Shown here piece after piece: positions 1 through 64,000 of a stretch of 64,000 bases of DNA. A program made the position numbers and the translations under genes. Source of the stretch: Duganella sacchari (GTDB lineage Bacteria; Pseudomonadota; Gammaproteobacteria; Burkholderiales; Burkholderiaceae_D); contig NZ_FRCX01000006.1 in assembly GCF_900143065.1 (NCBI RefSeq), positions 310,001 to 374,000 of the forward strand, read 5' to 3'. The notes under the pieces are model-generated. The model made no database searches. It worked only from the letters and a program-made list of their open reading frames with translations, and was not told the origin of the DNA. Position 1 is the first letter of the stretch. Each line of letters begins with the position of its first letter.

Positions 1-306
1 GCCACGGCGGTCATGGGTGATGACGCGGAAGCCGTTATTCGCCAGGAAGAAGGCTGCCGATTCCCAGCTGTCCGAGCTCAGTGGCCAGCCGTGGCTCAGG
101 ATCACGGGCTGGCCATTGCGAGGACCCCAGTCCTTGTAATAGATCTCGACGCCGTCGCGGGTGGTGATGGTGGCGACGGTCCTGGTGACTTTGCCGGCTG
201 GCGCGGCGACCGCTTCGCTGCCCACTGCGGCCAGTGCGGTGGCGGCTGCGGCGACGGCGCTGCCGACCATGGCGTTGCGGCGGGATGGGTTGATCTGTTC
301 AGTCAT
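1..306 (-). CDS. Alpha/beta hydrolase (non-heme chloroperoxidase type), 5' part only
   Basis: The first 102 codons of a leftward gene that runs off the window edge. The N-terminus has NPSRRN followed by an alanine-rich hydrophobic stretch, which looks like a Tat or Sec export signal (about residues 1-35). The mature part reads [17 protein letters not shown], then the oxyanion-hole motif [10 protein letters not shown] and THDRRG, which is the usual opening of the chloroperoxidase/esterase branch of alpha/beta hydrolases. The catalytic Ser, Asp and His lie outside the window, so activity cannot be judged. No partner gene is visible; the macA operon starts divergently 233 bp away. Confidence 0.8.
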
Positions 307-400
307 GATGGTGCTCCGTAGTGAGATGAGATGAACGCATGGTAGGCAGAATTTCCCCGCTTGAGAACGGACATTCCTGCAAAGCCGGATTGCAATTTTG

Positions 401-422
401 CATATCCCGCCAGCTGGATATG
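401..422. promoter_or_regulatory. Perfect 7-bp inverted repeat, possible operator
   Basis: CATATCC and GGATATG arms are separated by 8 bp in the space between the divergent hydrolase and macA genes. The geometry fits a dimeric repressor site, but no regulator gene is adjacent. It lies about 35 bp upstream of the proposed macA promoter. Confidence 0.3.
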
Positions 423-457
423 GGCGCTTGACCCGGAAGGGTTAGTGGACCGACGTG

Positions 458-486
458 TTGCTTTAAAAACAAATCTGTTTGATACT
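458..486 (+). promoter_or_regulatory. Candidate sigma-70 promoter for the macAB-like operon
   Basis: TTGCTT (458-463), a 17-bp spacer and GATACT (481-486). This is the best housekeeping-type match between the hydrolase and macA, with a leader of about 45 bases. Weak -35 match, so only a candidate. Confidence 0.4.
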
Positions 487-539
487 TGCCGGGCTGATCC
501 GCATATCGCCGGATCTCACTATGGGACACACTGAAAACA

Positions 540-1784
540 ATGGCTTTCCTGACCAAAAAGAAGCTGGTGCTGGCCGTCGGCCTGCTCGTGATCGGCGGTG
601 CTGCAGCCGCGTACTATTCCAAAAGCAAGACCCCCGTGATGGAGGCGCCACGCTTCCGCACGGCGGCGGTCGATACCGGCAATATCACGCAGACGGTAAC
701 GGCCACCGGGACCATTAATCCGGTCGCCCTGATTAACATTGGCTCGCAGGTTTCGGGCACGGTGAGCGAGCTCAAAGCGGACTTCAACGACCACGTGACC
801 AAGGGCCAGGTGCTGCTGAAACTGGACCCGACCATCTTCAACGCGCAGATCCGCCAGGCCGATGCGCAGCTGGCGTCGGCCAAGGCCTCGCTGCGGCTGG
901 CGCAGGCTACGCACCAGCGTAATCAGTCGCTGCTGACGCAAAGCTATATCTCGCCGCTGGCGCTGGACCAGTCCAAGCGCGAGGTCGATGTGGCGCAGGC
1001 GAATATCCAGCTGGCGCAGGCGCAGCTGGCGCGCGCGCAGGCCGATCTGGATAACAGTGTGATCCGCTCGCCGATCGATGGTGTCATCATCAAGCGGACC
1101 GTGGACCTGGGCCAGACCGTGGCGGCATCCTTTACCACGCCGCAGCTGTTCCAGATCGCGCGCGACCTGACCAAAATGCAGATCGACACCAGCGTGTCGG
1201 AAGCGGACGTCGGCCAGCTCAAGGAAGGCCAGGAAGCCCGCTTCGTGGTGGACGCCTATCCAGACAAGGAATTCAATGCGCGCATGCGCCAGTTCCGTCT
1301 TGCTGCCAATGTGGTGCAGAACGTGGTTACCTACAACGTGGTGCTGGACGTCGATAACAAGGACGAGTTGCTGAAGCCGGGCATGACGGCGCAAGTGCGT
1401 CTGCTGGTGGGCAATCGCCAGAACGTGCTGCGGGTGCCGACTGCCGCGCTGCGCTTCCGCCTGAGCGACGAGGAAATCGAGAGGCAGAAGAAGGCCGCCG
1501 AAACGGCCGCCGGCAAATCCGCCTCCGCCTCCGCTTCGGCCAGCGCCACCGCTGCCGCTGCCGCAGACACGCCGCAGGATGATGATGCCTCCTTCCGCAC
1601 CAAGGCTGACCTGGCGCGCTCCTTCCGAATCTACACGCTGGACGCGCACAACGAGCCTAAAGCGCTGGACGTGCGCATCGGCCTGTCCAACTTCCGCTAC
1701 ACCGAAGTGGTGGGCGGTGAGCTGAAAAAGGGCGACAAGGTCATCACCCGCGCGATAGGCGGTGAAAAAGAAGGTGGCCTGTGA
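540..1784 (+). CDS. macA: MacA-like efflux periplasmic adaptor (HlyD/RND family)
   Basis: Membrane-fusion protein that bridges an inner-membrane MacB-type ABC pump and a TolC-type outer-membrane channel. Residues 8-26 form one N-terminal membrane anchor. Then come the lipoyl/barrel-sandwich half motif (NIGSQVSGTVSEL), an alpha-hairpin (about 95-175, rich in QA/LAQAQLARAQ repeats), the second half (NSVIRSPIDGVIIKRTVDLGQTV) and a beta-barrel. Near residue 320 there is an Ala/Ser-rich low-complexity insert (SASASASASATAAAAA) that MacA proteins normally lack. The stop codon overlaps the GTG start of the ATPase gene. No TolC gene follows in this window. The specific substrate is unknown; lipoprotein, peptide, macrolide or siderophore export are all possible for the family. 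Confidence 0.88.
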   Translation: MAFLTKKKLVLAVGLLVIGGAAAAYYSKSKTPVMEAPRFRTAAVDTGNITQTVTATGTINPVALINIGSQVSGTVSELKADFNDHVTKGQVLLKLDPTIFNAQIRQADAQLASAKASLRLAQATHQRNQSLLTQSYISPLALDQSKREVDVAQANIQLAQAQLARAQADLDNSVIRSPIDGVIIKRTVDLGQTVAASFTTPQLFQIARDLTKMQIDTSVSEADVGQLKEGQEARFVVDAYPDKEFNARMRQFRLAANVVQNVVTYNVVLDVDNKDELLKPGMTAQVRLLVGNRQNVLRVPTAALRFRLSDEEIERQKKAAETAAGKSASASASASATAAAAADTPQDDDASFRTKADLARSFRIYTLDAHNEPKALDVRIGLSNFRYTEVVGGELKKGDKVITRAIGGEKEGGL

Positions 1785-2524
1785 GTGCGGCGGAACTGCT
1801 GATCGATATTCGCCAGGTCACCAAAAGCTACTTCTCCGGCAGCGTCGAAACGCAGGTACTGCATGGCATAGACCTGGCCGTGCCGCGCGGCGACTTCCTG
1901 GCGGTGATGGGGCAATCCGGCTCCGGCAAATCGACGCTGATGAATATTTTCGGTTGCCTCGACCAGGCGACGGGCGGCAGCTACTTCCTCAATGGCGTCG
2001 ATACGCTGACCCTGTCGCGCAATGAGCTGGCGACCATCCGCAACCGCACCATCGGCTTTGTGTTCCAGAGCTTTAACCTCATCAAGCGCATGAGCGTGGC
2101 GGAGAACGTCGCGCTGCCGCTGATCTACGCGGGCGTATCACGCGCCAAGGCGCATGCCAAGGCATTGGTGGAGCTGGAGCGCGTGGGCTTGAAGGAGATG
2201 GCCAAACGCACGCCGAACCAGCTGTCCGGCGGCCAGCAGCAGCGCGTGGCGATTGCGCGCGCGCTGGTGGGCGATCCGCCGCTGATCCTGGCCGATGAAC
2301 CGACCGGCAACCTCGATACGCAAACCAGCGAGGAGATCATGCGCTCGTTCCAGGAGTTGAACCAGGAGCGCGGCATCACCATCCTGCTGGTGACGCATGA
2401 ACCGGACATCGCCGCCTACAGCAAGCGCCTGATGCGGCTCAAGGATGGCCGCGTCCTATACGACGGCCCGGCAGAGGAAGGCTTGCGCCAGCTGGCGCTG
2501 AGCCACGAATCAATTACGGTATAA
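1781..2524 (+). CDS. macB: MacB-type ABC transporter ATP-binding protein
   Basis: Nucleotide-binding subunit of the efflux pump. Walker A GQSGSGKS near residue 44, Q-loop, signature LSGGQQQR near 147, and Walker B LILADEPTGNLDT directly after it. The TGNLDT extension is typical of the LolD/MacB/FtsE ATPase group. The start is a GTG overlapping the macA stop by 4 bp, which indicates translational coupling. In E. coli MacB the ATPase and permease are one polypeptide; here they are split into two genes, as is common in this clade. 247 residues is normal for a stand-alone ATPase of this group. Confidence 0.9.
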   Translation: MSAAELLIDIRQVTKSYFSGSVETQVLHGIDLAVPRGDFLAVMGQSGSGKSTLMNIFGCLDQATGGSYFLNGVDTLTLSRNELATIRNRTIGFVFQSFNLIKRMSVAENVALPLIYAGVSRAKAHAKALVELERVGLKEMAKRTPNQLSGGQQQRVAIARALVGDPPLILADEPTGNLDTQTSEEIMRSFQELNQERGITILLVTHEPDIAAYSKRLMRLKDGRVLYDGPAEEGLRQLALSHESITV

Positions 2525-2529
2525 ACGAT

Positions 2530-3753
2530 ATGAACTTTTTACAGATCGTAGTGGAGGCGTTCCGCTCCATGCTGGCGAACCGCCTGCGTACGCTGCTGAC
2601 CATGCTGGGCATCATCATCGGCATTACGTCGGTGGTGCTGCTGCTGGCGGTGGGCGACAGCATGAAGCGCTTTATCGCCAAGGAGCTGGAACAGCTGGGC
2701 ACCAATATGCTGTTCGTTTCGCCGGGCGGCGACCGCGCGCAGCAGCAGCGCATGCGCAACGGCGCACAGCCGGCGCTGACCATCAGGGATGCAGCGGCGC
2801 TGGACCAGCTGCCATCGCTGGCGGGGGCGGCGCCAGTGCTGCAGGGCGGGTTTAATCTGGCCGTCGGCAACGAGAATGCGTCCAAGACCGTGCACGGCGT
2901 GACGCCGGCCATGTTCAAGATCCGCGGTTGGAAGGTGGACAAGGGCAGCGCCTTCAGCGACGCCGACGTACGGGCTTCGGCGCGCATGGTGGTCATCGGC
3001 CGCAAGATCGCCGACCAGTTCTTCTACAAGACCGACCCGCTGGGCAAATACATCCGCATCGAGAACGTCTCGTTCCAGGTGGTGGGCGTGTTGTACGGCG
3101 AGGGCAAGCAGGTCGATGGTGGCGACTTGAGCGAGTATGTGATCGTGCCGATTACGGCGGCTGCGGCCAACCTGGTCAAGGTGCAGTTCCCCGGCAATGT
3201 GCATTACGTGGTGGCGCAGGGTAAGTCGGGCGGCGATTTGAAGGATGCCATCCAGGACATCAGTGAAACGCTGCGCGACCGCCATCACATCAAGATCGAC
3301 CAGCCGGATGACTTCCGCATCGATAACCTGGCGTCGTTCGCGGAGACGGCGCAGAAGATCAGCGCCGGCATTGCGCTGCTCCTGGGGCTGATCGGCGCCA
3401 TCTCGCTGGTGGTGGGCGGCATCGGCATCATGAACATCATGCTGGTGTCGGTGACCGAGCGTACGCGTGAAATCGGCATCCGCATGGCGATCGGCGCCAA
3501 GCCGCGCGATGTGCTGCTGCAGTTCCTGACCGAGGCGGTGGTGATCTGCCTGGTGGGCGGTATCTTCGGGATTCTGCTGGCCAGCGGCGCGGCAGCCGGG
3601 ATTACGGCAACCGGCAAGTTCGACGTCATCATCACCTTGCGTGCAGTGATCGTGGCGTGCGGCTTCTCCAGCCTGGTGGGTGTGTTCTTCGGCTTCTATC
3701 CGGCGCGCAGGGCATCCAAGCTGCTGCCGGTGGACTGCCTGCGCTACGAGTAA
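2530..3753 (+). CDS. MacB-like ABC transporter permease (FtsX domain)
   Basis: Permease partner of the preceding ATPase. An N-terminal transmembrane helix (about 20-40, inside the motif NRLRTLLTMLGIIIGITSVV) is followed by a large periplasmic MacB-PCD domain (about 45-270) and three C-terminal helices (about 275-400). The segment VTERTREIGIRMAIGAKPRDV is the conserved FtsX/MacB coupling motif. Only 5 bp separate it from the ATPase gene. It mechanically drives the MacA adaptor rather than moving substrate through the inner membrane. Its stop codon abuts the stop of the convergent gene on the other strand. Confidence 0.9.
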   Translation: MNFLQIVVEAFRSMLANRLRTLLTMLGIIIGITSVVLLLAVGDSMKRFIAKELEQLGTNMLFVSPGGDRAQQQRMRNGAQPALTIRDAAALDQLPSLAGAAPVLQGGFNLAVGNENASKTVHGVTPAMFKIRGWKVDKGSAFSDADVRASARMVVIGRKIADQFFYKTDPLGKYIRIENVSFQVVGVLYGEGKQVDGGDLSEYVIVPITAAAANLVKVQFPGNVHYVVAQGKSGGDLKDAIQDISETLRDRHHIKIDQPDDFRIDNLASFAETAQKISAGIALLLGLIGAISLVVGGIGIMNIMLVSVTERTREIGIRMAIGAKPRDVLLQFLTEAVVICLVGGIFGILLASGAAAGITATGKFDVIITLRAVIVACGFSSLVGVFFGFYPARRASKLLPVDCLRYE

Positions 3754-4212
3754 TCAGTATTCGAAGCGTTTGCCGCGCGAGGATGCTTTGGTGAAGATGG
3801 TGTGCTCGTCGCGCTCCTTGCGAACTGCCTCGCGGCGTTCGTTGTTGGCGCGGCGGCGTTCTTCGATCCGGGCGTTATGCTCGTCGATGCGCTGCTGCGT
3901 CTTCATGCCCTGTTTGCTGTTTTGCAGCAGGCCGAATTTTTGCAGCAGGGCGGCGGCCCACAGCAGGAATATCATCAGCAGCAACAGCAGGTAGCCGGCC
4001 TGCCACAGCCCGTAGTTCTGGCTGATGAAGGGGAAGATGGGGGAAGCGTCTTCCAGCCATCCCTGGCCCAGGATGCCCAAGGCGGCCGCCAGCACGCCCA
4101 GACCGATGGTCTTGGCAATCATCCAGCGGCTGGCACGGATACGCTGCTCCCAGAAGGCTTGCGGATCGTCCAGTTGGTCGAGATAAGGGGAATGGTCGTG
4201 TTGCGTGGTCAT
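3754..4212 (-). CDS. Two-helix membrane protein with charged C-terminal tail, unknown
   Basis: 152 residues from the ATG chosen here (MTTQHDHSPYLDQLDD); an in-frame start 19 codons further up is possible but would add a non-typical leader. There are two predicted membrane helices (about 31-53 and 66-88). A strongly charged Arg/Glu-rich C-terminus follows (EERRRANNERREAVRKERDE), likely an alpha-helical cytoplasmic tail. I do not recognise the family. It converges with the MacB permease gene with no intergenic base, and it is transcribed away from the S10 peptidase gene that starts 180 bp upstream of it. Confidence 0.6.
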   Translation of the reverse strand: MTTQHDHSPYLDQLDDPQAFWEQRIRASRWMIAKTIGLGVLAAALGILGQGWLEDASPIFPFISQNYGLWQAGYLLLLLMIFLLWAAALLQKFGLLQNSKQGMKTQQRIDEHNARIEERRRANNERREAVRKERDEHTIFTKASSRGKRFEY

Positions 4213-4392
4213 AGCGACAATTTTTTCGGGCGCCAATATTGCGGCGGGAATTATCTCATAGTTTTCCACAAGGAAATTGTCATGGTGTTGATTTTCCCCA
4301 GGCTTTTTTCAGCTGGGCGGCTTCAAGTAGTTCATTGTGTTTTGGTATTTAGTTGAACTACCATAGATTTTTTCACCCCCTTGAGAGATGCC

Positions 4393-5925
4393 ATGAAATC
4401 CAAGCTTGCCGTACTGATGTTGCTGGCCATAAGCTCAGCAGCATTTTCCCAGGATGCCGACAAGGCGCCCGCCGTCAGCAAAGAACGCGCCGCCGAACTG
4501 CAAGCTTCCGAGCGCCTGCTCAAGGCGGATGCGCAAGTCAGCAAGACGGGCCAGGTGACGATCAAGGGCAAGCTGGTGCCGTACAAGGTGACGGCGGGCA
4601 CGCAGCCGGTGTGGGACAAGGATGGCAAGGTGACGGCGTCGCTGTTCTATACCTACTACCAGCGTACGGATGTCAGCGACAAGGGCAAGCGTCCGCTGGT
4701 GCTGTCGTTTAATGGCGGCCCGGGTTCGGCGTCGGTGTGGATGCACGTTGCCTACACCGGTCCCAAGGTGTTGAATCTGGATGCGGAAGGTTATCCGGTG
4801 CAGCCGTATGGCGTCAAGGACAACCCGCATTCGATACTCGACGTCGCCGATATTGTGTATATCGATCCGGTCAACACCGGCTTCTCGCGCGTGCTGGATG
4901 GGAAGGCTGACCGTTCGCGCTTCTTTGGCGTGAATGCGGACATTCAGTATCTGGCTGAGTGGGTGAGCACTTTTGTGTCCCGCGAAGGCCGCTGGACCTC
5001 GCCGAAATACCTGATCGGCGAAAGCTACGGCACCTCGCGCGTGTCCGGTCTGGCGCTGGAACTGCAAAACGCGCAGTGGATGTATCTGAATGGCGTGGTG
5101 CTGGTGTCGCCGACGGAGCTGGGCCTGAAACGCGACGGCGCGGTGGATGATGCGTTGAAGCTGCCGTATTACGCCGCCACCGCGTGGTACCAGAAAGTGC
5201 TGCCAGCCGACCTGCAAGCGAAGGATCTGAAGGACGTGCTGCCGGAAGTGGAAGCCTTCACCACCGATGAATTCCTGCCGGCGCTGGCCAAGGGCGGTTT
5301 CCTCGATGCGCAGAAGCGTGCGCAGATTGCTGCCAAGGTCGCACGCTATTCCGGCCTGTCGGCGGAATACGTTTTGCAGAATAACCTGGCGGTGCAACCG
5401 CAGCAGTTCTGGAAAGAGCTGCTGCGCAAGCAGGGCAAGACCGTGGGCCGCCTGGACTCGCGCTACCTGGGCATCGACAAGACTGATTCGGGCGACAAGG
5501 TCGATTACAACGCCGAGCTGACCTCGTGGCTGCACTCGTTCACGCCGGCCATCAACCAGTACCTGCGCGTGGACCTGGGCTACAAGACCGACGTCAAATA
5601 CAATCTGTTCGGCGACGTCCATCCGTGGGATTACAAGAACGAGAATACGGGCGAGAACCTGCGTCTGGCCATGGCTGCCAATCCGTATCTGAAAGTGATG
5701 ATCCAGTCGGGCTACTACGATGGTGCCTGCACCTACTTCGACGCCAAGTACACCATGTGGCATCTGGACCCGAGCGGCAAGATGAAAGACCGCCTGCGTT
5801 TTGAAGGCTACCGCAGCGGCCACATGATGTATCTGCGTTCGGCCGACCTGGCGACCGCGAATGACGACCTGCGCGACTTCATCCGCTCCGCCACGCCAGC
5901 ACAGAACGCACCAGCCAGGTATTGA
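4393..5925 (+). CDS. Exported S10 serine carboxypeptidase
   Basis: Secreted or periplasmic serine carboxypeptidase that removes C-terminal residues from peptides. MKSKLAVLMLLAISSAAFSQ is a clear signal peptide, so the ATG at 4393 is preferred over a TTG four codons upstream. Family motifs are present in order: LSFNGGPGSASVWMH (oxyanion), GESYGTSR with the catalytic Ser, the Asp region MIQSGYYDGACTYFDA, and SGHMMYLR with the catalytic His near the C-terminus. The length of 510 residues fits bacterial S10 enzymes. It stands alone; the next gene converges from the other strand one base after its stop. Confidence 0.9.
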   Translation: MKSKLAVLMLLAISSAAFSQDADKAPAVSKERAAELQASERLLKADAQVSKTGQVTIKGKLVPYKVTAGTQPVWDKDGKVTASLFYTYYQRTDVSDKGKRPLVLSFNGGPGSASVWMHVAYTGPKVLNLDAEGYPVQPYGVKDNPHSILDVADIVYIDPVNTGFSRVLDGKADRSRFFGVNADIQYLAEWVSTFVSREGRWTSPKYLIGESYGTSRVSGLALELQNAQWMYLNGVVLVSPTELGLKRDGAVDDALKLPYYAATAWYQKVLPADLQAKDLKDVLPEVEAFTTDEFLPALAKGGFLDAQKRAQIAAKVARYSGLSAEYVLQNNLAVQPQQFWKELLRKQGKTVGRLDSRYLGIDKTDSGDKVDYNAELTSWLHSFTPAINQYLRVDLGYKTDVKYNLFGDVHPWDYKNENTGENLRLAMAANPYLKVMIQSGYYDGACTYFDAKYTMWHLDPSGKMKDRLRFEGYRSGHMMYLRSADLATANDDLRDFIRSATPAQNAPARY

Positions 5926-5926
5926 T

Positions 5927-7729
5927 TCAGCTGGCCGTGCGCTGTAGCTGGCGCACGAAGGATTCCGGCGGCATGAAGCCGATCACGCGCGCCTGCAGCA
6001 CTTCCTTGCCGCGGGCGTCGAACAGGATGATGCCGGGTGGGCCGAACAGCTGGAAGCGCTTCATGAGCGCCTTGTCGTCGGCGTTGTTGGCGCTGACGTC
6101 TGCCTGGATCAGCTGCATGTCCTGCATGGCGGCGGCAACGCGGCGTTCGGAGAAAGTCATGCGCTCCATCTCTTTGCAGGCCACGCACCAGTCGGCGTAG
6201 AAGTCGAGCATGACCGGCTTGCTGGTAGACGCCAATACCTTGTCCAGATCCGCCACGGTGCGGATGCGGCTGAAGCGCGGGCCTTCGCGTGCGGCGGTCT
6301 GTTCGCCAGCCACTGCGCTGCCGCCGCGCAGATGCGCCAGCGGTTGCAGCACGTCGGTGCCGGAACTGGCGGCGCCCACCAGTTCAAACAAACCGCCCAG
6401 CAGCATCACCACGCCGATTGCCTTGGCGGCATAGGCGCCAAGGCCCGCTCCGTGCGGCAGCGCTTCGCCTGTGCGCAGGAAGGCCGCGCACAGGATGGCA
6501 AACGCGCCCCACAACGCCATGCTGGCAGTCACCGGCAGGACAGGGCCGATCATCCAGATTGCTACCGCGATCAGCAGCAGGCCGAAGACCTTCTTGACGC
6601 TGTTCATCCAGGCGCCGGCGCGGGGCAGCAGGCTGCCTGCCGACAGGCCGGTCAGCAGCAGCGGTACGCTCATGCCGGTGGCCATCGAGAACAGCGCCCA
6701 GCCGCCCGTGGCGGCGTTGCCGGTCTGGCTGATGTAGAGCAGGGCGCCGGCCAGCGGACCGGCAACGCAAGGACCGACAATCAGCGCGGACAGTGCACCC
6801 ATGATGAAGACGCCGATGATTTTGCCGCCGCTCTGGCGGCCGCTGGATGCGGTCAGCCTGCTTTGCAGCGCGCTCGGGAGCTGGAGCTGGTAGACGTCGA
6901 ACATCGACAGGGCCAGCGCGAACAGCAGCGCGCCGAAGGTCAGCAGCACCCAGGGCTTTTGCAGCGCGCCAGCCAGGCCTTCACCTGCAAGCCCGGCGCC
7001 GACGCCGAGTGCGGTGTAGACCAGCGCCATGCCCAGGCTGTAGGCGCTGGCCAGCAGCAGGCCGCGTTTGCGCGTGACGTTACCTTCGCCGACGATGATG
7101 GAGGACAGGATGGGAACCATGGGCAGCACGCATGGCGTGAACGACAGCAGCAGGCCAAACACCAGGAAGGCGCCACCGATGCGCCAGGCGCTGCCGCTTT
7201 GCAGTGTGCGCTGGGCGAGGGAGGTATCGTCTTCGGCGGCAGGCGGGGCCGCCTTAGCTGTAGCCGTCGCCGGCCCCACGCTCGCTGCGGCATCCGCTAC
7301 CTTTGCGCTCAGCGCACCGGGGGCGGCGGGGGTCACGCTATAGGTCACCACGACCGGCGGGTAGCACAGGCCCGCATCCGCACATCCCTGATAGCTGACA
7401 GTCAGATCGAACGGCGCGGTGCCGCTGACCGGCAGGTTGAGGTCCAGCGCCGCGTAGTAGGTTTCCATCTCCTTGCCAAAATTCTCATCGAACTTGCGCT
7501 GCCCCGCAGGCAGCTGCGGTTGCGCCACGCCTGGTCCGCTGAAGGACAGACGCTCACGATACAGGTGATAACCGTCGGGCATTGTCCAATGCAGGCCGAC
7601 GGTGTGTGCATCGCGCAGCTCGGCCTTGAGCACGAACGCCTGTTCCGGTGGCAGGAAATCATCCGCGAACGCGGCTGGCAACCACGCGGCAAGCAGCAGC
7701 GCGCACAGCCAGTTGAAAACATACTTCAT
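5927..7729 (-). CDS. dsbD: DsbD, thiol:disulfide interchange protein
   Basis: Moves electrons from cytoplasmic thioredoxin across the inner membrane to periplasmic thiol proteins. A signal peptide (about 1-22) precedes the periplasmic alpha domain with its redox Cys pair (CADAGLC, about 115-122). The eight-helix beta domain follows with FTPCVLPMVP and GPCVAGPLAG, each carrying one membrane Cys. The C-terminal thioredoxin-like gamma domain has DWCVACKEM near residue 513. All six redox cysteines are visible. It is the last gene of the tlpA-DUF4266-DUF3570-apbE-dsbD run and overlaps apbE by 4 bp. It could therefore reduce the TlpA-like protein encoded at the head of the run. Confidence 0.95.
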   Translation of the reverse strand: MKYVFNWLCALLLAAWLPAAFADDFLPPEQAFVLKAELRDAHTVGLHWTMPDGYHLYRERLSFSGPGVAQPQLPAGQRKFDENFGKEMETYYAALDLNLPVSGTAPFDLTVSYQGCADAGLCYPPVVVTYSVTPAAPGALSAKVADAAASVGPATATAKAAPPAAEDDTSLAQRTLQSGSAWRIGGAFLVFGLLLSFTPCVLPMVPILSSIIVGEGNVTRKRGLLLASAYSLGMALVYTALGVGAGLAGEGLAGALQKPWVLLTFGALLFALALSMFDVYQLQLPSALQSRLTASSGRQSGGKIIGVFIMGALSALIVGPCVAGPLAGALLYISQTGNAATGGWALFSMATGMSVPLLLTGLSAGSLLPRAGAWMNSVKKVFGLLLIAVAIWMIGPVLPVTASMALWGAFAILCAAFLRTGEALPHGAGLGAYAAKAIGVVMLLGGLFELVGAASSGTDVLQPLAHLRGGSAVAGEQTAAREGPRFSRIRTVADLDKVLASTSKPVMLDFYADWCVACKEMERMTFSERRVAAAMQDMQLIQADVSANNADDKALMKRFQLFGPPGIILFDARGKEVLQARVIGFMPPESFVRQLQRTAS

Positions 7730-8622
7730 GGGGTTCTCCGAAAAATACGGCCATCGTGATCGATGGCCAGGTAACTCAAGCCGGAACGGTCGAGGAAATC
7801 GCGTCCGTCTTCTTCCAGCAGCATGGCCGTGGTGGTGCAGCTGCCTGCGGTGATCGCCAGCGGCGCCAGTACACTGACCGAGCGCCAGTAAGACACTGGC
7901 ATGCCGCTGCGCGGATCAAGCACATGGCAATAGCGCCGGCCATCCACTTCAATAAAGCGTTCGTAATCGCCGCTGGTCGCCAGCGCGCCACGGCTGATGG
8001 GAATGCTGGCCACCGTGGCCGATATATCGCGCGGGTCCTGGATGCCGATATCCCAGGCTGCGCCGTCAGGACGCGGGCCGAGGAAGCGCATGTCGCCACC
8101 CAGGTTGACATAGCCATGCCTGACACCCATGACCGCCAGCACTTCTGCCGCGCGGTCGACGGCGTACTCCTTGCCGAAGCCGCCGAAGTCCAGTTCCATG
8201 CCCGGCAATGGCAGGAATACGGATGCGCCGTTGTGCAGGACCTTGTCCCAGCCGACCAGCGGCAGCAGGTCGCGTAATGCGCTGGTCTGCGGCAGGACCG
8301 CATTGCGGAAATCCCAGGCTTTGCGCAGTACGCCGGAGGTGATGTCGAACCGGCCATCGCTGGTGGCGTGCAGGCGGTCGGCATAAGCCAGCAGCGCTGC
8401 CGTCTCCTCGTCGCAGGCGACGGCATGCTTGCCGGCTGCCGCGTTGATGCGGCTGACTACACTGTCATCGCGATAGCGCGAATACTTTTGCTCGATACGG
8501 CGCACTTCATCGATGGCGTGCATGGCGATGTGACGCGCCGCATCGCCATCGGGGGCGGCGATGCGGACTTCGCAGCGGCTGCCCATGGCGGCAAAGGAGA
8601 CAGTGTAGAGGTCCGCTACCAT
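7726..8622 (-). CDS. apbE: ApbE, FAD:protein FMN transferase
   Basis: Attaches FMN covalently to Ser/Thr of exported flavoproteins, using FAD and Mg2+. The motifs AMGSRCEVRI, the flavin site ELDFGGFGKEYAVDRA, VNLGGDMRFLG, YCHVLDPRSGMPV and a C-terminal SCTTTAMLLEEDG (metal/flavin binding) occur in the normal order. ATG at 8622 is chosen because it overlaps the DUF3570 stop by 7 bp; the resulting 298 residues match ApbE length. No lipobox or clear signal peptide is seen. No protein with the usual flavinylation motif (D-G-A-T/S-x-x-T/S) was noticed nearby, so its substrate is not obvious. Confidence 0.93.
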   Translation of the reverse strand: MVADLYTVSFAAMGSRCEVRIAAPDGDAARHIAMHAIDEVRRIEQKYSRYRDDSVVSRINAAAGKHAVACDEETAALLAYADRLHATSDGRFDITSGVLRKAWDFRNAVLPQTSALRDLLPLVGWDKVLHNGASVFLPLPGMELDFGGFGKEYAVDRAAEVLAVMGVRHGYVNLGGDMRFLGPRPDGAAWDIGIQDPRDISATVASIPISRGALATSGDYERFIEVDGRRYCHVLDPRSGMPVSYWRSVSVLAPLAITAGSCTTTAMLLEEDGRDFLDRSGLSYLAIDHDGRIFRRTP

Positions 8623-9746
8623 AGCCGGGTAAAGCCGATCTGCAGGCTGGTGGCGCGCAACGGCGCCAGTCCTGGACTGCCATCGCCAAACACGCGCCAT
8701 GCGCCGCGCTGCTCGTAGCGTTCCAGCTTCAGATCGACATTCCAGTCCTTGCCGAGCTGTTTGGCGATCTTGATGCCGGCCGTGGCTGCGCCGAACGCAG
8801 ACAGACGCTGGTCAGCTGAAGTGTAAGCCGGGCCGCCGAACACGTAGCCCGGCGGGAAAGGCGCGCCCAGATTGACGTCATACACCGGATCGAAATAGAA
8901 GTCGGCGGCGCGCTGCGAATACAGGCGCAGGGATGGCGTGACGGTCCAGCCATCGGCCAGCGACTGCACCCACTCTGCTGACAGCGTATGCGCGCGGATG
9001 CCGTAGCTGTCGCGGTAGTAGCGGTAGCTGAAACGTCCGGTCGCATCGGCGTCCACGAAGCGATGGTTCCACTGCATCAGCAGCGTGTCCTGGTTGCGGT
9101 CACGCGGGCGGTTGTCAACCAGTTTGTAGGGATCGGAATAGTAGCCATGGCCGCTGCTGTGGGTGTAGGTGAGCTGGCCGATATCCACCGGCGTGAATAC
9201 GCGCGTCACACCCGCCAGCACGCTCACGGTCTGGCGGCTCTCGTTGGTGACGATCAGGTTGACGGGATTGATGCCGTCGTCGGAACCGCCCAGGCCCAGT
9301 GCCCACGTGGTGTTCTTGTCGTCGCTGTCGATGGTGGTTTGCAGCGACAGTGCGCGCGAGCGGTAGTCATGCTCGGTGGAGAACGCGGCGCCGAAGCTGA
9401 CTGTGCCATGCGGCAGATAGCGGGTGACGGTGACATCGCCGGCCTTGCGCAGGTCATCCATGCGCGAGGCGCCGGAAACAGCGGTGTGATAGCGCGGCGA
9501 GGCGCCGGAGACATCGTCCATGGTGACGCTGGCGGCGATCGACCATTCGCCCGCGACTGGCGCCATGATGGCGACCGATGGCGCGTGCACGCGGATGCGG
9601 TCAAGTCCCGGCTGATCCTCTTTGTAGTCCAGATATTTGACGCTGATGGCGCCGCGTTCGGGCGCCGTCTCGGCGTGGACCAGGCCTGGCAGCAGCATGG
9701 CTGCGGCCAGCAGCGCCTGACCCACTGGTGGTTTGTGGTTATCCAT
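8616..9746 (-). CDS. DUF3570 outer-membrane beta-barrel protein
   Basis: A 376-residue exported protein with a signal peptide ending AMLLPGLVHA. The rest is an alternating amphipathic pattern of beta-strands with aromatic ends and terminates in FTRLW, an outer-membrane insertion signature. The motifs SVKYLDYKEDQPGLDRIRV near the N-terminus and VSGASPRYHT are typical of the DUF3570 family as I remember it. DUF3570, DUF4266, TlpA-like and ApbE genes are often found together in proteobacteria. Its function is unknown; a channel or surface scaffold for a redox protein is an inference. It starts with a good ribosome-binding site (AAGGAA), 11 bp after the DUF4266 gene. Confidence 0.88.
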   Translation of the reverse strand: MDNHKPPVGQALLAAAMLLPGLVHAETAPERGAISVKYLDYKEDQPGLDRIRVHAPSVAIMAPVAGEWSIAASVTMDDVSGASPRYHTAVSGASRMDDLRKAGDVTVTRYLPHGTVSFGAAFSTEHDYRSRALSLQTTIDSDDKNTTWALGLGGSDDGINPVNLIVTNESRQTVSVLAGVTRVFTPVDIGQLTYTHSSGHGYYSDPYKLVDNRPRDRNQDTLLMQWNHRFVDADATGRFSYRYYRDSYGIRAHTLSAEWVQSLADGWTVTPSLRLYSQRAADFYFDPVYDVNLGAPFPPGYVFGGPAYTSADQRLSAFGAATAGIKIAKQLGKDWNVDLKLERYEQRGAWRVFGDGSPGLAPLRATSLQIGFTRLW

Positions 9747-9757
9747 GGTGTTCCTTG

Positions 9758-9973
9758 TCAGTTGCAGCCGCAGCCGCCGCCACCGACGCCGCTGCCGCCG
9801 GAAGCCGCTTCCTTGCTGGCGTAGATGTGTTCATTGAAGCGGGTACCGAGGGCGTCGCCCTGTATCAGCATGTCGGGACGCGCCAGGTGGCCTTTTTCCC
9901 AGGCTTGCACGGGCGGCAGCGCGCAGCCGGACAGTGCGGCTGCCATGGCGCAAAGCGCGATCAGTGTTTTCAT
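9758..9973 (-). CDS. DUF4266 small lipoprotein with Cys-Gly tail
   Basis: 71 residues. A lipoprotein signal ends in LSGC, giving a lipidated Cys at about residue 17. A short conserved body follows (WEKGHLARPDMLIQGDALGTRFNEHIYASKEAA), and then a glycine-rich tail GGSGVGGGGCGCN with two cysteines at the extreme C-terminus. Family assignment to DUF4266 is by recall of this body and tail. It overlaps the stop of the tlpA-like gene by 4 bp. The two tail cysteines make it a plausible redox, metal-binding or modification target of the neighbouring thioredoxin or ApbE enzymes, but this is unproven. Confidence 0.85.
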   Translation of the reverse strand: MKTLIALCAMAAALSGCALPPVQAWEKGHLARPDMLIQGDALGTRFNEHIYASKEAASGGSGVGGGGCGCN

Positions 9974-10458
9974 TTGAGGCCTCCCAGTGCGGTTTTGATG
10001 CGGCTTTCCAGTGCGTCGCGGTCGGCGGCGCGGAAGCCGCTGTGCTCATACAGCACTTTGCCGTCCGGACCGACCAAGACGCTGCTTGGCATGCCTTTGA
10101 TGCCGTAGCTGCGCGGCGTGGCGCCGTTCGGATCGAAGGCGATGGCAAAGCGGGCCGGCATGGCGGCGAGGAAGTTGCGGGCATCCTCGGATTTGGCGTC
10201 CACGTTGACGCCGACGATTTGCAGGCCTTGGGCGCCATAGCGCGCCTGCATCTCGTTCATCCAGGGGAAGGATTGACGGCACGGGCCGCACCATGAGGCC
10301 CAGAAGTCGACATACACCAGTTTGCCCTTGTACTGCTCCAGCTTGACCGCGCCATCCGGCCCGTTCAGAGTGAAGGCTGGCGCCGTGGCGCCCGGTTCCA
10401 GTGCCAGGGCGGAGGCGGACAGGCCGCACAGGAGGTAGGCGGCGATGATTTTTTTCAT
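9970..10458 (-). CDS. TlpA/ResA-like periplasmic thioredoxin
   Basis: 162 residues with an N-terminal signal peptide (MKKIIAAYLLCGLSASALA) and a thioredoxin fold. The active site FWASWCGPCRQSFPWM lies at about 42-57, the cis-Pro loop reads KGMPSSVLV, and PGATAPAFTLNGPDG resembles the AhpC/TSA-like TlpA start. It is likely a periplasmic thiol reductant for cytochrome maturation, copper handling or the adjacent DUF4266 Cys pair. First gene of the leftward operon that ends with dsbD, its probable electron donor. The start codon lies 33 bp from the -10-like box at 10491-10496. Confidence 0.92.
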   Translation of the reverse strand: MKKIIAAYLLCGLSASALALEPGATAPAFTLNGPDGAVKLEQYKGKLVYVDFWASWCGPCRQSFPWMNEMQARYGAQGLQIVGVNVDAKSEDARNFLAAMPARFAIAFDPNGATPRSYGIKGMPSSVLVGPDGKVLYEHSGFRAADRDALESRIKTALGGLK

Positions 10459-10490
10459 TGTTGCTCCAGTGGCTGATTGTTGCAGCAGTC

Positions 10491-10517
10491 AATACCCGCG
10501 CAAGCCAGGATGGTTCA
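10491..10517 (-). promoter_or_regulatory. Candidate ECF-sigma promoter of the tlpA-DUF4266-DUF3570-apbE-dsbD operon
   Basis: On the minus strand TGAACC (10517-10512), a 15-bp spacer, then GGTATT (10496-10491) followed by GAC. The same boxes with the same 15-bp spacing precede the sigma-factor gene on the opposite strand. Neither resembles a sigma-70 promoter. Confidence 0.6.
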
Positions 10518-10549
10518 CAATGGACTGGAGAAAATTTTTGTGTTTGGAT

Positions 10550-10576
10550 TGAACCTTTCTTCCTTCGCTGCGTATT
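10550..10576 (+). promoter_or_regulatory. Candidate ECF-sigma promoter of the sigma/anti-sigma/protease operon
   Basis: TGAACC (10550-10555), a 15-bp spacer, then CGTATT (10571-10576) followed by CAC. It lies 22 bp upstream of the sigma-factor start. Matching box sequence and spacing to the divergent promoter suggest autoregulation and co-regulation by the encoded sigma factor. Confidence 0.6.
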
Positions 10577-10598
10577 CACGGCACCAGAGGAGAAATGC

Positions 10599-11174
10599 AT
10601 GCGGACAGGCAGGGGAATGACGGCGTCGGACGAAACGGATGAGGGAGCTTTGCTGCGGCGGGTGTGCGGCGGGGACAGGCTCGCCTTTCAGACCCTGTAT
10701 CGCGCCTATTTTTCCCGGCTGGCGCGGTTTTTGGACCGCATGACGCGCAATGTGCCGCTGGTGGAAGAGATCATCAACGATACCATGCTGGTGGTCTGGC
10801 AGAAGGCAAATACCTTTGATGGCAGTTGCAAGCTGTCGACCTGGATTTTCGCCATCGCCTACCGGCAGGCGCTGAAGGCGCTGCGCGGCCTCGACGTGCC
10901 GCTGGAGCCGCAGGAGGATCAGCCGGGTGAAGCCGGCGCGGAGCCGGAACATGCGCTGGCCGCGCGCCAGTTGCAGCGTGGCGTCAGCCGGGCGCTGGAC
11001 AGGTTGCCGATGGAGCAGCGCCTGGTGGTCAGTCTGACCTATTACCATGGCATGGCCTATCAGGAAATCGCTGAGACCATGGGATGCCCGGTGAACACGG
11101 TGAAAACCCGGATGTTCCATGCACGGCAAAAGTTGAAGGACATGCTGTCCGATCATATGGAAGAGATGCAATGA
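10599..11174 (+). CDS. ECF-family RNA polymerase sigma factor
   Basis: 191 residues with the two sigma regions of ECF factors. Region 2 includes AFQTLYRAYFSRLARFLDRM and VEEIINDTMLVVWQKANTFDG. Region 4 includes LPMEQRLVVSLTYYHGMAYQEIAETMGCPVNTVKTRMFHARQ, an HTH for the -35 box, split here across residues 140-182. ATG at 10599 is preferred because an AGAGGAGA ribosome site lies just upstream; ATG at 10617 is an alternative. It overlaps the anti-sigma gene by 4 bp. The divergent promoter pattern suggests it reads both operons. The triggering signal is unknown. Confidence 0.92.
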   Translation: MRTGRGMTASDETDEGALLRRVCGGDRLAFQTLYRAYFSRLARFLDRMTRNVPLVEEIINDTMLVVWQKANTFDGSCKLSTWIFAIAYRQALKALRGLDVPLEPQEDQPGEAGAEPEHALAARQLQRGVSRALDRLPMEQRLVVSLTYYHGMAYQEIAETMGCPVNTVKTRMFHARQKLKDMLSDHMEEMQ

Positions 11175-11827
11175 GTACCCACACCACCACCAGCGACGCG
11201 GAACACCAGGCCTTGCAGGATTTGCTGCCCTGGTATGCCTCGGGATCGCTGAGCGAGGAGGAGGCGGGCCGCGTGCAGGAGCATCTGCACAGCTGCACCG
11301 CCTGCCGCGAGGATCTGGCCTGGCAGCGCAAGCTGCTGGAGACGGAAGGGCCGCTGCCGTCGGGACTGGACCCGGAGCGGGCACTGGCGCGCCTGATGCT
11401 GCAGCTGGATGCGGCGCCGGCACAGGCTGCATTGGCCGCATCAGCACGGGCCAGCTTCGGCAACCGTCTGCGCGCCTGGCTGGGCAACGCCGGCTGGCAA
11501 GGCTGGGCGCTCGCCGCGCAACTGGCCGTGATTGCGGTGCTGGCCGCGCAGCTGCTGCCGCATGGCGAAGCGCCAGGTTACCAGGCACTTGGCCGCGGAC
11601 CAGCTTCCACGCCAGACGTGCTGGTGGTCTTCAAACCGGACGCACGTTTGCAGGACGTACAGCGTATCTTGCAAGCCAACGGCGCCCAGATCATCGGCGG
11701 TCCGACAGTCACGGGCGCTTACATGCTGGATGTGGACTCGGACCATCAGGCGCAGCTACTGTCGGCACTGCGCGCTGACCCGTCGGTGGAACTGGCCGAA
11801 TCGCTGACTGCCGCGAGCCAGCCATGA
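11171..11827 (+). CDS. Zinc-finger anti-sigma factor with a subtilase-propeptide-like periplasmic domain
   Basis: 218 residues. The N-terminal cytoplasmic anti-sigma domain carries the HX3CX2C motif (EHLHSCTACRED, about 38-48), which binds zinc and holds the sigma factor. One membrane helix (about 116-136, WALAAQLAVIAVLAAQLL) leads to a periplasmic domain (about 148-218). That domain reads VLVVFKPDARLQDVQRIL...GAYMLDVDS...LLSALRADPSVELAES, the beta-alpha-beta pattern of subtilisin propeptide/inhibitor I9-type domains. A similar block occurs in the pro-region of the protease encoded directly after it. Start ATG overlaps the sigma stop, and its stop overlaps the protease start, so all three are translationally coupled. 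Inference: the protease and this domain interact in signal control. Confidence 0.85.
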   Translation: MSTHTTTSDAEHQALQDLLPWYASGSLSEEEAGRVQEHLHSCTACREDLAWQRKLLETEGPLPSGLDPERALARLMLQLDAAPAQAALAASARASFGNRLRAWLGNAGWQGWALAAQLAVIAVLAAQLLPHGEAPGYQALGRGPASTPDVLVVFKPDARLQDVQRILQANGAQIIGGPTVTGAYMLDVDSDHQAQLLSALRADPSVELAESLTAASQP

Positions 11828-13101
11828 AACGCCTGCTGGCATTGGCATTTTGCCTGTGCTCTGGCGCCGTGATGGCACAGGCAGGCCAGGACTTGCCGCA
11901 GATCGTGCCGCGCATCGATGCGCCTGCGGAAACGCAGCAAGCACCGGGCAATGCCGAAATCCTCGTCATGTTCCATTTGCCGGCGCCGCATTTCCGCGCT
12001 GACCACTATGGCAGCAACAACTACCGCGAAGATGCCGGCCGCGCCGCGCGCCAGCGGATAGCCGCCGCAGTGGCGCAGGACTACAAGCTGGAGCTGATGG
12101 AAGACTGGGCCATGCCCGCGCTGAACGTCGATTGCTACCGCATGCGTTTGCCCGCAGGGCAGGGCGCGGCCACCCTGCTGGATGTCTTGTCGCGCGACAG
12201 CCGCGTGGAATGGGCGCAGGTGATACAGGACTTCGTGGCGCAAGCGGGCAGCGATCCGTTATACCGCACCCAGCCCGCTGCTGGCGCATGGCATCTCGAT
12301 GAAGTGCGCAAGGCCGCGACTGGCCGCAAGGTCACGGTTGCTGTGGTGGATAGCGGCATCGAGAGCAACCACCCCGACCTGGCCGGCCAGGTGACGGTGG
12401 AAGAAAATTTTGTCGATGGCCAGAAGTATGTGCCGGAGCTGCATGGCACGGCGGTTGCAGGCGTCATCGCCGCGCGCGCCGGCAATGGCGTCGGCATTGA
12501 AGGCGTGGCGCCGGATGCGCGCTTGATGGCATTGCGCGCCTGCTGGCAAAGCGGTAGCGCCACGCGCTGCAACAGCTTCACGCTGGCCAAGGCCATGAAC
12601 TATGCGCTGTCGAATGGCGCGCAAGTCATCAACCTGAGTTTGTCCGGCCCGCAGGACAGGCTGCTATTGCAATTGGTTGAAGCAGCGCAGGCACGCGGCA
12701 TACGGGTGGTGGGGGCGGTCGATCCGGCGCGCGCCGACGGCGGCTTCCCTGCCAATACGCCTGGCGTGTTTGCCGTGGCCTCGGACGGCGCCGCGCCGCA
12801 CGCCGGCCTGCATCCACTGCTGGCGCCAGGACGCGATATCCCCACCACGCTGCCCGGCGGACGCTGGGGCGTGGTCAGTGGATCGTCATATGCGGCGGCC
12901 CATGTATCCGGTATGCTGGCGTTGCTCGATGAACTGAAACCGCAGCTCTCCGCTGCCCGGCTGCGGGAAGGAATCGTGCCCGGCGACGCCAGCGCGGTTT
13001 TGACCGGCATTGATCTCTGTGCCACCATCCTCCGACTCACAGGAAAATGTACATGCGCTTGTCCTACCAGCTCCAACAGCCGATTCGTCCGCTCGCCCTG
13101 A
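11824..13101 (+). CDS. Exported subtilisin-like serine protease (S8)
   Basis: 425 residues with signal peptide MKRLLALAFCLCSGAVMAQ, a pro-region (about 45-140, EILVMFHLP...LLDVLSRDSRVEWAQV) and an S8 catalytic domain. Catalytic residues are visible as Asp176 (VAVVDSGIE), His207 (ELHGTAVAGVIAA) and Ser355 (SGSSYAAAHVSGM). The oxyanion Asn is in VINLSLSG-like context. The C-terminus is short and ends in an unusual Cys-rich tail (GKCTCACPTSS) because the frame runs 49 bp into the next gene. Coupled to the anti-sigma gene by a 4-bp overlap. It is likely a periplasmic or surface protease that acts on, or is held by, the anti-sigma factor's outer domain (inference). Confidence 0.9.
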   Translation: MKRLLALAFCLCSGAVMAQAGQDLPQIVPRIDAPAETQQAPGNAEILVMFHLPAPHFRADHYGSNNYREDAGRAARQRIAAAVAQDYKLELMEDWAMPALNVDCYRMRLPAGQGAATLLDVLSRDSRVEWAQVIQDFVAQAGSDPLYRTQPAAGAWHLDEVRKAATGRKVTVAVVDSGIESNHPDLAGQVTVEENFVDGQKYVPELHGTAVAGVIAARAGNGVGIEGVAPDARLMALRACWQSGSATRCNSFTLAKAMNYALSNGAQVINLSLSGPQDRLLLQLVEAAQARGIRVVGAVDPARADGGFPANTPGVFAVASDGAAPHAGLHPLLAPGRDIPTTLPGGRWGVVSGSSYAAAHVSGMLALLDELKPQLSAARLREGIVPGDASAVLTGIDLCATILRLTGKCTCACPTSSNSRFVRSP

Positions 13102-13775
13102 GCGTGCTGGCCTGGTTGCTGGCGCCCGCCGCGCATGCGCAGTTAAGCGGCAGTGCAGGCCTGCTGTCCAATTACATGTATCGCGGCGTCACACTCAGCG
13201 ATGACCGGCCGGCTGCGCGCCTGGCGCTGAACTACGATGGCGCGTCTGGCTGGTTTGCCGGCGGACAGGTGGTGACGGGGCAGCTGGCGGTGGAATCGCA
13301 CCGTAGCGCGCAGTGGACTGGCTATGCTGGCTATGCACAACGCCTGCCGTCCGGACTGGCGTGGGAAACGGGTCTCACCGCCTATGCTTTTCCAAACAAG
13401 CCGCACTGGAATTTCCAGGAAGTGTTCTTTGGGCTGTCAGGCGACACCGTGAGCGGGCGCCTGCACTACTCGCCCAATTACCTGGGCTTTGGCGATCACA
13501 CCTTTTACGGCGAATTGAATGGCGGCTGGCCGCTGGCGCCGCGCTTGCAGGCGTTCTGGCATGGCGGCTATTACTACGCCCGCGATAACGCGCGCACCAA
13601 TCGCGCCGAATCGCGCATTGGCCTGGCTACCTCGTACAAGGACTGGCAGGCGCAGTTGTCGCTCGACCTCACGCGCCAGCGCGGCGGGAGCACCACCGAT
13701 ATCTATGGCAGCAACAACCGCGGCGACAGTGATGTCCGCCATAAGGTGGTCATCACTGTCGCCCGGATTTTCTGA
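13053..13775 (+). CDS. TorF-like putative outer-membrane porin
   Basis: 240 residues with signal peptide (ending LLAPAAHA). An opening QLSGSAGLLSNYMYRGVTLSDDRPA, the hallmark of the TorF (TIGR02001) family, is followed by paired beta-strands and a terminal ITVARIF. The ATG at 13053 has an AGGA ribosome site 8 bp upstream; ATG at 13047 is too close to it. The gene overlaps the 3' end of the protease gene by 49 bp in another frame. It closes the sigma-factor operon, giving that operon an outer-membrane component as the divergent operon has with DUF3570. Confidence 0.82.
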   Translation: MRLSYQLQQPIRPLALSVLAWLLAPAAHAQLSGSAGLLSNYMYRGVTLSDDRPAARLALNYDGASGWFAGGQVVTGQLAVESHRSAQWTGYAGYAQRLPSGLAWETGLTAYAFPNKPHWNFQEVFFGLSGDTVSGRLHYSPNYLGFGDHTFYGELNGGWPLAPRLQAFWHGGYYYARDNARTNRAESRIGLATSYKDWQAQLSLDLTRQRGGSTTDIYGSNNRGDSDVRHKVVITVARIF

Positions 13776-14243
13776 TTACTGCTGCTGGTTGCGTTTGGCG
13801 ATTTCGTTACCGGCGTAGCCGCCGCCTATCGCGCCCGCGATGGTGGCCAGCTTGCGGCCGTTGCCGCTGCCGACCTGATTGCCGAGCAAGCCACCGACGA
13901 CGGCGCCGATGCCGATACCCAGCGGGCTATTCTGCGCTACCGGAGCAGGGGCGGGGGCCTGGGTTTGTGCAACTTGTGCAGGAGGCGCGTACGTGTGGTG
14001 CACCACGGTTTTGTGTTCCACCACGCGGCGTGGTTCTGGCGCCGGCACTGGTGCTGCTGCGACCATGGGTGCCGGTGCGCTCACCGCTGCCACTGGCACG
14101 GCCGCGTCATTCGGCGAAGTCGTCGCATGGGAGCTAGGCAGCAGTCCAGCAATCGATGCGGCGCCCACCAAACTGACCAGCGTTACCGACGCTGCGGCGA
14201 CAGCCATCATGGGATGAATACGGGTGCGTGCAGTGTGTTCCAT
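13776..14243 (-). CDS. Glycine-zipper 2TM domain protein
   Basis: 155 residues. An N-terminal membrane segment (about 10-32) is followed by a Pro/Ala-rich linker (VVHHTYAPPAQVAQTQAPAPAPVAQ). The C-terminal glycine zipper reads GIGIGAVVGGLLGNQVGSGNGRKLATIAGAIGGGYAGNEI, split here for length at about 105-145. The family resembles the rickettsial 17-kDa antigen and YcfJ-type envelope proteins. The ATG at 14243 has a clear AGGAGA site; an upstream in-frame start would add an unlikely basic leader. It ends one base after the convergent TorF-like gene. Envelope stabilising role is inferred. Confidence 0.85.
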   Translation of the reverse strand: MEHTARTRIHPMMAVAAASVTLVSLVGAASIAGLLPSSHATTSPNDAAVPVAAVSAPAPMVAAAPVPAPEPRRVVEHKTVVHHTYAPPAQVAQTQAPAPAPVAQNSPLGIGIGAVVGGLLGNQVGSGNGRKLATIAGAIGGGYAGNEIAKRNQQQ

Positions 14244-14380
14244 TTTGTTTTCTCCTGAAGTTCGCCTTGTATGGCGCTTGTCTGTATAACGGACCAGGAA
14301 GAAAAAACGGTGACACAAAAAGTGTTTCTAGCGTAAGCAGATGTTACGCACGATTTCGACAGGGATGTTATTGTTGAGGG

Positions 14381-15607
14381 ATGTCTTCATTGCCTTCCTC
14401 ATTTCATCGACTGACCATCTCCAATTTATCAGCCCACGCGGCGCAGCAGGTCGGCATGGCCGCAGCGCCCTTGATCGCCGTGACAGCGCTGCACGCCGAT
14501 GTCGGCCAAACCGCATGGATACAGCTGGCGCAGATGCTGCCGTTCCTGCTGCTGTCCATCCCCGCAGGCGTGCTGGCTGACAGGGTATCGCGCAAATGGC
14601 TCATGCGTTCGGGCGAAACCTTGCGGGCGCTGTCGCTGCTTTGCGTGCCGTTCATCGTGATGATGGGCGCCATGAATATCCCGTTTCTTGCGCTGCTGGG
14701 CTTTATCGGCTCGATGGGCGCACTGGCCTACAGCGTGTCGGTGTCGGCGCTGATTCAAGGCCTGGTCAGCCGGGACGTGCTGCCGATTGCGAATGGCCGC
14801 CTGGAGCTGACCCGCAGTATCGCGTTTATTGGCGGCCCCGCGCTGGCTGGCGCCCTGGTGGCGTGGACTGGCGTGAACCAGGCCTTCATGCTGGCGGCAA
14901 CGCTGTCGGTGGCGGCGATCGTGCTATTGAGTGGCATCCCGGAGGCGCCGCGCGGTGACGCACCACGCCGTCATTTTATCGCCGAGCTGGTGGAGGGCGG
15001 CCGGTTCGCGCTGCAGCATCCCTTGCTGCGGCCGGCGTTCGGATTGTCGGTGGTATTCAATACCGCGTTCTTCATCCTGCAAACCGTGTTCATGCCGTAC
15101 GCAGTGACACGGCTGAACATGAACGCCGCGCAGATCGGCGTCACGTTGTCGATGTATGGGATTGGTATGGTGACGGCCGGATTCTGCGTGCCCTGGATGG
15201 TGCGGCGCATGTCGATGGGGCAGATGCTGGCAGGCGGCTCGATGGCCGGCCTGGTGGCGGTGCTGGCGCTATTGGTCACGCTGTGGCATCCCGCGCATTG
15301 GCTGGCCGGCCTGTGTTTCTTTGTGCTGGGCGGCGGACCAGTATTGTGGACCGTGAGCTTTACCACCCTGCGCCAGCTCATTACGCCGGATGAACTGATG
15401 GGACGCGTCACCTCGATTAATTCTTTGGCGACCTACGGCTCGCGCCCACTGGGCGCTGCGCTGGCAGGCGTGATTGGCACCGCGTTTGGCATGGAAGCCT
15501 GCCTGTACGTCGTCACCGGCATTTTTACGCTCGAAGTGGTGTTGCTGTGGATGTCGCCGCTGCCTTGGCTCGATGCGCAGAAACTAAAAAACCCGCAAGG
15601 CCGTTAA
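14381..15607 (+). CDS. MFS transporter of the EntS/MFS_3 group
   Basis: 408 residues with about 12 hydrophobic helices. GVLADRVSRKWLMRSGE is the MFS loop 2-3 signature, and VSVSALIQGLVSRDVLPIANGRLELTRSIAFIGGPALAG is characteristic of EntS-like exporters (given in two blocks: residues about 112-130 and 131-150). GRVTSINSLATYGSRPLGAALAG marks the second repeat. Likely an inner-membrane drug or small-molecule exporter, perhaps for a siderophore; no biosynthetic genes are near. A factor-independent terminator overlaps its stop codon. Confidence 0.88.
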   Translation: MSSLPSSFHRLTISNLSAHAAQQVGMAAAPLIAVTALHADVGQTAWIQLAQMLPFLLLSIPAGVLADRVSRKWLMRSGETLRALSLLCVPFIVMMGAMNIPFLALLGFIGSMGALAYSVSVSALIQGLVSRDVLPIANGRLELTRSIAFIGGPALAGALVAWTGVNQAFMLAATLSVAAIVLLSGIPEAPRGDAPRRHFIAELVEGGRFALQHPLLRPAFGLSVVFNTAFFILQTVFMPYAVTRLNMNAAQIGVTLSMYGIGMVTAGFCVPWMVRRMSMGQMLAGGSMAGLVAVLALLVTLWHPAHWLAGLCFFVLGGGPVLWTVSFTTLRQLITPDELMGRVTSINSLATYGSRPLGAALAGVIGTAFGMEACLYVVTGIFTLEVVLLWMSPLPWLDAQKLKNPQGR

Positions 15608-15620
15608 GCCTGCGGGTTTT
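15588..15620. terminator. Bidirectional factor-independent terminator
   Basis: AAAACCCGCAAGGC, a six-base loop and GCCTGCGGGTTTT form a stem with one bulged A, with T-runs in both directions. It serves the convergent MFS transporter and trypsin-like protease genes. Confidence 0.85.
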
Positions 15621-15635
15621 GCCGGGTTGCCTTGA

Positions 15636-16736
15636 TTACGCCGCAGTTTTTGCGCGACGACGACGGGAGGCAAAGCCAACCAGTGCCAGGCCCGATACCA
15701 TCATGGCGTAGGTTTCTGGTTCCGGTACTGCCGTCACCGAGTTGATCCAGCCGATGTGCGAGAAGGTCGCGGTGGAGCCAGACAGGTCGCCGAAGCTGGA
15801 CGAGTTCTTGGTGCTCGAATCGCAGCCGTTGAGGCTGAAGTAAGAGCAGGCATCGCTGCCTTGCCAGCCCCACGAGTGCACGCCGGACAGCAGCCACTCT
15901 TTACCGTTCCACACGAAGTCGCCACCGCCGGAATCGCCGCCCGCGATCAGGGCTTCGCTATTGCCCAGGCCGGTGCCGCTGGTCCAGGCATTGCCGCTGG
16001 CGCCGGCAATGCGGCCCAGGGTATTGTGGGCAGCCGTACCATCGTCATAGTCGCTCATATAGGTGGTGCCTGGCGCGTAGAAGGCAGGATCGTAGCCCCA
16101 GCCAGTGGCCTGGTCGCCGACCTTGTTGAAGGTCTTGCTGTCGATATCGAAGGTGTTGTAGCCATAGTGGCCCCAGGCGCTGTCGTTCCAGTTCGGATCG
16201 ACGTTGCTGCCGCCGCGGCTGGTGGTGCCGTAGCCGGCCATCAGGTAATCCTTGCCGACGTCGTTGGTGGTGCTCAGGTTGTAGCCCTTGATGGTGGTCA
16301 CGGCCTGGTCCAGCTTCAGGATCGCGATGTCGGCGCCGGTGTCGAGGGTACCATTCCATTTTGGATTCACAAAGGCGTTGGTCACCGCCACGGTACGGGT
16401 GACGCTGGCCTTACCGTCTGCCCAGCCGAAATCCACCTTCATTTTGGTGAAGTCATCCGCGCAGTGCGCAGCGGTCAGCACATATTGGCCGCCCGCCAGC
16501 AGCGAACCGGAACAAGCCCAGTTGCCGCCCGAGTTCGAGAAGCTCAGACGCGCCACGCCGTCGAGCGCACCGACCACGCCGTTAAACGATTGTCCTGGCG
16601 TGAAGCGCCAGTTGGATGGTGCCGTGGTGTTCCCCGTCAGCGGGGTCAGCAGATCGGAATTATTTGCCTGGGCGGCGGAAGCACCCAGCAGGGCGGTAAC
16701 AACAGCAATCAACTTCAAAGCTTTCGACTGAATCAT
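15636..16736 (-). CDS. PEP-CTERM trypsin-like serine protease
   Basis: 366 residues. Signal peptide ends ASAAQA. An S1 protease domain follows with the His motif YVLTAAHCADD, the Asp region TGADIAILKL and the Ser motif AGGDSGGGDFVW. The C-terminus is a PEP-CTERM sorting tag: VPEPETYAMM, a hydrophobic helix and SRRRRAKTAA. Such proteins are cut by exosortase and placed on the cell surface or in the exopolysaccharide layer. A good AAGGGG ribosome site is present. No exosortase gene lies in this window, so it must be encoded elsewhere. Confidence 0.93.
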   Translation of the reverse strand: MIQSKALKLIAVVTALLGASAAQANNSDLLTPLTGNTTAPSNWRFTPGQSFNGVVGALDGVARLSFSNSGGNWACSGSLLAGGQYVLTAAHCADDFTKMKVDFGWADGKASVTRTVAVTNAFVNPKWNGTLDTGADIAILKLDQAVTTIKGYNLSTTNDVGKDYLMAGYGTTSRGGSNVDPNWNDSAWGHYGYNTFDIDSKTFNKVGDQATGWGYDPAFYAPGTTYMSDYDDGTAAHNTLGRIAGASGNAWTSGTGLGNSEALIAGGDSGGGDFVWNGKEWLLSGVHSWGWQGSDACSYFSLNGCDSSTKNSSSFGDLSGSTATFSHIGWINSVTAVPEPETYAMMVSGLALVGFASRRRRAKTAA

Positions 16737-16940
16737 GAGCAGTACCCCTTGTGGCGATTATTGTTTGATTAGATGGCCCCCGCCGTTGGCATGCGCTGGC
16801 GATGTAAGCTTACGCAGAGAACGGTAAGGAAATAACAATATATCACCAGCTTAATAAAAAGATACCGTTTGTGGTCAAAAGCTACATTTTCAAAAATGGC
16901 ATTGCCAATATGTATATTTTTACTGTATGTAAAAATTACA
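16737..16940. other. AT-rich gene-free stretch upstream of the PEP-CTERM protease
   Basis: Markedly AT-rich (runs such as AACAATATATC and TATGTATATTTTTAC) compared with the surrounding genes. It must hold the protease promoter on the minus strand, but I see no convincing box pair. It also marks the edge of the decayed patch to its right. Confidence 0.5.
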
Positions 16941-17075
16941 ATGAATGGGGCTCAAGAAGGATCTGGAGGGCTCAAAGCGCTTGATGGCGTGCTCGATCAG
17001 CACAGCCCCTACAAACCTGAAGTGAATTACGACATGATCAAGCAGCCGCCACTGGGCAGGATACCGGCATATTAA
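16941..17075 (+). pseudogene. C-terminal remnant of an unidentified protein, possibly the partner of the next fragment
   Basis: An open segment reading MNGAQEGSGGLKALDGVLDQ and ending YDMIKQPPLGRIPAY. It is too short for a whole protein, has no ribosome site, and ends 13 bp before the DUF3396-like fragment. The layout of a toxin tail directly upstream of its immunity gene is common for type VI effectors, so this may be an effector remnant. That is inference; I do not recognise a family. Confidence 0.3.
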
Positions 17076-17088
17076 GCAAGGAAATGTA

Positions 17089-17443
17089 ATGAGCGAACTC
17101 CCTTTTGATCCAATCGAGTTGATGCGCCAACGTCCAGAAAAGATGCGTGTCGCTGGCGGACTGCTGACCAAGCAGGGGCCGCAAGACTATGTGGGGCGTC
17201 CCCGCCATTACCGGAACACTGTTCTTCGTGGATGCACACCTACCTGATGTGCGGGAAGCCATCTATGCCTGCTTCGACGAGTACGAAGTCTTGGCCAAGG
17301 CCCACCTGACCTGGTTGTGGCGTGAAGAACCGTCCGAGGGACCAGACAAGTTTTCTTACGCGGAAGCACCGCCGATCCGTGCGACGGTGAAACGCATGAA
17401 AGAAAACGACCTGTTCGCATTGACCTATATCCGACTTGGAGTT
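17089..17443 (+). pseudogene. Frameshifted DUF3396-like (type VI immunity family) remnant
   Basis: Starts at ATG 17089 after an AAGGAAATGTA ribosome site (MSELPFDPIELMRQRPEKMR). The frame is broken at a GGGG run near 17192-17195. Deleting one G joins ...QGPQDYVG to VPAITGTLFFVDAHLPDVRE, followed by AIYACFDEYEVLAKAHLTWL and EEPSEGPDKF. The pattern TLFF...R...CFDEY...HLTWL matches what I recall of the N-terminal half of DUF3396 type VI immunity proteins. After residue about 118 (LFALTYI) similarity stops, so the C-terminal half is lost. Both defects are needed to explain it, which argues for real decay rather than one sequencing error. Confidence 0.55.
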
Positions 17444-17567
17444 CAAAGGGGCTTAAGACCGTGTGGCGGCTTTGGCCAAGCAATGCAGGGGGGCGAACGG
17501 AGTGTGTGGATTCGGCGCGCAAACGAACAATGCAGCGAATCCAGTAAGCCAAGGTATAGTGGTATGT

Positions 17568-18722
17568 CTAACAGTCGCCACTCCTACGATGTGGAACCTG
17601 TCGGGGTAAGCGTACAGTAAAAGTTACGCCGCCATCTTTTGTCGAAGCCACCGAAATTTCTCCATCGTGCGCGTTTACGATTTCCTTGACCACGTATAGA
17701 CCGAGACCTAAGTTCTGCATGCGTGTACCCACACGTTCACTAGCAGGCCGGATGGCAAATCGCTTGATTGGGTCGAATAGAGTTCTTAACTTCGTCTGCG
17801 AGAACATCTCCGCATCATTCTGAACCTCATAGACGACTTCATCGATGAAACCCGATATGGAGACTCTAATGATGCTTTCTGGCGTGCTGTGTTGGATCGC
17901 ATTCGATATCAGATTCGAAAATGCTTGGCCCATGCGCTGCCCATCCCACGCACCTGTAAGTATCCCTTCTGATGTCATTTCAAACTTGCGGTCGGGATGG
18001 AAAGTTTTTGCCTCGTCAATTGTGTGCTGGCAAATTTCCAATAAATCGACCGTGCGTGGATCGATGGGTATGCCCTCACCTAAGTGGGTTGTGGAAAAGT
18101 CCAACAGGTCACGGACTATGGCATCCATCCGCTTTGAACTGTTCAGAATCCGTAGCCCGACCTTCAGTGCTTTGGAGGGCAAGGTTTGGTCCATCAATAG
18201 TACTTGCGCGCCCATGCTAACGGCGCCTAGTGGCGTGCGAACGTCATGCCCCAGGATGGCCAAAAACAGGTTCTGCGCTTCTCGCAACATCCTGGAATAA
18301 CGCGCCATGGATTCAGTTTGAGCCTGATCAATGGATTCATTGAAACGGATCATATCTTGGATGTCGCTGGGTGTCGTGATTGCAGCATCGAGAGCCCATA
18401 ATCGCAACACGCTGGAGCGGAGCGCCCGGTATTCAGCCATGACCTGCTCCCCGGAAAATCCGGCGGCAACGCGTTCCTCAGCGTGCAACTGCGCTGCGGT
18501 ATTGCCGTTGGCAGCCAGCGCCAGGCCTTTGGACTTTGCAATGCTTTGATGCTCTGCCTGTGGAGTATCCAAATCCTTTGCAATAACGTGTAGCACCGCT
18601 GCTGCGTGATCCCGAAGTTCGACCTTCGTCGCATCTTCGAGTGGGGCCAGCGAAGCGGCGAACGATTCCCATTCATTGAGGATCGGCTCCAGATTTTCTA
18701 ATATGAACGCTGACAATTTCAT
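17568..18722 (-). CDS. Sensor histidine kinase with RsbRD-like N-terminal domain
   Basis: 384 residues, no transmembrane segment, so cytoplasmic. N-terminal helical domain (about 1-145) has LENLEPILNEWESFA and GFSGEQVMAEYRALRSSVL, the RsbRD_N pattern found in stress-sensor proteins. The HisKA box is FLAILGHDVRTPLGAVSMG with phospho-acceptor His159. The ATPase domain has N-box NLISNAIQHS and G-box NLGLGLYVVKEIV. The gene overlaps the upstream response regulator gene by 4 bp; the two form a small two-component operon. Signal unknown. Confidence 0.9.
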   Translation of the reverse strand: MKLSAFILENLEPILNEWESFAASLAPLEDATKVELRDHAAAVLHVIAKDLDTPQAEHQSIAKSKGLALAANGNTAAQLHAEERVAAGFSGEQVMAEYRALRSSVLRLWALDAAITTPSDIQDMIRFNESIDQAQTESMARYSRMLREAQNLFLAILGHDVRTPLGAVSMGAQVLLMDQTLPSKALKVGLRILNSSKRMDAIVRDLLDFSTTHLGEGIPIDPRTVDLLEICQHTIDEAKTFHPDRKFEMTSEGILTGAWDGQRMGQAFSNLISNAIQHSTPESIIRVSISGFIDEVVYEVQNDAEMFSQTKLRTLFDPIKRFAIRPASERVGTRMQNLGLGLYVVKEIVNAHDGEISVASTKDGGVTFTVRLPRQVPHRRSGDC

Positions 18723-19111
18723 TGAGCGCCTCGCACAATGCTCTCTGGGACTATGTCACTGGGATGTAACAGGCGTTCGACCTCCGCTAGCAACGATTCC
18801 GCAAGGAAAGGTTTAGTGAGAAACGCATCGTAGCTATCGCCATGTGCGACTTGGCTACGCAAAGACCCGCTCATCAACATAAGGGGGAGCGTGTTGCGAG
18901 GGTAATGAGAGCGCAACTGCTGGCATAGCTCTAAGCCAGAGCGGCCTGGGAGCACGCAGTCGGAAATGACAAGATCGGGCTTGCGCTCGGCGATTTTGAC
19001 CAACGCCTCTTCGGCGCTGTGCGCCACCTGGACGTCTTCATGGCAAGTTTCCAAAACCATCTGACAGGTTTCCGCCAGATCCACATCATCTTCTACGATT
19101 AAAATCTTCAT
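18719..19111 (-). CDS. Single-domain response regulator
   Basis: 130 residues, a receiver domain only. The acidic pocket is VEDDVDL, the phospho-acceptor is Asp51 (VISDCVLPGRSG), and the conserved switch residues appear as MLMSGS and FLTKPF. There is no DNA-binding output domain. It probably relays phosphate from, or to, the downstream kinase with which it is co-translated (ATGA overlap). Confidence 0.9.
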   Translation of the reverse strand: MKILIVEDDVDLAETCQMVLETCHEDVQVAHSAEEALVKIAERKPDLVISDCVLPGRSGLELCQQLRSHYPRNTLPLMLMSGSLRSQVAHGDSYDAFLTKPFLAESLLAEVERLLHPSDIVPESIVRGAQ

Positions 19112-19457
19112 CTTTCTCTCCGGTTATTGCCTTTGATACCGAAGAAAATGATCCGGCAGGGGAAAGCAAGCCCCGGCGAAGTGTCCGGCAACTCTTGATA
19201 TTCCTCAGTACGCTAGCGTACATTTCCCTCAGTAAATTATGCGGCTGATCTTTCTAATAAAAATAAATAAAAAGGTAGGTGATTTGATCAGAACCATGTA
19301 TATTGATTTCTGTACTTGCATCAAGTGGTAATCTTGTTGGTCTCAACTCCGCATGGCTCTAACTTAAGCCGTCCAGTTTTCTCTCCTTCGTTTTTAATTC
19401 TTGGTTTCAAGTGCCTTTACGGCGATCTTGCCTACATTCATAACTGAAGGAAAATTC
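19112..19457. other. Intergenic region with a 14-bp perfect palindrome and the cold-shock leader
   Basis: No gene is seen in these 346 bases. Positions 19208-19221 read GTACGCTAGCGTAC, a perfect palindrome about 97 bp before the response regulator start. The right half is AT-rich and probably encodes the long 5' leader usual for csp genes. I could not identify a clear cold-box or a single best promoter. Confidence 0.55.
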
Positions 19458-19673
19458 ATGAGCACTCAACAAACAGGTACTGTCAAATGGTTTAACGATG
19501 CCAAGGGCTTCGGCTTCATTACCCCCGACGCTGGCGGTGAAGATTTGTTCGCACACTTCCAGGACATCCAGTCCAACGGTTTTAAAAGCCTGTCGGAAAA
19601 CCAACGGGTCTCCTTTGATCGCAGCGTTGGTCCTAAAGGCGAGAAAGCGGGCAACATTCAAGTAGTCAGCTAA
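19458..19673 (+). CDS. cspA: Cold-shock protein (CspA family)
   Basis: 71 residues, one cold-shock domain. [19 protein letters not shown] contains RNP1 (KGFGFI), and [11 protein letters not shown] contains RNP2 with Leu/Ala in place of the common VFVHF. It binds single-stranded RNA/DNA and acts as an RNA chaperone. The ATG at 19458 follows GAAGGAAAATTC, a good ribosome site; an upstream in-frame ATG is unlikely. A strong terminator lies 150 bp downstream. Several csp paralogues usually exist in such genomes, so the symbol is generic. Confidence 0.92.
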
Positions 19674-19823
19674 AACATCTATAAAGTTTGTCATGGGCCG
19701 ATTCCAACCGGCTGCGCACACTTGGCAGATAGCCTTGGTTCGTAGAAAATGGTTTAATCGCCGTCCATTTATTTTAATGAGAACGATAGAATTCTCAGTC
19801 CAATATTGACATGCTTATTTAAG

Positions 19824-19850
19824 AGCCCGCGATGACGCGGGCTTTTTTTT
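19824..19850 (+). terminator. Factor-independent terminator of the cold-shock gene
   Basis: AGCCCGC, a six-base loop and GCGGGCT, followed by a run of eight to nine T. Confidence 0.9.
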
Positions 19851-19880
19851 GGGAATAATAATAGGAATTTTTCATGAAGA

Positions 19881-19904
19881 AATATTCCATATTTTTGGAA
19901 TATT
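19881..19904 (+). promoter_or_regulatory. Perfect 8-bp dyad covering the ribosome-binding region of the Crp/Fnr gene
   Basis: AATATTCC and GGAATATT arms with an 8-bp spacer end two bases before the ATG at 19907. The only Shine-Dalgarno-like bases (GGAA) are inside the right arm. It can be a protein-binding operator or an RNA hairpin that hides the ribosome site. Confidence 0.55.
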
Positions 19905-19906
19905 AA

Positions 19907-20620
19907 ATGATTCATTTGAATGATCCACAGCGTAACTTTCTACTGAAAGCTCTGCCTGCAGAAGATTTTTCGCGCTTGACGGTGCATCTGGAGCAGACAG
20001 CACTGCTGGTCGGAGATGTCTTGTACGAATCGGGCGATCGCCAGCATTATGTTTATTTTCCCGTCAGCGCCGTAATCTCTCTTCACTATTTGCTCGAAAA
20101 TGGCGGATCTTCCGAGATCGCCGGGGTTGGCAATGAAGGCATGCTGGGTGTGGCGCTCATCATGGGTGGACATTCAACGCCCAGCCGCGCTGTGGTCCAG
20201 GCCAGCGGTGCCGCCTATCGGCTCAGCGCGTCCATCCTGCTTCAGGAATTCGAGCGCAGCGGTCCGCTGCAAAGGCTGCTGCTGCGCTACACCCAGGCGT
20301 TGTTGACTCAAATGTCGCAAACGGCGGTCTGTAACCGGCACCACACCGTAGAGCAACAATTGTGCCGATGGCTGCTGCTGACACTTGATCGCCTGTCGAC
20401 CAATGAGCTGAAAATTACGCAAGAACTCATTTCGAACATGCTGGGCGTACGCCGCGAAGGCGTGACGGTCGCCGCCGGCAATCTGCAAAAAAAAGGGTAT
20501 ATCAGCTATCGGCGCGGCCACATTACCGTGGTCGACCGCAGTGGGCTGGAAGATGATGTGTGCGAATGCTATGCCGTGGTTAAGCGGGAATTCGCGCGTC
20601 TGCTTCCTGCTACCGCATGA
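19907..20620 (+). CDS. Crp/Fnr-family transcriptional regulator
   Basis: 237 residues. The N-terminal cyclic-nucleotide-binding-type beta-roll (about 20-130) has VGDVLYESGDRQHYVYFPVS and EIAGVGNEGMLGVALIMGG. The C-terminal winged helix (about 150-220) has VEQQLCRWLLLTLDRL and ITQELISNMLGVRREGVTVA. There is no Fnr-type N-terminal Cys cluster, so it is not an oxygen sensor of that type; a direct ligand cannot be named. It belongs to the group of Crp-like proteins often placed next to PAS/REC genes in this clade, and a hybrid kinase starts 61 bp after its stop. A dyad over its own start suggests autoregulation. Confidence 0.88.
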   Translation: MIHLNDPQRNFLLKALPAEDFSRLTVHLEQTALLVGDVLYESGDRQHYVYFPVSAVISLHYLLENGGSSEIAGVGNEGMLGVALIMGGHSTPSRAVVQASGAAYRLSASILLQEFERSGPLQRLLLRYTQALLTQMSQTAVCNRHHTVEQQLCRWLLLTLDRLSTNELKITQELISNMLGVRREGVTVAAGNLQKKGYISYRRGHITVVDRSGLEDDVCECYAVVKREFARLLPATA

Positions 20621-20681
20621 CACGCCATCCGCCATCAGCATCCCTTTTTGCCACGACTGAATCACCTTTAGCGAGTGCCCA

Positions 20682-22760
20682 ATGACCCAACCCGAGCCTA
20701 CCAGTACTTGCCACCTATCCTCCACGCTCCAGACTGACGTGCTACAGCGCGCCATCTTCGACAACGCGCACTTTTGCTATATCGCGACGGACGCGGCTGG
20801 AATCATTCAGATCTTTAACGTCGGTGCTGAACGCATGCTTGGTTATGACGGGCATGAGATGGTGGACGCTGCCACGCCAGATCACCTAGTTGATCCTGAT
20901 GAAATCAGCGCGAGGATGCACCTGCTGTATGCCGAACTGCACACTGACTTCCCATCCGGGTTGCCAACGCTGTTGGTGAGGGCCGCGCGCGGTGTTGAAG
21001 ATATTGTCGAGTTAACCTTCGTCTGCAAGGGCGGAGCGCGCCTCGCCGCAAGCGTCTCCATCAGTGCGCTGCGTGATGGATCAGGCGTGATTATTGGTTA
21101 TCTGCTGATTGGCACCGACAACACAAAGCGCAAGCTGGCCGAAGCCGAGCAGGCGTTGTTGGACCAGCGCCTGCGAGACCAGCAGTTTTATACGCGCAGC
21201 TTGGTCGAATCGAATATCGACGCGTTGATGACCTGCGATCAGGACGGCATCATCAGCGACGTCAATCACCAGATGGTGCTGCTAACCGGGCACAGCCGTG
21301 AGCAGCTCATCGGCACCCCATTCAAAACCTATTTTGTTGAACCTGGGCTGGCTGAAGCTGCCATTCGCCGTGTACTACACGAAGGCAGGGTCATGGACTG
21401 CGAACTGATCGCTGTCGATCACGATGGCGTGCAGACGCCGGTCTCGTACAACGCCACGACCTACCATGACAGCAGTGGCCAGCTGCAGGGGGTGTTCGCT
21501 GCCGCTCGCAACATCGCTGAGCGCAAGCAACTGGAACAGACGCTGCAGGAAAAGAACGTCGAGCTGGAACTGGCACGCGCAACTGCCGAAAAGGCGAATC
21601 TGGCCAAGTCCGAGTTTTTGTCGAATATGAGCCACGAGTTGCGCACACCGCTTAATGCCGTGCTCGGCTTTGCGCAGTTAATGGAAACTGCGACGCCGCA
21701 ACCGTCGCCGGCACAGAAATTATCGATCGAGCAGATCCTCAAAGGGGGATGGTACCTTCTGCGGTTGATTAACGAGATCCTCGACCTGGCCATGATCGAG
21801 TCAGGCAAGCTTGCCATGGAACTGGAGCCGATGTCGTTGACCGACGTTCTGAAGGATTGCCAGGTCATGATCGCGCCCCAGGCAACGTCCCGCAACGTCG
21901 ACATCACCTTCGCGATTGGTGACACGCCACACTATGTGTATGCCGACCGCACGCGCATCAAACAGGTCATGATCAATCTGCTGTCGAACGCGATCAAGTA
22001 CAACCGCCATCACGGCCAAGCCAGTGTGCGGTGCGAGCCTGTGTCTGGCGGCCGGCTACGCGTGAGTGTCAGCGATACCGGTATCGGACTGTCTCCAGCA
22101 CAGTTGCTGCAATTGTTTCAGCCATTTAACCGACTGGGGCAGGAGGTGGGGAGCACGGAGGGGACTGGAATCGGACTGGTGGTGACGAAACAGTTGGTCG
22201 AGCTGATGGGCGGTGCCATCGGTGTCGACAGTGTGGTGGATACCGGCAGCACGTTCTGGTTTGAATTGATCACCGCCGTCGCCGAGGTCGCGATGCCAGA
22301 CGAAGCGCTGTCCATCGCGGGCGTGCCGCTGAGTGCTGCGCCGCACGCCGCGCTGCGTACGCTGCTGTATGTGGAGGACAACAGTGCCAATGTGAAGCTG
22401 GTCGAGCAGCTGATCGAGCGGCGCAGCGATCTGAACTTGCTGGTGGCGTTGGATGGCGAGGCGGGGATAGCAGTAGCCCGGGGATCCCTGCCTGATGTTA
22501 TTCTGATGGACGTTAACTTGCCTGGCATGAATGGTGTCGACGCCATGAAGGTATTGCGCGCCGACCCCAGAACTGCCCATATTCCTGTATTGGCCGTGTC
22601 TGCCAATGCGATCCAGAACGATATCGATCAAGGTCTTAAGGCGGGGTTCTTTCGCTACTTGACCAAGCCGATCAAGATAGACGAATTCATGCTAGCCCTC
22701 GATATCGCGCTCGATTTCGCGGCTAGCCAGTCCTTCCAGCAAACGGAGAATACCTTATGA
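20682..22760 (+). CDS. Hybrid sensor histidine kinase, PAS-PAS-HisKA-HATPase-REC
   Basis: 692 residues without a transmembrane segment. Two PAS domains (about 20-150 and 165-290) start at LQRAIFDNAHFCYIATDAAG and SLVESNIDALMTCDQDG. A short coiled coil precedes the His box FLSNMSHELRTPLNAVLGFA near residue 315. The ATPase domain (about 415-535) has NLLSNAIKYN and GTGIGLVVTKQLVELMGG. The C-terminal receiver (about 558-680) has YVEDNSANVKL and the acceptor VILMDVNLPGMNG. It overlaps the next gene by 4 bp. The REC-PAS protein that follows is its likely phosphate partner. Signal unknown, presumably cytoplasmic redox or small molecule via PAS. Confidence 0.93.
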   Translation: MTQPEPTSTCHLSSTLQTDVLQRAIFDNAHFCYIATDAAGIIQIFNVGAERMLGYDGHEMVDAATPDHLVDPDEISARMHLLYAELHTDFPSGLPTLLVRAARGVEDIVELTFVCKGGARLAASVSISALRDGSGVIIGYLLIGTDNTKRKLAEAEQALLDQRLRDQQFYTRSLVESNIDALMTCDQDGIISDVNHQMVLLTGHSREQLIGTPFKTYFVEPGLAEAAIRRVLHEGRVMDCELIAVDHDGVQTPVSYNATTYHDSSGQLQGVFAAARNIAERKQLEQTLQEKNVELELARATAEKANLAKSEFLSNMSHELRTPLNAVLGFAQLMETATPQPSPAQKLSIEQILKGGWYLLRLINEILDLAMIESGKLAMELEPMSLTDVLKDCQVMIAPQATSRNVDITFAIGDTPHYVYADRTRIKQVMINLLSNAIKYNRHHGQASVRCEPVSGGRLRVSVSDTGIGLSPAQLLQLFQPFNRLGQEVGSTEGTGIGLVVTKQLVELMGGAIGVDSVVDTGSTFWFELITAVAEVAMPDEALSIAGVPLSAAPHAALRTLLYVEDNSANVKLVEQLIERRSDLNLLVALDGEAGIAVARGSLPDVILMDVNLPGMNGVDAMKVLRADPRTAHIPVLAVSANAIQNDIDQGLKAGFFRYLTKPIKIDEFMLALDIALDFAASQSFQQTENTL

Positions 22761-23599
22761 TCGCAAGCGCCGACATGTTCAACGCCCATCTGCTCATTGT
22801 TGATGATCAGGAGGCCAATGTGCTTTTATTGCGCGAATTGCTGCGTAATGCAGGCTACCAACGCATCAGCAGTACCATGGATCCGACCGAGGTGACGTCA
22901 CTTCACCAGACCCACCGGTACGACTTGATTTTGCTCGACTTGCAAATGCCTGTCATGGATGGTTTTACCGTCCTTGAGCAACTCCTGGCAATTGAGTCAA
23001 GCGGCTATCTACCGGTACTGGTGTTGACGGCGCAGCCCAACCACAAGCTGCGCGCGCTCCAGGCTGGGGCGCGGGACTTCATCAGTAAGCCGTTCGATTT
23101 GATTGAAGTGGAAACTCGCATCCGCAACATGCTGGAGGTCCGGCTGCTGTATCAGGAATTGGAACAGCAAAATGTGCTGCTTGAACAGACGGTGGCGCAA
23201 CGTACTGCCGAGTTGAGGGAAAGCGAAGCGCGCTTCAAGCGCTTTACCGAGCTGTCGTCGGACTGGTACTGGGAACAGGACGCACATGGACGCTTCACTA
23301 ATATCTCAGGGCCGGTGTTGGAAATGTTGGATCTGGCACTGGAGGAAGACGGCATTACTGCATTGGCGATACCTGATGGTGACTTTGATGTGGAACAGCG
23401 TAAAGAGCTGGACCGCTTGATAGCACAACGTGAGCCCTTCATTGACTTTATTTACCATCGCACAGACGCGAATGGGAGGCGCCAGTTCTTACAGGTCAGC
23501 GGCGAACCTCGCTTTGATGAGGCCGGTCGTTTCATCGGGTATCGGGGTATCGGCATTGACATTACCGCGCGCCAGCCTACTGCGCAAAATGATGCGTAA
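22757..23599 (+). CDS. Response regulator with C-terminal PAS domain
   Basis: 280 residues. A receiver domain (about 10-130) has LLIVDDQEAN and acceptor Asp61 (ILLDLQMPVMDGF). A coiled-coil linker follows (ELEQQNVLLEQTVAQRTAEL), then a PAS domain (about 158-275, FKRFTELSSDWYWEQDAHGRF to YRGIGIDITAR, shown in parts). There is no GGDEF, EAL, kinase or HTH output, which is unusual; the protein may signal by protein contact. It is translationally coupled to the hybrid kinase. The IS element lies 42 bp after its stop, so a longer original C-terminus cannot be excluded. Confidence 0.85.
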   Translation: MIASADMFNAHLLIVDDQEANVLLLRELLRNAGYQRISSTMDPTEVTSLHQTHRYDLILLDLQMPVMDGFTVLEQLLAIESSGYLPVLVLTAQPNHKLRALQAGARDFISKPFDLIEVETRIRNMLEVRLLYQELEQQNVLLEQTVAQRTAELRESEARFKRFTELSSDWYWEQDAHGRFTNISGPVLEMLDLALEEDGITALAIPDGDFDVEQRKELDRLIAQREPFIDFIYHRTDANGRRQFLQVSGEPRFDEAGRFIGYRGIGIDITARQPTAQNDA

Positions 23600-23641
23600 A
23601 TTACCGTCGGGTCACCTAAACTAAGCCTGCCGTCTCTTAAT

Positions 23642-23686
23642 CCTCTGGTAATCCCCCCATTTTTAGAGCGCGCTAAAAGTAGAGGT
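23642..23686. repeat. Inverted repeat of the IS element at its orfB end
   Basis: Starts CCTCTGGTAATCCCCCCAT and includes CTAAAAGTAGAGG. It pairs imperfectly with 24803-24848 and overlaps the transposase stop codon. Confidence 0.7.
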
Positions 23687-24513
23687 TAAGCGGCCAAGGC
23701 AAGCTTCTGTTTTGGTGTTATGCCACCAAGTGCCATGTTGGGCCGGTCGTGATTGTAAGTCCACAGCCAGCGGGTTGCAAAATCCTGGATCTCGTCCAGT
23801 GTTTCAAATAGGTGATGAGCCAGCCAGTCATAGCGCGCGGTGCGGTTGTAGCGTTCAACGTAAGCGTTCTGCTGCGGCTGCCCCGGCTGTATGAAGTCGA
23901 TGCGGATACCGCGCCTGGCAGCCCAGGACATGGTCACTGCGCTGATGTACTCAGGGCCGTTATCGCAACGAATCACCAGTGGTTTTCCCCGCCATTCAAT
24001 GATCCTATCGAGCGATCGGATTACCCGCTCAGCTGGCAGCGAGAAGTCCACCTCTATACCGAGTCCTTCGCGAGTGTAGTCGTCGATCACATTGAACAAA
24101 CGGATACTGCGGCCATCGGCCAGCTGGTCATGCATGAAGTCCATCGACCAAGTCTGGTTGGCCTGTGTGGGCACGGCCAGTGGCAGCGGCTTTTCCCGTA
24201 CCAAGCGATGGCGCGGCTTGATCCTCAGGTTCAATTCTAGTTCGCGGTAAATCCGGTAGACGCGCTTGTGGTTCCAGCTAAACGACTTCACGTTGCGCAG
24301 GTACAGGAAGCATAGCCCGAAGCCCCAGTTACGTTGGTTGGTCGTCAGGCGCACCAGCCAGTCCGCAATGACTTCGTTCTCCGCGTTTAGCTTGGCTTCA
24401 TAGCGGTAGCAGGTTTGGCTAATGCCGAAGGCCAGGCAAGCGTGTTTGATGCTCAGGCGACCTGCCTCCACGTAGTGCTTCGCCATCTCACGTCGACGAG
24501 ATGGCTTCACCAC
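23686..24513 (-). CDS. IS3-family transposase OrfB (DDE integrase core)
   Basis: 275 residues of catalytic transposase. An N-terminal HTH_21 region ([20 protein letters not shown]) precedes the rve core. The DDE triad is visible as [11 protein letters not shown] (first Asp), [12 protein letters not shown] (second Asp) and [10 protein letters not shown] (Glu). Probably expressed as an OrfAB fusion by -1 frameshifting at the A6G run at 24513-24519; the ATG-initiated form shown may also be made. Confidence 0.92.
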
Positions 24514-24773
24514 TTTTTTGCCAGAGCCTCCGCAACGACTTCTGCCTTCAGGCGTTCCTCGGCATACATTTTTTTCAGGCGACGATTTTCATCTTCCAGC
24601 TCTTTCATGCGGGCCATGAGCGAGGCATCCATGCCGCCGAACTTGGAGCGCCACTTGTAGAACGTGGCGTTGCTGATGCCATGCTCGCGGCATAGTTCCG
24701 GGACAGGGGAGCCGCTTTCGGCTTGCTTGAGGATGGCGATGATCTGGCTATCGGTAAAACGGGACGTCTTCAT
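24507..24773 (-). CDS. IS3-family transposase OrfA
   Basis: 88 residues. HTH_Tnp_1 DNA-binding domain with [15 protein letters not shown] and [20 protein letters not shown], then a leucine-zipper-like helix ([19 protein letters not shown]). It binds the inverted repeats and dimerises with OrfB. It ends in LAKKW at the frameshift site and overlaps orfB by 7 bp. Confidence 0.93.
24513..24519 (-). other. Programmed -1 frameshift signal (A AAA AAG)
   Basis: On the minus strand the run AAAAAAG occurs at Ala-Lys-Lys of OrfA, four codons before its stop. A -1 slip reads on as [11 protein letters not shown] into OrfB. This is the standard slippery sequence for IS3 OrfAB fusion. Confidence 0.8.
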
Positions 24774-24802
24774 GTAGAACTTTCAAAAATCTGAGTTTGA
24801 AA

Positions 24803-24848
24803 AATTCTACTTTTAAACGCGATCATTTGGTGGGAGGATTACCGGAGG
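24803..24848. repeat. Inverted repeat of the IS element at its orfA end
   Basis: Its reverse complement begins CCTCCGGTAATCCTCCCACC and includes TTTAAAAGTAGAA, matching the other end with several mismatches and a one-base offset. Confidence 0.7.
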
Positions 24849-25056
24849 GCATTTGCAGTAACCATTCGTACTCCATGCGTGAGAAAAAGGACGAAAAAAA
24901 AGCCGCCAACGGCAGCTTGATTTTCGCTTCACTAGAAATTCCCAAAGAGCCAGAATCTGGGTTCATCATCTATTTTGCGGAACTGTCCGTTTTTTGCGGA
25001 ACTAATTTGGAATGGGTTCAGTGAAGAAAATGCGCTGAAACCCGCAATACAGCTGT
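24849..25056. other. Gene-free stretch between the IS element and tRNA-Leu
   Basis: AT-richer than its surroundings, with the A-run GACGAAAAAAAAGCC. The repeated phrase TTGCGGAACT occurs twice within about 30 bp (near 24973 and 24995). No gene supported. It is downstream of the tRNA 3' end, where integrated elements often leave debris. Confidence 0.4.
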
Positions 25057-25141
25057 TGGTGCCCCGGGCCGGAATCGAACCGGCACGCCTTGCGGCGGCG
25101 GATTTTGAGTCCGCTGCGTCTACCAATTCCACCACCGAGGC
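25057..25141 (-). tRNA. tRNA-Leu, anticodon CAA
   Basis: 85 bases including encoded CCA. Acceptor stem GCCTCGG pairs with CCGGGGC, with one G-T pair. The D-arm reads TGGTGGAATTGGTAGAC. The anticodon stem GCGGA/TCCGC encloses loop CTCAAAA, giving anticodon CAA (codon UUG). A long variable arm typical of leucine tRNA and a T-arm GCCGGTTCGATTCCGGC are present. No upstream tRNA neighbours. Confidence 0.96.
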
Positions 25142-25296
25142 AGGTGTATTGCAATGCGACCCGCATTATCACCGATTTGCAACCCCGCCGCAACCCTGCA
25201 CAACAATTTTTCTATTTCGGCAAGTAATCGACGCCGCTGGAGCGGGTATCATCATGGCTACCGCCAGCTTTGCCGGTCGCGCCGGTACCGAGACGC

Positions 25297-27255
25297 ATGA
25301 AAAATAAGAAGATACGCGAAATCATCCTGGGCAAGCCGCTCGATCCTCTGAAGAGCGAGACGCGTCATTCGATGGCGCTGGTGGCTTTCCTGGCCTGGGT
25401 CGGCCTGGGGGCGGATGGCTTGTCGTCCTCCGCTTACGGTCCCGAGGAAACCTTCCGCGCGCTGGGCGGGCATACGCATCTGGGCTTGTACATGGCGATC
25501 GCCACGGCGGTGACGGTGTTCATCATTGCGCTGGCCTACAACCAGGTGATCGAGCTGTTCCCCACCGGTGGCGGCGGCTACCGTGTGGCGACCAAGCTGG
25601 TGGGGCCGTACATGGGCCTGATCTCCGGCTGTGCGCTGATACTCGACTATGTGCTGACCATTGCGATCTCGATTGCGTCCGGCGTCGATGCGCTGGCTTC
25701 GTTCCTGCCGCTGGGCTTCCAGCCCTACAAGCTCTGGGCGGAGACGTTTTTCATCGGGCTGCTGATCGTGATGAATCTGCGCGGCCTCAAGGAAGCAATC
25801 CAGATCCTGCTGCCGATCTTCCTCGGCTTTGTGGCCACCCATCTGGTGTTGATCGTGTATGGCATTTTCGCCCATGCCTCGCATTTGCCGGCGCTGATTC
25901 CGGGCACGATGGCGGAGACCACTGACCTGGCCAGCCACATTGGCTGGGCCGGCGTGGCGGGCATGCTGCTGGCGTATTCGCAGGGCGGCGGTACGTACAC
26001 GGGGCTGGAGGCGGTGTCGAACAACGTCAACCTGCTGGCCGAGCCGCGTGTACGCACCGGCAAGGTGACGATGATTTATATGGCGTTGTCGCTGGCGTTC
26101 ACTGCGGGCGGCATCATCCTGCTGTATTTGCTGTGGGATGCGCAGCCCGTGCCGGGCGAGACGCTGAACGCGTCCACCTTCAAGACCATCATTGCCAGCA
26201 TGGGCCTGGGCGGCGAGATGGTGAACCAGATGCTGCTGGTGGTGGTGCTGGCGTTTGAGGCGGGGCTGCTGTTTGTGGCGGCGAATACCGGTTTCCTGGG
26301 CGGCCCGTCGGTGCTGTCGAACATGGCGGCGGACTCGTGGGTGCCGCACAAGTTCCGCTATCTGTCCACGCGCCTGGTGACGCAGAACGGCATCCTCGTC
26401 ATGGGCGTGGCGGCGCTGGCGATCCTGTGGTGGACCGGCGGCAGCGTGACCTTGCTGGTGGTGCTGTATTCGATTTCGGTGTTCCTGACGTTTGCGATTT
26501 CCCTGTTTGGCCTGGTGCTGTATTGGTCGCGCAACCGCAAGAAGGGCACGCAGTGGAAGCGGCGCTGGCTGCTGTCGGCGCTGGGGTTTGTGATTTGCGC
26601 CGGCATCCTGGCGATACTGCTGGTCGAGCGCTTTGCCGAAGGCGGCTGGACCACGGCGGTGATTATTGCGGCGATGGCGGCGTTCTGCTTTTACATCCGC
26701 AAGCACTATCGCGCAACCAAGCAGGCGATCCATTCGGTGGATGAGGTGTTTGCCAGCCAGCCGTTTGGCGCGGGGACGGAGCCGATCGAGCCGAATCCGG
26801 AAGAGCAGACTGCGGTGTTCATTGTGGGCACTTCGCGTGGCGGTGGCCTGCATGCGTTGCTGTGGGTGCAGCGCATGTTCCCGAACCACTTCAAGAATTT
26901 TTTGTTTGTGAATGCGCGCACCGTCGATTCGCATGCTTACGGCGGCGAGGGCGCACTCGAGCAGATGCGCGAGGAGGCAGCGGAGACGCTGGAGTTCTTT
27001 GTCGATTTCTGCCACAGCCATGGCATGGCGGCTTCGTCGTATCTGGGCTTTGGCACGGATGCGGTGGAGGAGGTCACGCGCTTGTGCGAAGAGATCAGCC
27101 ACGAGTTCCCGCATGCGATTTTCTTCACCAGCAAACTGATCTTCGCCTCCGACAACTGGTTCACGCGTCTTCTGCACAACCAGGCCGCACTGGCCGCGCA
27201 ACGCCGTTTGCATCTGGAAGGCCTGCAAATGGTGATCCTGCCGATGAAGGTCTAG
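25297..27255 (+). CDS. APC-superfamily permease, KimA-like, with C-terminal soluble domain
   Basis: 652 residues from the ATG at 25297 (MKNKKIREIILGKPLDP). About 12 membrane helices occupy residues 25-480, followed by a cytoplasmic domain of about 150 residues. The opening GKPL..., LSSSAYGPEETF and FPTGGGGYRVATKLVGP match the pattern I recall for the potassium importer KimA (GKPL, LSSVAYGPE, YPHGGGAY). Potassium or amino-acid uptake are both possible; KimA is the closer match. KimA is controlled by c-di-AMP in Firmicutes, a messenger not expected here. Alternative TTG start 27 bp upstream. Confidence 0.8.
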   Translation: MKNKKIREIILGKPLDPLKSETRHSMALVAFLAWVGLGADGLSSSAYGPEETFRALGGHTHLGLYMAIATAVTVFIIALAYNQVIELFPTGGGGYRVATKLVGPYMGLISGCALILDYVLTIAISIASGVDALASFLPLGFQPYKLWAETFFIGLLIVMNLRGLKEAIQILLPIFLGFVATHLVLIVYGIFAHASHLPALIPGTMAETTDLASHIGWAGVAGMLLAYSQGGGTYTGLEAVSNNVNLLAEPRVRTGKVTMIYMALSLAFTAGGIILLYLLWDAQPVPGETLNASTFKTIIASMGLGGEMVNQMLLVVVLAFEAGLLFVAANTGFLGGPSVLSNMAADSWVPHKFRYLSTRLVTQNGILVMGVAALAILWWTGGSVTLLVVLYSISVFLTFAISLFGLVLYWSRNRKKGTQWKRRWLLSALGFVICAGILAILLVERFAEGGWTTAVIIAAMAAFCFYIRKHYRATKQAIHSVDEVFASQPFGAGTEPIEPNPEEQTAVFIVGTSRGGGLHALLWVQRMFPNHFKNFLFVNARTVDSHAYGGEGALEQMREEAAETLEFFVDFCHSHGMAASSYLGFGTDAVEEVTRLCEEISHEFPHAIFFTSKLIFASDNWFTRLLHNQAALAAQRRLHLEGLQMVILPMKV

Positions 27256-27287
27256 GACGCCGGCCCCTGTTTTACTGAAAGGATTGT

Positions 27288-27560
27288 ATGGTTACCTGCT
27301 ATCTGCGTTACATCATCGACCCGTATAAGCTCAGCGAGTTCGAGCATTACGGGAAGCTGTGGATACCGCTCGTGGAAAAATTCGGCGGTCAGCACCACGG
27401 CTACTTCTTGCCGTCGGAGGGCGCCAATAACGTCGCGCTGGCGATGTTCACGTTTCCGTCACTGGCATCCTATGAAACGTATCGGACGTCGTCGCTGCAG
27501 GATGCCGACTGTCTGGCGGCGTTTAACTACGCGGAAGAAACGCGCTGCATCATGAGCTAG
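27288..27560 (+). CDS. NIPSNAP-family protein
   Basis: 90 residues, a single ferredoxin-like alpha/beta barrel domain. MVTCYLRYIIDPYKLSEFEHY and a later WIPLVEKFGGQHHGYFLPSE are typical for bacterial NIPSNAP proteins. Ribosome site AAAGGA. It follows the permease by 32 bp and may be co-transcribed. No biochemical role is established for such small members. Confidence 0.85.
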   Translation: MVTCYLRYIIDPYKLSEFEHYGKLWIPLVEKFGGQHHGYFLPSEGANNVALAMFTFPSLASYETYRTSSLQDADCLAAFNYAEETRCIMS

Positions 27561-27594
27561 GAGCGCAGCTTCTTCCGCCCAGTCTTTCAGTAGA

Positions 27595-28305
27595 TCAGGC
27601 GATGGTCGACGCCGGCAGTACTACCGCTTGTCGCTGACGCGCGCCCATGATCAGTATCCACAGGGCGAAGGCCACCTCGCCCAACTGGCAAGGGAACGCC
27701 AGGCTGGCTACCAGGTCGTTGTATGCCGGTTGCAGTAGGCCAGCATAGCTCAGCGCCAGGTAGGCAACACCATTGATGGCCAGCCAGATAGCCAGGAACC
27801 TCGGCAGGAAGCCGCAGCGGTACGTCAGCACGGCCAGCGGGAACAGCCAGAGTCCCCAGAAGATTTCCGATGCATAGGTCATCATGCTGTGCATGCGCAG
27901 GAACATCATGGCCAATCCTGTGCGCTGGGCTTGATCGAAGGCTGCCAGGAAATCGGGGCCCTGGACCAGGATCAAGGTGGCCATGTCATTGAGGGTATTG
28001 AAAAAATAAAGCGGCGTGTCCATGAAGCCCAGCATCAGCATCAGCAGGGCCCAGTACCGGTTCACATCCTTGAACAGTCGGTACAGCGTGAAGGTCAGTA
28101 TCAGGCTGACAGCGCCCGTGATCAGATCGCTGGCGATCCCCATGCGGAACAACATCTCATGCGCCGTGATGCCATGGATGGTCGCCGCCGCATCGCCAGT
28201 GACAAACAATTTGCTGGGAAGGTACACCAGACGCAATGGTGCGATCAGGATCACCAGTAAATAGAAGAAACCTGCAATCCTTGCTTTCGTGCTGAGCGTG
28301 TGCAT
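27595..28305 (-). CDS. DUF4386 membrane protein
   Basis: 236 residues with six to seven hydrophobic helices. MHTLSTKARIAGFFYLLVIL and LPSKLFVTGDAAATIHGIT match the DUF4386 N-terminus; GLWLFPLAVLTYRCGFLPRFL lies in the second half. Function unknown. Start at 28305 follows AAAAGGTC. A 32-bp imperfect dyad overlaps its likely promoter, so it is probably under repressor control. DUF4386 genes often sit next to TetR or MarR regulators, but none is adjacent here. Confidence 0.85.
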   Translation of the reverse strand: MHTLSTKARIAGFFYLLVILIAPLRLVYLPSKLFVTGDAAATIHGITAHEMLFRMGIASDLITGAVSLILTFTLYRLFKDVNRYWALLMLMLGFMDTPLYFFNTLNDMATLILVQGPDFLAAFDQAQRTGLAMMFLRMHSMMTYASEIFWGLWLFPLAVLTYRCGFLPRFLAIWLAINGVAYLALSYAGLLQPAYNDLVASLAFPCQLGEVAFALWILIMGARQRQAVVLPASTIA

Positions 28306-28402
28306 GCTGTGACCTTTTTCCAATAGCGGCGCCGGACTGCGCCTGAGTTAAGTGGCAGGCATCGGCGGCGAACACCGGCTGATGGCCACTTGAGCATTTT
28401 TG

Positions 28403-28443
28403 TTTCATGTGTCAAAAATAACTGACATGTGAAATAAATGCAA
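28403..28443 (-). promoter_or_regulatory. Promoter with overlapping operator-like dyad for the DUF4386 gene
   Basis: On the minus strand TTGCAT (28443-28438), a 17-bp spacer, TATTTT (28420-28415). A dyad spans 28403-28434: TTTCAtgTGTCA, 8 bp, TGACAtgTGAAA, with two mismatched positions per arm. The TGTCA-N8-TGACA core is typical of TetR-type sites. Confidence 0.5.
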
Positions 28444-28468
28444 GAGATATTGGTAAAAAGGTATTTGG

Positions 28469-30364
28469 TCAAGCGTGTGCCTGTTGCTGCTCCAGCAGCG
28501 CGAAGATGGCGTCTTTGGACAGCACGTACTGGTCCATCAGCACTTCCTTGAGTTCGGCGATCTGCTCGCGGTAGTCGGCGATGGCCTTGAGCGTGTAGCT
28601 GTAGAGCTCGTCGGCTTTGGCTTCTACCTGGCCCAGGTCGGCTTCCTTGTCCTTGAACTGGCTGTGGTCGATCTTGGAGCGTGAGTACATCGACAGCTTG
28701 TTGACCATCAGGTTCAGCATCGAGGTGGCTTTCTCGATGTCGTTCTGGCTGCCGACGGAAATGCCGCGCGCGCCGTAGAACAATTCTTCCGCCGCTACGC
28801 CGCCATACAGCTGGATCACGTCGCGCTCCAGTTCCTCCAGTGTGCGCAAGGCCACGTCGTCCGACGCCGACAGCACGTAGCCGAGCGCGCCCAGCTTGGA
28901 CACGGATTCGGTGGAGATTTTCAGCAGCGGCGAGCGTTCTTTGACTTCGGCCAGCGACAGGCCTTCGCGCAGCCATGGATCGATCTGCATGAAGAAGTGG
29001 CCCAGCTCGTGCAAGGCCACGCGTTCACGCTGGCGGGTTTTCTCTGCCGTGGTGGCGCGGTCGGTGAGGCCGATGGTGGCGCGTTCAAACGCGCGGAACA
29101 GCAGGTCGGTAGTGATGACCGTGTGCTCCTGGATCGCCAGCATGCTGGCGCGCTCCACCACGGTCTGCAGTACGGCCGGGCTCAGGTTGGCGGTGATCTC
29201 GGCCACGTTGTCGAGGTTGAGATCGTTCCAGTCCACACAGCCATCTGCCTTGCGCGCCAGGAAGGAGCGCAGCAGCTCGCGGCGTTCGCTCTTGTTCGGC
29301 AGGCGGAAGTTGATCTTGACGGAGAAGCGGCGCAGCATGGCTTCGTCCATGCGCGTGGAGGCATCGTCGAAGTTGGAGGCGACTACCCAGATCACGCCTT
29401 CGCCCTTGTTGCTGCGCACGCCGTCGAGCAGGCCCAACAGCGTGTTGGCGGTATCGTCTTCCCATTTTTTTTCGCCACGGCCGCGCGGCATGAACAGGCT
29501 TTGCGCCTCATCCAGGAAGATGATGCAGCTGCCGCGCGCGCAGGCTTTCTTGTGCAGGGCGTGCAGCGCCTTGGAGCCGCCGCCGATGTAGCCTGATTCC
29601 AGCGCCGAGGCCGATGCCTGGATCAAGGGGATGTCGAGACGCTTGGCCAGGTAGCCGGCCAGCTTGGTCTTGCCGGTGCCGGCCGGACCGGTCAGCATGA
29701 CGTTGAACGGCTTGTCGATGTCGTGTTCTTTGTAGGCGGCACGGTTGCGTATCATGTCTTCCAGGTGCAGCACTTCCTGCTTGATGTCTTCCATGCCGAT
29801 CAGGTCGTCCATGCTGCCGCCCAGCTGGTCCGGCGTCAGCACGGTGGCGCTCACGCCCATGCCTGGCAGGCCATTGCGCAGCAGGAACAGGGCCAGGCCG
29901 ATCAGCAGGATGTCGAGCAGGTGACGCATCACGAACGCGCCCACGCGCGCCAGCTTGCTTTCGTCATCCTGCATCACCGCCTTGTGCGAGGCGAGGAAGT
30001 CGTCGCGCGCAATCGCGTACGGAATGTTATTGCGCAGCAGGACTTCGCGTTCCAGGCTCAGGTGGGTCGTGCCCGGCACCTTGACCACGTACAGTTTGTC
30101 GTCGTTCTTGAGTTTGAAGATGTAGCGCGGTGCGTCCGACTGCGGCGCGGCCACCAGCAGGTAGTCCAGCTGGGCGCGCTTGGCGGGCAGTGCCGTGATC
30201 TGGGCGATGTCCTGGGTATGTAAGACCGGGCTGCTGTCCTGCGGCACGTCGGCGCGCAAACCCAGCAGAATGACCAGCGATGCGGTCAGCACCAGCAGCG
30301 CCGCACGGACATAGGTTTTCCGCAGCGCGGATTGAAGTTTGTGCAAAGTGAACATGTGCGCCAT
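28469..30364 (-). CDS. FtsH-like membrane AAA+ zinc metalloprotease (divergent)
   Basis: 631 residues. Two membrane helices (about 20-37 and 145-165) flank a periplasmic domain, as in FtsH. AAA+ module: Walker A TGPAGTGKTKLAG, Walker B CIIFLDEAQS, and arginine-finger region AMLRRFSVKI. The M41 protease domain has the zinc motif VALHELGHFFMQ and the third ligand Asp in SVGSQNDIEKATSMLN. The sequence differs from housekeeping FtsH (no FVEMFVG or SRH text), so it is an additional paralogue. It stands alone with long gaps on both sides. Substrates unknown. Confidence 0.88.
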   Translation of the reverse strand: MAHMFTLHKLQSALRKTYVRAALLVLTASLVILLGLRADVPQDSSPVLHTQDIAQITALPAKRAQLDYLLVAAPQSDAPRYIFKLKNDDKLYVVKVPGTTHLSLEREVLLRNNIPYAIARDDFLASHKAVMQDDESKLARVGAFVMRHLLDILLIGLALFLLRNGLPGMGVSATVLTPDQLGGSMDDLIGMEDIKQEVLHLEDMIRNRAAYKEHDIDKPFNVMLTGPAGTGKTKLAGYLAKRLDIPLIQASASALESGYIGGGSKALHALHKKACARGSCIIFLDEAQSLFMPRGRGEKKWEDDTANTLLGLLDGVRSNKGEGVIWVVASNFDDASTRMDEAMLRRFSVKINFRLPNKSERRELLRSFLARKADGCVDWNDLNLDNVAEITANLSPAVLQTVVERASMLAIQEHTVITTDLLFRAFERATIGLTDRATTAEKTRQRERVALHELGHFFMQIDPWLREGLSLAEVKERSPLLKISTESVSKLGALGYVLSASDDVALRTLEELERDVIQLYGGVAAEELFYGARGISVGSQNDIEKATSMLNLMVNKLSMYSRSKIDHSQFKDKEADLGQVEAKADELYSYTLKAIADYREQIAELKEVLMDQYVLSKDAIFALLEQQQAHA

Positions 30365-30750
30365 CCAGGGCAGTAGAGCCAGGGCCGGGCGCGGGAGTGG
30401 GGCGCAGCAGCCGGGGCCGCCGTGACCGGCGCGCGGAGCGGGGCGGGCCGGAAAAGTCGGTATGCGAAATATTTGTGCCGTGCGGCAACTAAAGCTATGC
30501 GCAACTATAGCCCGATTGCGGTCTTTTGTATCGCTTTACCCCGACAAAAAGCCGCTGCACGCAACAGATCGCGGCGACCTGCCGTTTATCCCGTGTTTTT
30601 GCATCTGGTGCCAGCGCTTTAACCGCTCGTCGCATGCGCAGGATATTTGCGCGGGGCTTTGTTAATCTGCCTACGTCTACCGCTGAATGCACAAATTGCA
30701 GCGGTGGCTCCCGGTACTCAACATCAGCAAGCCCACTTAGGAGCACACCA
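30365..30750. other. Long intergenic region between the FtsH-like gene and the tandem paralogues
   Basis: 386 bases with no supported gene. Very GC-rich near the FtsH-like start, AT-richer in the middle. A hairpin-forming segment ACCGCTG...CAGCGGT lies at about 30679-30705, within the probable 5' leader of the paralogue pair. No clear promoter pair was chosen. Confidence 0.4.
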
Positions 30751-31134
30751 ATGAAAACGATCCTCGCCGGCATCGCGGCCTCGCTCGCCCTGACGTCGCT
30801 GTCCATAGCCCATGCCGCCGACTACAGCGTGCAAGTCAAGTCGCCGCAGCGCTACCACCTTGTGGAACAAGATTTCTACAATTTCAAGAATACCTACCAG
30901 CTCACCAATGGCCAGAAGATCGCATTCAGCGCCCGCATGGACCATTACTACGCCCAGCTGGATAACGGTGAGCGCATCCGGATCTATCCGGTGTCGCGCA
31001 CGGCTTTTGTGACGGACAGCGGGGCCCGCTTCGAGTTCCTCGACCAGGGCGAAACCGTGGGTATCGCCAGTTTTGAAAAGCTGCCACTGGCCGGCAACCT
31101 GCCGGCCAACACCATGGTCATGGCGCACCGCTAA
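30751..31134 (+). CDS. Small exported protein, first of two tandem paralogues, unknown family
   Basis: 127 residues with signal peptide MKTILAGIAASLALTSLSIAHA. It shares a patterned body with the next gene: F-x-x-Y-x-L-x-N-G-x-K, HYYAQLD, IRIYPVSRTAFVT, GARFEF and LPANTMVMAHR. No cysteines in the mature part and no membrane helix, so probably a soluble periplasmic beta-rich protein. Good ribosome site (TAGGAG). Family not recognised. The leader is over 200 bases long if the promoter is near the AT-rich patch. Confidence 0.82.
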   Translation: MKTILAGIAASLALTSLSIAHAADYSVQVKSPQRYHLVEQDFYNFKNTYQLTNGQKIAFSARMDHYYAQLDNGERIRIYPVSRTAFVTDSGARFEFLDQGETVGIASFEKLPLAGNLPANTMVMAHR

Positions 31135-31179
31135 GCCGCCACCCGACCGGCACGATACTTTTTATATTGGAGAGACATC

Positions 31180-31578
31180 ATGAACACCACGCTGTTGAGC
31201 CTGGCTGTAGCCGCTGCTTTGTCGATCACCACCCTGGCCCACGCTGCATCGCCAGACAATGAAAGTGTGAAGATCGCGGCGCCCGCCGCCGGCGACTTCA
31301 AGTTCAAACCGTACGAGTTCCAGGAGTATCTGTACTCCTATGCGCTGAGCAACGGCGACAAGCTGAAGTTCACGCAAAAAGTGGCGCACTACTATGCCGA
31401 GGTGAATGGCCATCGTAAAGTGGAAATCTACCCGGTTGCGCCTGGCGAGTTCGTCACGCAGGCGGGCAGCCGCATCAGCTTTACCGAGGATGGCGATGCG
31501 CTGACCATCGACAATTATGAACGCCTGCCCATGACCGCCCAGCTGCCTGCCAACACCACCGTGGTGGCCAGCCGTTGA
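31180..31578 (+). CDS. Small exported protein, second tandem paralogue, unknown family
   Basis: 132 residues with signal peptide ending ITTLAHAA. Shared blocks with the preceding gene: YSYALSNGDKLKFTQ, HYYAEVNG, VEIYPVAPGEFVTQAG, ERLPM and LPANTTVVASR. The conserved YA-x-x-NG, HYYA, IYPV, FVT and LPANT positions define a family from this pair alone. Gap to the first copy is 45 bp with an in-between ribosome site (TTGGAGAG), so they are one operon. Their divergence shows an old duplication. Confidence 0.82.
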   Translation: MNTTLLSLAVAAALSITTLAHAASPDNESVKIAAPAAGDFKFKPYEFQEYLYSYALSNGDKLKFTQKVAHYYAEVNGHRKVEIYPVAPGEFVTQAGSRISFTEDGDALTIDNYERLPMTAQLPANTTVVASR

Positions 31579-31584
31579 GGCGCG

Positions 31585-32313
31585 CTATTTGCCGTAGTGA
31601 TCGTATTTGCGGTCCAGCCGCGTCAGGGTGCCGTCGCGCCGCATGTCAGCCAGTGCGGCGTTAAGCTTGTCGATGAGCTCGTCCGGTACGGACGGGTTGC
31701 ACGCCAGGTAGACCTTGACGCGGTGGAACACCAACAGCGGCACCACTTTGTCCGACCAGTCGAACTGTGCCATGCCTGTGCTGCCGCTGCGCGTGGCAAC
31801 TGCCCACAGGTCAATACGGTTGAGCAGCAGCTTTTGCGGATTGGCGAGGTCGTTGCTGACCGCATCCACATTGAAGCCGCGGCTGCGCAGATACTCGTCG
31901 CGCGCGTCGCCGATGGCGGTGCCGATGCGCAGCTTGCGCGCGTCGTCGACCGAGGTGAGCGGGAAGCTGTGATCGGCGCGTCCCCAGAATTGCCATTCGG
32001 CCTCATCGGTCGGCCCCACCCATTTGAACATGGCCTCGCGTTCCGGCGTGCGCGAGGTGGAATATACGCACGTGCCCCGCTGCGTCTGCGCTTGCATCAA
32101 AGCGCGCTTCCACGGCAATAGTTCTATCTTGTAATCGGTGCCGGTACGCACCATCATTTCGCGGATCTTGTCGGTGGCGCGGCCGGTGACCACACCATCC
32201 GGACCAAGCATGCTCGACGGTGGCGAGTGCTCGGTGGTGATCTGCAGCGACGCGGCGTATGCCGCGTGCAGACCGGACGCCAGCAGTAGGGATGTCAGTA
32301 TGATAAGTCGCAT
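31585..32313 (-). CDS. Periplasmic substrate-binding protein (SBP family 3)
   Basis: 242 residues with signal peptide MRLIILTSLLLASGLHAAYA. Two-lobe binding fold: SLQITTEHSPPSSMLGPDG, GRATDKIREMM, SVDDARKLRIGTAIGDARDEYL and ADMRRDGTLTRLDRKY, which are family-3 solute-binding (amino-acid type) features. No permease or ATPase gene is next to it, so it may be an orphan binding or sensing protein of the kind common in betaproteobacteria. The stop lies 6 bp from the stop of the convergent paralogue gene. Confidence 0.82.
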   Translation of the reverse strand: MRLIILTSLLLASGLHAAYAASLQITTEHSPPSSMLGPDGVVTGRATDKIREMMVRTGTDYKIELLPWKRALMQAQTQRGTCVYSTSRTPEREAMFKWVGPTDEAEWQFWGRADHSFPLTSVDDARKLRIGTAIGDARDEYLRSRGFNVDAVSNDLANPQKLLLNRIDLWAVATRSGSTGMAQFDWSDKVVPLLVFHRVKVYLACNPSVPDELIDKLNAALADMRRDGTLTRLDRKYDHYGK

Positions 32314-32372
32314 GGGCTGGCCGCTTTCTGCTGAAAAGCATAGCAGCAATGCCAGCCCGGCGGCAACACAGC

Positions 32373-34097
32373 TTAGTCGGCGCGGCGATACAGGCGGAAG
32401 CGTTCTTCGCGGTCGGCCGGGCGGCGTCCCTCCCACAGCAGCACCCACTGCTTGCCGCGGTGCTGCGCCTGGATCTCGCGGTCGTCGCGGACCTTGATGC
32501 TATCTTGCAACAGCAGCAGATCGCAGCGGCCACCTTCCACGCCCACGAACGGCAACTGGGCGTAATAGGCAAACGAGGCGCGCTGGGCCGGTCCCACATT
32601 CGATTCGATGCAACGGGCGTTGGCGGGCAGCTTGTCGGCGATCTGGCGCGCCACCGTGGCGTAGCTCTTGCTGTAGTTGACGTCCGGCAGGAACAGCGTC
32701 ATGAGCAAAATCCAGATCAGGATCAGGCCGCCCGACGACAGCACCACCGCGCGCCACAGCACGGAGGGGCGGCGCGACACGCGCCAATGCACCAGCACAA
32801 ACCAGCCGATGGTGGCGGCCAGCGCCACAAAGAAGGCGACCCAGCCCAGCTCCGGATGGAAGCCGGGCACCAGCTTGAGCGCATTCTTGGCGGCCTGGGC
32901 TGGCCAGCCGGTCAGCTTGGCAATCCAGAACACCCAGATCACGGCCGCGCACAGCGTCAGCGCCATCACCGAGAACCAGTCGATGAAGTTGATGGCGCCG
33001 CGCTTCATGGTCAGCAGGCCGAACGCGGCCATGACCGCGAGCGGCGGCAGCAGCACCAGCAGCTGGCCCTGTTCGGGCTGCGGGTTGAAGCAGGTCAGCA
33101 GCACGCCGGTCGCGACAAAGGCCAGCGGCACGACAATGTGCAGCACGCCGCGCTGGCGGCGCCAGGCCCATACGGCCCAGCCGGCAAACGGCCAGGCCGG
33201 CCAGAAGAACCAGACGCCGACGCGGAACAGGAATTTCAGCGACATCAGGCTCGGCCAGTCCAGCTGCAGCCAGTTCCAGCCCAGCCAGGCGTTGAGCGGT
33301 TGCTGGTGGTAGGGCGCCAGCACTTGCGCGGGAATCAGCCACAGCGCGGTGACGGCGCCGCCGACGGCAATCATGGCGCCCAGGTCACGTACGGCGCGGA
33401 TGGCCGGCTGGGCCAGGAAGCGCGTGCAGGCAAACAGGGCCAGCATCATGAACACCGGCGTGATCCAGCCGCGCGTCAGCGTCAGCAGGCCGATCGCCAG
33501 GCCGCTCAGCGCGGCATTGCGCAGCGACGGTTTTTCCACGTAGCGCACGGTGCGGTACAGCAGGAACGCGGTCATCGACACTTGCAGCGCTTCCGGCGTG
33601 GTCTCGTGGCTGTGCAGCAGCAGACCCAGGCAGCCGAGGTAGATCAGGACGGCGGCGTCGGCCAGCGTGCGGCCGAAGTCGTCCGGTTCAGGCTGGCCGC
33701 CAAAGGCCAGGCGCAGCGGCTGCGCATCCTGACGGCGCCCGAGGTGGAAGGTGGCGTACCACAGCGACAGCACGCCCAGCAGGAAGGCCGCCACGGTGCC
33801 GATGCGGGCCGCGTGCACATCGCCCAGCAGCCAGCCAAATAACTTGATGCCGGCCGCGCCCAGCCAGAACGCCAGCGGGCCTTCGTCCGGCCACGACAGG
33901 CCGGCGATATTCGGCCACAGCCAGTCCTGCCAGGTGCCATGCGCCATGGTCCACATGATGCCAAAGCTGGCTGCGTCATCGTTCTTCCACGGGTCGCGGC
34001 CGATCAGGCCAGGCAGGATGTACAGCAGGCCAAGGGCAAACAACGCCCAGCGCGGCAGTGCCAGGGTAGCGGCGGCGGGAAGACGGACTGGCTTCAT
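32373..34097 (-). CDS. ArnT/PMT-like membrane glycosyltransferase
   Basis: 574 residues with about 12 membrane helices. The N-terminal periplasmic loop has GRDPWKNDDAASFGIMWTMA and WPNIAGLSWPDEGPLAFWLG, the catalytic Asp/Glu pattern of GT-83/GT-39 enzymes that use polyprenyl-phosphate sugars. The C-terminal soluble part (about 470-574) has NARCIESNVGPAQRASFAYY. It could modify lipid A, a glycan or a protein; specificity cannot be read. A bidirectional terminator separates its upstream end from rpmE2. Confidence 0.8.
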   Translation of the reverse strand: MKPVRLPAAATLALPRWALFALGLLYILPGLIGRDPWKNDDAASFGIMWTMAHGTWQDWLWPNIAGLSWPDEGPLAFWLGAAGIKLFGWLLGDVHAARIGTVAAFLLGVLSLWYATFHLGRRQDAQPLRLAFGGQPEPDDFGRTLADAAVLIYLGCLGLLLHSHETTPEALQVSMTAFLLYRTVRYVEKPSLRNAALSGLAIGLLTLTRGWITPVFMMLALFACTRFLAQPAIRAVRDLGAMIAVGGAVTALWLIPAQVLAPYHQQPLNAWLGWNWLQLDWPSLMSLKFLFRVGVWFFWPAWPFAGWAVWAWRRQRGVLHIVVPLAFVATGVLLTCFNPQPEQGQLLVLLPPLAVMAAFGLLTMKRGAINFIDWFSVMALTLCAAVIWVFWIAKLTGWPAQAAKNALKLVPGFHPELGWVAFFVALAATIGWFVLVHWRVSRRPSVLWRAVVLSSGGLILIWILLMTLFLPDVNYSKSYATVARQIADKLPANARCIESNVGPAQRASFAYYAQLPFVGVEGGRCDLLLLQDSIKVRDDREIQAQHRGKQWVLLWEGRRPADREERFRLYRRAD

Positions 34098-34152
34098 CGA
34101 TCAGTGTGCTTTATGAGTAGAACCGGAGTATGAATCAAAACGGGCGAACAAA

Positions 34153-34182
34153 CAAAAAAAGCAGCCAGAGGCTGCTTTTTTT
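34153..34182. terminator. Bidirectional factor-independent terminator
   Basis: A-run, AGCAGCC, three-base loop AGA, GGCTGCT, T-run. It terminates rpmE2 on the minus strand and stands upstream of the glycosyltransferase gene. Confidence 0.85.
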
Positions 34183-34198
34183 ATCGAAGCGGCTGAAA

Positions 34199-34468
34199 TT
34201 AGCCTGCAGCGACGGCGGTTTTCGAACCGACGGTACCGAACTTCTGGCGGAATTTCTCAACGCGGCCAGCGGTGTCGACGATTTTGTGTTTGCCGGTGTA
34301 GAACGGGTGCGACTCAGCCGAAACCTCGATCTTGATCAGTGGGTAGTCTTTACCTTCGTGATTGATGGTTTCGCGGGTCTGGATGGTCGAACGGGTGATG
34401 AATTTGAAATCGCACGACAGATCGTGGAAAACAACTTCGCGGTATTCTGGGTGACCTTCTGCTTTCAT
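34199..34468 (-). CDS. rpmE2: 50S ribosomal protein L31 type B
   Basis: 89 residues: [55 protein letters not shown] and RFGTV-like RQKFGTVG. It lacks the CxxC pairs that bind zinc in L31 type A, so it is the zinc-independent (C-minus) form that replaces type A under zinc limitation. In many betaproteobacteria it is the only L31. Start chosen at the family N-terminus with GAGG upstream. Downstream of rho on the same strand, separated by a hairpin. Confidence 0.95.
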
Positions 34469-34595
34469 TTGTAGCCTCGGTATAGGTTGGTAGCCAAACA
34501 GCACTTCGGCGGTCTGTTCTGCTTCTTGACCCGATTGCCGCTCACTTGCCAGAGTTAAAAAATAATGCGATCGGCGATTATACGCCCGGAAACGC

Positions 34596-34621
34596 AAACA
34601 GGCAACCGAGGTTGCCTGTTT
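34596..34621 (-). terminator. Hairpin after rho, probable terminator
   Basis: AAACAGGCAACC, two-base loop, GGTTGCCTGTTT: a perfect 12-bp stem 18 bp downstream of the rho stop. The T-run is short (TTTGCGTTT), so efficiency is uncertain. Confidence 0.7.
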
Positions 34622-34639
34622 GTTAAGGCTGACTAGTGG

Positions 34640-35902
34640 TTAGCCGCCCCTGCGCATCATGTCGAAGAACTCGGTGTTGTTCTTCGTGGCGCGCATCTTG
34701 TCGAGGATGAACTCCATCGCCTCGATCTCGTCCATCGAGTACAGCAGCTTGCGCAGGATCCAGATCTTCTGCAGCTGGTCCGGCTTGATCAGCAGTTCTT
34801 CGCGGCGCGTGCCCGATTTGTTCAGGTTGATGGCCGGGTAGACGCGTTTTTCGGCCAGGCGGCGCTCCAGGTGCACCTCCATATTGCCGGTACCCTTGAA
34901 TTCTTCGTAGATCACGTCGTCCATGCGCGAACCGGTTTCAATCAGCGCGGTAGCGACGATGGTCAGCGAGCCGCCTTCTTCGACGTTACGTGCGGCGCCA
35001 AAGAAGCGCTTCGGACGTTGCAGCGCGTTGGCGTCCACACCACCGGTCAGCACCTTGCCCGAGGCCGGGATCACGGTGTTGTAGGCGCGCGCCAGGCGGG
35101 TGATCGAGTCCAGCAGGATGACCACGTCTTTTTTCATTTCGACCAGGCGCTTGGCTTTTTCCAGCACCATCTCGGCCACCTGCACGTGGCGGGTGGCGGG
35201 TTCGTCGAAGGTCGAGGCCACGACTTCGCCGCGCACCGAGCGTTGCATCTCGGTGACCTCTTCCGGACGTTCGTCGATCAGCAGCACGATCAGCGTGACG
35301 TCAGGGTGATTGGAGGTGATCGCGTGGGCGATGTGCTGCAGCATGACCGATTTACCGGACTTCGGCGACGCCACCAGCAGGCCGCGCTGGCCTTTGCCGA
35401 TCGGCGAGATCAGGTCGATGATACGGCCGGTGATGTTCTCGGTACCGTTGATGTCACGTTCCAGGCGCAGCGGCTCGTTCGGGTGCAGCGGCGTCAGATT
35501 CTCAAACAGGATGCGGTGTTTCGAGGCTTCCGGCGACTCGCCGTTGACCTTGTCGACCTTGACCAGCGCGAAATAGCGCTCGCCATCTTTCGGGGTACGC
35601 ACTTCGCCTTCGATCGAGTCGCCGGTGTGCAGATTGAAGCGGCGGATCTGCGAAGGGGAAATGTAGATATCGTCGGTGGAGGCCATGTAGCTGGCGTCCG
35701 GCGAACGCAGGAAGCCGAAACCGTCCGGCAGCACTTCCAGGGCGCCATCGCCGAAGATCTGCTCGCCCGATTTGGCGCGTTTTTTCAGGATCGCGAACAT
35801 CAGTTCCTGCTTGCGCAGGCGTGCCGCATTGTCGATATCCAGCCCGATCGCCATCTCCAGCAATGCCGAGACGTGTAAGGCCTTTAGTTCAGATAGATGC
35901 AT
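34640..35902 (-). CDS. rho: Transcription termination factor Rho
   Basis: 420 residues. The N-terminal helical domain [18 protein letters not shown] leads to the RNA-binding cold-shock-like domain (about 50-120, [20 protein letters not shown]). The ATPase core has P-loop [12 protein letters not shown], Walker [20 protein letters not shown]-loop [15 protein letters not shown] and arginine finger [20 protein letters not shown] (given in segments). Hexameric RNA helicase that ends untranslated transcripts. Normal length. Next to trxA, an arrangement conserved in proteobacteria. Confidence 0.98.
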
Positions 35903-36034
35903 ATTGTTTGAGTGTCCCGTGACGGGAAAGTAAAGGTGGGGGAGGACCTACGTGGGTTGTCTCATTTTATTCAGCGGCGCCGCGGGCGCGGCGTCGCTGG
36001 CACAACGTAGCGATAGTAGCCTAAATTCGCTCAG

Positions 36035-36361
36035 TTAGATATTGCTGTCGATGAAAGAGGTCAGCTGGCCTTTTGCCATGGCGCCAACTTTCTGCGCGGC
36101 CGCAACGCCGTTCTTGAACAGGATCAGGGTCGGGATGCCGCGGATGCCGAACTTGGCAGGTACTGCCTGGTTCGAATCGACGTCCATCTTGGCGATCTGG
36201 ATCTTGCCTTCGTATTCCTTGGCGACTTCTTCGAGGATCGGGGCGATGCTCTTGCATGGACCGCACCATTCAGCCCAGAAATCGACCAGTACTGGACGGT
36301 CCGATTTCAGCACGTCGGTGTCAAAAGATGCATCGGTAATGTGTTTGATATTTTCGCTCAT
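36035..36361 (-). CDS. trxA: Thioredoxin 1
   Basis: 108 residues, cytoplasmic. Active site [14 protein letters not shown] with Cys33 and Cys36; cis-Pro loop [13 protein letters not shown]. It starts at [10 protein letters not shown] with GAGGAAA just upstream; an in-frame ATG 21 codons earlier lacks a ribosome site. It donates electrons to reductases and to DsbD. Located 132 bp upstream of rho, as in E. coli and relatives. Confidence 0.97.
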
Positions 36362-36557
36362 AGTTTCCTCAATCGAGGTCAGTGAAAGTAATAACGCCTG
36401 GGGACGGGCCTCAAACGCTGCCATGGGCAGCAGTTGGGTGCCATTTGCACGATTTCAATGTCTCGGAGGGGATGGCAACAAGGTCGGCAGGCGAGGGATG
36501 GCGTAAATAATAACCCATTTTTTAAAAATGTGCGGTTGTTTGTGGCAACCCTCTAAA

Positions 36558-36974
36558 CTATTTACCAAGATTGCCAGGAAGGACAGCTGCTGGCGCCGCG
36601 CAACGTGCGGCGGCGCGCGCCAGCAGCACGGCCAGCGCCTCGGTGCTGAGCGGCTTGGGACAGGCGTCGAGGATGGTCAGCCCCTGGGCTTCGGCCAGCC
36701 GCGCGGCGGTCTTGAGCACGGCGCCATCGACGCCGGACAGCAGCACCACGCAGCCCTGATATTGCTGCGCCGCCGCCAGGCGCAGGAAATCGATGCCGTC
36801 CATGACCGGCATCGACAGGTCGCACACCACCAGGTCCGGCGGGCGCAGGCGCAGCTCGATCAGCGCGCGGCGGCCATCGGTTTCGCGTAGCACCGTATGG
36901 TCGCCCAGTTCGGCGATCATGTCGGCCAGTAGTTCCAGCATGAAGGCATCGTCATCCAGCAGCAGTATCCGCAT
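36558..36974 (-). CDS. Response regulator, receiver domain with short tail
   Basis: 138 residues. Acidic pocket LLLDDDAFM, acceptor Asp52 (VVCDLSMPVMDGIDF), switch region VVLLSGVDG and ACPKPLS. The tail (about 120-138) is low in structure. It follows the giant kinase gene by one base on the same strand, so it is probably the last relay of that phosphorelay through the kinase's HPt domain. Confidence 0.88.
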   Translation of the reverse strand: MRILLLDDDAFMLELLADMIAELGDHTVLRETDGRRALIELRLRPPDLVVCDLSMPVMDGIDFLRLAAAQQYQGCVVLLSGVDGAVLKTAARLAEAQGLTILDACPKPLSTEALAVLLARAAARCAAPAAVLPGNLGK

Positions 36975-36975
36975 C

Positions 36976-39900
36976 TCAGTTATCGTCGGCGAAGGTGGTA
37001 TTGGTCATGATTTGTTCGGTGATCTGCTCCAGCAGCGGCCAGAGTTTTTGCAGCAGGGCCTTGGCGCGCGCGGCATTGGCGGCATCGCTGTCGTCGGCCG
37101 GCAGCTGTTCCAGTGCCAGCATCAGTTCGCCCATGCCCAGCGCACCGACGGTGCGGGCCGGCGACTTGAGGCGGTGCCCCAGCTCGCGCAGCGTGCCCAC
37201 ATCGCCGCGGCCTAGCGCTGCTTCCATCTGGGTCAGGCCATCCTGCGTATTTTGCAGGAATTTGAAGGCGAACTTGCGCACCTTATGCGGATGGTAGCCC
37301 AGCAGCTTGGCCAGGATGGACAAATCAATCACGGCCGGGTCGCCGCCCAGCGTGGTCTTGAAGGCGGGCCGCGCGGGGCGCGCCGGCGGCGTATCGCCCT
37401 GCGCCGTGGCGTCGCGCTCGGGCAGCCAATTGGCGATGGTCTGGTACATCAGCGCCGGCTGGATCGGCTTGGAGATGAAATCGTCCATGCCCGCCTCGAT
37501 GCAGCGCACCCGGTCTTCGCTGGTGGCGGTGGCGGTCATGGCCAGCACGCGCATGTCGGCCAGGCGCGGATCGGCGCGGATGCGGCGCGTGGCTTCCAGG
37601 CCATCCATGAGCGGCATCTGCACGTCCATGAGCACGCAGTCGAACGCGGTCTGGCGCAGCAGCTCCAGCGCTTCCATGCCGTTGGCGGCCAGGCATACCG
37701 AGGAGCCGACTTCTTCCAGCATCTCCAGCGCGATCTGCTGGTTGAAGGTGTTGTCCTCGACCAGCAGGATGCGGGCGTTCTTGAGCGCCGACATCACGGC
37801 CGCGCTGCGCGAGGAGGCCAGCAGCTCGGCGGCGGCGTCCTTGACGCGGTCGATCAGGTCCGGCACGCTGGCGTTGCTGATGCCTAGGCGCGCAGTGAAC
37901 CAGAACGTGCTGCCTTGCCCGGGACGGCTATGCACACCCACATCGCCGCCCATGAGCTGCGCCAGCTGCTTGCAGATCGACAGACCCAGGCCGGTGCCGC
38001 CGTATTCGCGCGTGGTCGAAGTGTCGGCCTGCTGGAAGGACTGGAACAGCTTGTCGATTTCCACTTCCGACAGGCCGATGCCGCAGTCGCTGACTTCAAA
38101 GCGCAGCAGGCAGCCGTAGGCGTCGCCGACTACCTGGCGCACCCGCACTTCGATGCGGCCCTTTTCGCTGAACTTGATGGCGTTGTTGGCGTAATTGATC
38201 AGCACCTGGCCTAGCCGCAGCGGATCGCCGCGCAGCACCCGGGGCAGCGTCGGGTCGAGATCGTAGACCAGCTCCAGTTCGCGGCTGGCGGCCTTGGGCG
38301 CCACCACCGTGTTGAGCGTCTGGATCACATGGTCGAGCGCAAAATCGACCTGCTCGATTTCCAGCTTGCCCGCCTCGATCTTGGAGATGTCGAGGATGTC
38401 GTCAATGATGCCCAGCAGGTGCTCGCCGGCGAAGCGTATCTTTTCCAGGTAGTCGCGCTGGCGCGGATCGAGTTCGGTCTTCAGCGCCAGATAGGCCATG
38501 CCGATCACGCCATTCATCGGCGTGCGGATTTCGTGGCTCATGTTGGCGAGGAACTGGCCTTTGGTCTGGCTGGCTTCCTCGGCCACGCGGCGCGCGTGAT
38601 CCAGCTCGCTGGTGCGGGTCGCCACGCGTTCTTCCAGATGTTCATTGAGTTCGCGCAGCGCGTCCTGGCTGTTCTTGCGTTCGGTGATGTCGGTCAGGCT
38701 GGCCACCACCAGGTGCACGGCGCCGCCGTCGTCGGGGATGGGCTCCACATTGACGGACAGCCAGCGGCGGCTGCCGTCCGGATGCGTCAGGCCCATCACC
38801 ACGTCGCGCACCGGCATGCCGGTGACCAGCGCCAGTTGCACCGGGTGGCTGGCCGCATCGTAAGGCGTGCCGTCTTCGCGCACGCCAGCCCACAGGCCAT
38901 CGCGGCTCAGTTGCTCGGTGTGCGCCAGCATGCGCGCGGCGGCGACATTGCGTTCGATGATGAGGCCTTGGGCATCGACCATCACCAGGCCGTTGGTGAC
39001 GGCGTTGAAGATGGAGGCCAGGCGCTGGCTGGACTCGTGCAGCGCGCCTTCCGCCTGGCGGCGCGCGGTGATGTCGGTCAGCATCGCCAGCGTACCGGCG
39101 TAGTGGCCGGAATCGGCGTTCATCACGGTGGTCGACAGCAGGCACCACACGGTGCTGCCATCGCTGCGCAGGAAGCAGACGTCGCCCTGGCTGGCCTGGC
39201 CGGACAGGCGCCGCTGCAGGTGCTGCTTGAGCAGCGCGCGGCCGGTGTCGTCCATGAAGTCGGTCATGGCGCGGCCCATGATCTGTTCGATGTCGTAATT
39301 GAGCATGCGCGCCAGCGTCGGGTTGACGAAGGTGGTGCGGTCGTCGGCATTGGTCATCCAGATGCCTTCTGCGGCCGTCTGCACGATCTGGCGATAGCGT
39401 TCCGAACTTGCGTGCAGCGCTTCCTCGGCGCGCTGGCGCTGCGTCATGTCACGCAGCGCGACGATCACCAGCTCCTGCCCGGCCAGCTCCACCGGCGACA
39501 TATGCACCATGGCCGGGAAGCTGCTGCCGTCGGCGCGGATCGCACACAGCACGCGGCCCGGCAGGTTGGGGCGCGAGAACAGTTCGCGCACGCGGCCGTT
39601 GTTGCGCATGGCCTCCGGCGCCAGCTGCTCGATCGAGCGGCCGGTCATATTGCCGTCGTAGCCAAAGCTGTGGGCGCAGGAGGGATTGGCGTGGCGCACG
39701 CGGCCATTTTTCTCGGCGATCAGCACCGCGCCCGGCGTCGCATCGACCACGGCCCACATGCGGGCTTCCTCGGCGACGGCGCGTTCGCCGATATCGGCCA
39801 GCGTGCCGGCCGCGCGCACCGGCAGGCCGGCCGCATCGCGCTCCAGTATCATGCCGCGCGCCAGCACCCATTTCCAGCTGCCGTCGCTGGCGCGCAGCCG

Positions 39901-41259
39901 GTGTTCGCTGCGGATCTGGCCCGTGGCGTCGCTGGTGCTGGTCAGGTAGTCCTGGATGCCGCGCTCGACGCGCTGGCGGTCTTCCGGATGCACATACTCG
40001 AGCCACTCGGTCAGCGTCGGATGGAATTCGTCGGGGCTGTAGCCGAGCAGCGCGCAGTAGCGCGGCGACAGCGTCAGCATGCCGGTATCGAGCCGCCACT
40101 CCCAGCTGCCCTGGCCCGATCCTTCAAGCGCAAAGCTGGCCATGCGTTCAGCGCTGCCCAGGTCCGCCTGCACGCTGCGCAGCGCGCGGCCCTGCACGCG
40201 CAGCCGCCACGCAGCCGCCAGCGACATCGCCAGCAGCAGCGCCGCGATCATCAGGCCGCCGTAGCGCAGCAGGGGCAGGCCTTCCGGCGGCTGGTACAGA
40301 AAGCCGTCCAGACTGAAGTTCGACGGCAGCATGCCCTGTTCGCTGTAGGCGCGGGCGATGGCGCGCCAGCGTTCCGGATTGCTGTAGCCCAGTTCGATGA
40401 GCGGCTGCTCCAGCAGCGGCGCCGTATGCTGGGCTTCAAACATCAGGTGTTCGCGGCTGTGGCGGTCCGGGTAGCGGGCGCGTATCAGATCGGCGATTTC
40501 GCCCGGATGCTGCATGGCATAGACCCAGCCGCGCAGCGTGGCTTCGCGCAGCGCCTGCGCGCGCGCCGGATGTTCACGCAGCTCGCTTTCGGTGGTGTAT
40601 AGCACGTCGCCGTAAAAATCCAGGCCATGGGCGCGCGGCGAGATCATCTCGTAGCGCAGGTTCAGGCGTTCCAGCACATACGGCGCTTCGGTCTGATAGA
40701 CCGACATGGCATCGACGCGGCCTTCGGCCAGGTCGTCAAAATTCTGGCTGTGCGGGACCTGGTACACGGTCTCCATGCGCACGCCCTGTTTTTTCAGGAA
40801 GACGGTCAGCTCTTCGTTGTTGGGCGCGATCATCAGGCGGCTGCCGGACCATGGCCGCGGCTTGCCATCGGCCTCGATGCGGCGCAGCAGGCTGGCGGCG
40901 GAATGCTGGAAGACCGAGGCCACCACCACCACCGGCTGCCCCATGCCGCGCGCCAGCAGCAGCGTGGTGTTGCCGACGCCGTACTGGGCCTGGCCCTGCG
41001 TCACGCTTTGCAGGGGATCGGCGCCGGGGCGCGCTTCCAGCAGCGTGACATCCAGGCCGGCGTCGCGGTAATAGCCCTGGTCCTGCGCGGCGTAGTAGCC
41101 GGCAAACTGGAACTGATGCTGCCATTTGAGCTGGATCGAGACCTTCTCCGCAGGGCTGGCCGGCGTCAGCATGAGCGCGAGCGCGCACGCTGCCAGCGGA
41201 TGCGACAGACGTGGCCAGAGAAGCTGGCGCAAGCGCGAACGGCGGTGAAACAAGAGCAT
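36976..41259 (-). CDS. Giant hybrid sensor kinase: periplasmic NMT1-like domain, four PAS, HisKA, HATPase, REC, HPt
   Basis: 1427 residues. Signal/anchor helix (about 8-32), then a periplasmic solute-binding domain of the NMT1/THI5 type (about 36-290: [38 protein letters not shown]). A second helix (about 335-355) follows. Four PAS domains start near residues 375, 505, 635 and 755. The His box is [20 protein letters not shown] (about 920) and the ATPase G-box is [19 protein letters not shown] receiver domain has [14 protein letters not shown], and the C-terminal HPt domain has [16 protein letters not shown]. The kinase probably binds a thiamine-precursor- or nitrate-like ligand outside the cell. 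The ATG at 41259 is chosen over one 35 codons upstream because AAAGGG precedes it. Confidence 0.9.
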
Positions 41260-41437
41260 CCCTTTCGGTGGACTTTGCCTGGAAACTATAGCATCGATGC
41301 CGGTGTCGTAGACAGGAATACGATTGCATCTTGCGCGCCTAAAAAACATCCCCAAATTTAACATTTGATGGCTGTTTTCGTGACAATTTGTGAGAAAGTC
41401 CGGCGGCTTGTGGCTAGCGCACTGCTAGCCACGGCTT

Positions 41438-42172
41438 CTACTGGTTGAAGCTGCCCGCGAACTGGTAGCGGTGTCCTGGGTGCCACATGGTTGCCAACGA
41501 GGCAATCATGCCGCCCGAGTGGGTCTGGCGCCTGAGCACCAGGCAGGCCTGCCGGGTGTCGATGGCCAGCATGTCGGCGATGTCGCGCGGCGCCGCCAGC
41601 GCTTCGATGCTGTAGGTGGCGCCTTGCAGCGGCGCGGCACGCATCAGGTATTCATTGGGCGTGAGGTGGGCGAAGTCCTGTTCCATGTAGTCCGGCGCGC
41701 AGACCGGATTGACCCAGCGGTCCTCGACCTGGATCGGCACGCCGTTCTCAAAGTGGACGATCACGGAATGGAACAGCGCATGGCCGGGCGGCAGGTCGAA
41801 CTGCTTGGCCATCAACTCGCTGGCCTTGACCCGTTCCAGCTGCTGCAGGCTGCTGCGGTGGGCGTGGCCACGGGCGCGCACTTCGTCGGCGATGGATTTG
41901 ATTTCCAGCAGCGTGGCCTGATACTTCTGCTGGGCGACGTAGGTGCCGGAGCCCTGGCGGCGCGTGAGTATTTGTTCAGCGGTCAGTTCGCGCACGGCGC
42001 GGTTGACCGTCATGCGGGAGACGCCGAACTGTTTGACCAGCGCCTGCTCCGATGGAATCACATCGCCTTCCTTCCAGGTGCCGGCGGCGATTTCGGCCAG
42101 CAGATAGTCTTTGATGCGCTGGAATATGGGGGTGCTGTCGTGCGCGTTGTCGTGCATCAGTTGGTCGTCCAA
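41438..42172 (-). CDS. hutC: HutC, histidine utilisation repressor (GntR/UTRA)
   Basis: 244 residues. Winged helix with TPIFQRIKDYLLAEIAAGTW, EGDVIPSEQALVKQFGVSRM and TVNRAVRELTAEQIL (about 10-75). The UTRA ligand domain has VHFENGVPIQVEDRWVNP and FAHLTPNEYLMRAAPLQGA, typical of HutC, whose inducer is urocanate. The TTG at 42172 is proposed as start because AGGAGA lies 7 bp upstream; the next ATG is five codons later. The gene is 6.6 kb from hutUHGFDI, separated by repair, lipid and amidohydrolase genes, which is unusual. Confidence 0.9.
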   Translation of the reverse strand: MDDQLMHDNAHDSTPIFQRIKDYLLAEIAAGTWKEGDVIPSEQALVKQFGVSRMTVNRAVRELTAEQILTRRQGSGTYVAQQKYQATLLEIKSIADEVRARGHAHRSSLQQLERVKASELMAKQFDLPPGHALFHSVIVHFENGVPIQVEDRWVNPVCAPDYMEQDFAHLTPNEYLMRAAPLQGATYSIEALAAPRDIADMLAIDTRQACLVLRRQTHSGGMIASLATMWHPGHRYQFAGSFNQ

Positions 42173-42195
42173 ACGGCTTCTCCTGGAAAGAGGAC

Positions 42196-42225
42196 ATTCT
42201 AGCATCGCATGCTTGTACAATTCAA
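42196..42225 (-). promoter_or_regulatory. hutC promoter with TTGTACAA box
   Basis: On the minus strand TTGAAT (42225-42220), an 18-bp spacer, TAGAAT (42201-42196). TTGTACAA, a perfect 8-bp palindrome at 42213-42220, overlaps the -35 edge. It may be a short HutC site for autoregulation. Confidence 0.45.
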
Positions 42226-42299
42226 AAGCAAGAGGCGGAGTGCGACGGATTGATGCGCTGGCTAAGATGGCTGCATTCCACCACATCACGGAGTCTGAA

Positions 42300-43373
42300 A
42301 TGGGCAAGAGTGAAAACCAACTGGCGTACAGCAGCGACGAAGCGCGCTGGCGCGCCGTGCAGCAGCGTGACGGCGGCGCCGACGGCGTGTTCTGGTATTC
42401 GGTGCGCAGCACGGGCGTGTATTGCCGTCCATCGTGCGCGGCGCGGCCGGCGCTGCGCAAGAACGTCGCTTTCCACGACAGCCGCGCGCAGGCCGAGGCG
42501 GCCGGCTTTCGTCCCTGCCTGCGCTGCAAGCCGGACCAGCCGCCGCTGGCCGAACGCCAGGCCGCCATCGTGGCGCAGGCCTGCCATCTGATCGATGCTT
42601 CCGAAGAGGCGCTGGATCTCGACAGCCTGGCGAGTGCGGTTGGCGTCAGCCGCTTCCACTTCCACCGCATGTTCAAGACGGTGACGGGAATTACGCCCAA
42701 AGCCTATGTCAATGCAGCGCGGGCGCGGCGGGTGCAGGCCGGGCTGGCGCAGGAGGCCACGGTGACGGATGCGATGTATGCGGCGGGTTTCAATTCGAGT
42801 GGCCGCTTCTATGCGCAATCGCCAGCGGTGCTGGGCATGACGCCATCGGCGTTCCGCAGCGGCGGCGCCGGTGAGCAGATCAGGTTTGCGATTGCCGAGT
42901 GTTCGCTGGGGCCGATTCTGGTGGCCAGCACGGTGCAAGGCATCTGCGCCATCCTGATCGACGATGATCCCGACTTCCTGGTCAAGGATTTGCAGGACCG
43001 CTTCCCCAAGGCGGAATTGATCGGCGCCGAGCCGGAATACGAGCAGGTGGTGTCGCGCGTGGTCGGCATGGTCGAGCATCCCGAGATTGGCCTCGACCTG
43101 CCGCTCGATGTGCGCGGCACCGCCTTCCAGCAGCGCGTGTGGCAGGTGCTGCGTGCGATTCCTGCCGGGCGGCGCGTGACCTATGCCGAACTGGCCGAAC
43201 TCGCCGGCGTGCCGCGCGGTGCGCGCGCCGTGGCCAGCGCCTGCGCGGCGAATGCGATTGCGGTGGCGATACCGTGCCATCGTGTGGTGCGCAACGACGG
43301 TTCGATCTCCGGCTACCGCTGGGGCGTGGACCGCAAGGCGCAGCTGCTCAACCGCGAGGCGGGTAATGAGTAA
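42300..43373 (+). CDS. ada: Ada, bifunctional methyl-DNA repair protein and regulator
   Basis: 357 residues. The N-terminal Ada zinc domain has STGVYCRPSCAARPALRKNV (methylphosphotriester acceptor Cys) and FRPCLRCKPD. An AraC-type HTH follows (LASAVGVSRFHFHRMFKTVT). The C-terminal O6-alkylguanine transferase has the active-site PCHR motif (AVAIPCHRVVRNDGSISGYR). It repairs alkylated DNA and, when methylated, activates the adaptive response. ATG at 42300 has GGAG 8 bp upstream. It overlaps the following oxygenase gene by 8 bp, so the two are co-expressed. Confidence 0.95.
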   Translation: MGKSENQLAYSSDEARWRAVQQRDGGADGVFWYSVRSTGVYCRPSCAARPALRKNVAFHDSRAQAEAAGFRPCLRCKPDQPPLAERQAAIVAQACHLIDASEEALDLDSLASAVGVSRFHFHRMFKTVTGITPKAYVNAARARRVQAGLAQEATVTDAMYAAGFNSSGRFYAQSPAVLGMTPSAFRSGGAGEQIRFAIAECSLGPILVASTVQGICAILIDDDPDFLVKDLQDRFPKAELIGAEPEYEQVVSRVVGMVEHPEIGLDLPLDVRGTAFQQRVWQVLRAIPAGRRVTYAELAELAGVPRGARAVASACAANAIAVAIPCHRVVRNDGSISGYRWGVDRKAQLLNREAGNE

Positions 43374-44208
43374 CGGCGAACTGGATTTCGGCGACCCGGC
43401 GGCGGAGCGCAAGCGGCGCCTGGCGCCGCCCGTGGTGCAGCCTCCCGCTGTGCCATTGGCCGCCGCGCCGCTGGCTGCACGCAAGGCCGTTGGCGCGGCG
43501 GCAGGCATCGCCGTGCATGTGGCGGGGCTGGACTGGCAAGCGATTGCCGACGAACTCAATGTGCACGGCTACGCCATCCTGCCCGGCATGCTGACCGCCG
43601 ACGAATGCGCGGCGATGGCGGCGCAGTACGCGCAGCCGCAGCTGTTCCGCAGCCGCGTGGTGATGGCGCAGCATGGCTTCGGCCGTGGCGAATACCAATA
43701 CTTCCGCTATCCGCTGCCATCAACGATTGCGGCGTTGCGGCAAGCGCTGTATGGACCGCTGGCCGCCATCGCCAACCGCTGGCATGAGCTCATGGAGCTG
43801 CCCGCGCGTTTCCCGGCCGAGCATAACGAGTTCCTGGCGCGCTGCCACGCGGCGGGCCAGCAGCGTCCGACGCCGCTGCTGCTGGAATATACGGCGGGCG
43901 ACTACAACTGCCTGCATCAGGACCTGTATGGCGAGCACGTGTTCCCGTTGCAGGCCGCCGTGCTGCTGAGCCAACCAGGCAAGGATTTCGAAGGCGGGGA
44001 GTTTGTGCTGACCGAACAGCGGCCGCGCATGCAGTCGCGGGTGGAAGTGGTGCCGCTCAAGCGCGGCGACATGGTGATCTTTGCCGTCCACCAGCGTCCG
44101 GTGCAAGGCACGCGCGGCGTCTACCGCGTCAACCTGCGGCATGGCGTGAGCCGGCTGCGCGCCGGCGCGCGTCACACCCTAGGCATCATCTTTCACGACG
44201 CCACCTAA
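43366..44208 (+). CDS. 2OG-Fe(II) oxygenase coupled to ada
   Basis: 280 residues. The double-stranded beta-helix shows the iron ligands HxD in YNCLHQDLYGEHVFPLQ, the distal His in IFAVHQRPVQGTRGVYR and a 2OG-binding Arg in VNLRHGVSRL. The first 60 residues are Pro/Ala-rich and variable. The sequence belongs to the 2OG-Fe(II) oxygenase group annotated near ada in many betaproteobacteria, not to classical AlkB. Translational coupling to ada suggests oxidative demethylation of alkylated bases (inference). Confidence 0.85.
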   Translation: MSNGELDFGDPAAERKRRLAPPVVQPPAVPLAAAPLAARKAVGAAAGIAVHVAGLDWQAIADELNVHGYAILPGMLTADECAAMAAQYAQPQLFRSRVVMAQHGFGRGEYQYFRYPLPSTIAALRQALYGPLAAIANRWHELMELPARFPAEHNEFLARCHAAGQQRPTPLLLEYTAGDYNCLHQDLYGEHVFPLQAAVLLSQPGKDFEGGEFVLTEQRPRMQSRVEVVPLKRGDMVIFAVHQRPVQGTRGVYRVNLRHGVSRLRAGARHTLGIIFHDAT

Positions 44209-44296
44209 AAGTTCGGGGTCAGTGCCGACATTCGGACACGGGCTCAGCTGCACGCAGTTGAGCCCGTGTCCGAATGTCGGCACTGACCCCGAACTT
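44209..44296. repeat. 88-bp perfect palindrome (38-bp arms) filling a convergent gap
   Basis: Arms 44209-44246 and 44259-44296 are exact reverse complements around a 12-base loop that can itself pair (CTGC/GCAG). It starts with AAGTTCGGGGTCAGTGCCGA. It lies exactly between the stop codons of the oxygenase and msbA genes, the latter using its last two bases. It has no T-run. It looks like a dispersed intergenic palindrome that may act as a bidirectional transcription stop. Confidence 0.9.
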
Positions 44297-46133
44297 AGGT
44301 TTGAACGCTTTTCTGCGTTTGATAGAGGCGGGCGTAGATGCCGTTCTGCGCCAGCAGCGCGTCGTGGGTGCCGGCTTCGGCGATGCGGCCACGGTCCAGC
44401 ACCACGATGCGGTCGGCGTTTTCAATGGTCGACAGGCGGTGGGCGATGACCACTGTGGTGCGGCCTTTCATCAGCACTTCCAGCGCCGCCTGCACCAGGC
44501 GTTCCGATTCCGTGTCCAGCGCGCTGGTGGCTTCGTCCAGGATCAGGATGGGCGCGTTCTTGTACAGGGCGCGCGCAATCGCCAGGCGCTGGCGCTGGCC
44601 GCCTGACAGGCGCAGGCCGTTTTCGCCCACCGGCGTATGGTAGCCATCCGGCTGGCGTTCGATGAATTCATGGGCATGGGCGGCGCGGGCCGCCGCAATC
44701 ACGCGCTCCATCGATGGCGCCGGATCACCGTAAGCGATGTTGGCGGCCAGCGTGTCGTTGAACAGCACCACGTCCTGCGACACCAGCGCGATTTGCTGGC
44801 GCAACGAGGTCATGGTGTAGTCGCGCAGGTCGACGCCGTCCAGCTGGATGCTGCCGCCACTGACGTCGTAGAAGCGCGGCAGCAGGCCGGCCAAGGTGGT
44901 CTTGCCGCTGCCCGAGCTGCCGACCAGCGCCACTGTTTCGCCAGCGGTGATCTCCAGCGACACGTGGTCCAGCGCCGGACGCGCATCCGGGTCCAGCGTT
45001 GCGCCATCGATGCCACGGTAGTGGAAACTCACGTCCTGCACCGACAGACGGCCTTCGGCGCGCGCGATGATTTTTTTGCCTTGGTCGGCCTCCGACTCCA
45101 GGTCGATCAGGCCATACACGGATTCCGCCGCCGCCAGGCCGCGCTGCATCGGTTCGTTAATCTTGGTCAGGTTCTTGATCGGCGACTGCATCGCCATCAG
45201 CGAGGACATGAACGCCACGAAGGCGCCCGGCGACAGCGCCCCCGCCTGCGCGCGCAGCAGCGCAAAGTAGATCACCGACGACAGCGTAATCCCGATCAGC
45301 AGCATGATGATGCCGGAGTTGAGCGCCGACGTGGCCGCGTGCTTGACCGCCAGCTGGCGATTCAGCTTGACCACGCCGTCGAAACGGTTCTGCTCATATT
45401 TCTGGCCGCCGAAGATCTTCACCACGCGCTGGCCGCTGATGCTTTCGTCGAGCACATTGGTCAGGTCGCCCATGGCCGCCTGCGCGCTCTTGCTCAATTT
45501 GCGCATGCGGCGGCCGGCAAAGGTGACGATGGCCGCCACCAGCGGCAGCAGGCCAAGGCAGAACACCGCCAGTTGCCAGTCGATGGTGAACAGCGTGACC
45601 AGGTAGCCGACCGTGGCCACCGAGTCGCGCATGGCGACGTTGACCACGGTGATCACGGCCTGCGCCACCTGGGCCGCATCGAAGGCCACGCGCGACAGCG
45701 TGGTGCCGGTGGAGGACTGGTCGAAATAGCCGTTCGGCAGGCGCATGATGCGGGCGAACATGACTTCACGCAGATTGGCCTGCACCCGGCTGCTCAGCCA
45801 CGCGGCGCCGTATTCGCCGGCAAAGCTGGAGACCATGCGCATCACGGCCAGGCCGAAGATCACGGCCGGGATGGTCCACAGCGCGGCCTTGCCGGGATCT
45901 CGCGGCAGCAAGTGGCTCAGGGTGTCCTGCACGAAGGCCAGGATGCCGGTGGCCGGCGCCTTGGGACCGAGGGTGTGCGACGGCGCCAGCGCGTCCACGA
46001 CGTTTTGCAGTTGGCGGATCAGCAGCACGTCGGTGGCGGCGGCCATACCGACCGCCAGCATGGTGACGAGGGCGATCCACGCGTAGGGGCGGAATTCTTT
46101 GGCAAGACGGAAGTAGAGTAGGCGACTGGACAC
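44295..46133 (-). CDS. msbA: MsbA-like lipid A ABC exporter (fused TMD-NBD)
   Basis: 612 residues. Six-helix membrane domain (about 15-330) with NLREVMFARIMRLPNGYFDQ, then the ATPase: Walker A VALVGSSGSGKTTLAGLL, signature GLRLSGGQRQRLAIARAL, Walker B ILILDEATSALDTESE, H-loop VIAHRLSTIE. It flips lipid A core to the outer leaflet of the inner membrane. The start is a GTG at 46133 (VSSRLLYFRLAKEF); no ATG is in frame before a much longer unlikely leader. The stop codon falls in the 88-bp palindrome. Confidence 0.9.
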   Translation of the reverse strand: MSSRLLYFRLAKEFRPYAWIALVTMLAVGMAAATDVLLIRQLQNVVDALAPSHTLGPKAPATGILAFVQDTLSHLLPRDPGKAALWTIPAVIFGLAVMRMVSSFAGEYGAAWLSSRVQANLREVMFARIMRLPNGYFDQSSTGTTLSRVAFDAAQVAQAVITVVNVAMRDSVATVGYLVTLFTIDWQLAVFCLGLLPLVAAIVTFAGRRMRKLSKSAQAAMGDLTNVLDESISGQRVVKIFGGQKYEQNRFDGVVKLNRQLAVKHAATSALNSGIIMLLIGITLSSVIYFALLRAQAGALSPGAFVAFMSSLMAMQSPIKNLTKINEPMQRGLAAAESVYGLIDLESEADQGKKIIARAEGRLSVQDVSFHYRGIDGATLDPDARPALDHVSLEITAGETVALVGSSGSGKTTLAGLLPRFYDVSGGSIQLDGVDLRDYTMTSLRQQIALVSQDVVLFNDTLAANIAYGDPAPSMERVIAAARAAHAHEFIERQPDGYHTPVGENGLRLSGGQRQRLAIARALYKNAPILILDEATSALDTESERLVQAALEVLMKGRTTVVIAHRLSTIENADRIVVLDRGRIAEAGTHDALLAQNGIYARLYQTQKSVQT

Positions 46134-46211
46134 AGGACGGTTCGCAAAAGGGAATCTGTGCGCATTGTACCCGCCCGGACACCGAAATCCCCGGTTTGCA
46201 ACACTGTTCGA

Positions 46212-46239
46212 TTGACCACGGCGCAAACTTCGCTACACT
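46212..46239 (+). promoter_or_regulatory. Candidate promoter of the amidohydrolase gene
   Basis: TTGACC (46212-46217), a 16-bp spacer, TACACT (46234-46239), 30 bp upstream of the start codon. Confidence 0.55.
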
Positions 46240-46268
46240 CTGAATCTTGCTGCCGAATGGAGAACCCG

Positions 46269-47921
46269 ATGCGCACCACCCTTTTACTCGCCGCCGTGCT
46301 GGTCACGTTGCCTGCCCATGCCGACACCATCATCGACCGTGCCAACGGCTACACGCTGAACGCGGCCGGCCAGTTGCAGCGCTTTACCTCGCTGGCGTTC
46401 GATGACCTGGGCCGTATTGTGGCGGTGGGCAGCGAGGCGGAAACGGCGGCCGCGCTGCCGAAGGCGGAGCACGTCGACGTGCAGGGCAAGACCCTGCTGC
46501 CAGGCCTGATCGACGCCCACGGCCATGTATTCGAGCTGGGCGAGATCGCGTCCGGCGTCGAGCTGTTCAGCCCTACCTCGCTGAATGCGGCCGTCAAGGC
46601 GGTCGGGGAGTTCGCCCGCACCCACCCTAAAAAGGTCTGGATCATCGGCTTTGGCTGGAATCAGGAAATCTGGAAGCTGGGCCGTTTCCCCACGGCCGCC
46701 GAGCTAGATGCGGTGGTCAGCGACCGTCCCGTGCTGCTGCACCGGGTGGATGGCCATGCAGTGTGGCTGAATACCAAGGCGCTGGAGATGGCCGGCATCA
46801 CCAGAGAGACGCGTGATCCGGCGGGCGGCAAGATCGAGCGTGATGCCAGCGGCAAGCCGACCGGGGTGCTGGTCGATGCGGCCATGGAGCTGGTGAACCG
46901 CGTGGTGCCGCTGCCGACGCCGGCCGAGGCGCGCGCCACGCTGGATGTGGCGCTGGTCTCGCTGGCCAAGGTGGGCCTGACCAGCGTGCATGATGCGGGC
47001 ATCAAGGTGGTGCAGGACGATATCTACCGCGACTATGCCGACCACGGCAAGCTGACCACGCGCGTGTACGCCATGATCGGCGACACCACGGCGGATTTCG
47101 ATGAACTGTCCAAGGATGGCCCGCTCAAGTCCTACGCCAATGACGTCTACGCGCTGGCTGCGGTCAAGCTGTACTCAGACGGTGCATTGGGCAGCCGTGG
47201 CGCGGCGCTGCTGGCGCCATACACCGATATGCCGTCCACCAAGGGCCTGCTGTTCTATCCGGACGCGGAGATGCGCGCCAAGATGAACAAGGCGATGAAG
47301 GCCGGCTATCAGGTCAACATCCACGCCATCGGCGACGCCGGCAACCACCAGATCCTGGACGCCTACGCGCAGCTGCTCCCGCAGTACAAGAACGTCGAGC
47401 TGCGCCACCGTATCGAGCATGCGCAGGTGGTGACGCTGGAGGATATTCCGCGCTTCAAGCAGCTGGGCATTATCCCGTCGATGCAGCCGACCCATGCGAC
47501 CTCGGACCAGAATATGGCCGAGCAGCGCGTCGGCCATGAGCGCATCAAGGGCGCCTACGCGTGGCGCAGCTTCCTCGACCAGGGTTCGAAGATCGCCTGC
47601 GGTTCCGATTTCCCGATCGAGTCGCCGAATCCGTTTGAGGGCCTGCATGCGGCGGTCACGCGGCAGAACAATGCCGGCGTGCCGGTGGGCGGCTGGTACA
47701 AGAACCAGGCCATGAGCATGACCGAAGCCTTCCGCTGCTTCACGCTGGATGCCGCCTATGCGGCGCACCAGGAAAACGTCATCGGCTCGCTGGAGCCCGG
47801 CAAGTGGGCCGACTTTGTGGTGGTAGACCGCGACATCTTCAAGATCCCGCCTGAACAGCTGGGCAAGACGCAGGTGCTACAAACCTGGATGGGCGGGAAA
47901 AAAGTCTACGGACGTAAATAA
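46269..47921 (+). CDS. Exported amidohydrolase, YtcJ-like (amidohydrolase 3)
   Basis: 550 residues with signal peptide MRTTLLLAAVLVTLPAHA. Metal-dependent hydrolase of the amidohydrolase superfamily: LLPGLIDAHGHVFELGEI, WLNTKALEMAGI, VKLYSDGALGSRGAALL, VNIHAIGDAGNHQILDAY and ACGSDFPIESPNPFEGLHAA supply the metal His/Asp positions. C-terminal EPGKWADFVVVDRDIF. Family members act on amides or N-acyl compounds; substrate unknown. Monocistronic, with its own promoter and a strong terminator. Confidence 0.92.
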   Translation: MRTTLLLAAVLVTLPAHADTIIDRANGYTLNAAGQLQRFTSLAFDDLGRIVAVGSEAETAAALPKAEHVDVQGKTLLPGLIDAHGHVFELGEIASGVELFSPTSLNAAVKAVGEFARTHPKKVWIIGFGWNQEIWKLGRFPTAAELDAVVSDRPVLLHRVDGHAVWLNTKALEMAGITRETRDPAGGKIERDASGKPTGVLVDAAMELVNRVVPLPTPAEARATLDVALVSLAKVGLTSVHDAGIKVVQDDIYRDYADHGKLTTRVYAMIGDTTADFDELSKDGPLKSYANDVYALAAVKLYSDGALGSRGAALLAPYTDMPSTKGLLFYPDAEMRAKMNKAMKAGYQVNIHAIGDAGNHQILDAYAQLLPQYKNVELRHRIEHAQVVTLEDIPRFKQLGIIPSMQPTHATSDQNMAEQRVGHERIKGAYAWRSFLDQGSKIACGSDFPIESPNPFEGLHAAVTRQNNAGVPVGGWYKNQAMSMTEAFRCFTLDAAYAAHQENVIGSLEPGKWADFVVVDRDIFKIPPEQLGKTQVLQTWMGGKKVYGRK

Positions 47922-47951
47922 AAAAAGGGAATCCATACGGATTCCCTTTTT
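47922..47951. terminator. Bidirectional factor-independent terminator
   Basis: AAAAAGGGAATCC, four-base loop, GGATTCCCTTTTT. Serves the amidohydrolase and the convergent PEP-CTERM gene. Confidence 0.92.
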
Positions 47952-47967
47952 GCTGTGGTGCAGAAAC

Positions 47968-48501
47968 TCATTGCTTGCGGCGGCGCGACAGCATGGCCAG
48001 GATGCCCAGGCCGCCGATCATCATGCCGTAGGTGACAGGCTCTGGCACGGGCGACATCACGACATTGATGTCACCGCCATAGCTGCCGCCATTGCTGACG
48101 CCGTGCACTGTCAGCTTCAACGGGCCGGTGACTGATGCCGGCAGCAAGGTGGCAACGTTGAACGTCACGGGCCAGACCGGCAGCGCGCCGGTCAGCAGTG
48201 AAATACCATTCAAGTCGGCACCGGTGAAGGTGACGTTGGCGTAGCCCAGAAAGCTGGTATTGACCAAGGTTCCCCAGGCGGTAGAACCGGCTGATACCGG
48301 ATTGGTGAAAGTAAATACGTCCGTGAACGCTCCCAGTAGCGGCGTGTTGCCGATGGATGCAGTCCATAGATTGCCGGCCGTATTGGTTAGCGTGACGGCC
48401 CCAGGACCTTGAGGTGGCGCCGCCGCTGCGGCAGCCAGAGAAGATGCGGCCAGCATGACAGCCAGCGCCAAAGTTTGCAGGTGCAATTTCTTTTTATCCA
48501 T
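47968..48501 (-). CDS. FxDxF-type PEP-CTERM protein
   Basis: 177 residues. Signal peptide to about residue 28 (ASSLAAAAAA). The mature part carries FTDVFTFTNP, the F-x-D-x-F signature, and is otherwise small-residue beta-rich. The C-terminus is a sorting tag: VPEPVTYGMM, a hydrophobic helix and SRRRKQ. Likely exported and processed by exosortase onto the surface or into the matrix. Ribosome site AGGGGAAAG. Function unknown. Confidence 0.9.
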   Translation of the reverse strand: MDKKKLHLQTLALAVMLAASSLAAAAAAPPQGPGAVTLTNTAGNLWTASIGNTPLLGAFTDVFTFTNPVSAGSTAWGTLVNTSFLGYANVTFTGADLNGISLLTGALPVWPVTFNVATLLPASVTGPLKLTVHGVSNGGSYGGDINVVMSPVPEPVTYGMMIGGLGILAMLSRRRKQ

Positions 48502-48765
48502 TTCTTTCCCCTGTGTTACTCACTGTTAAAAAATCTCCGAAAATCACCAACAGCAAATTGACGATAGAAGCCTGCGATAACACTGTCACGCTGAATATTT
48601 TGATGAAGGTAATGTGGTGAATAGGAATTTTTAATGCAGGGGCTAAATTGTCATCTGTTTTTTTTACGAATGATTTCCTGGTGCAATTTCGTTGTGAATT
48701 AACAAATTTTGTTAATTGAAATGAAATAAAAAATTCTTGAGTAAGGGCAACAGCGCACAAACTCG
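48502..48765. other. AT-rich region between the PEP-CTERM gene and the hut promoter
   Basis: No gene. AT-rich, with TTAACAAATTTTGTTAAT, an inverted repeat at about 48697-48717, and a candidate regulatory region for both flanking genes. The left part must hold the minus-strand promoter of the PEP-CTERM gene. Confidence 0.5.
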
Positions 48766-48794
48766 TTGACTTGGTTGTCTATACAACTTATGCT
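48766..48794 (+). promoter_or_regulatory. hutU promoter with embedded HutC operator
   Basis: TTGACT (48766-48771), a 17-bp spacer, TATGCT (48789-48794). Inside the spacer GTTGTCTATACAAC (48774-48787) is a near-perfect palindrome of the HutC TTGT...ACAA type. Repressor bound there would block polymerase, which fits urocanate-inducible control by HutC. Confidence 0.75.
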
Positions 48795-48826
48795 GCGAGC
48801 ATATCAATCACGTGCAGGAGACTCCC

Positions 48827-50530
48827 ATGACCAGCCATTTAGACAGCGACCCACGTTACGACGCCACCCGCGAGATCCGCGCACCACGCGGCCCTGAGCG
48901 CACTTGCAAGACCTGGGGCGCGGAAGCGGCTTACCGCATGATCCAGAACAATCTGGACAAGGAAGTGGCGGAAAACCCCAAGCATCTGGTGGTCTATGGC
49001 GGTATCGGCCGCGCTGCACGCAACTGGGAGTGCTATGACCAGATCCTGGCGTCGCTGCGCGAGCTGGAAGAAAACCAGACCCTGCTGATTCAGTCCGGCA
49101 AGCCGGTGGGCGTGTTCCAGACCCACGAAGACGCGCCGCGCGTGCTGATCGCCAATTCCAACCTGGTGCCGAAGTGGGCGAACTGGGAGCATTTCAATGA
49201 ACTGGACCGCAAAGGCCTGTTCATGTACGGCCAGATGACGGCCGGTTCGTGGATTTACATTGGCACCCAGGGCATCGTGCAGGGCACCTTCGAGACGTTC
49301 GCAGAAGCCGGTCGCCAGCACTTCGGCGGCGACCTCAAAGGCCGCTGGGTGCTGACCGCAGGCCTGGGCGGCATGGGCGGCGCGCAGCCGCTGGCCGCGA
49401 CCATGGCCGGCGCCGTGTCGCTGACTGTCGAGTGCCAGCAAAGCAGCATTGACTTCCGCCTGCGTACCCGCTACCTGGACAAGCAGGCCGCGTCGATCGA
49501 CGAAGCGCTGGCGATGATCCAGCAGCACAAGGCCAATGGCGACGCTATTTCCATCGGCCTGCTGGGCAATGCGGCCGACGTGCTGCCGGAACTGGTCCGC
49601 CGCGCCAAGGAAGGCGGCCTGGTACCGGATATGGTGACCGACCAGACCTCGGCGCATGACCTGATCAACGGCTACCTGCCGCAAGGCTGGAGCATCGAGC
49701 AGTGGAAGGCCGCGCAGCAGGATCCGGCGCGCCATCCAGAGCTGAAGGCTGCCGCCACCGAGGGCTGCGCCGTGCACGTGCAGGCCATGCTGGACTTCCA
49801 GGCGCTGGGCGCCAAGGTGGTTGATTACGGCAACAACATCCGCCAGGTGGCGTTTGACCACGGCGTCAAGAACGCGTTTGACTTCCCTGGTTTTGTACCG
49901 GCTTACATCCGTCCGCAGTTCTGCGAAGGCCGCGGCCCGTTCCGCTGGGTGGCGCTGTCCGGCGATCCGGAAGATATCTACAAGACCGATGCCAAGATCA
50001 AGGAACTGTTCCCGCATCACGCGCAGGTACACCGCTGGCTGGACATGGCGCGCGAACGCATCGCCTTCCAGGGCCTGCCGGCGCGTATCTGCTGGCTGGG
50101 CCTGGGCGAGCGCCACATCGCCGGCCTGGCTTTCAACGAGATGGTGCGCAACGGTGAACTGAAAGCGCCAGTCGTGATCGGCCGCGACCACCTGGATACC
50201 GGCTCGGTGGCCAGCCCTAACCGCGAAACCGAAAGCATGAAGGATGGCACCGACGCCGTCTCCGACTGGCCGCTGCTGAACGCGCTGCTGAACACCGCTG
50301 GCGGCGCCACCTGGGTCTCGCTGCACCACGGTGGTGGCGTCGGCATGGGATACTCGCAGCATTCCGGCGTGGTGATCGTGGCCGATGGTACCGACGCCGC
50401 CGCCAAGCGCCTGGCGCGCGTGCTGGTCAACGACAGCGGCTCGGGCGTGATGCGTCATGCCGATGCCGGCTATGAAAGCGCCGTCGCCTGCGCCAAGCGC
50501 AATGGCCTGAACCTGCCAATGATTAAATGA
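48827..50530 (+). CDS. hutU: Urocanate hydratase
   Basis: 567 residues. Converts urocanate to imidazolone propionate using tightly bound NAD+ as electrophile. NAD-site motif [20 protein letters not shown]; the active-site region [20 protein letters not shown] contains the conserved Cys; [18 protein letters not shown] is a further hallmark. Normal length. Start at 48827 after CAGGAGACTCCC. First gene of hutUHGFDI, with the operator-bearing promoter 33 bp upstream. Confidence 0.98.
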
Positions 50531-50541
50531 TTGAGAAGACT

Positions 50542-52089
50542 ATGAATGCTAATGCACTGATGTTGAAACCGGGCGCCATGACGCTCACCGAACTGCGCGC
50601 CGTATGGAATGCGCGTGGCCCGCTGTCGCTGGCGGCGGAAGCCTATCCCGTGATCGAAGCTTCGGCCGCCGCGGTGCGCGCCATCGTGACCAAGGGCGAT
50701 GCCGCCTACGGCATCAACACTGGTTTCGGCCTGCTGGCCAAGACCCGCATCCCGGACGACAAGCTGGAACAGCTGCAGCGCAACCTGATCCTGTCGCACT
50801 CGGTGGGCACGGGCGAGCTGATGTCGGATGCGGTGTGCCGCCTGATCGTGCTGATGAAGATTGGCAGCCTGGCGCGTGGCTACTCGGGCGTGCGCCCACT
50901 GATTATCGATGCGCTGATCGCGATCTACAACGCCGGCATCATGCCGGCGATTCCGGCCAAGGGTTCGGTCGGCGCATCGGGCGACCTGGCGCCGCTGTCG
51001 CACATGACGCTGGCCATCATGGGTGTGGGCCAGGTGCGTGTCAACGGCGAGCTGCAGGAAGCCGGCGCCGCACTCAAGGCCGCCGGCATCGAGCCGGTGG
51101 TACTGGCCGCCAAGGAAGGCCTGGCGCTGATTAACGGCACCCAGGTATCGACCGCACTGGCGCTGCATGGCCTGTTCATGGCCGAGCGCCTGCTGGAAGC
51201 GGGCATGGTCTCCGGCGCGCTGTCGCTGGATGCGGCCAAGGGTTCCGATTCGCCGTTCGACGCCCGCGTGCATGAAGTACGCGGCCAGCCGGGCCAGATC
51301 GCCGCCGCCTCGATTTACCGCCAGCTGGTGTCGGACAGCGCGATCCGCGCCTCGCACCTGGTGGGCGATGAGCGTGTGCAGGACCCGTACTGCCTGCGCT
51401 GCCAGCCGCAAGTCATGGGCGCCTGCTGGGACATCATCAACAACGCTTCGCGCACGCTGCTGATCGAAGCCAATGCCGTGACCGACAATCCGCTGCTGTT
51501 CAAGGACGGCGAGCTGTCGGTAGTGGTCTCGGGCGGTAACTTCCACGCCGAGCCGGTGGCGTTTGCCGCCGACACGCTGGCGCTTGCCATCGCGGAAATC
51601 GGTTCGATCTCCGAGCGCCGCATCTCGCTGCTGATCGACGCCACCCTGTCCGGCTTGCCGCCGTTCCTGGTGCGCGACCCCGGCCTGAACTCGGGCTTCA
51701 TGATCGCCCACGTCACCGCCGCCGCGCTGGCGTCGGAGAACAAGTCGATTGCGCATCCGGGCAGTGTGGACACCATCCCGACTTCGGCCAACCAGGAAGA
51801 CCACGTGAGCATGGCGACCTACGCCGCGCGCCGCCTGGACGACATGGCGCAGAATACCGCGGTCATCATCGGTATCGAACTGCTGGCTGCCGCCCAGGGC
51901 ATCGACTTCCACCGTCCGCTGAAAACCTCGCCGCATCTGGAGCATGTGCATGCGCAGCTACGCCAGAAGGTGTCGTTCTACGAGGAAGACCGCTTCTTCG
52001 CACCGGACATCGAGGCAGCCAAGGGCATGGTCATGCGCGGCGAGTTGAGCGCATCGTGCAAAGAGCTGTTCACCGCGCTGCATCCTTGA
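50542..52089 (+). CDS. hutH: Histidine ammonia-lyase
   Basis: 515 residues from the ATG at 50542, preceded by GAGAAG; an ATG at 50527 overlapping the hutU stop gives 520 residues and cannot be excluded. Removes ammonia from histidine to give urocanate. The MIO cofactor forms from Ala145-Ser146-Gly147 in [30 protein letters not shown] and [15 protein letters not shown] are conserved active-site segments. Second gene of the operon. Confidence 0.97.
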
Positions 52090-52100
52090 TGGAGAACGGC

Positions 52101-52889
52101 ATGGACTATCAGTTCAAAGCAGGCAGTATTCCCTTGCTGGTGTCCATGCCGCACGTGGGCACCGATATTCCCGACGATGTGCTGGCGGCGATGACGCCGG
52201 CCGCCGTCGACAAGCAGGACACGGACTGGCATCTGGTCCGCCTGTATGAATTCCTGGGCGAGATGGGTGCATCGGTCCTGTCGGCGCGCTGGTCGCGCTA
52301 CGTGATCGACTTGAACCGTCCGCCGGAAAACACCAATCTGTATCCGGGCCAGGACACGACGGGCCTGTGCCCGGTCGATACCTTCCACCGCGAACCTTTG
52401 TACCGCGAAGGCCGCACGCCAGACCAGGCCGAGGTAGAGCGCCGCCTGCAGGCATACTGGAAGCCGTATCACAACCAGCTGCGCGCAGAGCTGGACCGCC
52501 TGCTGGCGCAGCATGGCCGCGTGGTGCTGTGGGACGCGCATTCGATCGCCTCGCACGTGCCGCGCTTCTTTGACGGCAAGCTGCCGGACCTGAATTTCGG
52601 CACGGCCGACGGCAAGAGCTGCGATGCCGGCCTGACCGATGCCATCGTGGCCGCTGCGCGCGCGGACCAGCACTACACCATTGCCGTCAACGGCCGCTTC
52701 AAGGGCGGCCATATCACGCGCTTTTACGGTGAACCGGCAAGGGGCGTGCACGCGATCCAGCTGGAGATGTGCCAGTCCACCTACATGGACGAGAATGCGC
52801 CATACGGCTACCGCGCCGACCTGGCGGCGCAGGTGCAGCCGCCGCTGCGCGCGATGATGCAGGCTGCTGCGGAATGGAGCCGCGCATGA
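52101..52889 (+). CDS. hutG: N-formylglutamate deformylase
   Basis: 262 residues. Cleaves N-formylglutamate to glutamate and formate, the last step of the five-step route. Motifs IPLLVSMPHVGTDIPDD, SRYVIDLNRPPENTNLYPG, LWDAHSIASHVPRFFDG and AIQLEMCQSTYM are of the FGase family (zinc). Start at 52101 follows GGAGAACGGC; another ATG at 52089 lacks such a site. Overlaps hutF by 4 bp. Its presence with hutF, and not the arginase-like formiminoglutamase, defines the branch. Confidence 0.95.
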   Translation: MDYQFKAGSIPLLVSMPHVGTDIPDDVLAAMTPAAVDKQDTDWHLVRLYEFLGEMGASVLSARWSRYVIDLNRPPENTNLYPGQDTTGLCPVDTFHREPLYREGRTPDQAEVERRLQAYWKPYHNQLRAELDRLLAQHGRVVLWDAHSIASHVPRFFDGKLPDLNFGTADGKSCDAGLTDAIVAAARADQHYTIAVNGRFKGGHITRFYGEPARGVHAIQLEMCQSTYMDENAPYGYRADLAAQVQPPLRAMMQAAAEWSRA

Positions 52890-54256
52890 GCAGGCTATTT
52901 GCGCGCCAAGCGCTGTTGCCGGAAGGCTGGGTGAAAGATGTGCTCATCGAGTGGGACGCGGACGGCAGCATCACGGCGCTCCTGCCGGGCGCTGCGGAGA
53001 ACGCGCGTGCCGGCGCCGAGACGGTGGCGTATGCGCTGCCGGGCATGATCAATCTGCACTCGCACAGCTTCCAGCGCGCGCTGGGCGGGCGCACCGAGAA
53101 GGCGGGCGACAGCAAGGACAGCTTCTGGACCTGGCGCGACCTGATGTACCGCTTTGCGCGCAACATCACGCCGGAACATATCGAGGCGATTTCCGCGCAG
53201 CTGTATAGCGAATGCCTGCGCCACGGCTATACCTCGATGTGCGAATTCCACTACGTGCAGCGTGCGCAGGACGGCGCCATGTATGCGCGGCCGGCGGAAA
53301 CGGCGGAGCGTGTCATCGGCGCCGCACGGTTGGCCGGAATCGGCGTGACCATGCTGCCAGTGTTGTATAGTTATTCCGGCTTTGGCGAAATGGCGCTGAA
53401 ACCGGAGCAGCAGCGTTTTAAAACCGATGCGCAGGATGTGTTGCGCATCATTGAGGCGCTGGAGCCGCTGCGCGATGCGCAGACTGAAGTGGGCGTGGCG
53501 CCGCATTCGCTGCGCGCGGCGTCGGTCGGGCAGATACAGGAAGTGCTGGCGACGCTGCCCAAGGCGCGTCCGGTGCACATCCATATCGCCGAGCAGATGG
53601 CGGAAGTGCAGCAGTCGATCAACTGGAGCGGACGCCGTCCGGTGCAGTGGCTGCTGGAGAATGTGGGCGTGGACCCGCGCTGGTGCCTGATTCATGCGAC
53701 GCATCTGACGGAAGATGAAGTCAGCGGTATCGCCCGCAGCGGTGCGGTGGCGGGCCTGTGTCCGACCACGGAAGCGAATCTGGGCGATGGCCTGTTCCCG
53801 CTCGAGAGCTTCCTGGCGCAGGGCGGCGTGTTTGGCATCGGCAGCGACAGCCATGTGTCCCAAAGCGCGGTGGAAGAACTGCGCTGGCTGGAGTACGGCC
53901 AGCGTTTGCAGCATCAGCGCCGCAATATCGCGGTGTCCGATACACAGCGTAATGTGGCGGACTTCCTGTGGCAGGGTGCGCTGCGTGGCGGCGCGCAGGC
54001 GGCAGGGCGGCCGGTAGGCGCGCTGGCGGTGGGACTGCGGGCGGACATCGTGGTACTGGATGACGCTCACCCGAATATGTTTGGGTTGACGCTGGACGAG
54101 GTACTCGGCTCCTTTGTCTTCAACGGCAACGACAATCTGGTCAAGGACGTCATGGTCGGCGGCCAGTGGGTAGTGCGCAATCAGCAGCACGTGGCGCAGC
54201 AGGCGATCGCTGCGCGCTTCAAGCAGACCTTGGCCGAACTGAGGGAGTTCCGATGA
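52886..54256 (+). CDS. hutF: Formimidoylglutamate deiminase
   Basis: 456 residues, amidohydrolase superfamily. Converts N-formimino-L-glutamate to N-formylglutamate with release of ammonia. Metal and catalytic residues occur in MINLHSHSFQRALGGRTE, HIHIAEQMAEVQQSIN, CLIHATHLTEDEV and GIGSDSHVSQSAVEEL. ATGA overlaps with hutG and hutD on both sides. C-terminal DIVVLDDAHPNM. Confidence 0.96.
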   Translation: MSRLFARQALLPEGWVKDVLIEWDADGSITALLPGAAENARAGAETVAYALPGMINLHSHSFQRALGGRTEKAGDSKDSFWTWRDLMYRFARNITPEHIEAISAQLYSECLRHGYTSMCEFHYVQRAQDGAMYARPAETAERVIGAARLAGIGVTMLPVLYSYSGFGEMALKPEQQRFKTDAQDVLRIIEALEPLRDAQTEVGVAPHSLRAASVGQIQEVLATLPKARPVHIHIAEQMAEVQQSINWSGRRPVQWLLENVGVDPRWCLIHATHLTEDEVSGIARSGAVAGLCPTTEANLGDGLFPLESFLAQGGVFGIGSDSHVSQSAVEELRWLEYGQRLQHQRRNIAVSDTQRNVADFLWQGALRGGAQAAGRPVGALAVGLRADIVVLDDAHPNMFGLTLDEVLGSFVFNGNDNLVKDVMVGGQWVVRNQQHVAQQAIAARFKQTLAELREFR

Positions 54257-54828
54257 CCCAGCTGATCCAGTATGCAAACCTGCGGCCCGCACCGTGGAAG
54301 AATGGCGGCGGCAGCACGACGGAAATTACCGTCTTTCCGGCTGGCGCCAGCTTCGATGCTTTCGACTGGCGCATCAGCCTGGCCACGATTGCGCAGGATG
54401 GCCCGTTCTCTTCTTTCCCCGGCATTGACCGTTCGCTGGCGCTGGTGGCCGGCGACGGCGTGCTGCTGGACTTCGGCGATGAGCGCTTTGTGCTCAGCCC
54501 CAGCGAGCCGCTGATCGAGTTCGCGGGCGAGGATGCGGTGCACGCCACCGTCTCCGGCCAGCAGACCACAGATTTCAATGTCATGACGCGGCGCGGCGTG
54601 TGCCGTCATCGCCTGGAACTGCGCGTGGTGCGCGGCACGGAGGCGCTCAAGCGCCGCAGCGCCACCACGCTGCTGTTCCTGGCGGACGGCGAAAGCCTGA
54701 CGCTGAGCAGCGCGCGCGAACGCATTGCCATGGTGCGCTATGACACGGTCATCATCGAGGCCGGGGAAGACTGGACGCTGGAAGCCCAGCAAGCCACCGT
54801 GATGGTGGCCGATATCATCCGTAATTAA
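54253..54828 (+). CDS. hutD: HutD family protein
   Basis: 191 residues, a cupin-like bicupin fold. [39 protein letters not shown] and the later [12 protein letters not shown] match HutD. In Pseudomonas HutD is a non-enzymatic governor that tunes hut expression, possibly through urocanate or formylglutamate binding. Here it is coupled to hutF (ATGA) and 11 bp from hutI. Confidence 0.93.
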
Positions 54829-54839
54829 GAAAGCGAAGT

Positions 54840-56051
54840 ATGTGGGACGTGTTGTTTACCAATGTGCATCTGGCCACCATGGTGGGCGGGTACGGCGAGA
54901 TTCGTGATGCCGCAATCGCGGTCAAGGATGGCCGCATTGCGTGGCTGGGCGCGCAGGCCGATATGCCGCAAGGCGCGCAGGCCGTCACCGTGCACGATGG
55001 CGGCGGCAGCTGGCTGACGCCGGGCCTGATCGACTGCCATACCCACATCGTGCATGCCGGCAACCGCAGCGATGAATTCGAAGCGCGCCTGAACGGTGCG
55101 ACTTATGAAGACATCGCCCGCGCCGGCGGCGGCATCATGTCGACCGTGCGTGCTACCCGTGCGGCATCGGAAGATGAGCTGCTGCGGCAAACCCTGCCGC
55201 GCGTCTACAGCCTGCTGGCGGAAGGCGTGACCACCATTGAAATCAAGTCCGGCTATGGCCTGACGCAGGAATCCGAGGCGGCCATGCTGCGCGCCGCGCG
55301 CCGCATCGGCCGCGAGTTGCCAGTGCGCGTGGCGACCACCTTCCTGGGCGCGCATGCCTTGCCGCCCGAGTTTGCCGGCCGCGCCGACGATTACATCGAA
55401 GAAGTCTGCAGGATGATTCCCGCGCTGGCCGCCGAAGGATTGGTGGACGCAGTGGACGTGTTCTGCGAACGCATCGGCTTTTCGTATGAGCAGACGGAGC
55501 GCGTATTCCAGGCCGCGCAGGCGCACGGCCTGCCCGTCAAGCTGCATGCGGAGCAGCTGTCCGACCAGCGTGGCGCCGAGCTGACGGCGCGCTACCAGGG
55601 CTTGTCGGCCGATCACCTGGAGCATCTGAGCGCAGCGGGCATCGCCGCCATGGCGCAAGCCGGCACGGTGGCAGTGCTGCTGCCGGGCGCTTACTACTTC
55701 CTGCGCGATACCACGCCGCCGCCAGTGGCCGCGCTGCGTGCGGCCGGCGTGGCCATGGCCGTGGCGACCGACTGCAATCCTGGCACCTCGCCCATGACGT
55801 CGCTGCTGCTGGCGATGAATATGGCGTGCACGCTGTGGCGCCTGACGCCGCAGGAAGCGCTGGCCGGCTGCACCGCCTATGCCGCGCGCGCACTGGGCCT
55901 GCACGATGAAATCGGCACGCTGGAAGTGGGCAAGCGGGCCGACTTCGCGCTGTGGCGCATCGCGCGCCCGGCGGATCTGTCTTATGCGATTGGCATGAAT
56001 CCGTGTCGCGGTGTCGTCAACGCAGGCAAATTACGCTCTCCGGCCATGTAA
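54840..56051 (+). CDS. hutI: Imidazolonepropionase
   Basis: 403 residues, metal-dependent amidohydrolase. Opens imidazolone propionate to N-formimino-L-glutamate. [20 protein letters not shown] carries the first metal His pair; [23 protein letters not shown] and [13 protein letters not shown] give the rest. Last gene of the hut run. The following protease has a separate 67-bp upstream space. Confidence 0.97.
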
Positions 56052-56118
56052 AAATCCCTCGCTTCGTTGTGCTTTCGGTTACATTATCCGGATGCCATTT
56101 GAAAGAAGCAGGATATCC

Positions 56119-58770
56119 ATGTTCGTCCCGAATACCGTACGCGCCGCCGTCCTGGCGGCGCTGAGCGTACAGGCGCTGGCCCAGGAGCCGACGCCGCCTG
56201 TGCCGCATGCCCCTGAAGTGCCCGTGGTTGCCACCACTCCGCTGCAACCCGCCGCCACGCCGACGCCGGCGGTTGCCGCGCCGGTAGCCGTGCCGCGGCC
56301 TTTTGCTGACATGGTGCGTGGCGCTGCCCACCTGCCGGGCTTTCTGAGCCTGTACCAGAAAGAGGAAAAAGTCTGGATCGAGCTGCGCCCCGACCAGTTC
56401 GACCGTCCCCTGTTCATGTCCGTGAATATGCCGAACGGCATAGGCGAGCGTGGCATCTACGGCAGCCAGATGGGCTTGAGCCAGGTGGTGGTGTTCCACC
56501 GCATCGGCAACCTGGTGCAGATGATCGCCAAGAACGTGGAATTTGGCGCCAAGGGCGGCACGCCGCAAGCGATGGCGGTGCAGCAGGCCTATTCGGACAG
56601 CCTGCTGGCGATTGCGCCCGTGGCCAGCGGTCCGAATCCGCAGAACAAGGGCATCCTGGTGGAAGCCAACATCCTGCTGCTCGGCGATATCCCGTCGATG
56701 ACGACGCGGCTGGAGGCTGCCTTCCGCATGCCGTATGCCATGGATGCGCGCAACAGCAGCTTCCTGACCATCCGCGCGGATGAGGCGATGACGGGCTTCC
56801 AGGTCAACGCCCACTTCTTTGTGCCGCGCATCGCCGCCGCGCCCGCTGTGGTGGCGCCAAACATGGCCGCTGCGGTTCCGCATGCGCCGTCCACGCTGCC
56901 GGACCCGCGCAGCATGTTCCTCGGTTTCTACTACAGCTTCATGCCGCTGCCGGCGCAAGCCATGCATAGCCGCCGCGCGGATGACCGTATCGGCCACTTC
57001 GTCAGCACCAGCCAGGATTATTCGGATGACGTGACGCCCACCACCGCCGTGCATCTGGTCGAACGCTGGCGGCTGGAGAAGCAGGACCCGGAAGCGCCGC
57101 TGTCCGAACCCAGGCAGCCTATCGTGTACTGGATCGACGCCAACGTGCCGGAGAAATACCGTGAAGCGGTGCGGCAGGGCGCATTGGCATGGAATGCCGC
57201 ATTTGAACGCATCGGTTTCAAGAACGCCATCGTGGTCAAGCAGCAGACCGAGGCCGACCGCTTCGACACCATGGATGCGCGCCATGCGTCGATACGCTGG
57301 TTTGTCGGCACCGATGTGAGCTTTGCCATCGGCCCGAGCCAGGTCGATCCGCGCAGCGGCGAAATTCTGGATGCGGACATCGCCATCTCCGATATCTTCG
57401 CACGCGGTGCGCGCCGCCTGATCGGCGAAGATGCGCTCCAGCTGCTGCCGCAGCAGTCCGCCGCTGCGCGTTGCGACTACCTGCAGGAATCGGCCGCCGA
57501 GATGGGCTTTGCCATGGACCTGCTGGAAGCGCGCGGCGAACTGGAAATGGGCAGTCCGGAAGCGGATGCGGTGGCGCAGGCGTATGTGAAGTCGGTCGTC
57601 ATGCACGAAGTGGGACACACGCTGGGGCTGCGGCATAACTTCCGCTCATCGACGGTCTATTCGCTCAAGGAATTGCAGGACCCCGAGTTCACCAAAAAGA
57701 ATGGCCTGGCGGGATCGGTGATGGACTACACGCCGTTCAACCTGTCGCTCAAAGGCGAGAAGCAGGGCGAGTATGTGCCGTCCACGCTGGGGCCTTACGA
57801 CTACTGGGCGATTGAATATGCCTACAAGCCTGTCGATGCGGCGCACGAGAAGGAGGAGCTGGCGAAGATCGCCGGCCGTTCGAATGAGCCGCAGCTGGCG
57901 TTTGGCACCGACCAGGATGCGAATGGCTTCAACCTGGACCCGGACGTCAATGTGTTTGACCTGGGCAGCGATCCGCTGGCGTACTTCCAGCGCCGCCTGA
58001 CGATTTCGCGCGAATTGTGGGACCGCATTCAGAACCGCACCTTGAAGCCGGGCGAGAGCTACGAAGTGCTGCGCCGCAGTTTCGATTATGGCTTCCAGCA
58101 GTTTGCGCGCACCATGCCGGTGGTGGTCAAGTATGTCGGCGGTGTGACCTATCTGCGCGACCATGCCGGCACCGGCCGCGCCACCTTTACGCCGGTGCCC
58201 CTGCCGCGCCAGCGCGCCGCGTTGCAGATGGTGACGGACAGCCTGTTCAAGGCGGACAGTTTCAAATTCTCGCCGGCGATCATCAGCCGTCTGGGCGTGG
58301 ATCACTTCAGTGAGCGTCCGGGGCGGCCGGATGTGTCGGTGGGCGGCCGCGTGCTGTTCCTGCAGTCGGCGGTACTGGACCAGCTGATGTCGGATGGCGT
58401 TGCCGTGCGCCTGCTGGATTCGCAGGAGAAGCTGGATAACCGCAAGGAGGCGCTGAGCCTCGATGAGCTGTATCTGACATTGCAGAACGCGGTGTGGAGC
58501 GAGCTCAAATCCGGCAAGGATATCAGCGGCATGCGGCGTAACCTGCAGCGCGAGCATCTGAAACGTGTGGTGGCGGCCTTGCTGCGCGTATCGGCGGGCA
58601 CGCCAGCCGATGTGCGTAGCCTGCAGCGCCAGAACGCCGTGCAGTTGCAGCGCGATCTGCGCGTGGCGATGGCACGGCCGGTCAGCCGCGAGGCCAAGGC
58701 GCACCTGTCGGAAAGCTATGAGACGCTGGGGCAGGCGTTGAAGGCCTCCATGCTGCGCGCGGGTGCCTGA
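56119..58770 (+). CDS. Exported zinc-dependent metalloprotease (DUF5117/DUF4953 type)
   Basis: 883 residues. Signal peptide MFVPNTVRAAVLAALSVQALAQ, a Pro/Ala-rich linker, then DUF5117-like LPGFLSLYQKEEKVWIELRP. The catalytic region has VVMHEVGHTLGLRHNF, the extended metzincin HEXXHXXGXXH zinc site (about 495-505), and a later GSVMDYTPFN Met-turn-like stretch. Start at 56119 follows GCAGGA. Large exported proteases of this group are common in Gram-negative soil bacteria; substrate unknown. It follows hutI by 67 bp but is not expected to belong to histidine degradation. Confidence 0.88.
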   Translation: MFVPNTVRAAVLAALSVQALAQEPTPPVPHAPEVPVVATTPLQPAATPTPAVAAPVAVPRPFADMVRGAAHLPGFLSLYQKEEKVWIELRPDQFDRPLFMSVNMPNGIGERGIYGSQMGLSQVVVFHRIGNLVQMIAKNVEFGAKGGTPQAMAVQQAYSDSLLAIAPVASGPNPQNKGILVEANILLLGDIPSMTTRLEAAFRMPYAMDARNSSFLTIRADEAMTGFQVNAHFFVPRIAAAPAVVAPNMAAAVPHAPSTLPDPRSMFLGFYYSFMPLPAQAMHSRRADDRIGHFVSTSQDYSDDVTPTTAVHLVERWRLEKQDPEAPLSEPRQPIVYWIDANVPEKYREAVRQGALAWNAAFERIGFKNAIVVKQQTEADRFDTMDARHASIRWFVGTDVSFAIGPSQVDPRSGEILDADIAISDIFARGARRLIGEDALQLLPQQSAAARCDYLQESAAEMGFAMDLLEARGELEMGSPEADAVAQAYVKSVVMHEVGHTLGLRHNFRSSTVYSLKELQDPEFTKKNGLAGSVMDYTPFNLSLKGEKQGEYVPSTLGPYDYWAIEYAYKPVDAAHEKEELAKIAGRSNEPQLAFGTDQDANGFNLDPDVNVFDLGSDPLAYFQRRLTISRELWDRIQNRTLKPGESYEVLRRSFDYGFQQFARTMPVVVKYVGGVTYLRDHAGTGRATFTPVPLPRQRAALQMVTDSLFKADSFKFSPAIISRLGVDHFSERPGRPDVSVGGRVLFLQSAVLDQLMSDGVAVRLLDSQEKLDNRKEALSLDELYLTLQNAVWSELKSGKDISGMRRNLQREHLKRVVAALLRVSAGTPADVRSLQRQNAVQLQRDLRVAMARPVSREAKAHLSESYETLGQALKASMLRAGA

Positions 58771-58771
58771 G

Positions 58772-60277
58772 ATGGTGCGGCGATGGTGGCTGGCCGCGCT
58801 GCTGTGCGCGGCCACGGTGGCGCATGCGGCGGGCGATACGCTGCATGTGGGCTCTAAGCGTTTTACGGAGTCGTACATCCTCGGTGAGCTGCTGACGCAA
58901 ACGGCGGCGCCGCATGCAAAGGCCGAGCATTTGCAGGGGCTGGGCAATACGGCGATTGTGCTGGCGGCCTTGCAGGCGGGGCGGATCGACGTCTATCCCG
59001 AGTACCTGGGCACGATCGATCTGGAAATCCTCAAGCATCAGCAGCCGGCGTCACTGGAGCAGATGCGCAAGGAGCTGGCGGCGATGGGGCTGGGCGTGGC
59101 GGTGCCGCTGGGCTTCAACAATACCTATGCGCTGGCGATGCGTGCGGATGGCTTGTACAAGCTCAGCGAGCTGGCGCCGCAGCCGTCCTTGCGCTTTGGC
59201 TTGTCGCACGAGTTTATCGGCCGCGCCGATGGCTGGCCCGGACTGGCGGCGCGCTATGGCCTGCAACAGCGGCCGGAAGGGCTGGACCACGGCATCGCCT
59301 ACGAGGCTTTGCAGCAGAAGCAGGTCGATGTCATCGATATCTATTCGACCGATGCGAAGATCAAGCAGTACGGCTTGCGTGTGCTGGACGATGACCGCGG
59401 CTACTTCCCGCGCTACGACGCGGTGCTGCTGTACCGGCTCGACGCGGCGCAGCGCTTCCCGCAGGCGTGGCAGGCGATCAGCCGGCTGGAAGGGCGCATC
59501 AGCGCGGCCGACATGATCGCGATGAATGCGGCCGCTGAAATTGACGGGCAAGGCTTCAGCCGCATTGCCGGCGACTGGCTGGCGCGGCATGGACAGGGCA
59601 CGGCGCCTGGCGCCGCAGCGCCTGCGGTGCGCGATGGCTTGTTCGGCAAACTGTTCGACCCAAACCTTGGCCGCCTCACGCGCCAGCACATCGCACTGGT
59701 GCTGATGGCGGTGGCGCTGGCCTGCGTGGCCGGCGTGCCTCTGGGCGTGCTGGCGGCGACGCGGCCCCGTTTGCGGCAAGTGGTACTGGGCCTGACCGGC
59801 GTGCTGCAAACCGTGCCGTCACTGGCCTTGCTGGCGCTGCTGATTCCCCTGCTTGGCATGATAGGCACCGCGCCGGCGCTGGTGGCGCTGGTGGTGTACG
59901 CCTTGCTGCCCATCGTGCGCAATACCTGCACCGGTCTGCTGCAAGTGCCGGCCGGCCTCAAACTGGCAGCGCAGGCGCTCGGACTGCGCCGCTGGCAGCG
60001 CTTGTGGCATGTGGATCTGCCGTTGGCGCTGCCGGTCATACTGGCGGGCGTCAAAACGGCGGCGGTGATGAGCGTGGGGACGGCGACGATTGCCGCGTTC
60101 ATCGGCGCCGGCGGCTATGGCGAACGCATCACCATCGGCCTGGCGCTCAACGATAACGATATGCTGCTGGCGGGAGCGATTCCGGCGGCGCTGCTGGCGC
60201 TCATCACGCAAGGCTTGTTTGAACTGCTGGAGCGCACAGTGACTAATCGACATCGGCTTTCTGTAAAGTCGCCGTAA
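58772..60277 (+). CDS. Fused osmoprotectant binding protein and permease (OpuB/OpuC type)
   Basis: 501 residues. A signal peptide and an N-terminal solute-binding domain (about 20-275) with LHVGSKRFTESYILGELLTQ, LGNTAIVLAALQAGRIDVYP and DVIDIYSTDAKIKQYG come first. A permease domain (about 300-495) follows with LQTVPSLALLALLIPLLG, LPIVRNTCTGLLQVPAGLK and the EAA-like AAQALGLRRWQRLWHVDLPLA. Normal family order is permease then binding domain; here it is binding domain then permease. It needs an ATPase subunit, which is not in this window. A GTG 9 bp upstream is an alternative start. Terminated at 60365-60395. Confidence 0.88.
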   Translation: MVRRWWLAALLCAATVAHAAGDTLHVGSKRFTESYILGELLTQTAAPHAKAEHLQGLGNTAIVLAALQAGRIDVYPEYLGTIDLEILKHQQPASLEQMRKELAAMGLGVAVPLGFNNTYALAMRADGLYKLSELAPQPSLRFGLSHEFIGRADGWPGLAARYGLQQRPEGLDHGIAYEALQQKQVDVIDIYSTDAKIKQYGLRVLDDDRGYFPRYDAVLLYRLDAAQRFPQAWQAISRLEGRISAADMIAMNAAAEIDGQGFSRIAGDWLARHGQGTAPGAAAPAVRDGLFGKLFDPNLGRLTRQHIALVLMAVALACVAGVPLGVLAATRPRLRQVVLGLTGVLQTVPSLALLALLIPLLGMIGTAPALVALVVYALLPIVRNTCTGLLQVPAGLKLAAQALGLRRWQRLWHVDLPLALPVILAGVKTAAVMSVGTATIAAFIGAGGYGERITIGLALNDNDMLLAGAIPAALLALITQGLFELLERTVTNRHRLSVKSP

Positions 60278-60364
60278 TGATTTGTAAGCCGTGCGTCGTG
60301 TTTGCAGCGGGGACGATATAGTGGAGGTGTTGATTCAATCTCCCTCCCCCTGACAAAGGGTTCT

Positions 60365-60395
60365 CCCATCCGGCGCAAACCGGATGGGTTTTTTT
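60365..60395 (+). terminator. Factor-independent terminator after the osmoprotectant transporter gene
   Basis: CCCATCCGG, six-base loop CGCAAA, CCGGATGGG, then seven T. The convergent GNAT gene ends inside it. Confidence 0.92.
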
Positions 60396-60885
60396 ACGCC
60401 TGCGCCGACAGCCGCGCCAGCGCGTCGCCGGTGACGCGGCAGATGCGCCAGTCCGGCATCACGGTCGCGCCCATGTTCTCGTAGAACGTGATGGCATTGG
60501 CGTTCCAGTCCAGTACCGACCATTCAAAGCGGCCGCAGTCGCGGTCGGTCGCCAGCTGCGCCAGCGCCACCAGCATCTGCTTGCCATAACCCTTGCCACG
60601 GTGCGCCTGCTGTACGTACAGGTCTTCCAGGTACAGGCCCTTCTTGCACAGGAAGGTGGAGAAGTTGTGGAAGAACAGCGCGAAGGTCACTACCTCGCCG
60701 CCCGTTTCGCCGACCAGCGCTTCGCACACCGGCTTGTCGCAGAACAGGCTGTCGTGCAGTGCGGCTTCGTTGGCGACCACCATGTGCTCCAGCTTTTCAA
60801 ACACGGCCAGCTCGAAAATCATGCCAAAGATGGCAGGGACGTCGGCCGGCGTGGCCGGGCGGATGGTCAGTTCGGAAGTACTCAT
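60394..60885 (-). CDS. GNAT N-acetyltransferase (diamine acetyltransferase-like)
   Basis: 163 residues. Acetyl-CoA site QQAHRGKGYGKQMLVALAQL; early DVPAIFGMIFELAVFEKLEH and LYLEDLYVQQ, with SVLDWNANAITFYENMGA near the C-terminus. The pattern resembles the spermidine/spermine or thialysine acetyltransferase group. It starts at 60885 and overlaps the EamA gene stop by one base, so they form one operon. Confidence 0.9.
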   Translation of the reverse strand: MSTSELTIRPATPADVPAIFGMIFELAVFEKLEHMVVANEAALHDSLFCDKPVCEALVGETGGEVVTFALFFHNFSTFLCKKGLYLEDLYVQQAHRGKGYGKQMLVALAQLATDRDCGRFEWSVLDWNANAITFYENMGATVMPDWRICRVTGDALARLSAQA

Positions 60886-61796
60886 CAGTTTTTTGCAGTA
60901 GTAGAAGAAGGTGGTTTCAAAGCCCAGGCCACGCTGGACAAGCATAACACCATGCCCAGCCATTCCATCGGGCCGGGACGGTAGTGTTCCAGCTGGATCG
61001 ACAGCAGCACCGAGATCACCGGCGTCACCACGCCGATGTACACGGCCTTGTCGGAGCCGATGCGGTGGATCAGTGTGAAGTAGGCGGCAAACGCAATTAC
61101 CGAGCCCAGCAGCGACAGGTACAGCAAGCCGCCCCAGTATTTCGCGGTGGTGGGCATGACGAACGACTGGCCGCTGACCAGCACGAACAGGGCCACCAGC
61201 AGCGTACCCCACATCATCGACCAGGCCATGGTGAGCAGCACATTGTCGCATTGCTGGCGCACCTTGACGACCATGATATTGCCCACCGAGCTGGCGATGG
61301 TGGCGCATAGCGCCAGCACCAGTCCCAGCAGGAAATGGCCATTGCCACCGTTTAAAATTTCATTCCATGCGCCATGAATCGAGCGGTAAAACAGCAAGGT
61401 CACGCCGCAGATCGCCACGCCGCCCGCCGCCCAGGTGCGCCAGCTCAGCGCCATGCCGTAGGCGATGCGGTTGAGTATCGGGTTCCAGAACACCATCAAG
61501 GCAAACAGCACCGCCACCAGGCCGGACACCAGATACTGTTCGGAGCTGTAGGTGCAGATGTAGCTGACCGCAAAAGTGGCGCAGCCTTGCAGCATCAGCC
61601 AGCGCTGCGCGCGCCAGGGCAGCAGCAGGCGATGGCCGCGCGCTGCACACCATGTAAACAGCACGGCCGATGCCAGCGCGAAGCGGTATACCACGGAAAC
61701 CGCGGGTGGCACTTCACCCAGTTGTAGCGTAATGGCGAAAAAAGTAGAGCCCCAGATCAAACAGGCGATGATGAATAGCAGTGGAGAGGACATCAA
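60885..61796 (-). CDS. EamA/DMT-family membrane transporter
   Basis: 303 residues with ten membrane helices in two EamA repeats. The first begins IIACLIWGSTFFAITLQLG; the second has GLVLALCATIASSVGNIMVV and GSVIAFAAYFTLIHRIGSDK. A second ATG one codon later is equally possible. It exports small metabolites, often amino acids, but the substrate cannot be read. Co-transcribed with the acetyltransferase gene. Confidence 0.9.
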   Translation of the reverse strand: MMSSPLLFIIACLIWGSTFFAITLQLGEVPPAVSVVYRFALASAVLFTWCAARGHRLLLPWRAQRWLMLQGCATFAVSYICTYSSEQYLVSGLVAVLFALMVFWNPILNRIAYGMALSWRTWAAGGVAICGVTLLFYRSIHGAWNEILNGGNGHFLLGLVLALCATIASSVGNIMVVKVRQQCDNVLLTMAWSMMWGTLLVALFVLVSGQSFVMPTTAKYWGGLLYLSLLGSVIAFAAYFTLIHRIGSDKAVYIGVVTPVISVLLSIQLEHYRPGPMEWLGMVLCLSSVAWALKPPSSTTAKN

Positions 61797-61962
61797 ACCA
61801 GTATAGCTGGAGCGGCGATATCTTGCCTAGCGGCGAGCTTTTTGTTGCGACGCAACAGCTCGGGGATTAAGTTGTATCAGACGTGTAAATTCAGCAGTGC
61901 AGGCCGCAAGACCAAGTATAGTGAAATGACATTTCACCATCTTTCTTCGCCAGGAGAGCGCT

Positions 61963-62100
61963 ATGAGTACCGCGCTGCAAATCAAAGTTGTCACGCTGCT
62001 GGGCTATGTGGCCCTGAGCACCGCGCTGGTGCTGATGCTGGCGGACGACGAGGTGCAGGGCGCGGCGCAGGCGCTATTTGCCCACGCCTTCTTCCGCTAA
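61963..62100 (+). CDS. 45-residue single-helix membrane peptide
   Basis: MSTALQIKVVTLLGYVALST begins it; the helix runs to about residue 27 and is followed by the acidic turn LADDE and the tail FAHAFFR. A strong AGGAG lies 9 bp before the ATG. Codon use is that of the region. No family recognised. It sits between the EamA gene (divergent) and the DUF962 gene (convergent), 6 bp from the latter's stop. Confidence 0.6.
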   Translation: MSTALQIKVVTLLGYVALSTALVLMLADDEVQGAAQALFAHAFFR

Positions 62101-62106
62101 CGGCTT

Positions 62107-62544
62107 TCAATACGCCAGGTGCAGGCGGCGGTACAGGAAGCTCAGCACAAACAGTGGCCCGATCAGCAGGAAGCGCACGTCGTCAAAGAAGGAGGGCTTC
62201 TTGCCTTCGATCTTGTGGCCGATGAACTGGCCTATCCAGGCCAGCACAAACACGGCAATCGACAGCGGCAGCACGGTGGATTGCGGCAGCGCGGCCAGGA
62301 TGGCCAGCATCGCGCCTGCCATCAGCAGCATGCCCACAGCGAACGGCCTGGACAGGCGGAAGTAGTACACCATCGAGGCGGCGGCAAACGCCAGCGCCAC
62401 CAGCGGATGCAGCGACCATAGCAGGCCGAGCAGCGTGAACACGATGACGGGCACGCAGATAAAGTGGATCACTTCGTTGGTCGGGTTGAGGTGGCTTTCG
62501 CTGTACTGGGCCAGCAGTGTGTCGATGGTGCGGTGTTCCGGCAT
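62107..62544 (-). CDS. DUF962 (Mpo1-like) membrane protein
   Basis: 145 residues with four membrane helices. SESHLNPTNEVIHFICVPV carries the conserved His of the family, and FIGHKIEGKKPSFFDDVRFL is the second hallmark with another His. Yeast Mpo1 is an Fe-dependent dioxygenase in fatty-acid alpha-oxidation; bacterial function is not known. AGGAG is present upstream. It is transcribed divergently from the glycosylase gene 63 bp away. Confidence 0.88.
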   Translation of the reverse strand: MPEHRTIDTLLAQYSESHLNPTNEVIHFICVPVIVFTLLGLLWSLHPLVALAFAAASMVYYFRLSRPFAVGMLLMAGAMLAILAALPQSTVLPLSIAVFVLAWIGQFIGHKIEGKKPSFFDDVRFLLIGPLFVLSFLYRRLHLAY

Positions 62545-62607
62545 GGTTGTCTCCTGCAAGTTATTGTTGTTGGCTGCTCAAGGATTCTACACCTGTAGAA
62601 TACGCGC

Positions 62608-63108
62608 ATGAGTGATGAATTGCGCAAGCGTTGTTTCGACCCGGTGGTGAACCCGCATACCCGGCTGCTGGTGCTGGGCAGCCTGCCAGGCGAGAAGTCA
62701 TTAGCGGAAGGGCGCTATTACGCCCATAAGCAGAATGCGTTCTGGTATCTGATGTCGCAGGTGATCGGCGTCGATCTGGTGCCGCTCGAGTACCCGGCGC
62801 GGCTGACGACCCTGCTCGCGCATGGCGTCGGCCTGTGGGACGTGATTGCCGAGGCCCGCCGTGATGGCAGCCTGGACAGCAATATCAAGCAGCACCGCAG
62901 CAACGATCTGCCTGGCTTGATTCAATCGCTGCCCGCACTGACCACCATCGGCTTCAACGGCCGCACGGCCGCCAAGGTCGGACGCAAACAGATCGCCACG
63001 CTGGCAGACCAGTTGAATCTGATTGAGCTGCCCTCCTCAAGCCCGGCCTACACCATGGCGCTCGCGCAGAAGCGCGAGGCCTGGCTGGCGTTACGCGCCA
63101 GCCGCTGA
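62608..63108 (+). CDS. DNA-deoxyinosine glycosylase
   Basis: 166 residues, uracil-DNA-glycosylase superfamily. LLVLGSLPGEKSLAEGRYYA is the GxxPGxxS-like catalytic loop with N-terminal active site, AHKQNAFWYLMSQV binds DNA, and LPSSSPAYTM is the family SSP motif. It removes hypoxanthine from DNA (base-excision repair). Length matches the family. Confidence 0.92.
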   Translation: MSDELRKRCFDPVVNPHTRLLVLGSLPGEKSLAEGRYYAHKQNAFWYLMSQVIGVDLVPLEYPARLTTLLAHGVGLWDVIAEARRDGSLDSNIKQHRSNDLPGLIQSLPALTTIGFNGRTAAKVGRKQIATLADQLNLIELPSSSPAYTMALAQKREAWLALRASR

Positions 63109-63275
63109 GGCATTGCCGGCCCAGACCGGCGGCGTGCGGCCAGCCCGTGGCTGCGCGCGTGTACGGCGAGTGGCGGAAGACGCGCGCGGTCCATTCCAGT
63201 CCATCCATGTGCGCCGAACCGTTGGCGTCCAAGCTGCTGGCCATGGTGCGCGCCATCCTCAAGGGCTAGGGCGGT

Positions 63276-63959
63276 CTACTCCGCGACCACCACGCGCACG
63301 GTGGATTCCAGATAGTCCTGGAAGCCCATGTCGAGGTAGAGCTGGTGGGCGCTGTGGTTGGCGCGCATGACGTGCAGGAAGGAGCGGTCGCCGCGCTGCC
63401 GGTGTTGCAGCAGCAGCCTGGTGATGAGCTTTTTCGCCAGCCCCCGGCCCTGGTAATCGGGGTGGGTGCAGACGCCGCTGATTTCGCACAGGCCCGGTGC
63501 GCGCAGGCGCTCGCCGGCCATGGCCATCAGGCGTTCGCCGTCAAAATAGCCGTAGTAGTCGCCCAGTTCGATGGTGCGGATGCCGAACGGACCGGGCTTG
63601 CACAACGTCGCCAGTTCCAGCGCTGCCGCCGCGTGCTGCGCACCCAGCGGGCGCGCATCGGGCGCGGGATCGCTGGCGGGCAGCGGGCCGTCCCACAGCA
63701 TGCGGAACATGGTGCTTTCGACGGCGATGCGCCAGCCGGGCGGCGCGGCGCCAGTCCAGCCGTCGCAGTAGAACTGCTCGCCCGCAGCGCACCACGGCGC
63801 CAGCGCGGCAAGGTCCGGCCGGGACGGATCGGCAAAGGCGATGATGGGCGAGAAGCCCTGCGTGTAGCGCCGGATCTGCGCCGTGCCGTTGGAGTATTGC
63901 CGGTGCGGGCCATTCAGCGCGTGCCAGAAAATATGGTCCAGCAGGGGAATTGGTTCCAT
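63276..63959 (-). CDS. GNAT N-acetyltransferase (FR47-like)
   Basis: 227 residues. The C-terminal acetyltransferase domain has VCTHPDYQGRGLAKKLITRL, RSFLHVMRANHSAHQLYLDM and GFQDYLESTVRVVV. The N-terminal half (WHALNGPHRQYS, FSPIIAFADPSRP) is the GCN5-related domain found in FR47-like proteins. Substrate unknown. Starts near the window's right end with a weak ribosome site. Confidence 0.9.
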   Translation of the reverse strand: MEPIPLLDHIFWHALNGPHRQYSNGTAQIRRYTQGFSPIIAFADPSRPDLAALAPWCAAGEQFYCDGWTGAAPPGWRIAVESTMFRMLWDGPLPASDPAPDARPLGAQHAAAALELATLCKPGPFGIRTIELGDYYGYFDGERLMAMAGERLRAPGLCEISGVCTHPDYQGRGLAKKLITRLLLQHRQRGDRSFLHVMRANHSAHQLYLDMGFQDYLESTVRVVVAE

Positions 63960-64000
63960 GCGGTGTGCCTGAGTGTTATGCTTGTTTGTCTAAAACAGTT

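Follow-up and report, generated by a model that had tools for sequence, protein, structure and literature searches.

The ECF sigma factor encoded in the window, the whole 64,000-nucleotide stretch of Duganella sacchari DNA analysed here, very probably reads a two-box promoter that drives both its own operon and a divergent operon for flavin/thiol electron transfer. The promoter would consist of GAACC (-35) and nATnnAC (-10) with 17 bases between them: On one strand it would control sigma factor, anti-sigma factor, subtilisin and porin, on the other TlpA, DUF4266, the predicted flavinylated outer-membrane barrel DUF3570, ApbE and DsbD (Table 1), an operon that in relatives is headed by mrtJ and then a JDVT-CTERM protein. 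The sequences themselves show that both predicted promoters are present, that relatives conserve them and keep them where the operons lie apart, and that the two head genes are absent from the window genome.

Table 1. Predicted promoters and genes of the two divergent operons, with the basis of each assignment.
Feature	Position	Strand	Basis
DsbD transmembrane thiol reductase	5927..7729	-	Pfam
ApbE flavin transferase	7726..8700	-	Pfam
DUF3570 protein	8616..9746	-	Pfam; two SGAS motifs at residues 80, 91
DUF4266 small protein, C-terminus CGCN (CXC)	9758..9973	-	Pfam
TlpA-like thioredoxin-fold protein (CGPC)	9970..10458	-	Pfam PF08534, PF00578 over cut-off
Redox-operon promoter (predicted)	10488..10517	-	-35 TGAACC 10517-10512; -10 GTATT 10495-10491; GAC to 10488
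ECF-operon promoter (predicted)	10550..10579	+	-35 TGAACC 10550-10555; -10 GTATT 10572-10576; CAC to 10579
ECF sigma factor, 191 aa from ATG at 10599	10599..11174	+	Pfam Sigma70_r2, r4 over cut-off
Anti-sigma factor	11171..11827	+	zf-HC2 (ZAS) domain over Pfam cut-off; prodomain-like C-terminus
S8 (subtilisin-like) peptidase	11824..13101	+	Pfam; signal-peptide-like start; invariant D176/H207/S355
Gcw_chp / TorF-family putative porin	13047..13775	+	Pfam

Both promoter copies lie in the 140-bp gap between the start of tlpA (10458) and the in-frame ATG of the ECF gene (10599), and both predicted promoters are followed by short leaders with ribosome-binding-like sequence. The minus-strand copy of TGAACC-N15-(G/C)GTATT at 10517-10491 reads TGAACCATCCTGGCTTGCGCGGGTATT, the plus-strand copy at 10550-10576 reads TGAACCTTTCTTCCTTCGCTGCGTATT; the arrangement described in the earlier note, TGAACC followed after exactly 15 bp by CGTATT or GGTATT before each operon, is thereby borne out by exact sequence matches. 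These two sites are the only exact ones in the window, and with one mismatch allowed there are three matches, as against a shuffle mean of 0.22 (100 shuffles, none of which reached three). While both sites are real, the (C/G)GTATT part of the proposed motif is not strictly conserved: The minus promoter of close relatives carries GCTATT and the -10 bases vary further in more distant relatives, so that (C/G)GTATT was rejected as an essential -10 box. The core conserved across relatives is GAACC-N17-nAT-NN-AC.

Where the layout is divergent, 24 of 25 loci have this core at the ECF promoter; all 25 linked mrtJ/tlpA promoters have it as well. One linked ECF promoter (L036) has GAACT in place of GAACC. 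ECF genes without mrtJ as a neighbour are preceded by the core in every case, at 37 loci from 36 genomes, one of which is counted twice. The genus includes 24 genomes whose redox operon is separated from the ECF operon, and in these the core stands before mrtJ in 24/24 and before the ECF gene in 24/24. Even the two dsbD genes that have moved alone (G021, G037) carry the motif, which lies 77-78 bases ahead of the start. The core is kept upstream of ECF orthologues across genus and family; in the 300 bases that precede the ECF gene it was found in none of the ten non-Oxalobacteraceae loci covered (L052-L061 of L052-L101). Five DUF3570 operons occur in genomes that do not have this ECF factor, and the core was found in none of nine DUF3570 loci not tied to it. 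The earlier note would have taken it as refutation if relatives retaining both operons had lost the motif; they had not. Its proposal, by which the sigma factor governs its own operon together with the redox/flavin operon, is, as far as sequence comparison reaches, strongly supported by a core that precedes both operons even when they are separated. This retention makes the system a clean comparative regulon case in the Oxalobacteraceae.

The promoter before tlpA in the window is the same promoter that stands before mrtJ in relatives: In all 20 close-relative loci (L031-L050), tblastn places homologues of mrtJ and of the JDVT-CTERM protein between promoter and tlpA, and in 15 of these the JDVT-CTERM protein is fused in frame to TlpA; 17 loci have such an internal, TlpA-fused JDVT-CTERM signal. 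At two of the loci (L031, L047) both the MrtJ equivalog HMM and the domain of the adjoining JDVT-CTERM protein score over cut-off. MrtJ over cut-off occurs in 40 of 53 ECF-positive genomes and in none of the 21 ECF-negative ones (Fisher p 6e-10, kinship ignored; genomes count as ECF-negative if they give no match at our own threshold of E 1e-40). One of the 21, G055, is only 60% complete and carries a dsbD that is 78% identical; its sigma gene may merely lie in the part that was not sequenced. In the window genome no MrtJ over cut-off was found (best 50.2 bits against a cut-off of 75), nor was the JDVT-CTERM part of the L031 fusion, all eight matches to which fall in its TlpA part (residues 693-873). 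Most simply, the two genes would have been lost by deletion, which would have brought tlpA directly behind the promoter. MrtJ and JDVT-CTERM have been described as a two-gene sorting module (PMC11980579), which the relatives resemble in having MrtJ beside a JDVT-CTERM protein. They differ from the published module in placing it at the head of a longer redox operon with a common ECF promoter and in the fusion to TlpA; the window genome differs in its absence.

The remainder of the redox operon is of a described type: DsbD-type flavinylation clusters comprise ApbE, DUF3570, a thioredoxin-like protein, DUF4266 and DsbD (PMC8238504), and the operon shares with them the gene set, two [S/T]GA[S/T] motifs in DUF3570 and the CXC end of DUF4266. 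It differs in its predicted ECF-type promoter, in the mrtJ and JDVT-CTERM genes that relatives add at the head, and in the separate thioredoxin-like protein, which here is TlpA-like where the published clusters have PF13899 (PMC8238504), a family matched in this operon by the C-terminus of DsbD. Modelling gives the DUF3570 protein, with its two flavinylation motifs, as an outer-membrane barrel of 16 strands, and electrons could run from DsbD via TlpA/DUF4266 to the flavin on DUF3570 and on to the outside. The paper describing the DUF3570 system calls its function uncertain, and its main text contains the terms 'sigma', 'ECF', 'JDVT', 'CAAX' and 'myxosortase' zero times each (PMC8238504); our literature search, which was of open-access scope, found no paper joining ApbE, ECF sigma factors and flavin. 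The promoter motif gives this system a testable regulator and the relatives tie it to a sorting module of the myxosortase type.

The gene names in the earlier note hold by Pfam on both strands. On the plus strand, the sigma factor scores 91.1 bits against TIGR02937 (cut-off 42.9), its open frame permitting starts earlier than the ATG, and its reading frame overlaps that of the anti-sigma factor at 11171-11174. The anti-sigma factor has an HxxxCxxC zinc motif whose H38, C42 and C45 are invariant in 30 aligned sequences, a hydrophobic helix (residues 109-128) that we read as a putative membrane span, and a fervidolysin-prodomain-like C-terminal domain (residues 150-211). In ECF/ZAS pairs of the ChrR and RsrA type, too, the sigma gene overlaps the anti-sigma gene, the HxxxCxxC motif is present and the promoter is autoregulated. 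The pair described here departs from them in the hydrophobic helix and the subtilisin-prodomain-like C-terminus of its anti-sigma factor and in the subtilisin gene that follows. An autoregulated ECF sigma/anti-sigma pair is of a known kind, while regulon and sensor architecture look new; within the same open-access scope, no paper was found that joins an ECF sigma and anti-sigma factor with a subtilisin propeptide or with an S8 peptidase.

The prodomain-like end of the anti-sigma factor and the subtilisin gene beside it suggest a protease-gated switch, in which the signal would reach the anti-sigma factor through this domain and the adjacent subtilisin; a subtilisin prodomain carried by an anti-sigma factor would be the signalling architecture. 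For this sensing step only, there is an appreciable chance that the domain is instead an ordinary ferredoxin-like one, for example ACT-like, and the protease a mere target gene. The domain is modelled with high confidence as beta-alpha-beta-beta-alpha-beta, and its best structural Z belongs to SerB2 (8.2), while propeptides, at about 7, are tied with ACT and further ferredoxin-like domains. Foldseek ranks a subtilisin propeptide first, but no match passes E 0.001. Because of this tie, fold comparison by itself was not accepted as proof of a prodomain. Against the ferredoxin-like alternative stand the PF22148 profile, which at E up to 1 recognises 23 of 25 isolated homologous domains (best 2.5e-9) and matches the window domain alone with 21.9 bits (cut-off 21), although the full-length window protein stays below that cut-off with 19.0, and the position of the S8 gene, which in each of the 66 loci examined comes directly after that of the anti-sigma factor. 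A profile search of the C-terminal domain against PDB sequences, taken to E 10, gave four matches, among them three designed repeat proteins, and was discarded; an assignment of the N-terminus of the S8 peptidase as a Pfam prodomain was likewise rejected, weak below-cut-off matches occurring in two of five sequences and none in the window protein. Combined with the redox operon, the protease-gated switch leads to a tentative and, on balance, doubtful overall picture: The anti-sigma prodomain would be a bait for the secreted subtilisin, which, freed of its own prodomain, would bind or cleave it in the periplasm and so release the sigma factor. This in turn would build a flavin/thiol electron route, free of multihaem cytochromes, that passes through the outer-membrane barrel and ends at a surface protein processed by a myxosortase, and the fused JDVT-TlpA would be a two-product precursor cut by MrtJ and signal peptidase.

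The whole 6.68-Mb genome contains three exact matches to TGAACC-N15-(G/C)GTATT, the third of which (G000:C35) lies within a DEAD-box helicase-like reading frame and was taken as chance, as was a match inside a long reading frame of another genome (G037:C9:62626). At up to one mismatch there are 32 matches and 15 for the reversed pattern, so that this motif alone is only moderately specific. The refined motif TGAACC-N16-(G/C)TATTNAC, which adds the NAC conserved in relatives, occurs exactly twice in the genome, both times in this gap. Among 74 genomes of the genus the refined motif has 38 matches, all within 22 ECF-carrying genomes (reversed control: 4): 33 stand before the ECF gene or mrtJ (tlpA in the window genome), three before a DUF4214 gene at the head of a tlpA-DUF4266 operon, one before an isolated dsbD and one inside a reading frame.

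It is improbable that a different sigma factor reads the boxes, or that they form a paired activator site of which the ECF gene is merely one target. Such a reader could account for seven matches to the wider motif TWGAACC-N16-GNATNNACSG that ECF-positive genomes have outside the known operons; in four cases a similar PEP-CTERM gene follows. Yet this motif, although composed after the promoters had been inspected, tracks the ECF gene, with 85 matches in the 53 ECF-positive and 2 in the 21 ECF-negative genomes (reversed control: 9 in 74), and its AAC-type -35 and spacing agree with ECF promoters. From this co-occurrence of motif and sigma gene we infer that the ECF factor itself is the reader.

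By the window consensus (TGAACC/GTATT), the scores of many unlinked sites do not exceed 8 or 9 of 11, values that 265 of 680 shuffled 250-base upstream regions also attain, so consensus scoring was not accepted as proof for unlinked promoters; box information content was set aside because the search expression itself fixes those columns. The case for the regulon rests, on the sequence side, on the common core, on where it stands and on the contrasts across whole genomes. That the two sites resemble each other by chance or as a functionless duplicated intergenic stretch is highly improbable, and chance was rejected on shuffles, genome-wide contrasts and conservation: There are just two sites in the genome and at one mismatch the unrefined motif outnumbers its reversed form only about two to one, but the boxes have been kept while the spacers between them diverged, and relatives retain both promoters, also after operon separation. 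In 71 stretches chosen around these genes (909,364 bases), there are 77 occurrences of the core against two of its reversed form.

The 140 bp between the tlpA start (10458) and the in-frame ATG of the ECF sigma factor gene (10599) carry the two-box motif TGAACC-N15-(G/C)GTATT on both strands, as the earlier note had described, and the gene names given there were confirmed with Pfam. With at most one mismatch to this pattern, the window contains three matches compared with 0.22 expected; the proposed scan of the whole genome yielded three exact matches, and 32 with at most one mismatch versus 15 for the reversed pattern. The third exact match lies within a helicase-like reading frame and is regarded as a chance match; the refined form TGAACC-N16-STATTNAC occurs in this genome exactly twice, at the two reported sites. 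Judged from these sequences and those of relatives, both operons are very likely regulated by this ECF sigma factor. The system is a variant, itself new, within a kind already known.

Coordinates of the promoter sites and of two protease genes in the window
Feature	Position	Strand	Basis
TGAACC-N15-(G/C)GTATT, redox side	10491-10517	-	read from sequence
TGAACC-N15-(G/C)GTATT, ECF side	10550-10576	+	read from sequence
S8 peptidase gene	11824-13101	+	
S10 serine carboxypeptidase gene	4381-5925		

A search with the ECF protein as query gave 71 loci. The predicted conservation in relatives holds in the 20 closest (L031-L050, from Duganella, Pseudoduganella, Janthinobacterium, Massilia, Undibacterium, and other Oxalobacteraceae): all keep ECF, anti-sigma, S8, and Gcw opposite TlpA, DUF4266, DUF3570, ApbE, and DsbD, and in the upstream alignment of the window with L031-L051 the spacer diverges while the GAACC and −10 boxes are retained. 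L051 shows the ECF side alone within the stretch read, and L052-L061 possess ECF, anti-sigma, and S8. Beyond dsbD, the window carries an S10 serine carboxypeptidase gene. L034 and L040 likewise have it beside dsbD, and most of the remaining stretches stop short of where it would appear.

The two operons are frequently separated within the genus set of 74 genomes, in which the ECF protein (match at E up to 1e-40) occurs in 53, DUF3570 in 48, and MrtJ, a myxosortase-type sorting protein whose gene heads the redox operon in relatives, in 40 above cut-off. Here and below, each genome is counted once unless stated; because 12 genomes are common to this set and L031-L050 (300 bases of the ECF gene identical), the two samples are not independent. 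All 40 MrtJ genomes fall within both the 53 and the 48 (ECF–MrtJ co-occurrence: Fisher p 6e-10, phylogeny ignored). In 16 genomes mrtJ and the ECF gene are neighbors; in the other 24 mrtJ lies elsewhere, once on a 3.3-kb contig, and in 24/24 of the latter it is preceded by the core GAACC-N17-(T/A/G)AT-NN-AC; a second count gave 23/24, as the site in L163, present in the first count, lies nearer the gene than the cut-off distance. When the first −10 position was left free and the 300 bases upstream were searched, the core was found before the ECF gene at all 37 loci where this gene does not adjoin mrtJ; these represent 36 genomes, as G020 enters twice, and 12 of these genomes have no MrtJ above cut-off. 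At linked loci it was found at 25/25 mrtJ/tlpA promoters and 24/25 ECF promoters, the exception being L036 with GAACT. By arithmetic, approximately 0.001 chance matches are expected per 300 bases, and 71 stretches selected around these genes (909,364 bases) contain 77 copies of the core against two of its reversed form. The core, whether restricted or free at the first −10 position, was absent from nine contrast DUF3570 loci (7-13 kb read each), five of them in ECF-free genomes and four being second copies in ECF-carrying genomes; none was seen in L232 because its contig, which ends inside the JDVT gene, excludes the promoter. A counterpoint is that, scored against the TGAACC/GTATT consensus, many unlinked sites reach only 8 or 9 of 11 positions, which is equaled by 265 of 680 shuffled upstream regions.

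Across the 74 genomes, TGAACC-N16-STATTNAC has 38 matches, all within 22 ECF-positive genomes (reversed control: 4). Thirty-three precede the ECF gene or mrtJ (tlpA in the window's genome), three a DUF4214 lipoprotein gene (CVGCH) heading a tlpA-DUF4266 operon that continues into DUF3570 in G021 and G037, one an isolated dsbD (G021), and one lies within a reading frame. The wider form TWGAACC-N16-GNATNNACSG has 87 matches (reversed control: 9), of which 78 precede an ECF, mrtJ, dsbD, or TIGR03118 gene and two fall in the 21 ECF-negative genomes, among which G055 is counted although it is 60% complete. Close dsbD orthologues (at least 68% identity over most of the protein) adjoin the redox operon except in G021, G037, and G055 (dsbD contig alone seen); in G021 and G037 alike, the motif lies 77-78 bases ahead of the start of the isolated dsbD. 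Since the patterns were composed after the first promoters had been seen, these dsbD genes and the ECF-negative contrast outweigh the counts at known promoters. Seven off-locus matches to the wider form occur in ECF-positive genomes, four of them (G002, G007, G013, G034) before a similar PEP-CTERM gene, the family being checked on the G034 protein.

In L230, L231, and L240, a DUF4214-like CVGCH lipoprotein (Pfam check on L230 only) replaces mrtJ and the JDVT-CTERM gene behind the same promoter, and in L241-L244, from four genomes, a site much like the promoter precedes a PEP-CTERM protein gene. An extra core copy follows the Gcw gene in 9 of the 23 loci L168-L190 (L168, L169, L175, L176, L177, L182, L184, L186, L188); among five read on, it precedes a similar lipoprotein gene in L168, L169, L184, and L186, identified by HMM as TIGR03118 in L168 and L184. 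The corresponding gene in L177 appears truncated.

The minus-strand promoter and tlpA are about 2.5 kb apart in the 20 relatives, and tblastn placed mrtJ and a JDVT-CTERM protein between them in 20/20. The NCBIfam MrtJ equivalog scores 79.3 (L031) and 88.5 bits (L047; cut-off 75), the JDVT-CTERM domain 53.8 and 53.7 bits (cut-off 27); both JDVT-CTERM proteins contain repeated choice-of-anchor-D domains and match a c-type cytochrome domain below cut-off. In the window's genome MrtJ gave no hit at cut-off (best 50.2 bits), a search with MrtJ from L031, run without a positive control, gave no match, and 8/8 matches of the L031 fusion protein were to its TlpA part, none to the JDVT-CTERM part. Only three of the 74 genomes combine ECF and DUF3570 without MrtJ above cut-off: the window's, G021, and G037, the latter two with ECF and redox operons on different contigs. 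The sequence directly behind the window's minus promoter is still similar to that of the relatives and then runs into tlpA; on the simplest reading, a deletion would have brought tlpA up to the promoter.

Read upstream, the TlpA frame meets no stop before it has crossed the JDVT-CTERM motif (GGGGC, then a hydrophobic stretch and arginines) in L031-L045 (15/20), L167, and L232. Of the 61 loci in which TlpA was matched, these make up 17; the remaining 44, including the window, fail the open-frame test, and no TlpA match was obtained for L163. The sorting signal is therefore internal in the fusions, where the arginines and the following hydrophobic stretch may serve as the signal peptide of TlpA. 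If so, a single fusion chain could yield two exported products.

For the system as a whole, outward electron flow and protease gating are each plausible inferences. DUF3570 contains SGAS twice, at residues 80 and 91, and a flavinylated DUF3570 family with two such motifs is described in PMC8238504; the section concerned of a 2024 paper on flavinylated folds does not include DUF3570 (PMC11334425). The predicted structure (mean pLDDT 81.9, pTM 0.81) has 16 long strands and matches 399 PDB chains at E up to 0.001, the best 50 of which are outer-membrane barrels (among them FadL, BcsC, CymA, and OmpG; query TM-scores 0.39-0.57). The SGAS motifs are situated where the third strand ends and in the loop toward the fourth, with residues 85-93 modeled below 50. 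Because barrels usually alternate long outer loops with short inner turns, this loop would probably lie on the outer side.

In the anti-sigma protein, the HxxxCxxC zinc motif is invariant in 30 aligned sequences, and residues 150-211 form a beta-alpha-beta-beta-alpha-beta domain (model confidence at least 90 in every block of ten). As an isolated domain, 23 of 25 homologues match PF22148, the fervidolysin prodomain (window 21.9 bits, cut-off 21); the full-length window protein scores 19.0, under cut-off. The first Foldseek match of the domain is the subtilisin propeptide 1scj_B (E 3.1e-3), and none passes 0.001. In VIA-align 2, 1scj_B (Z 7.3) is level with ferredoxin-like domains such as ACT, and ranks under SerB2 (8.2); owing to this tie, the fold alone is not decisive for a prodomain. 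In 66/66 loci examined, S8 is encoded directly downstream of the anti-sigma protein and on its strand. We infer that protease and anti-sigma protein may form a sensing pair, in which the protease might cut, be held by, or compete for the domain. Across 20 aligned S8 sequences, the subtilisin triad D176, H207, and S355 is invariant, as are C104, C240, and C249, through which the protease might be redox-sensitive.
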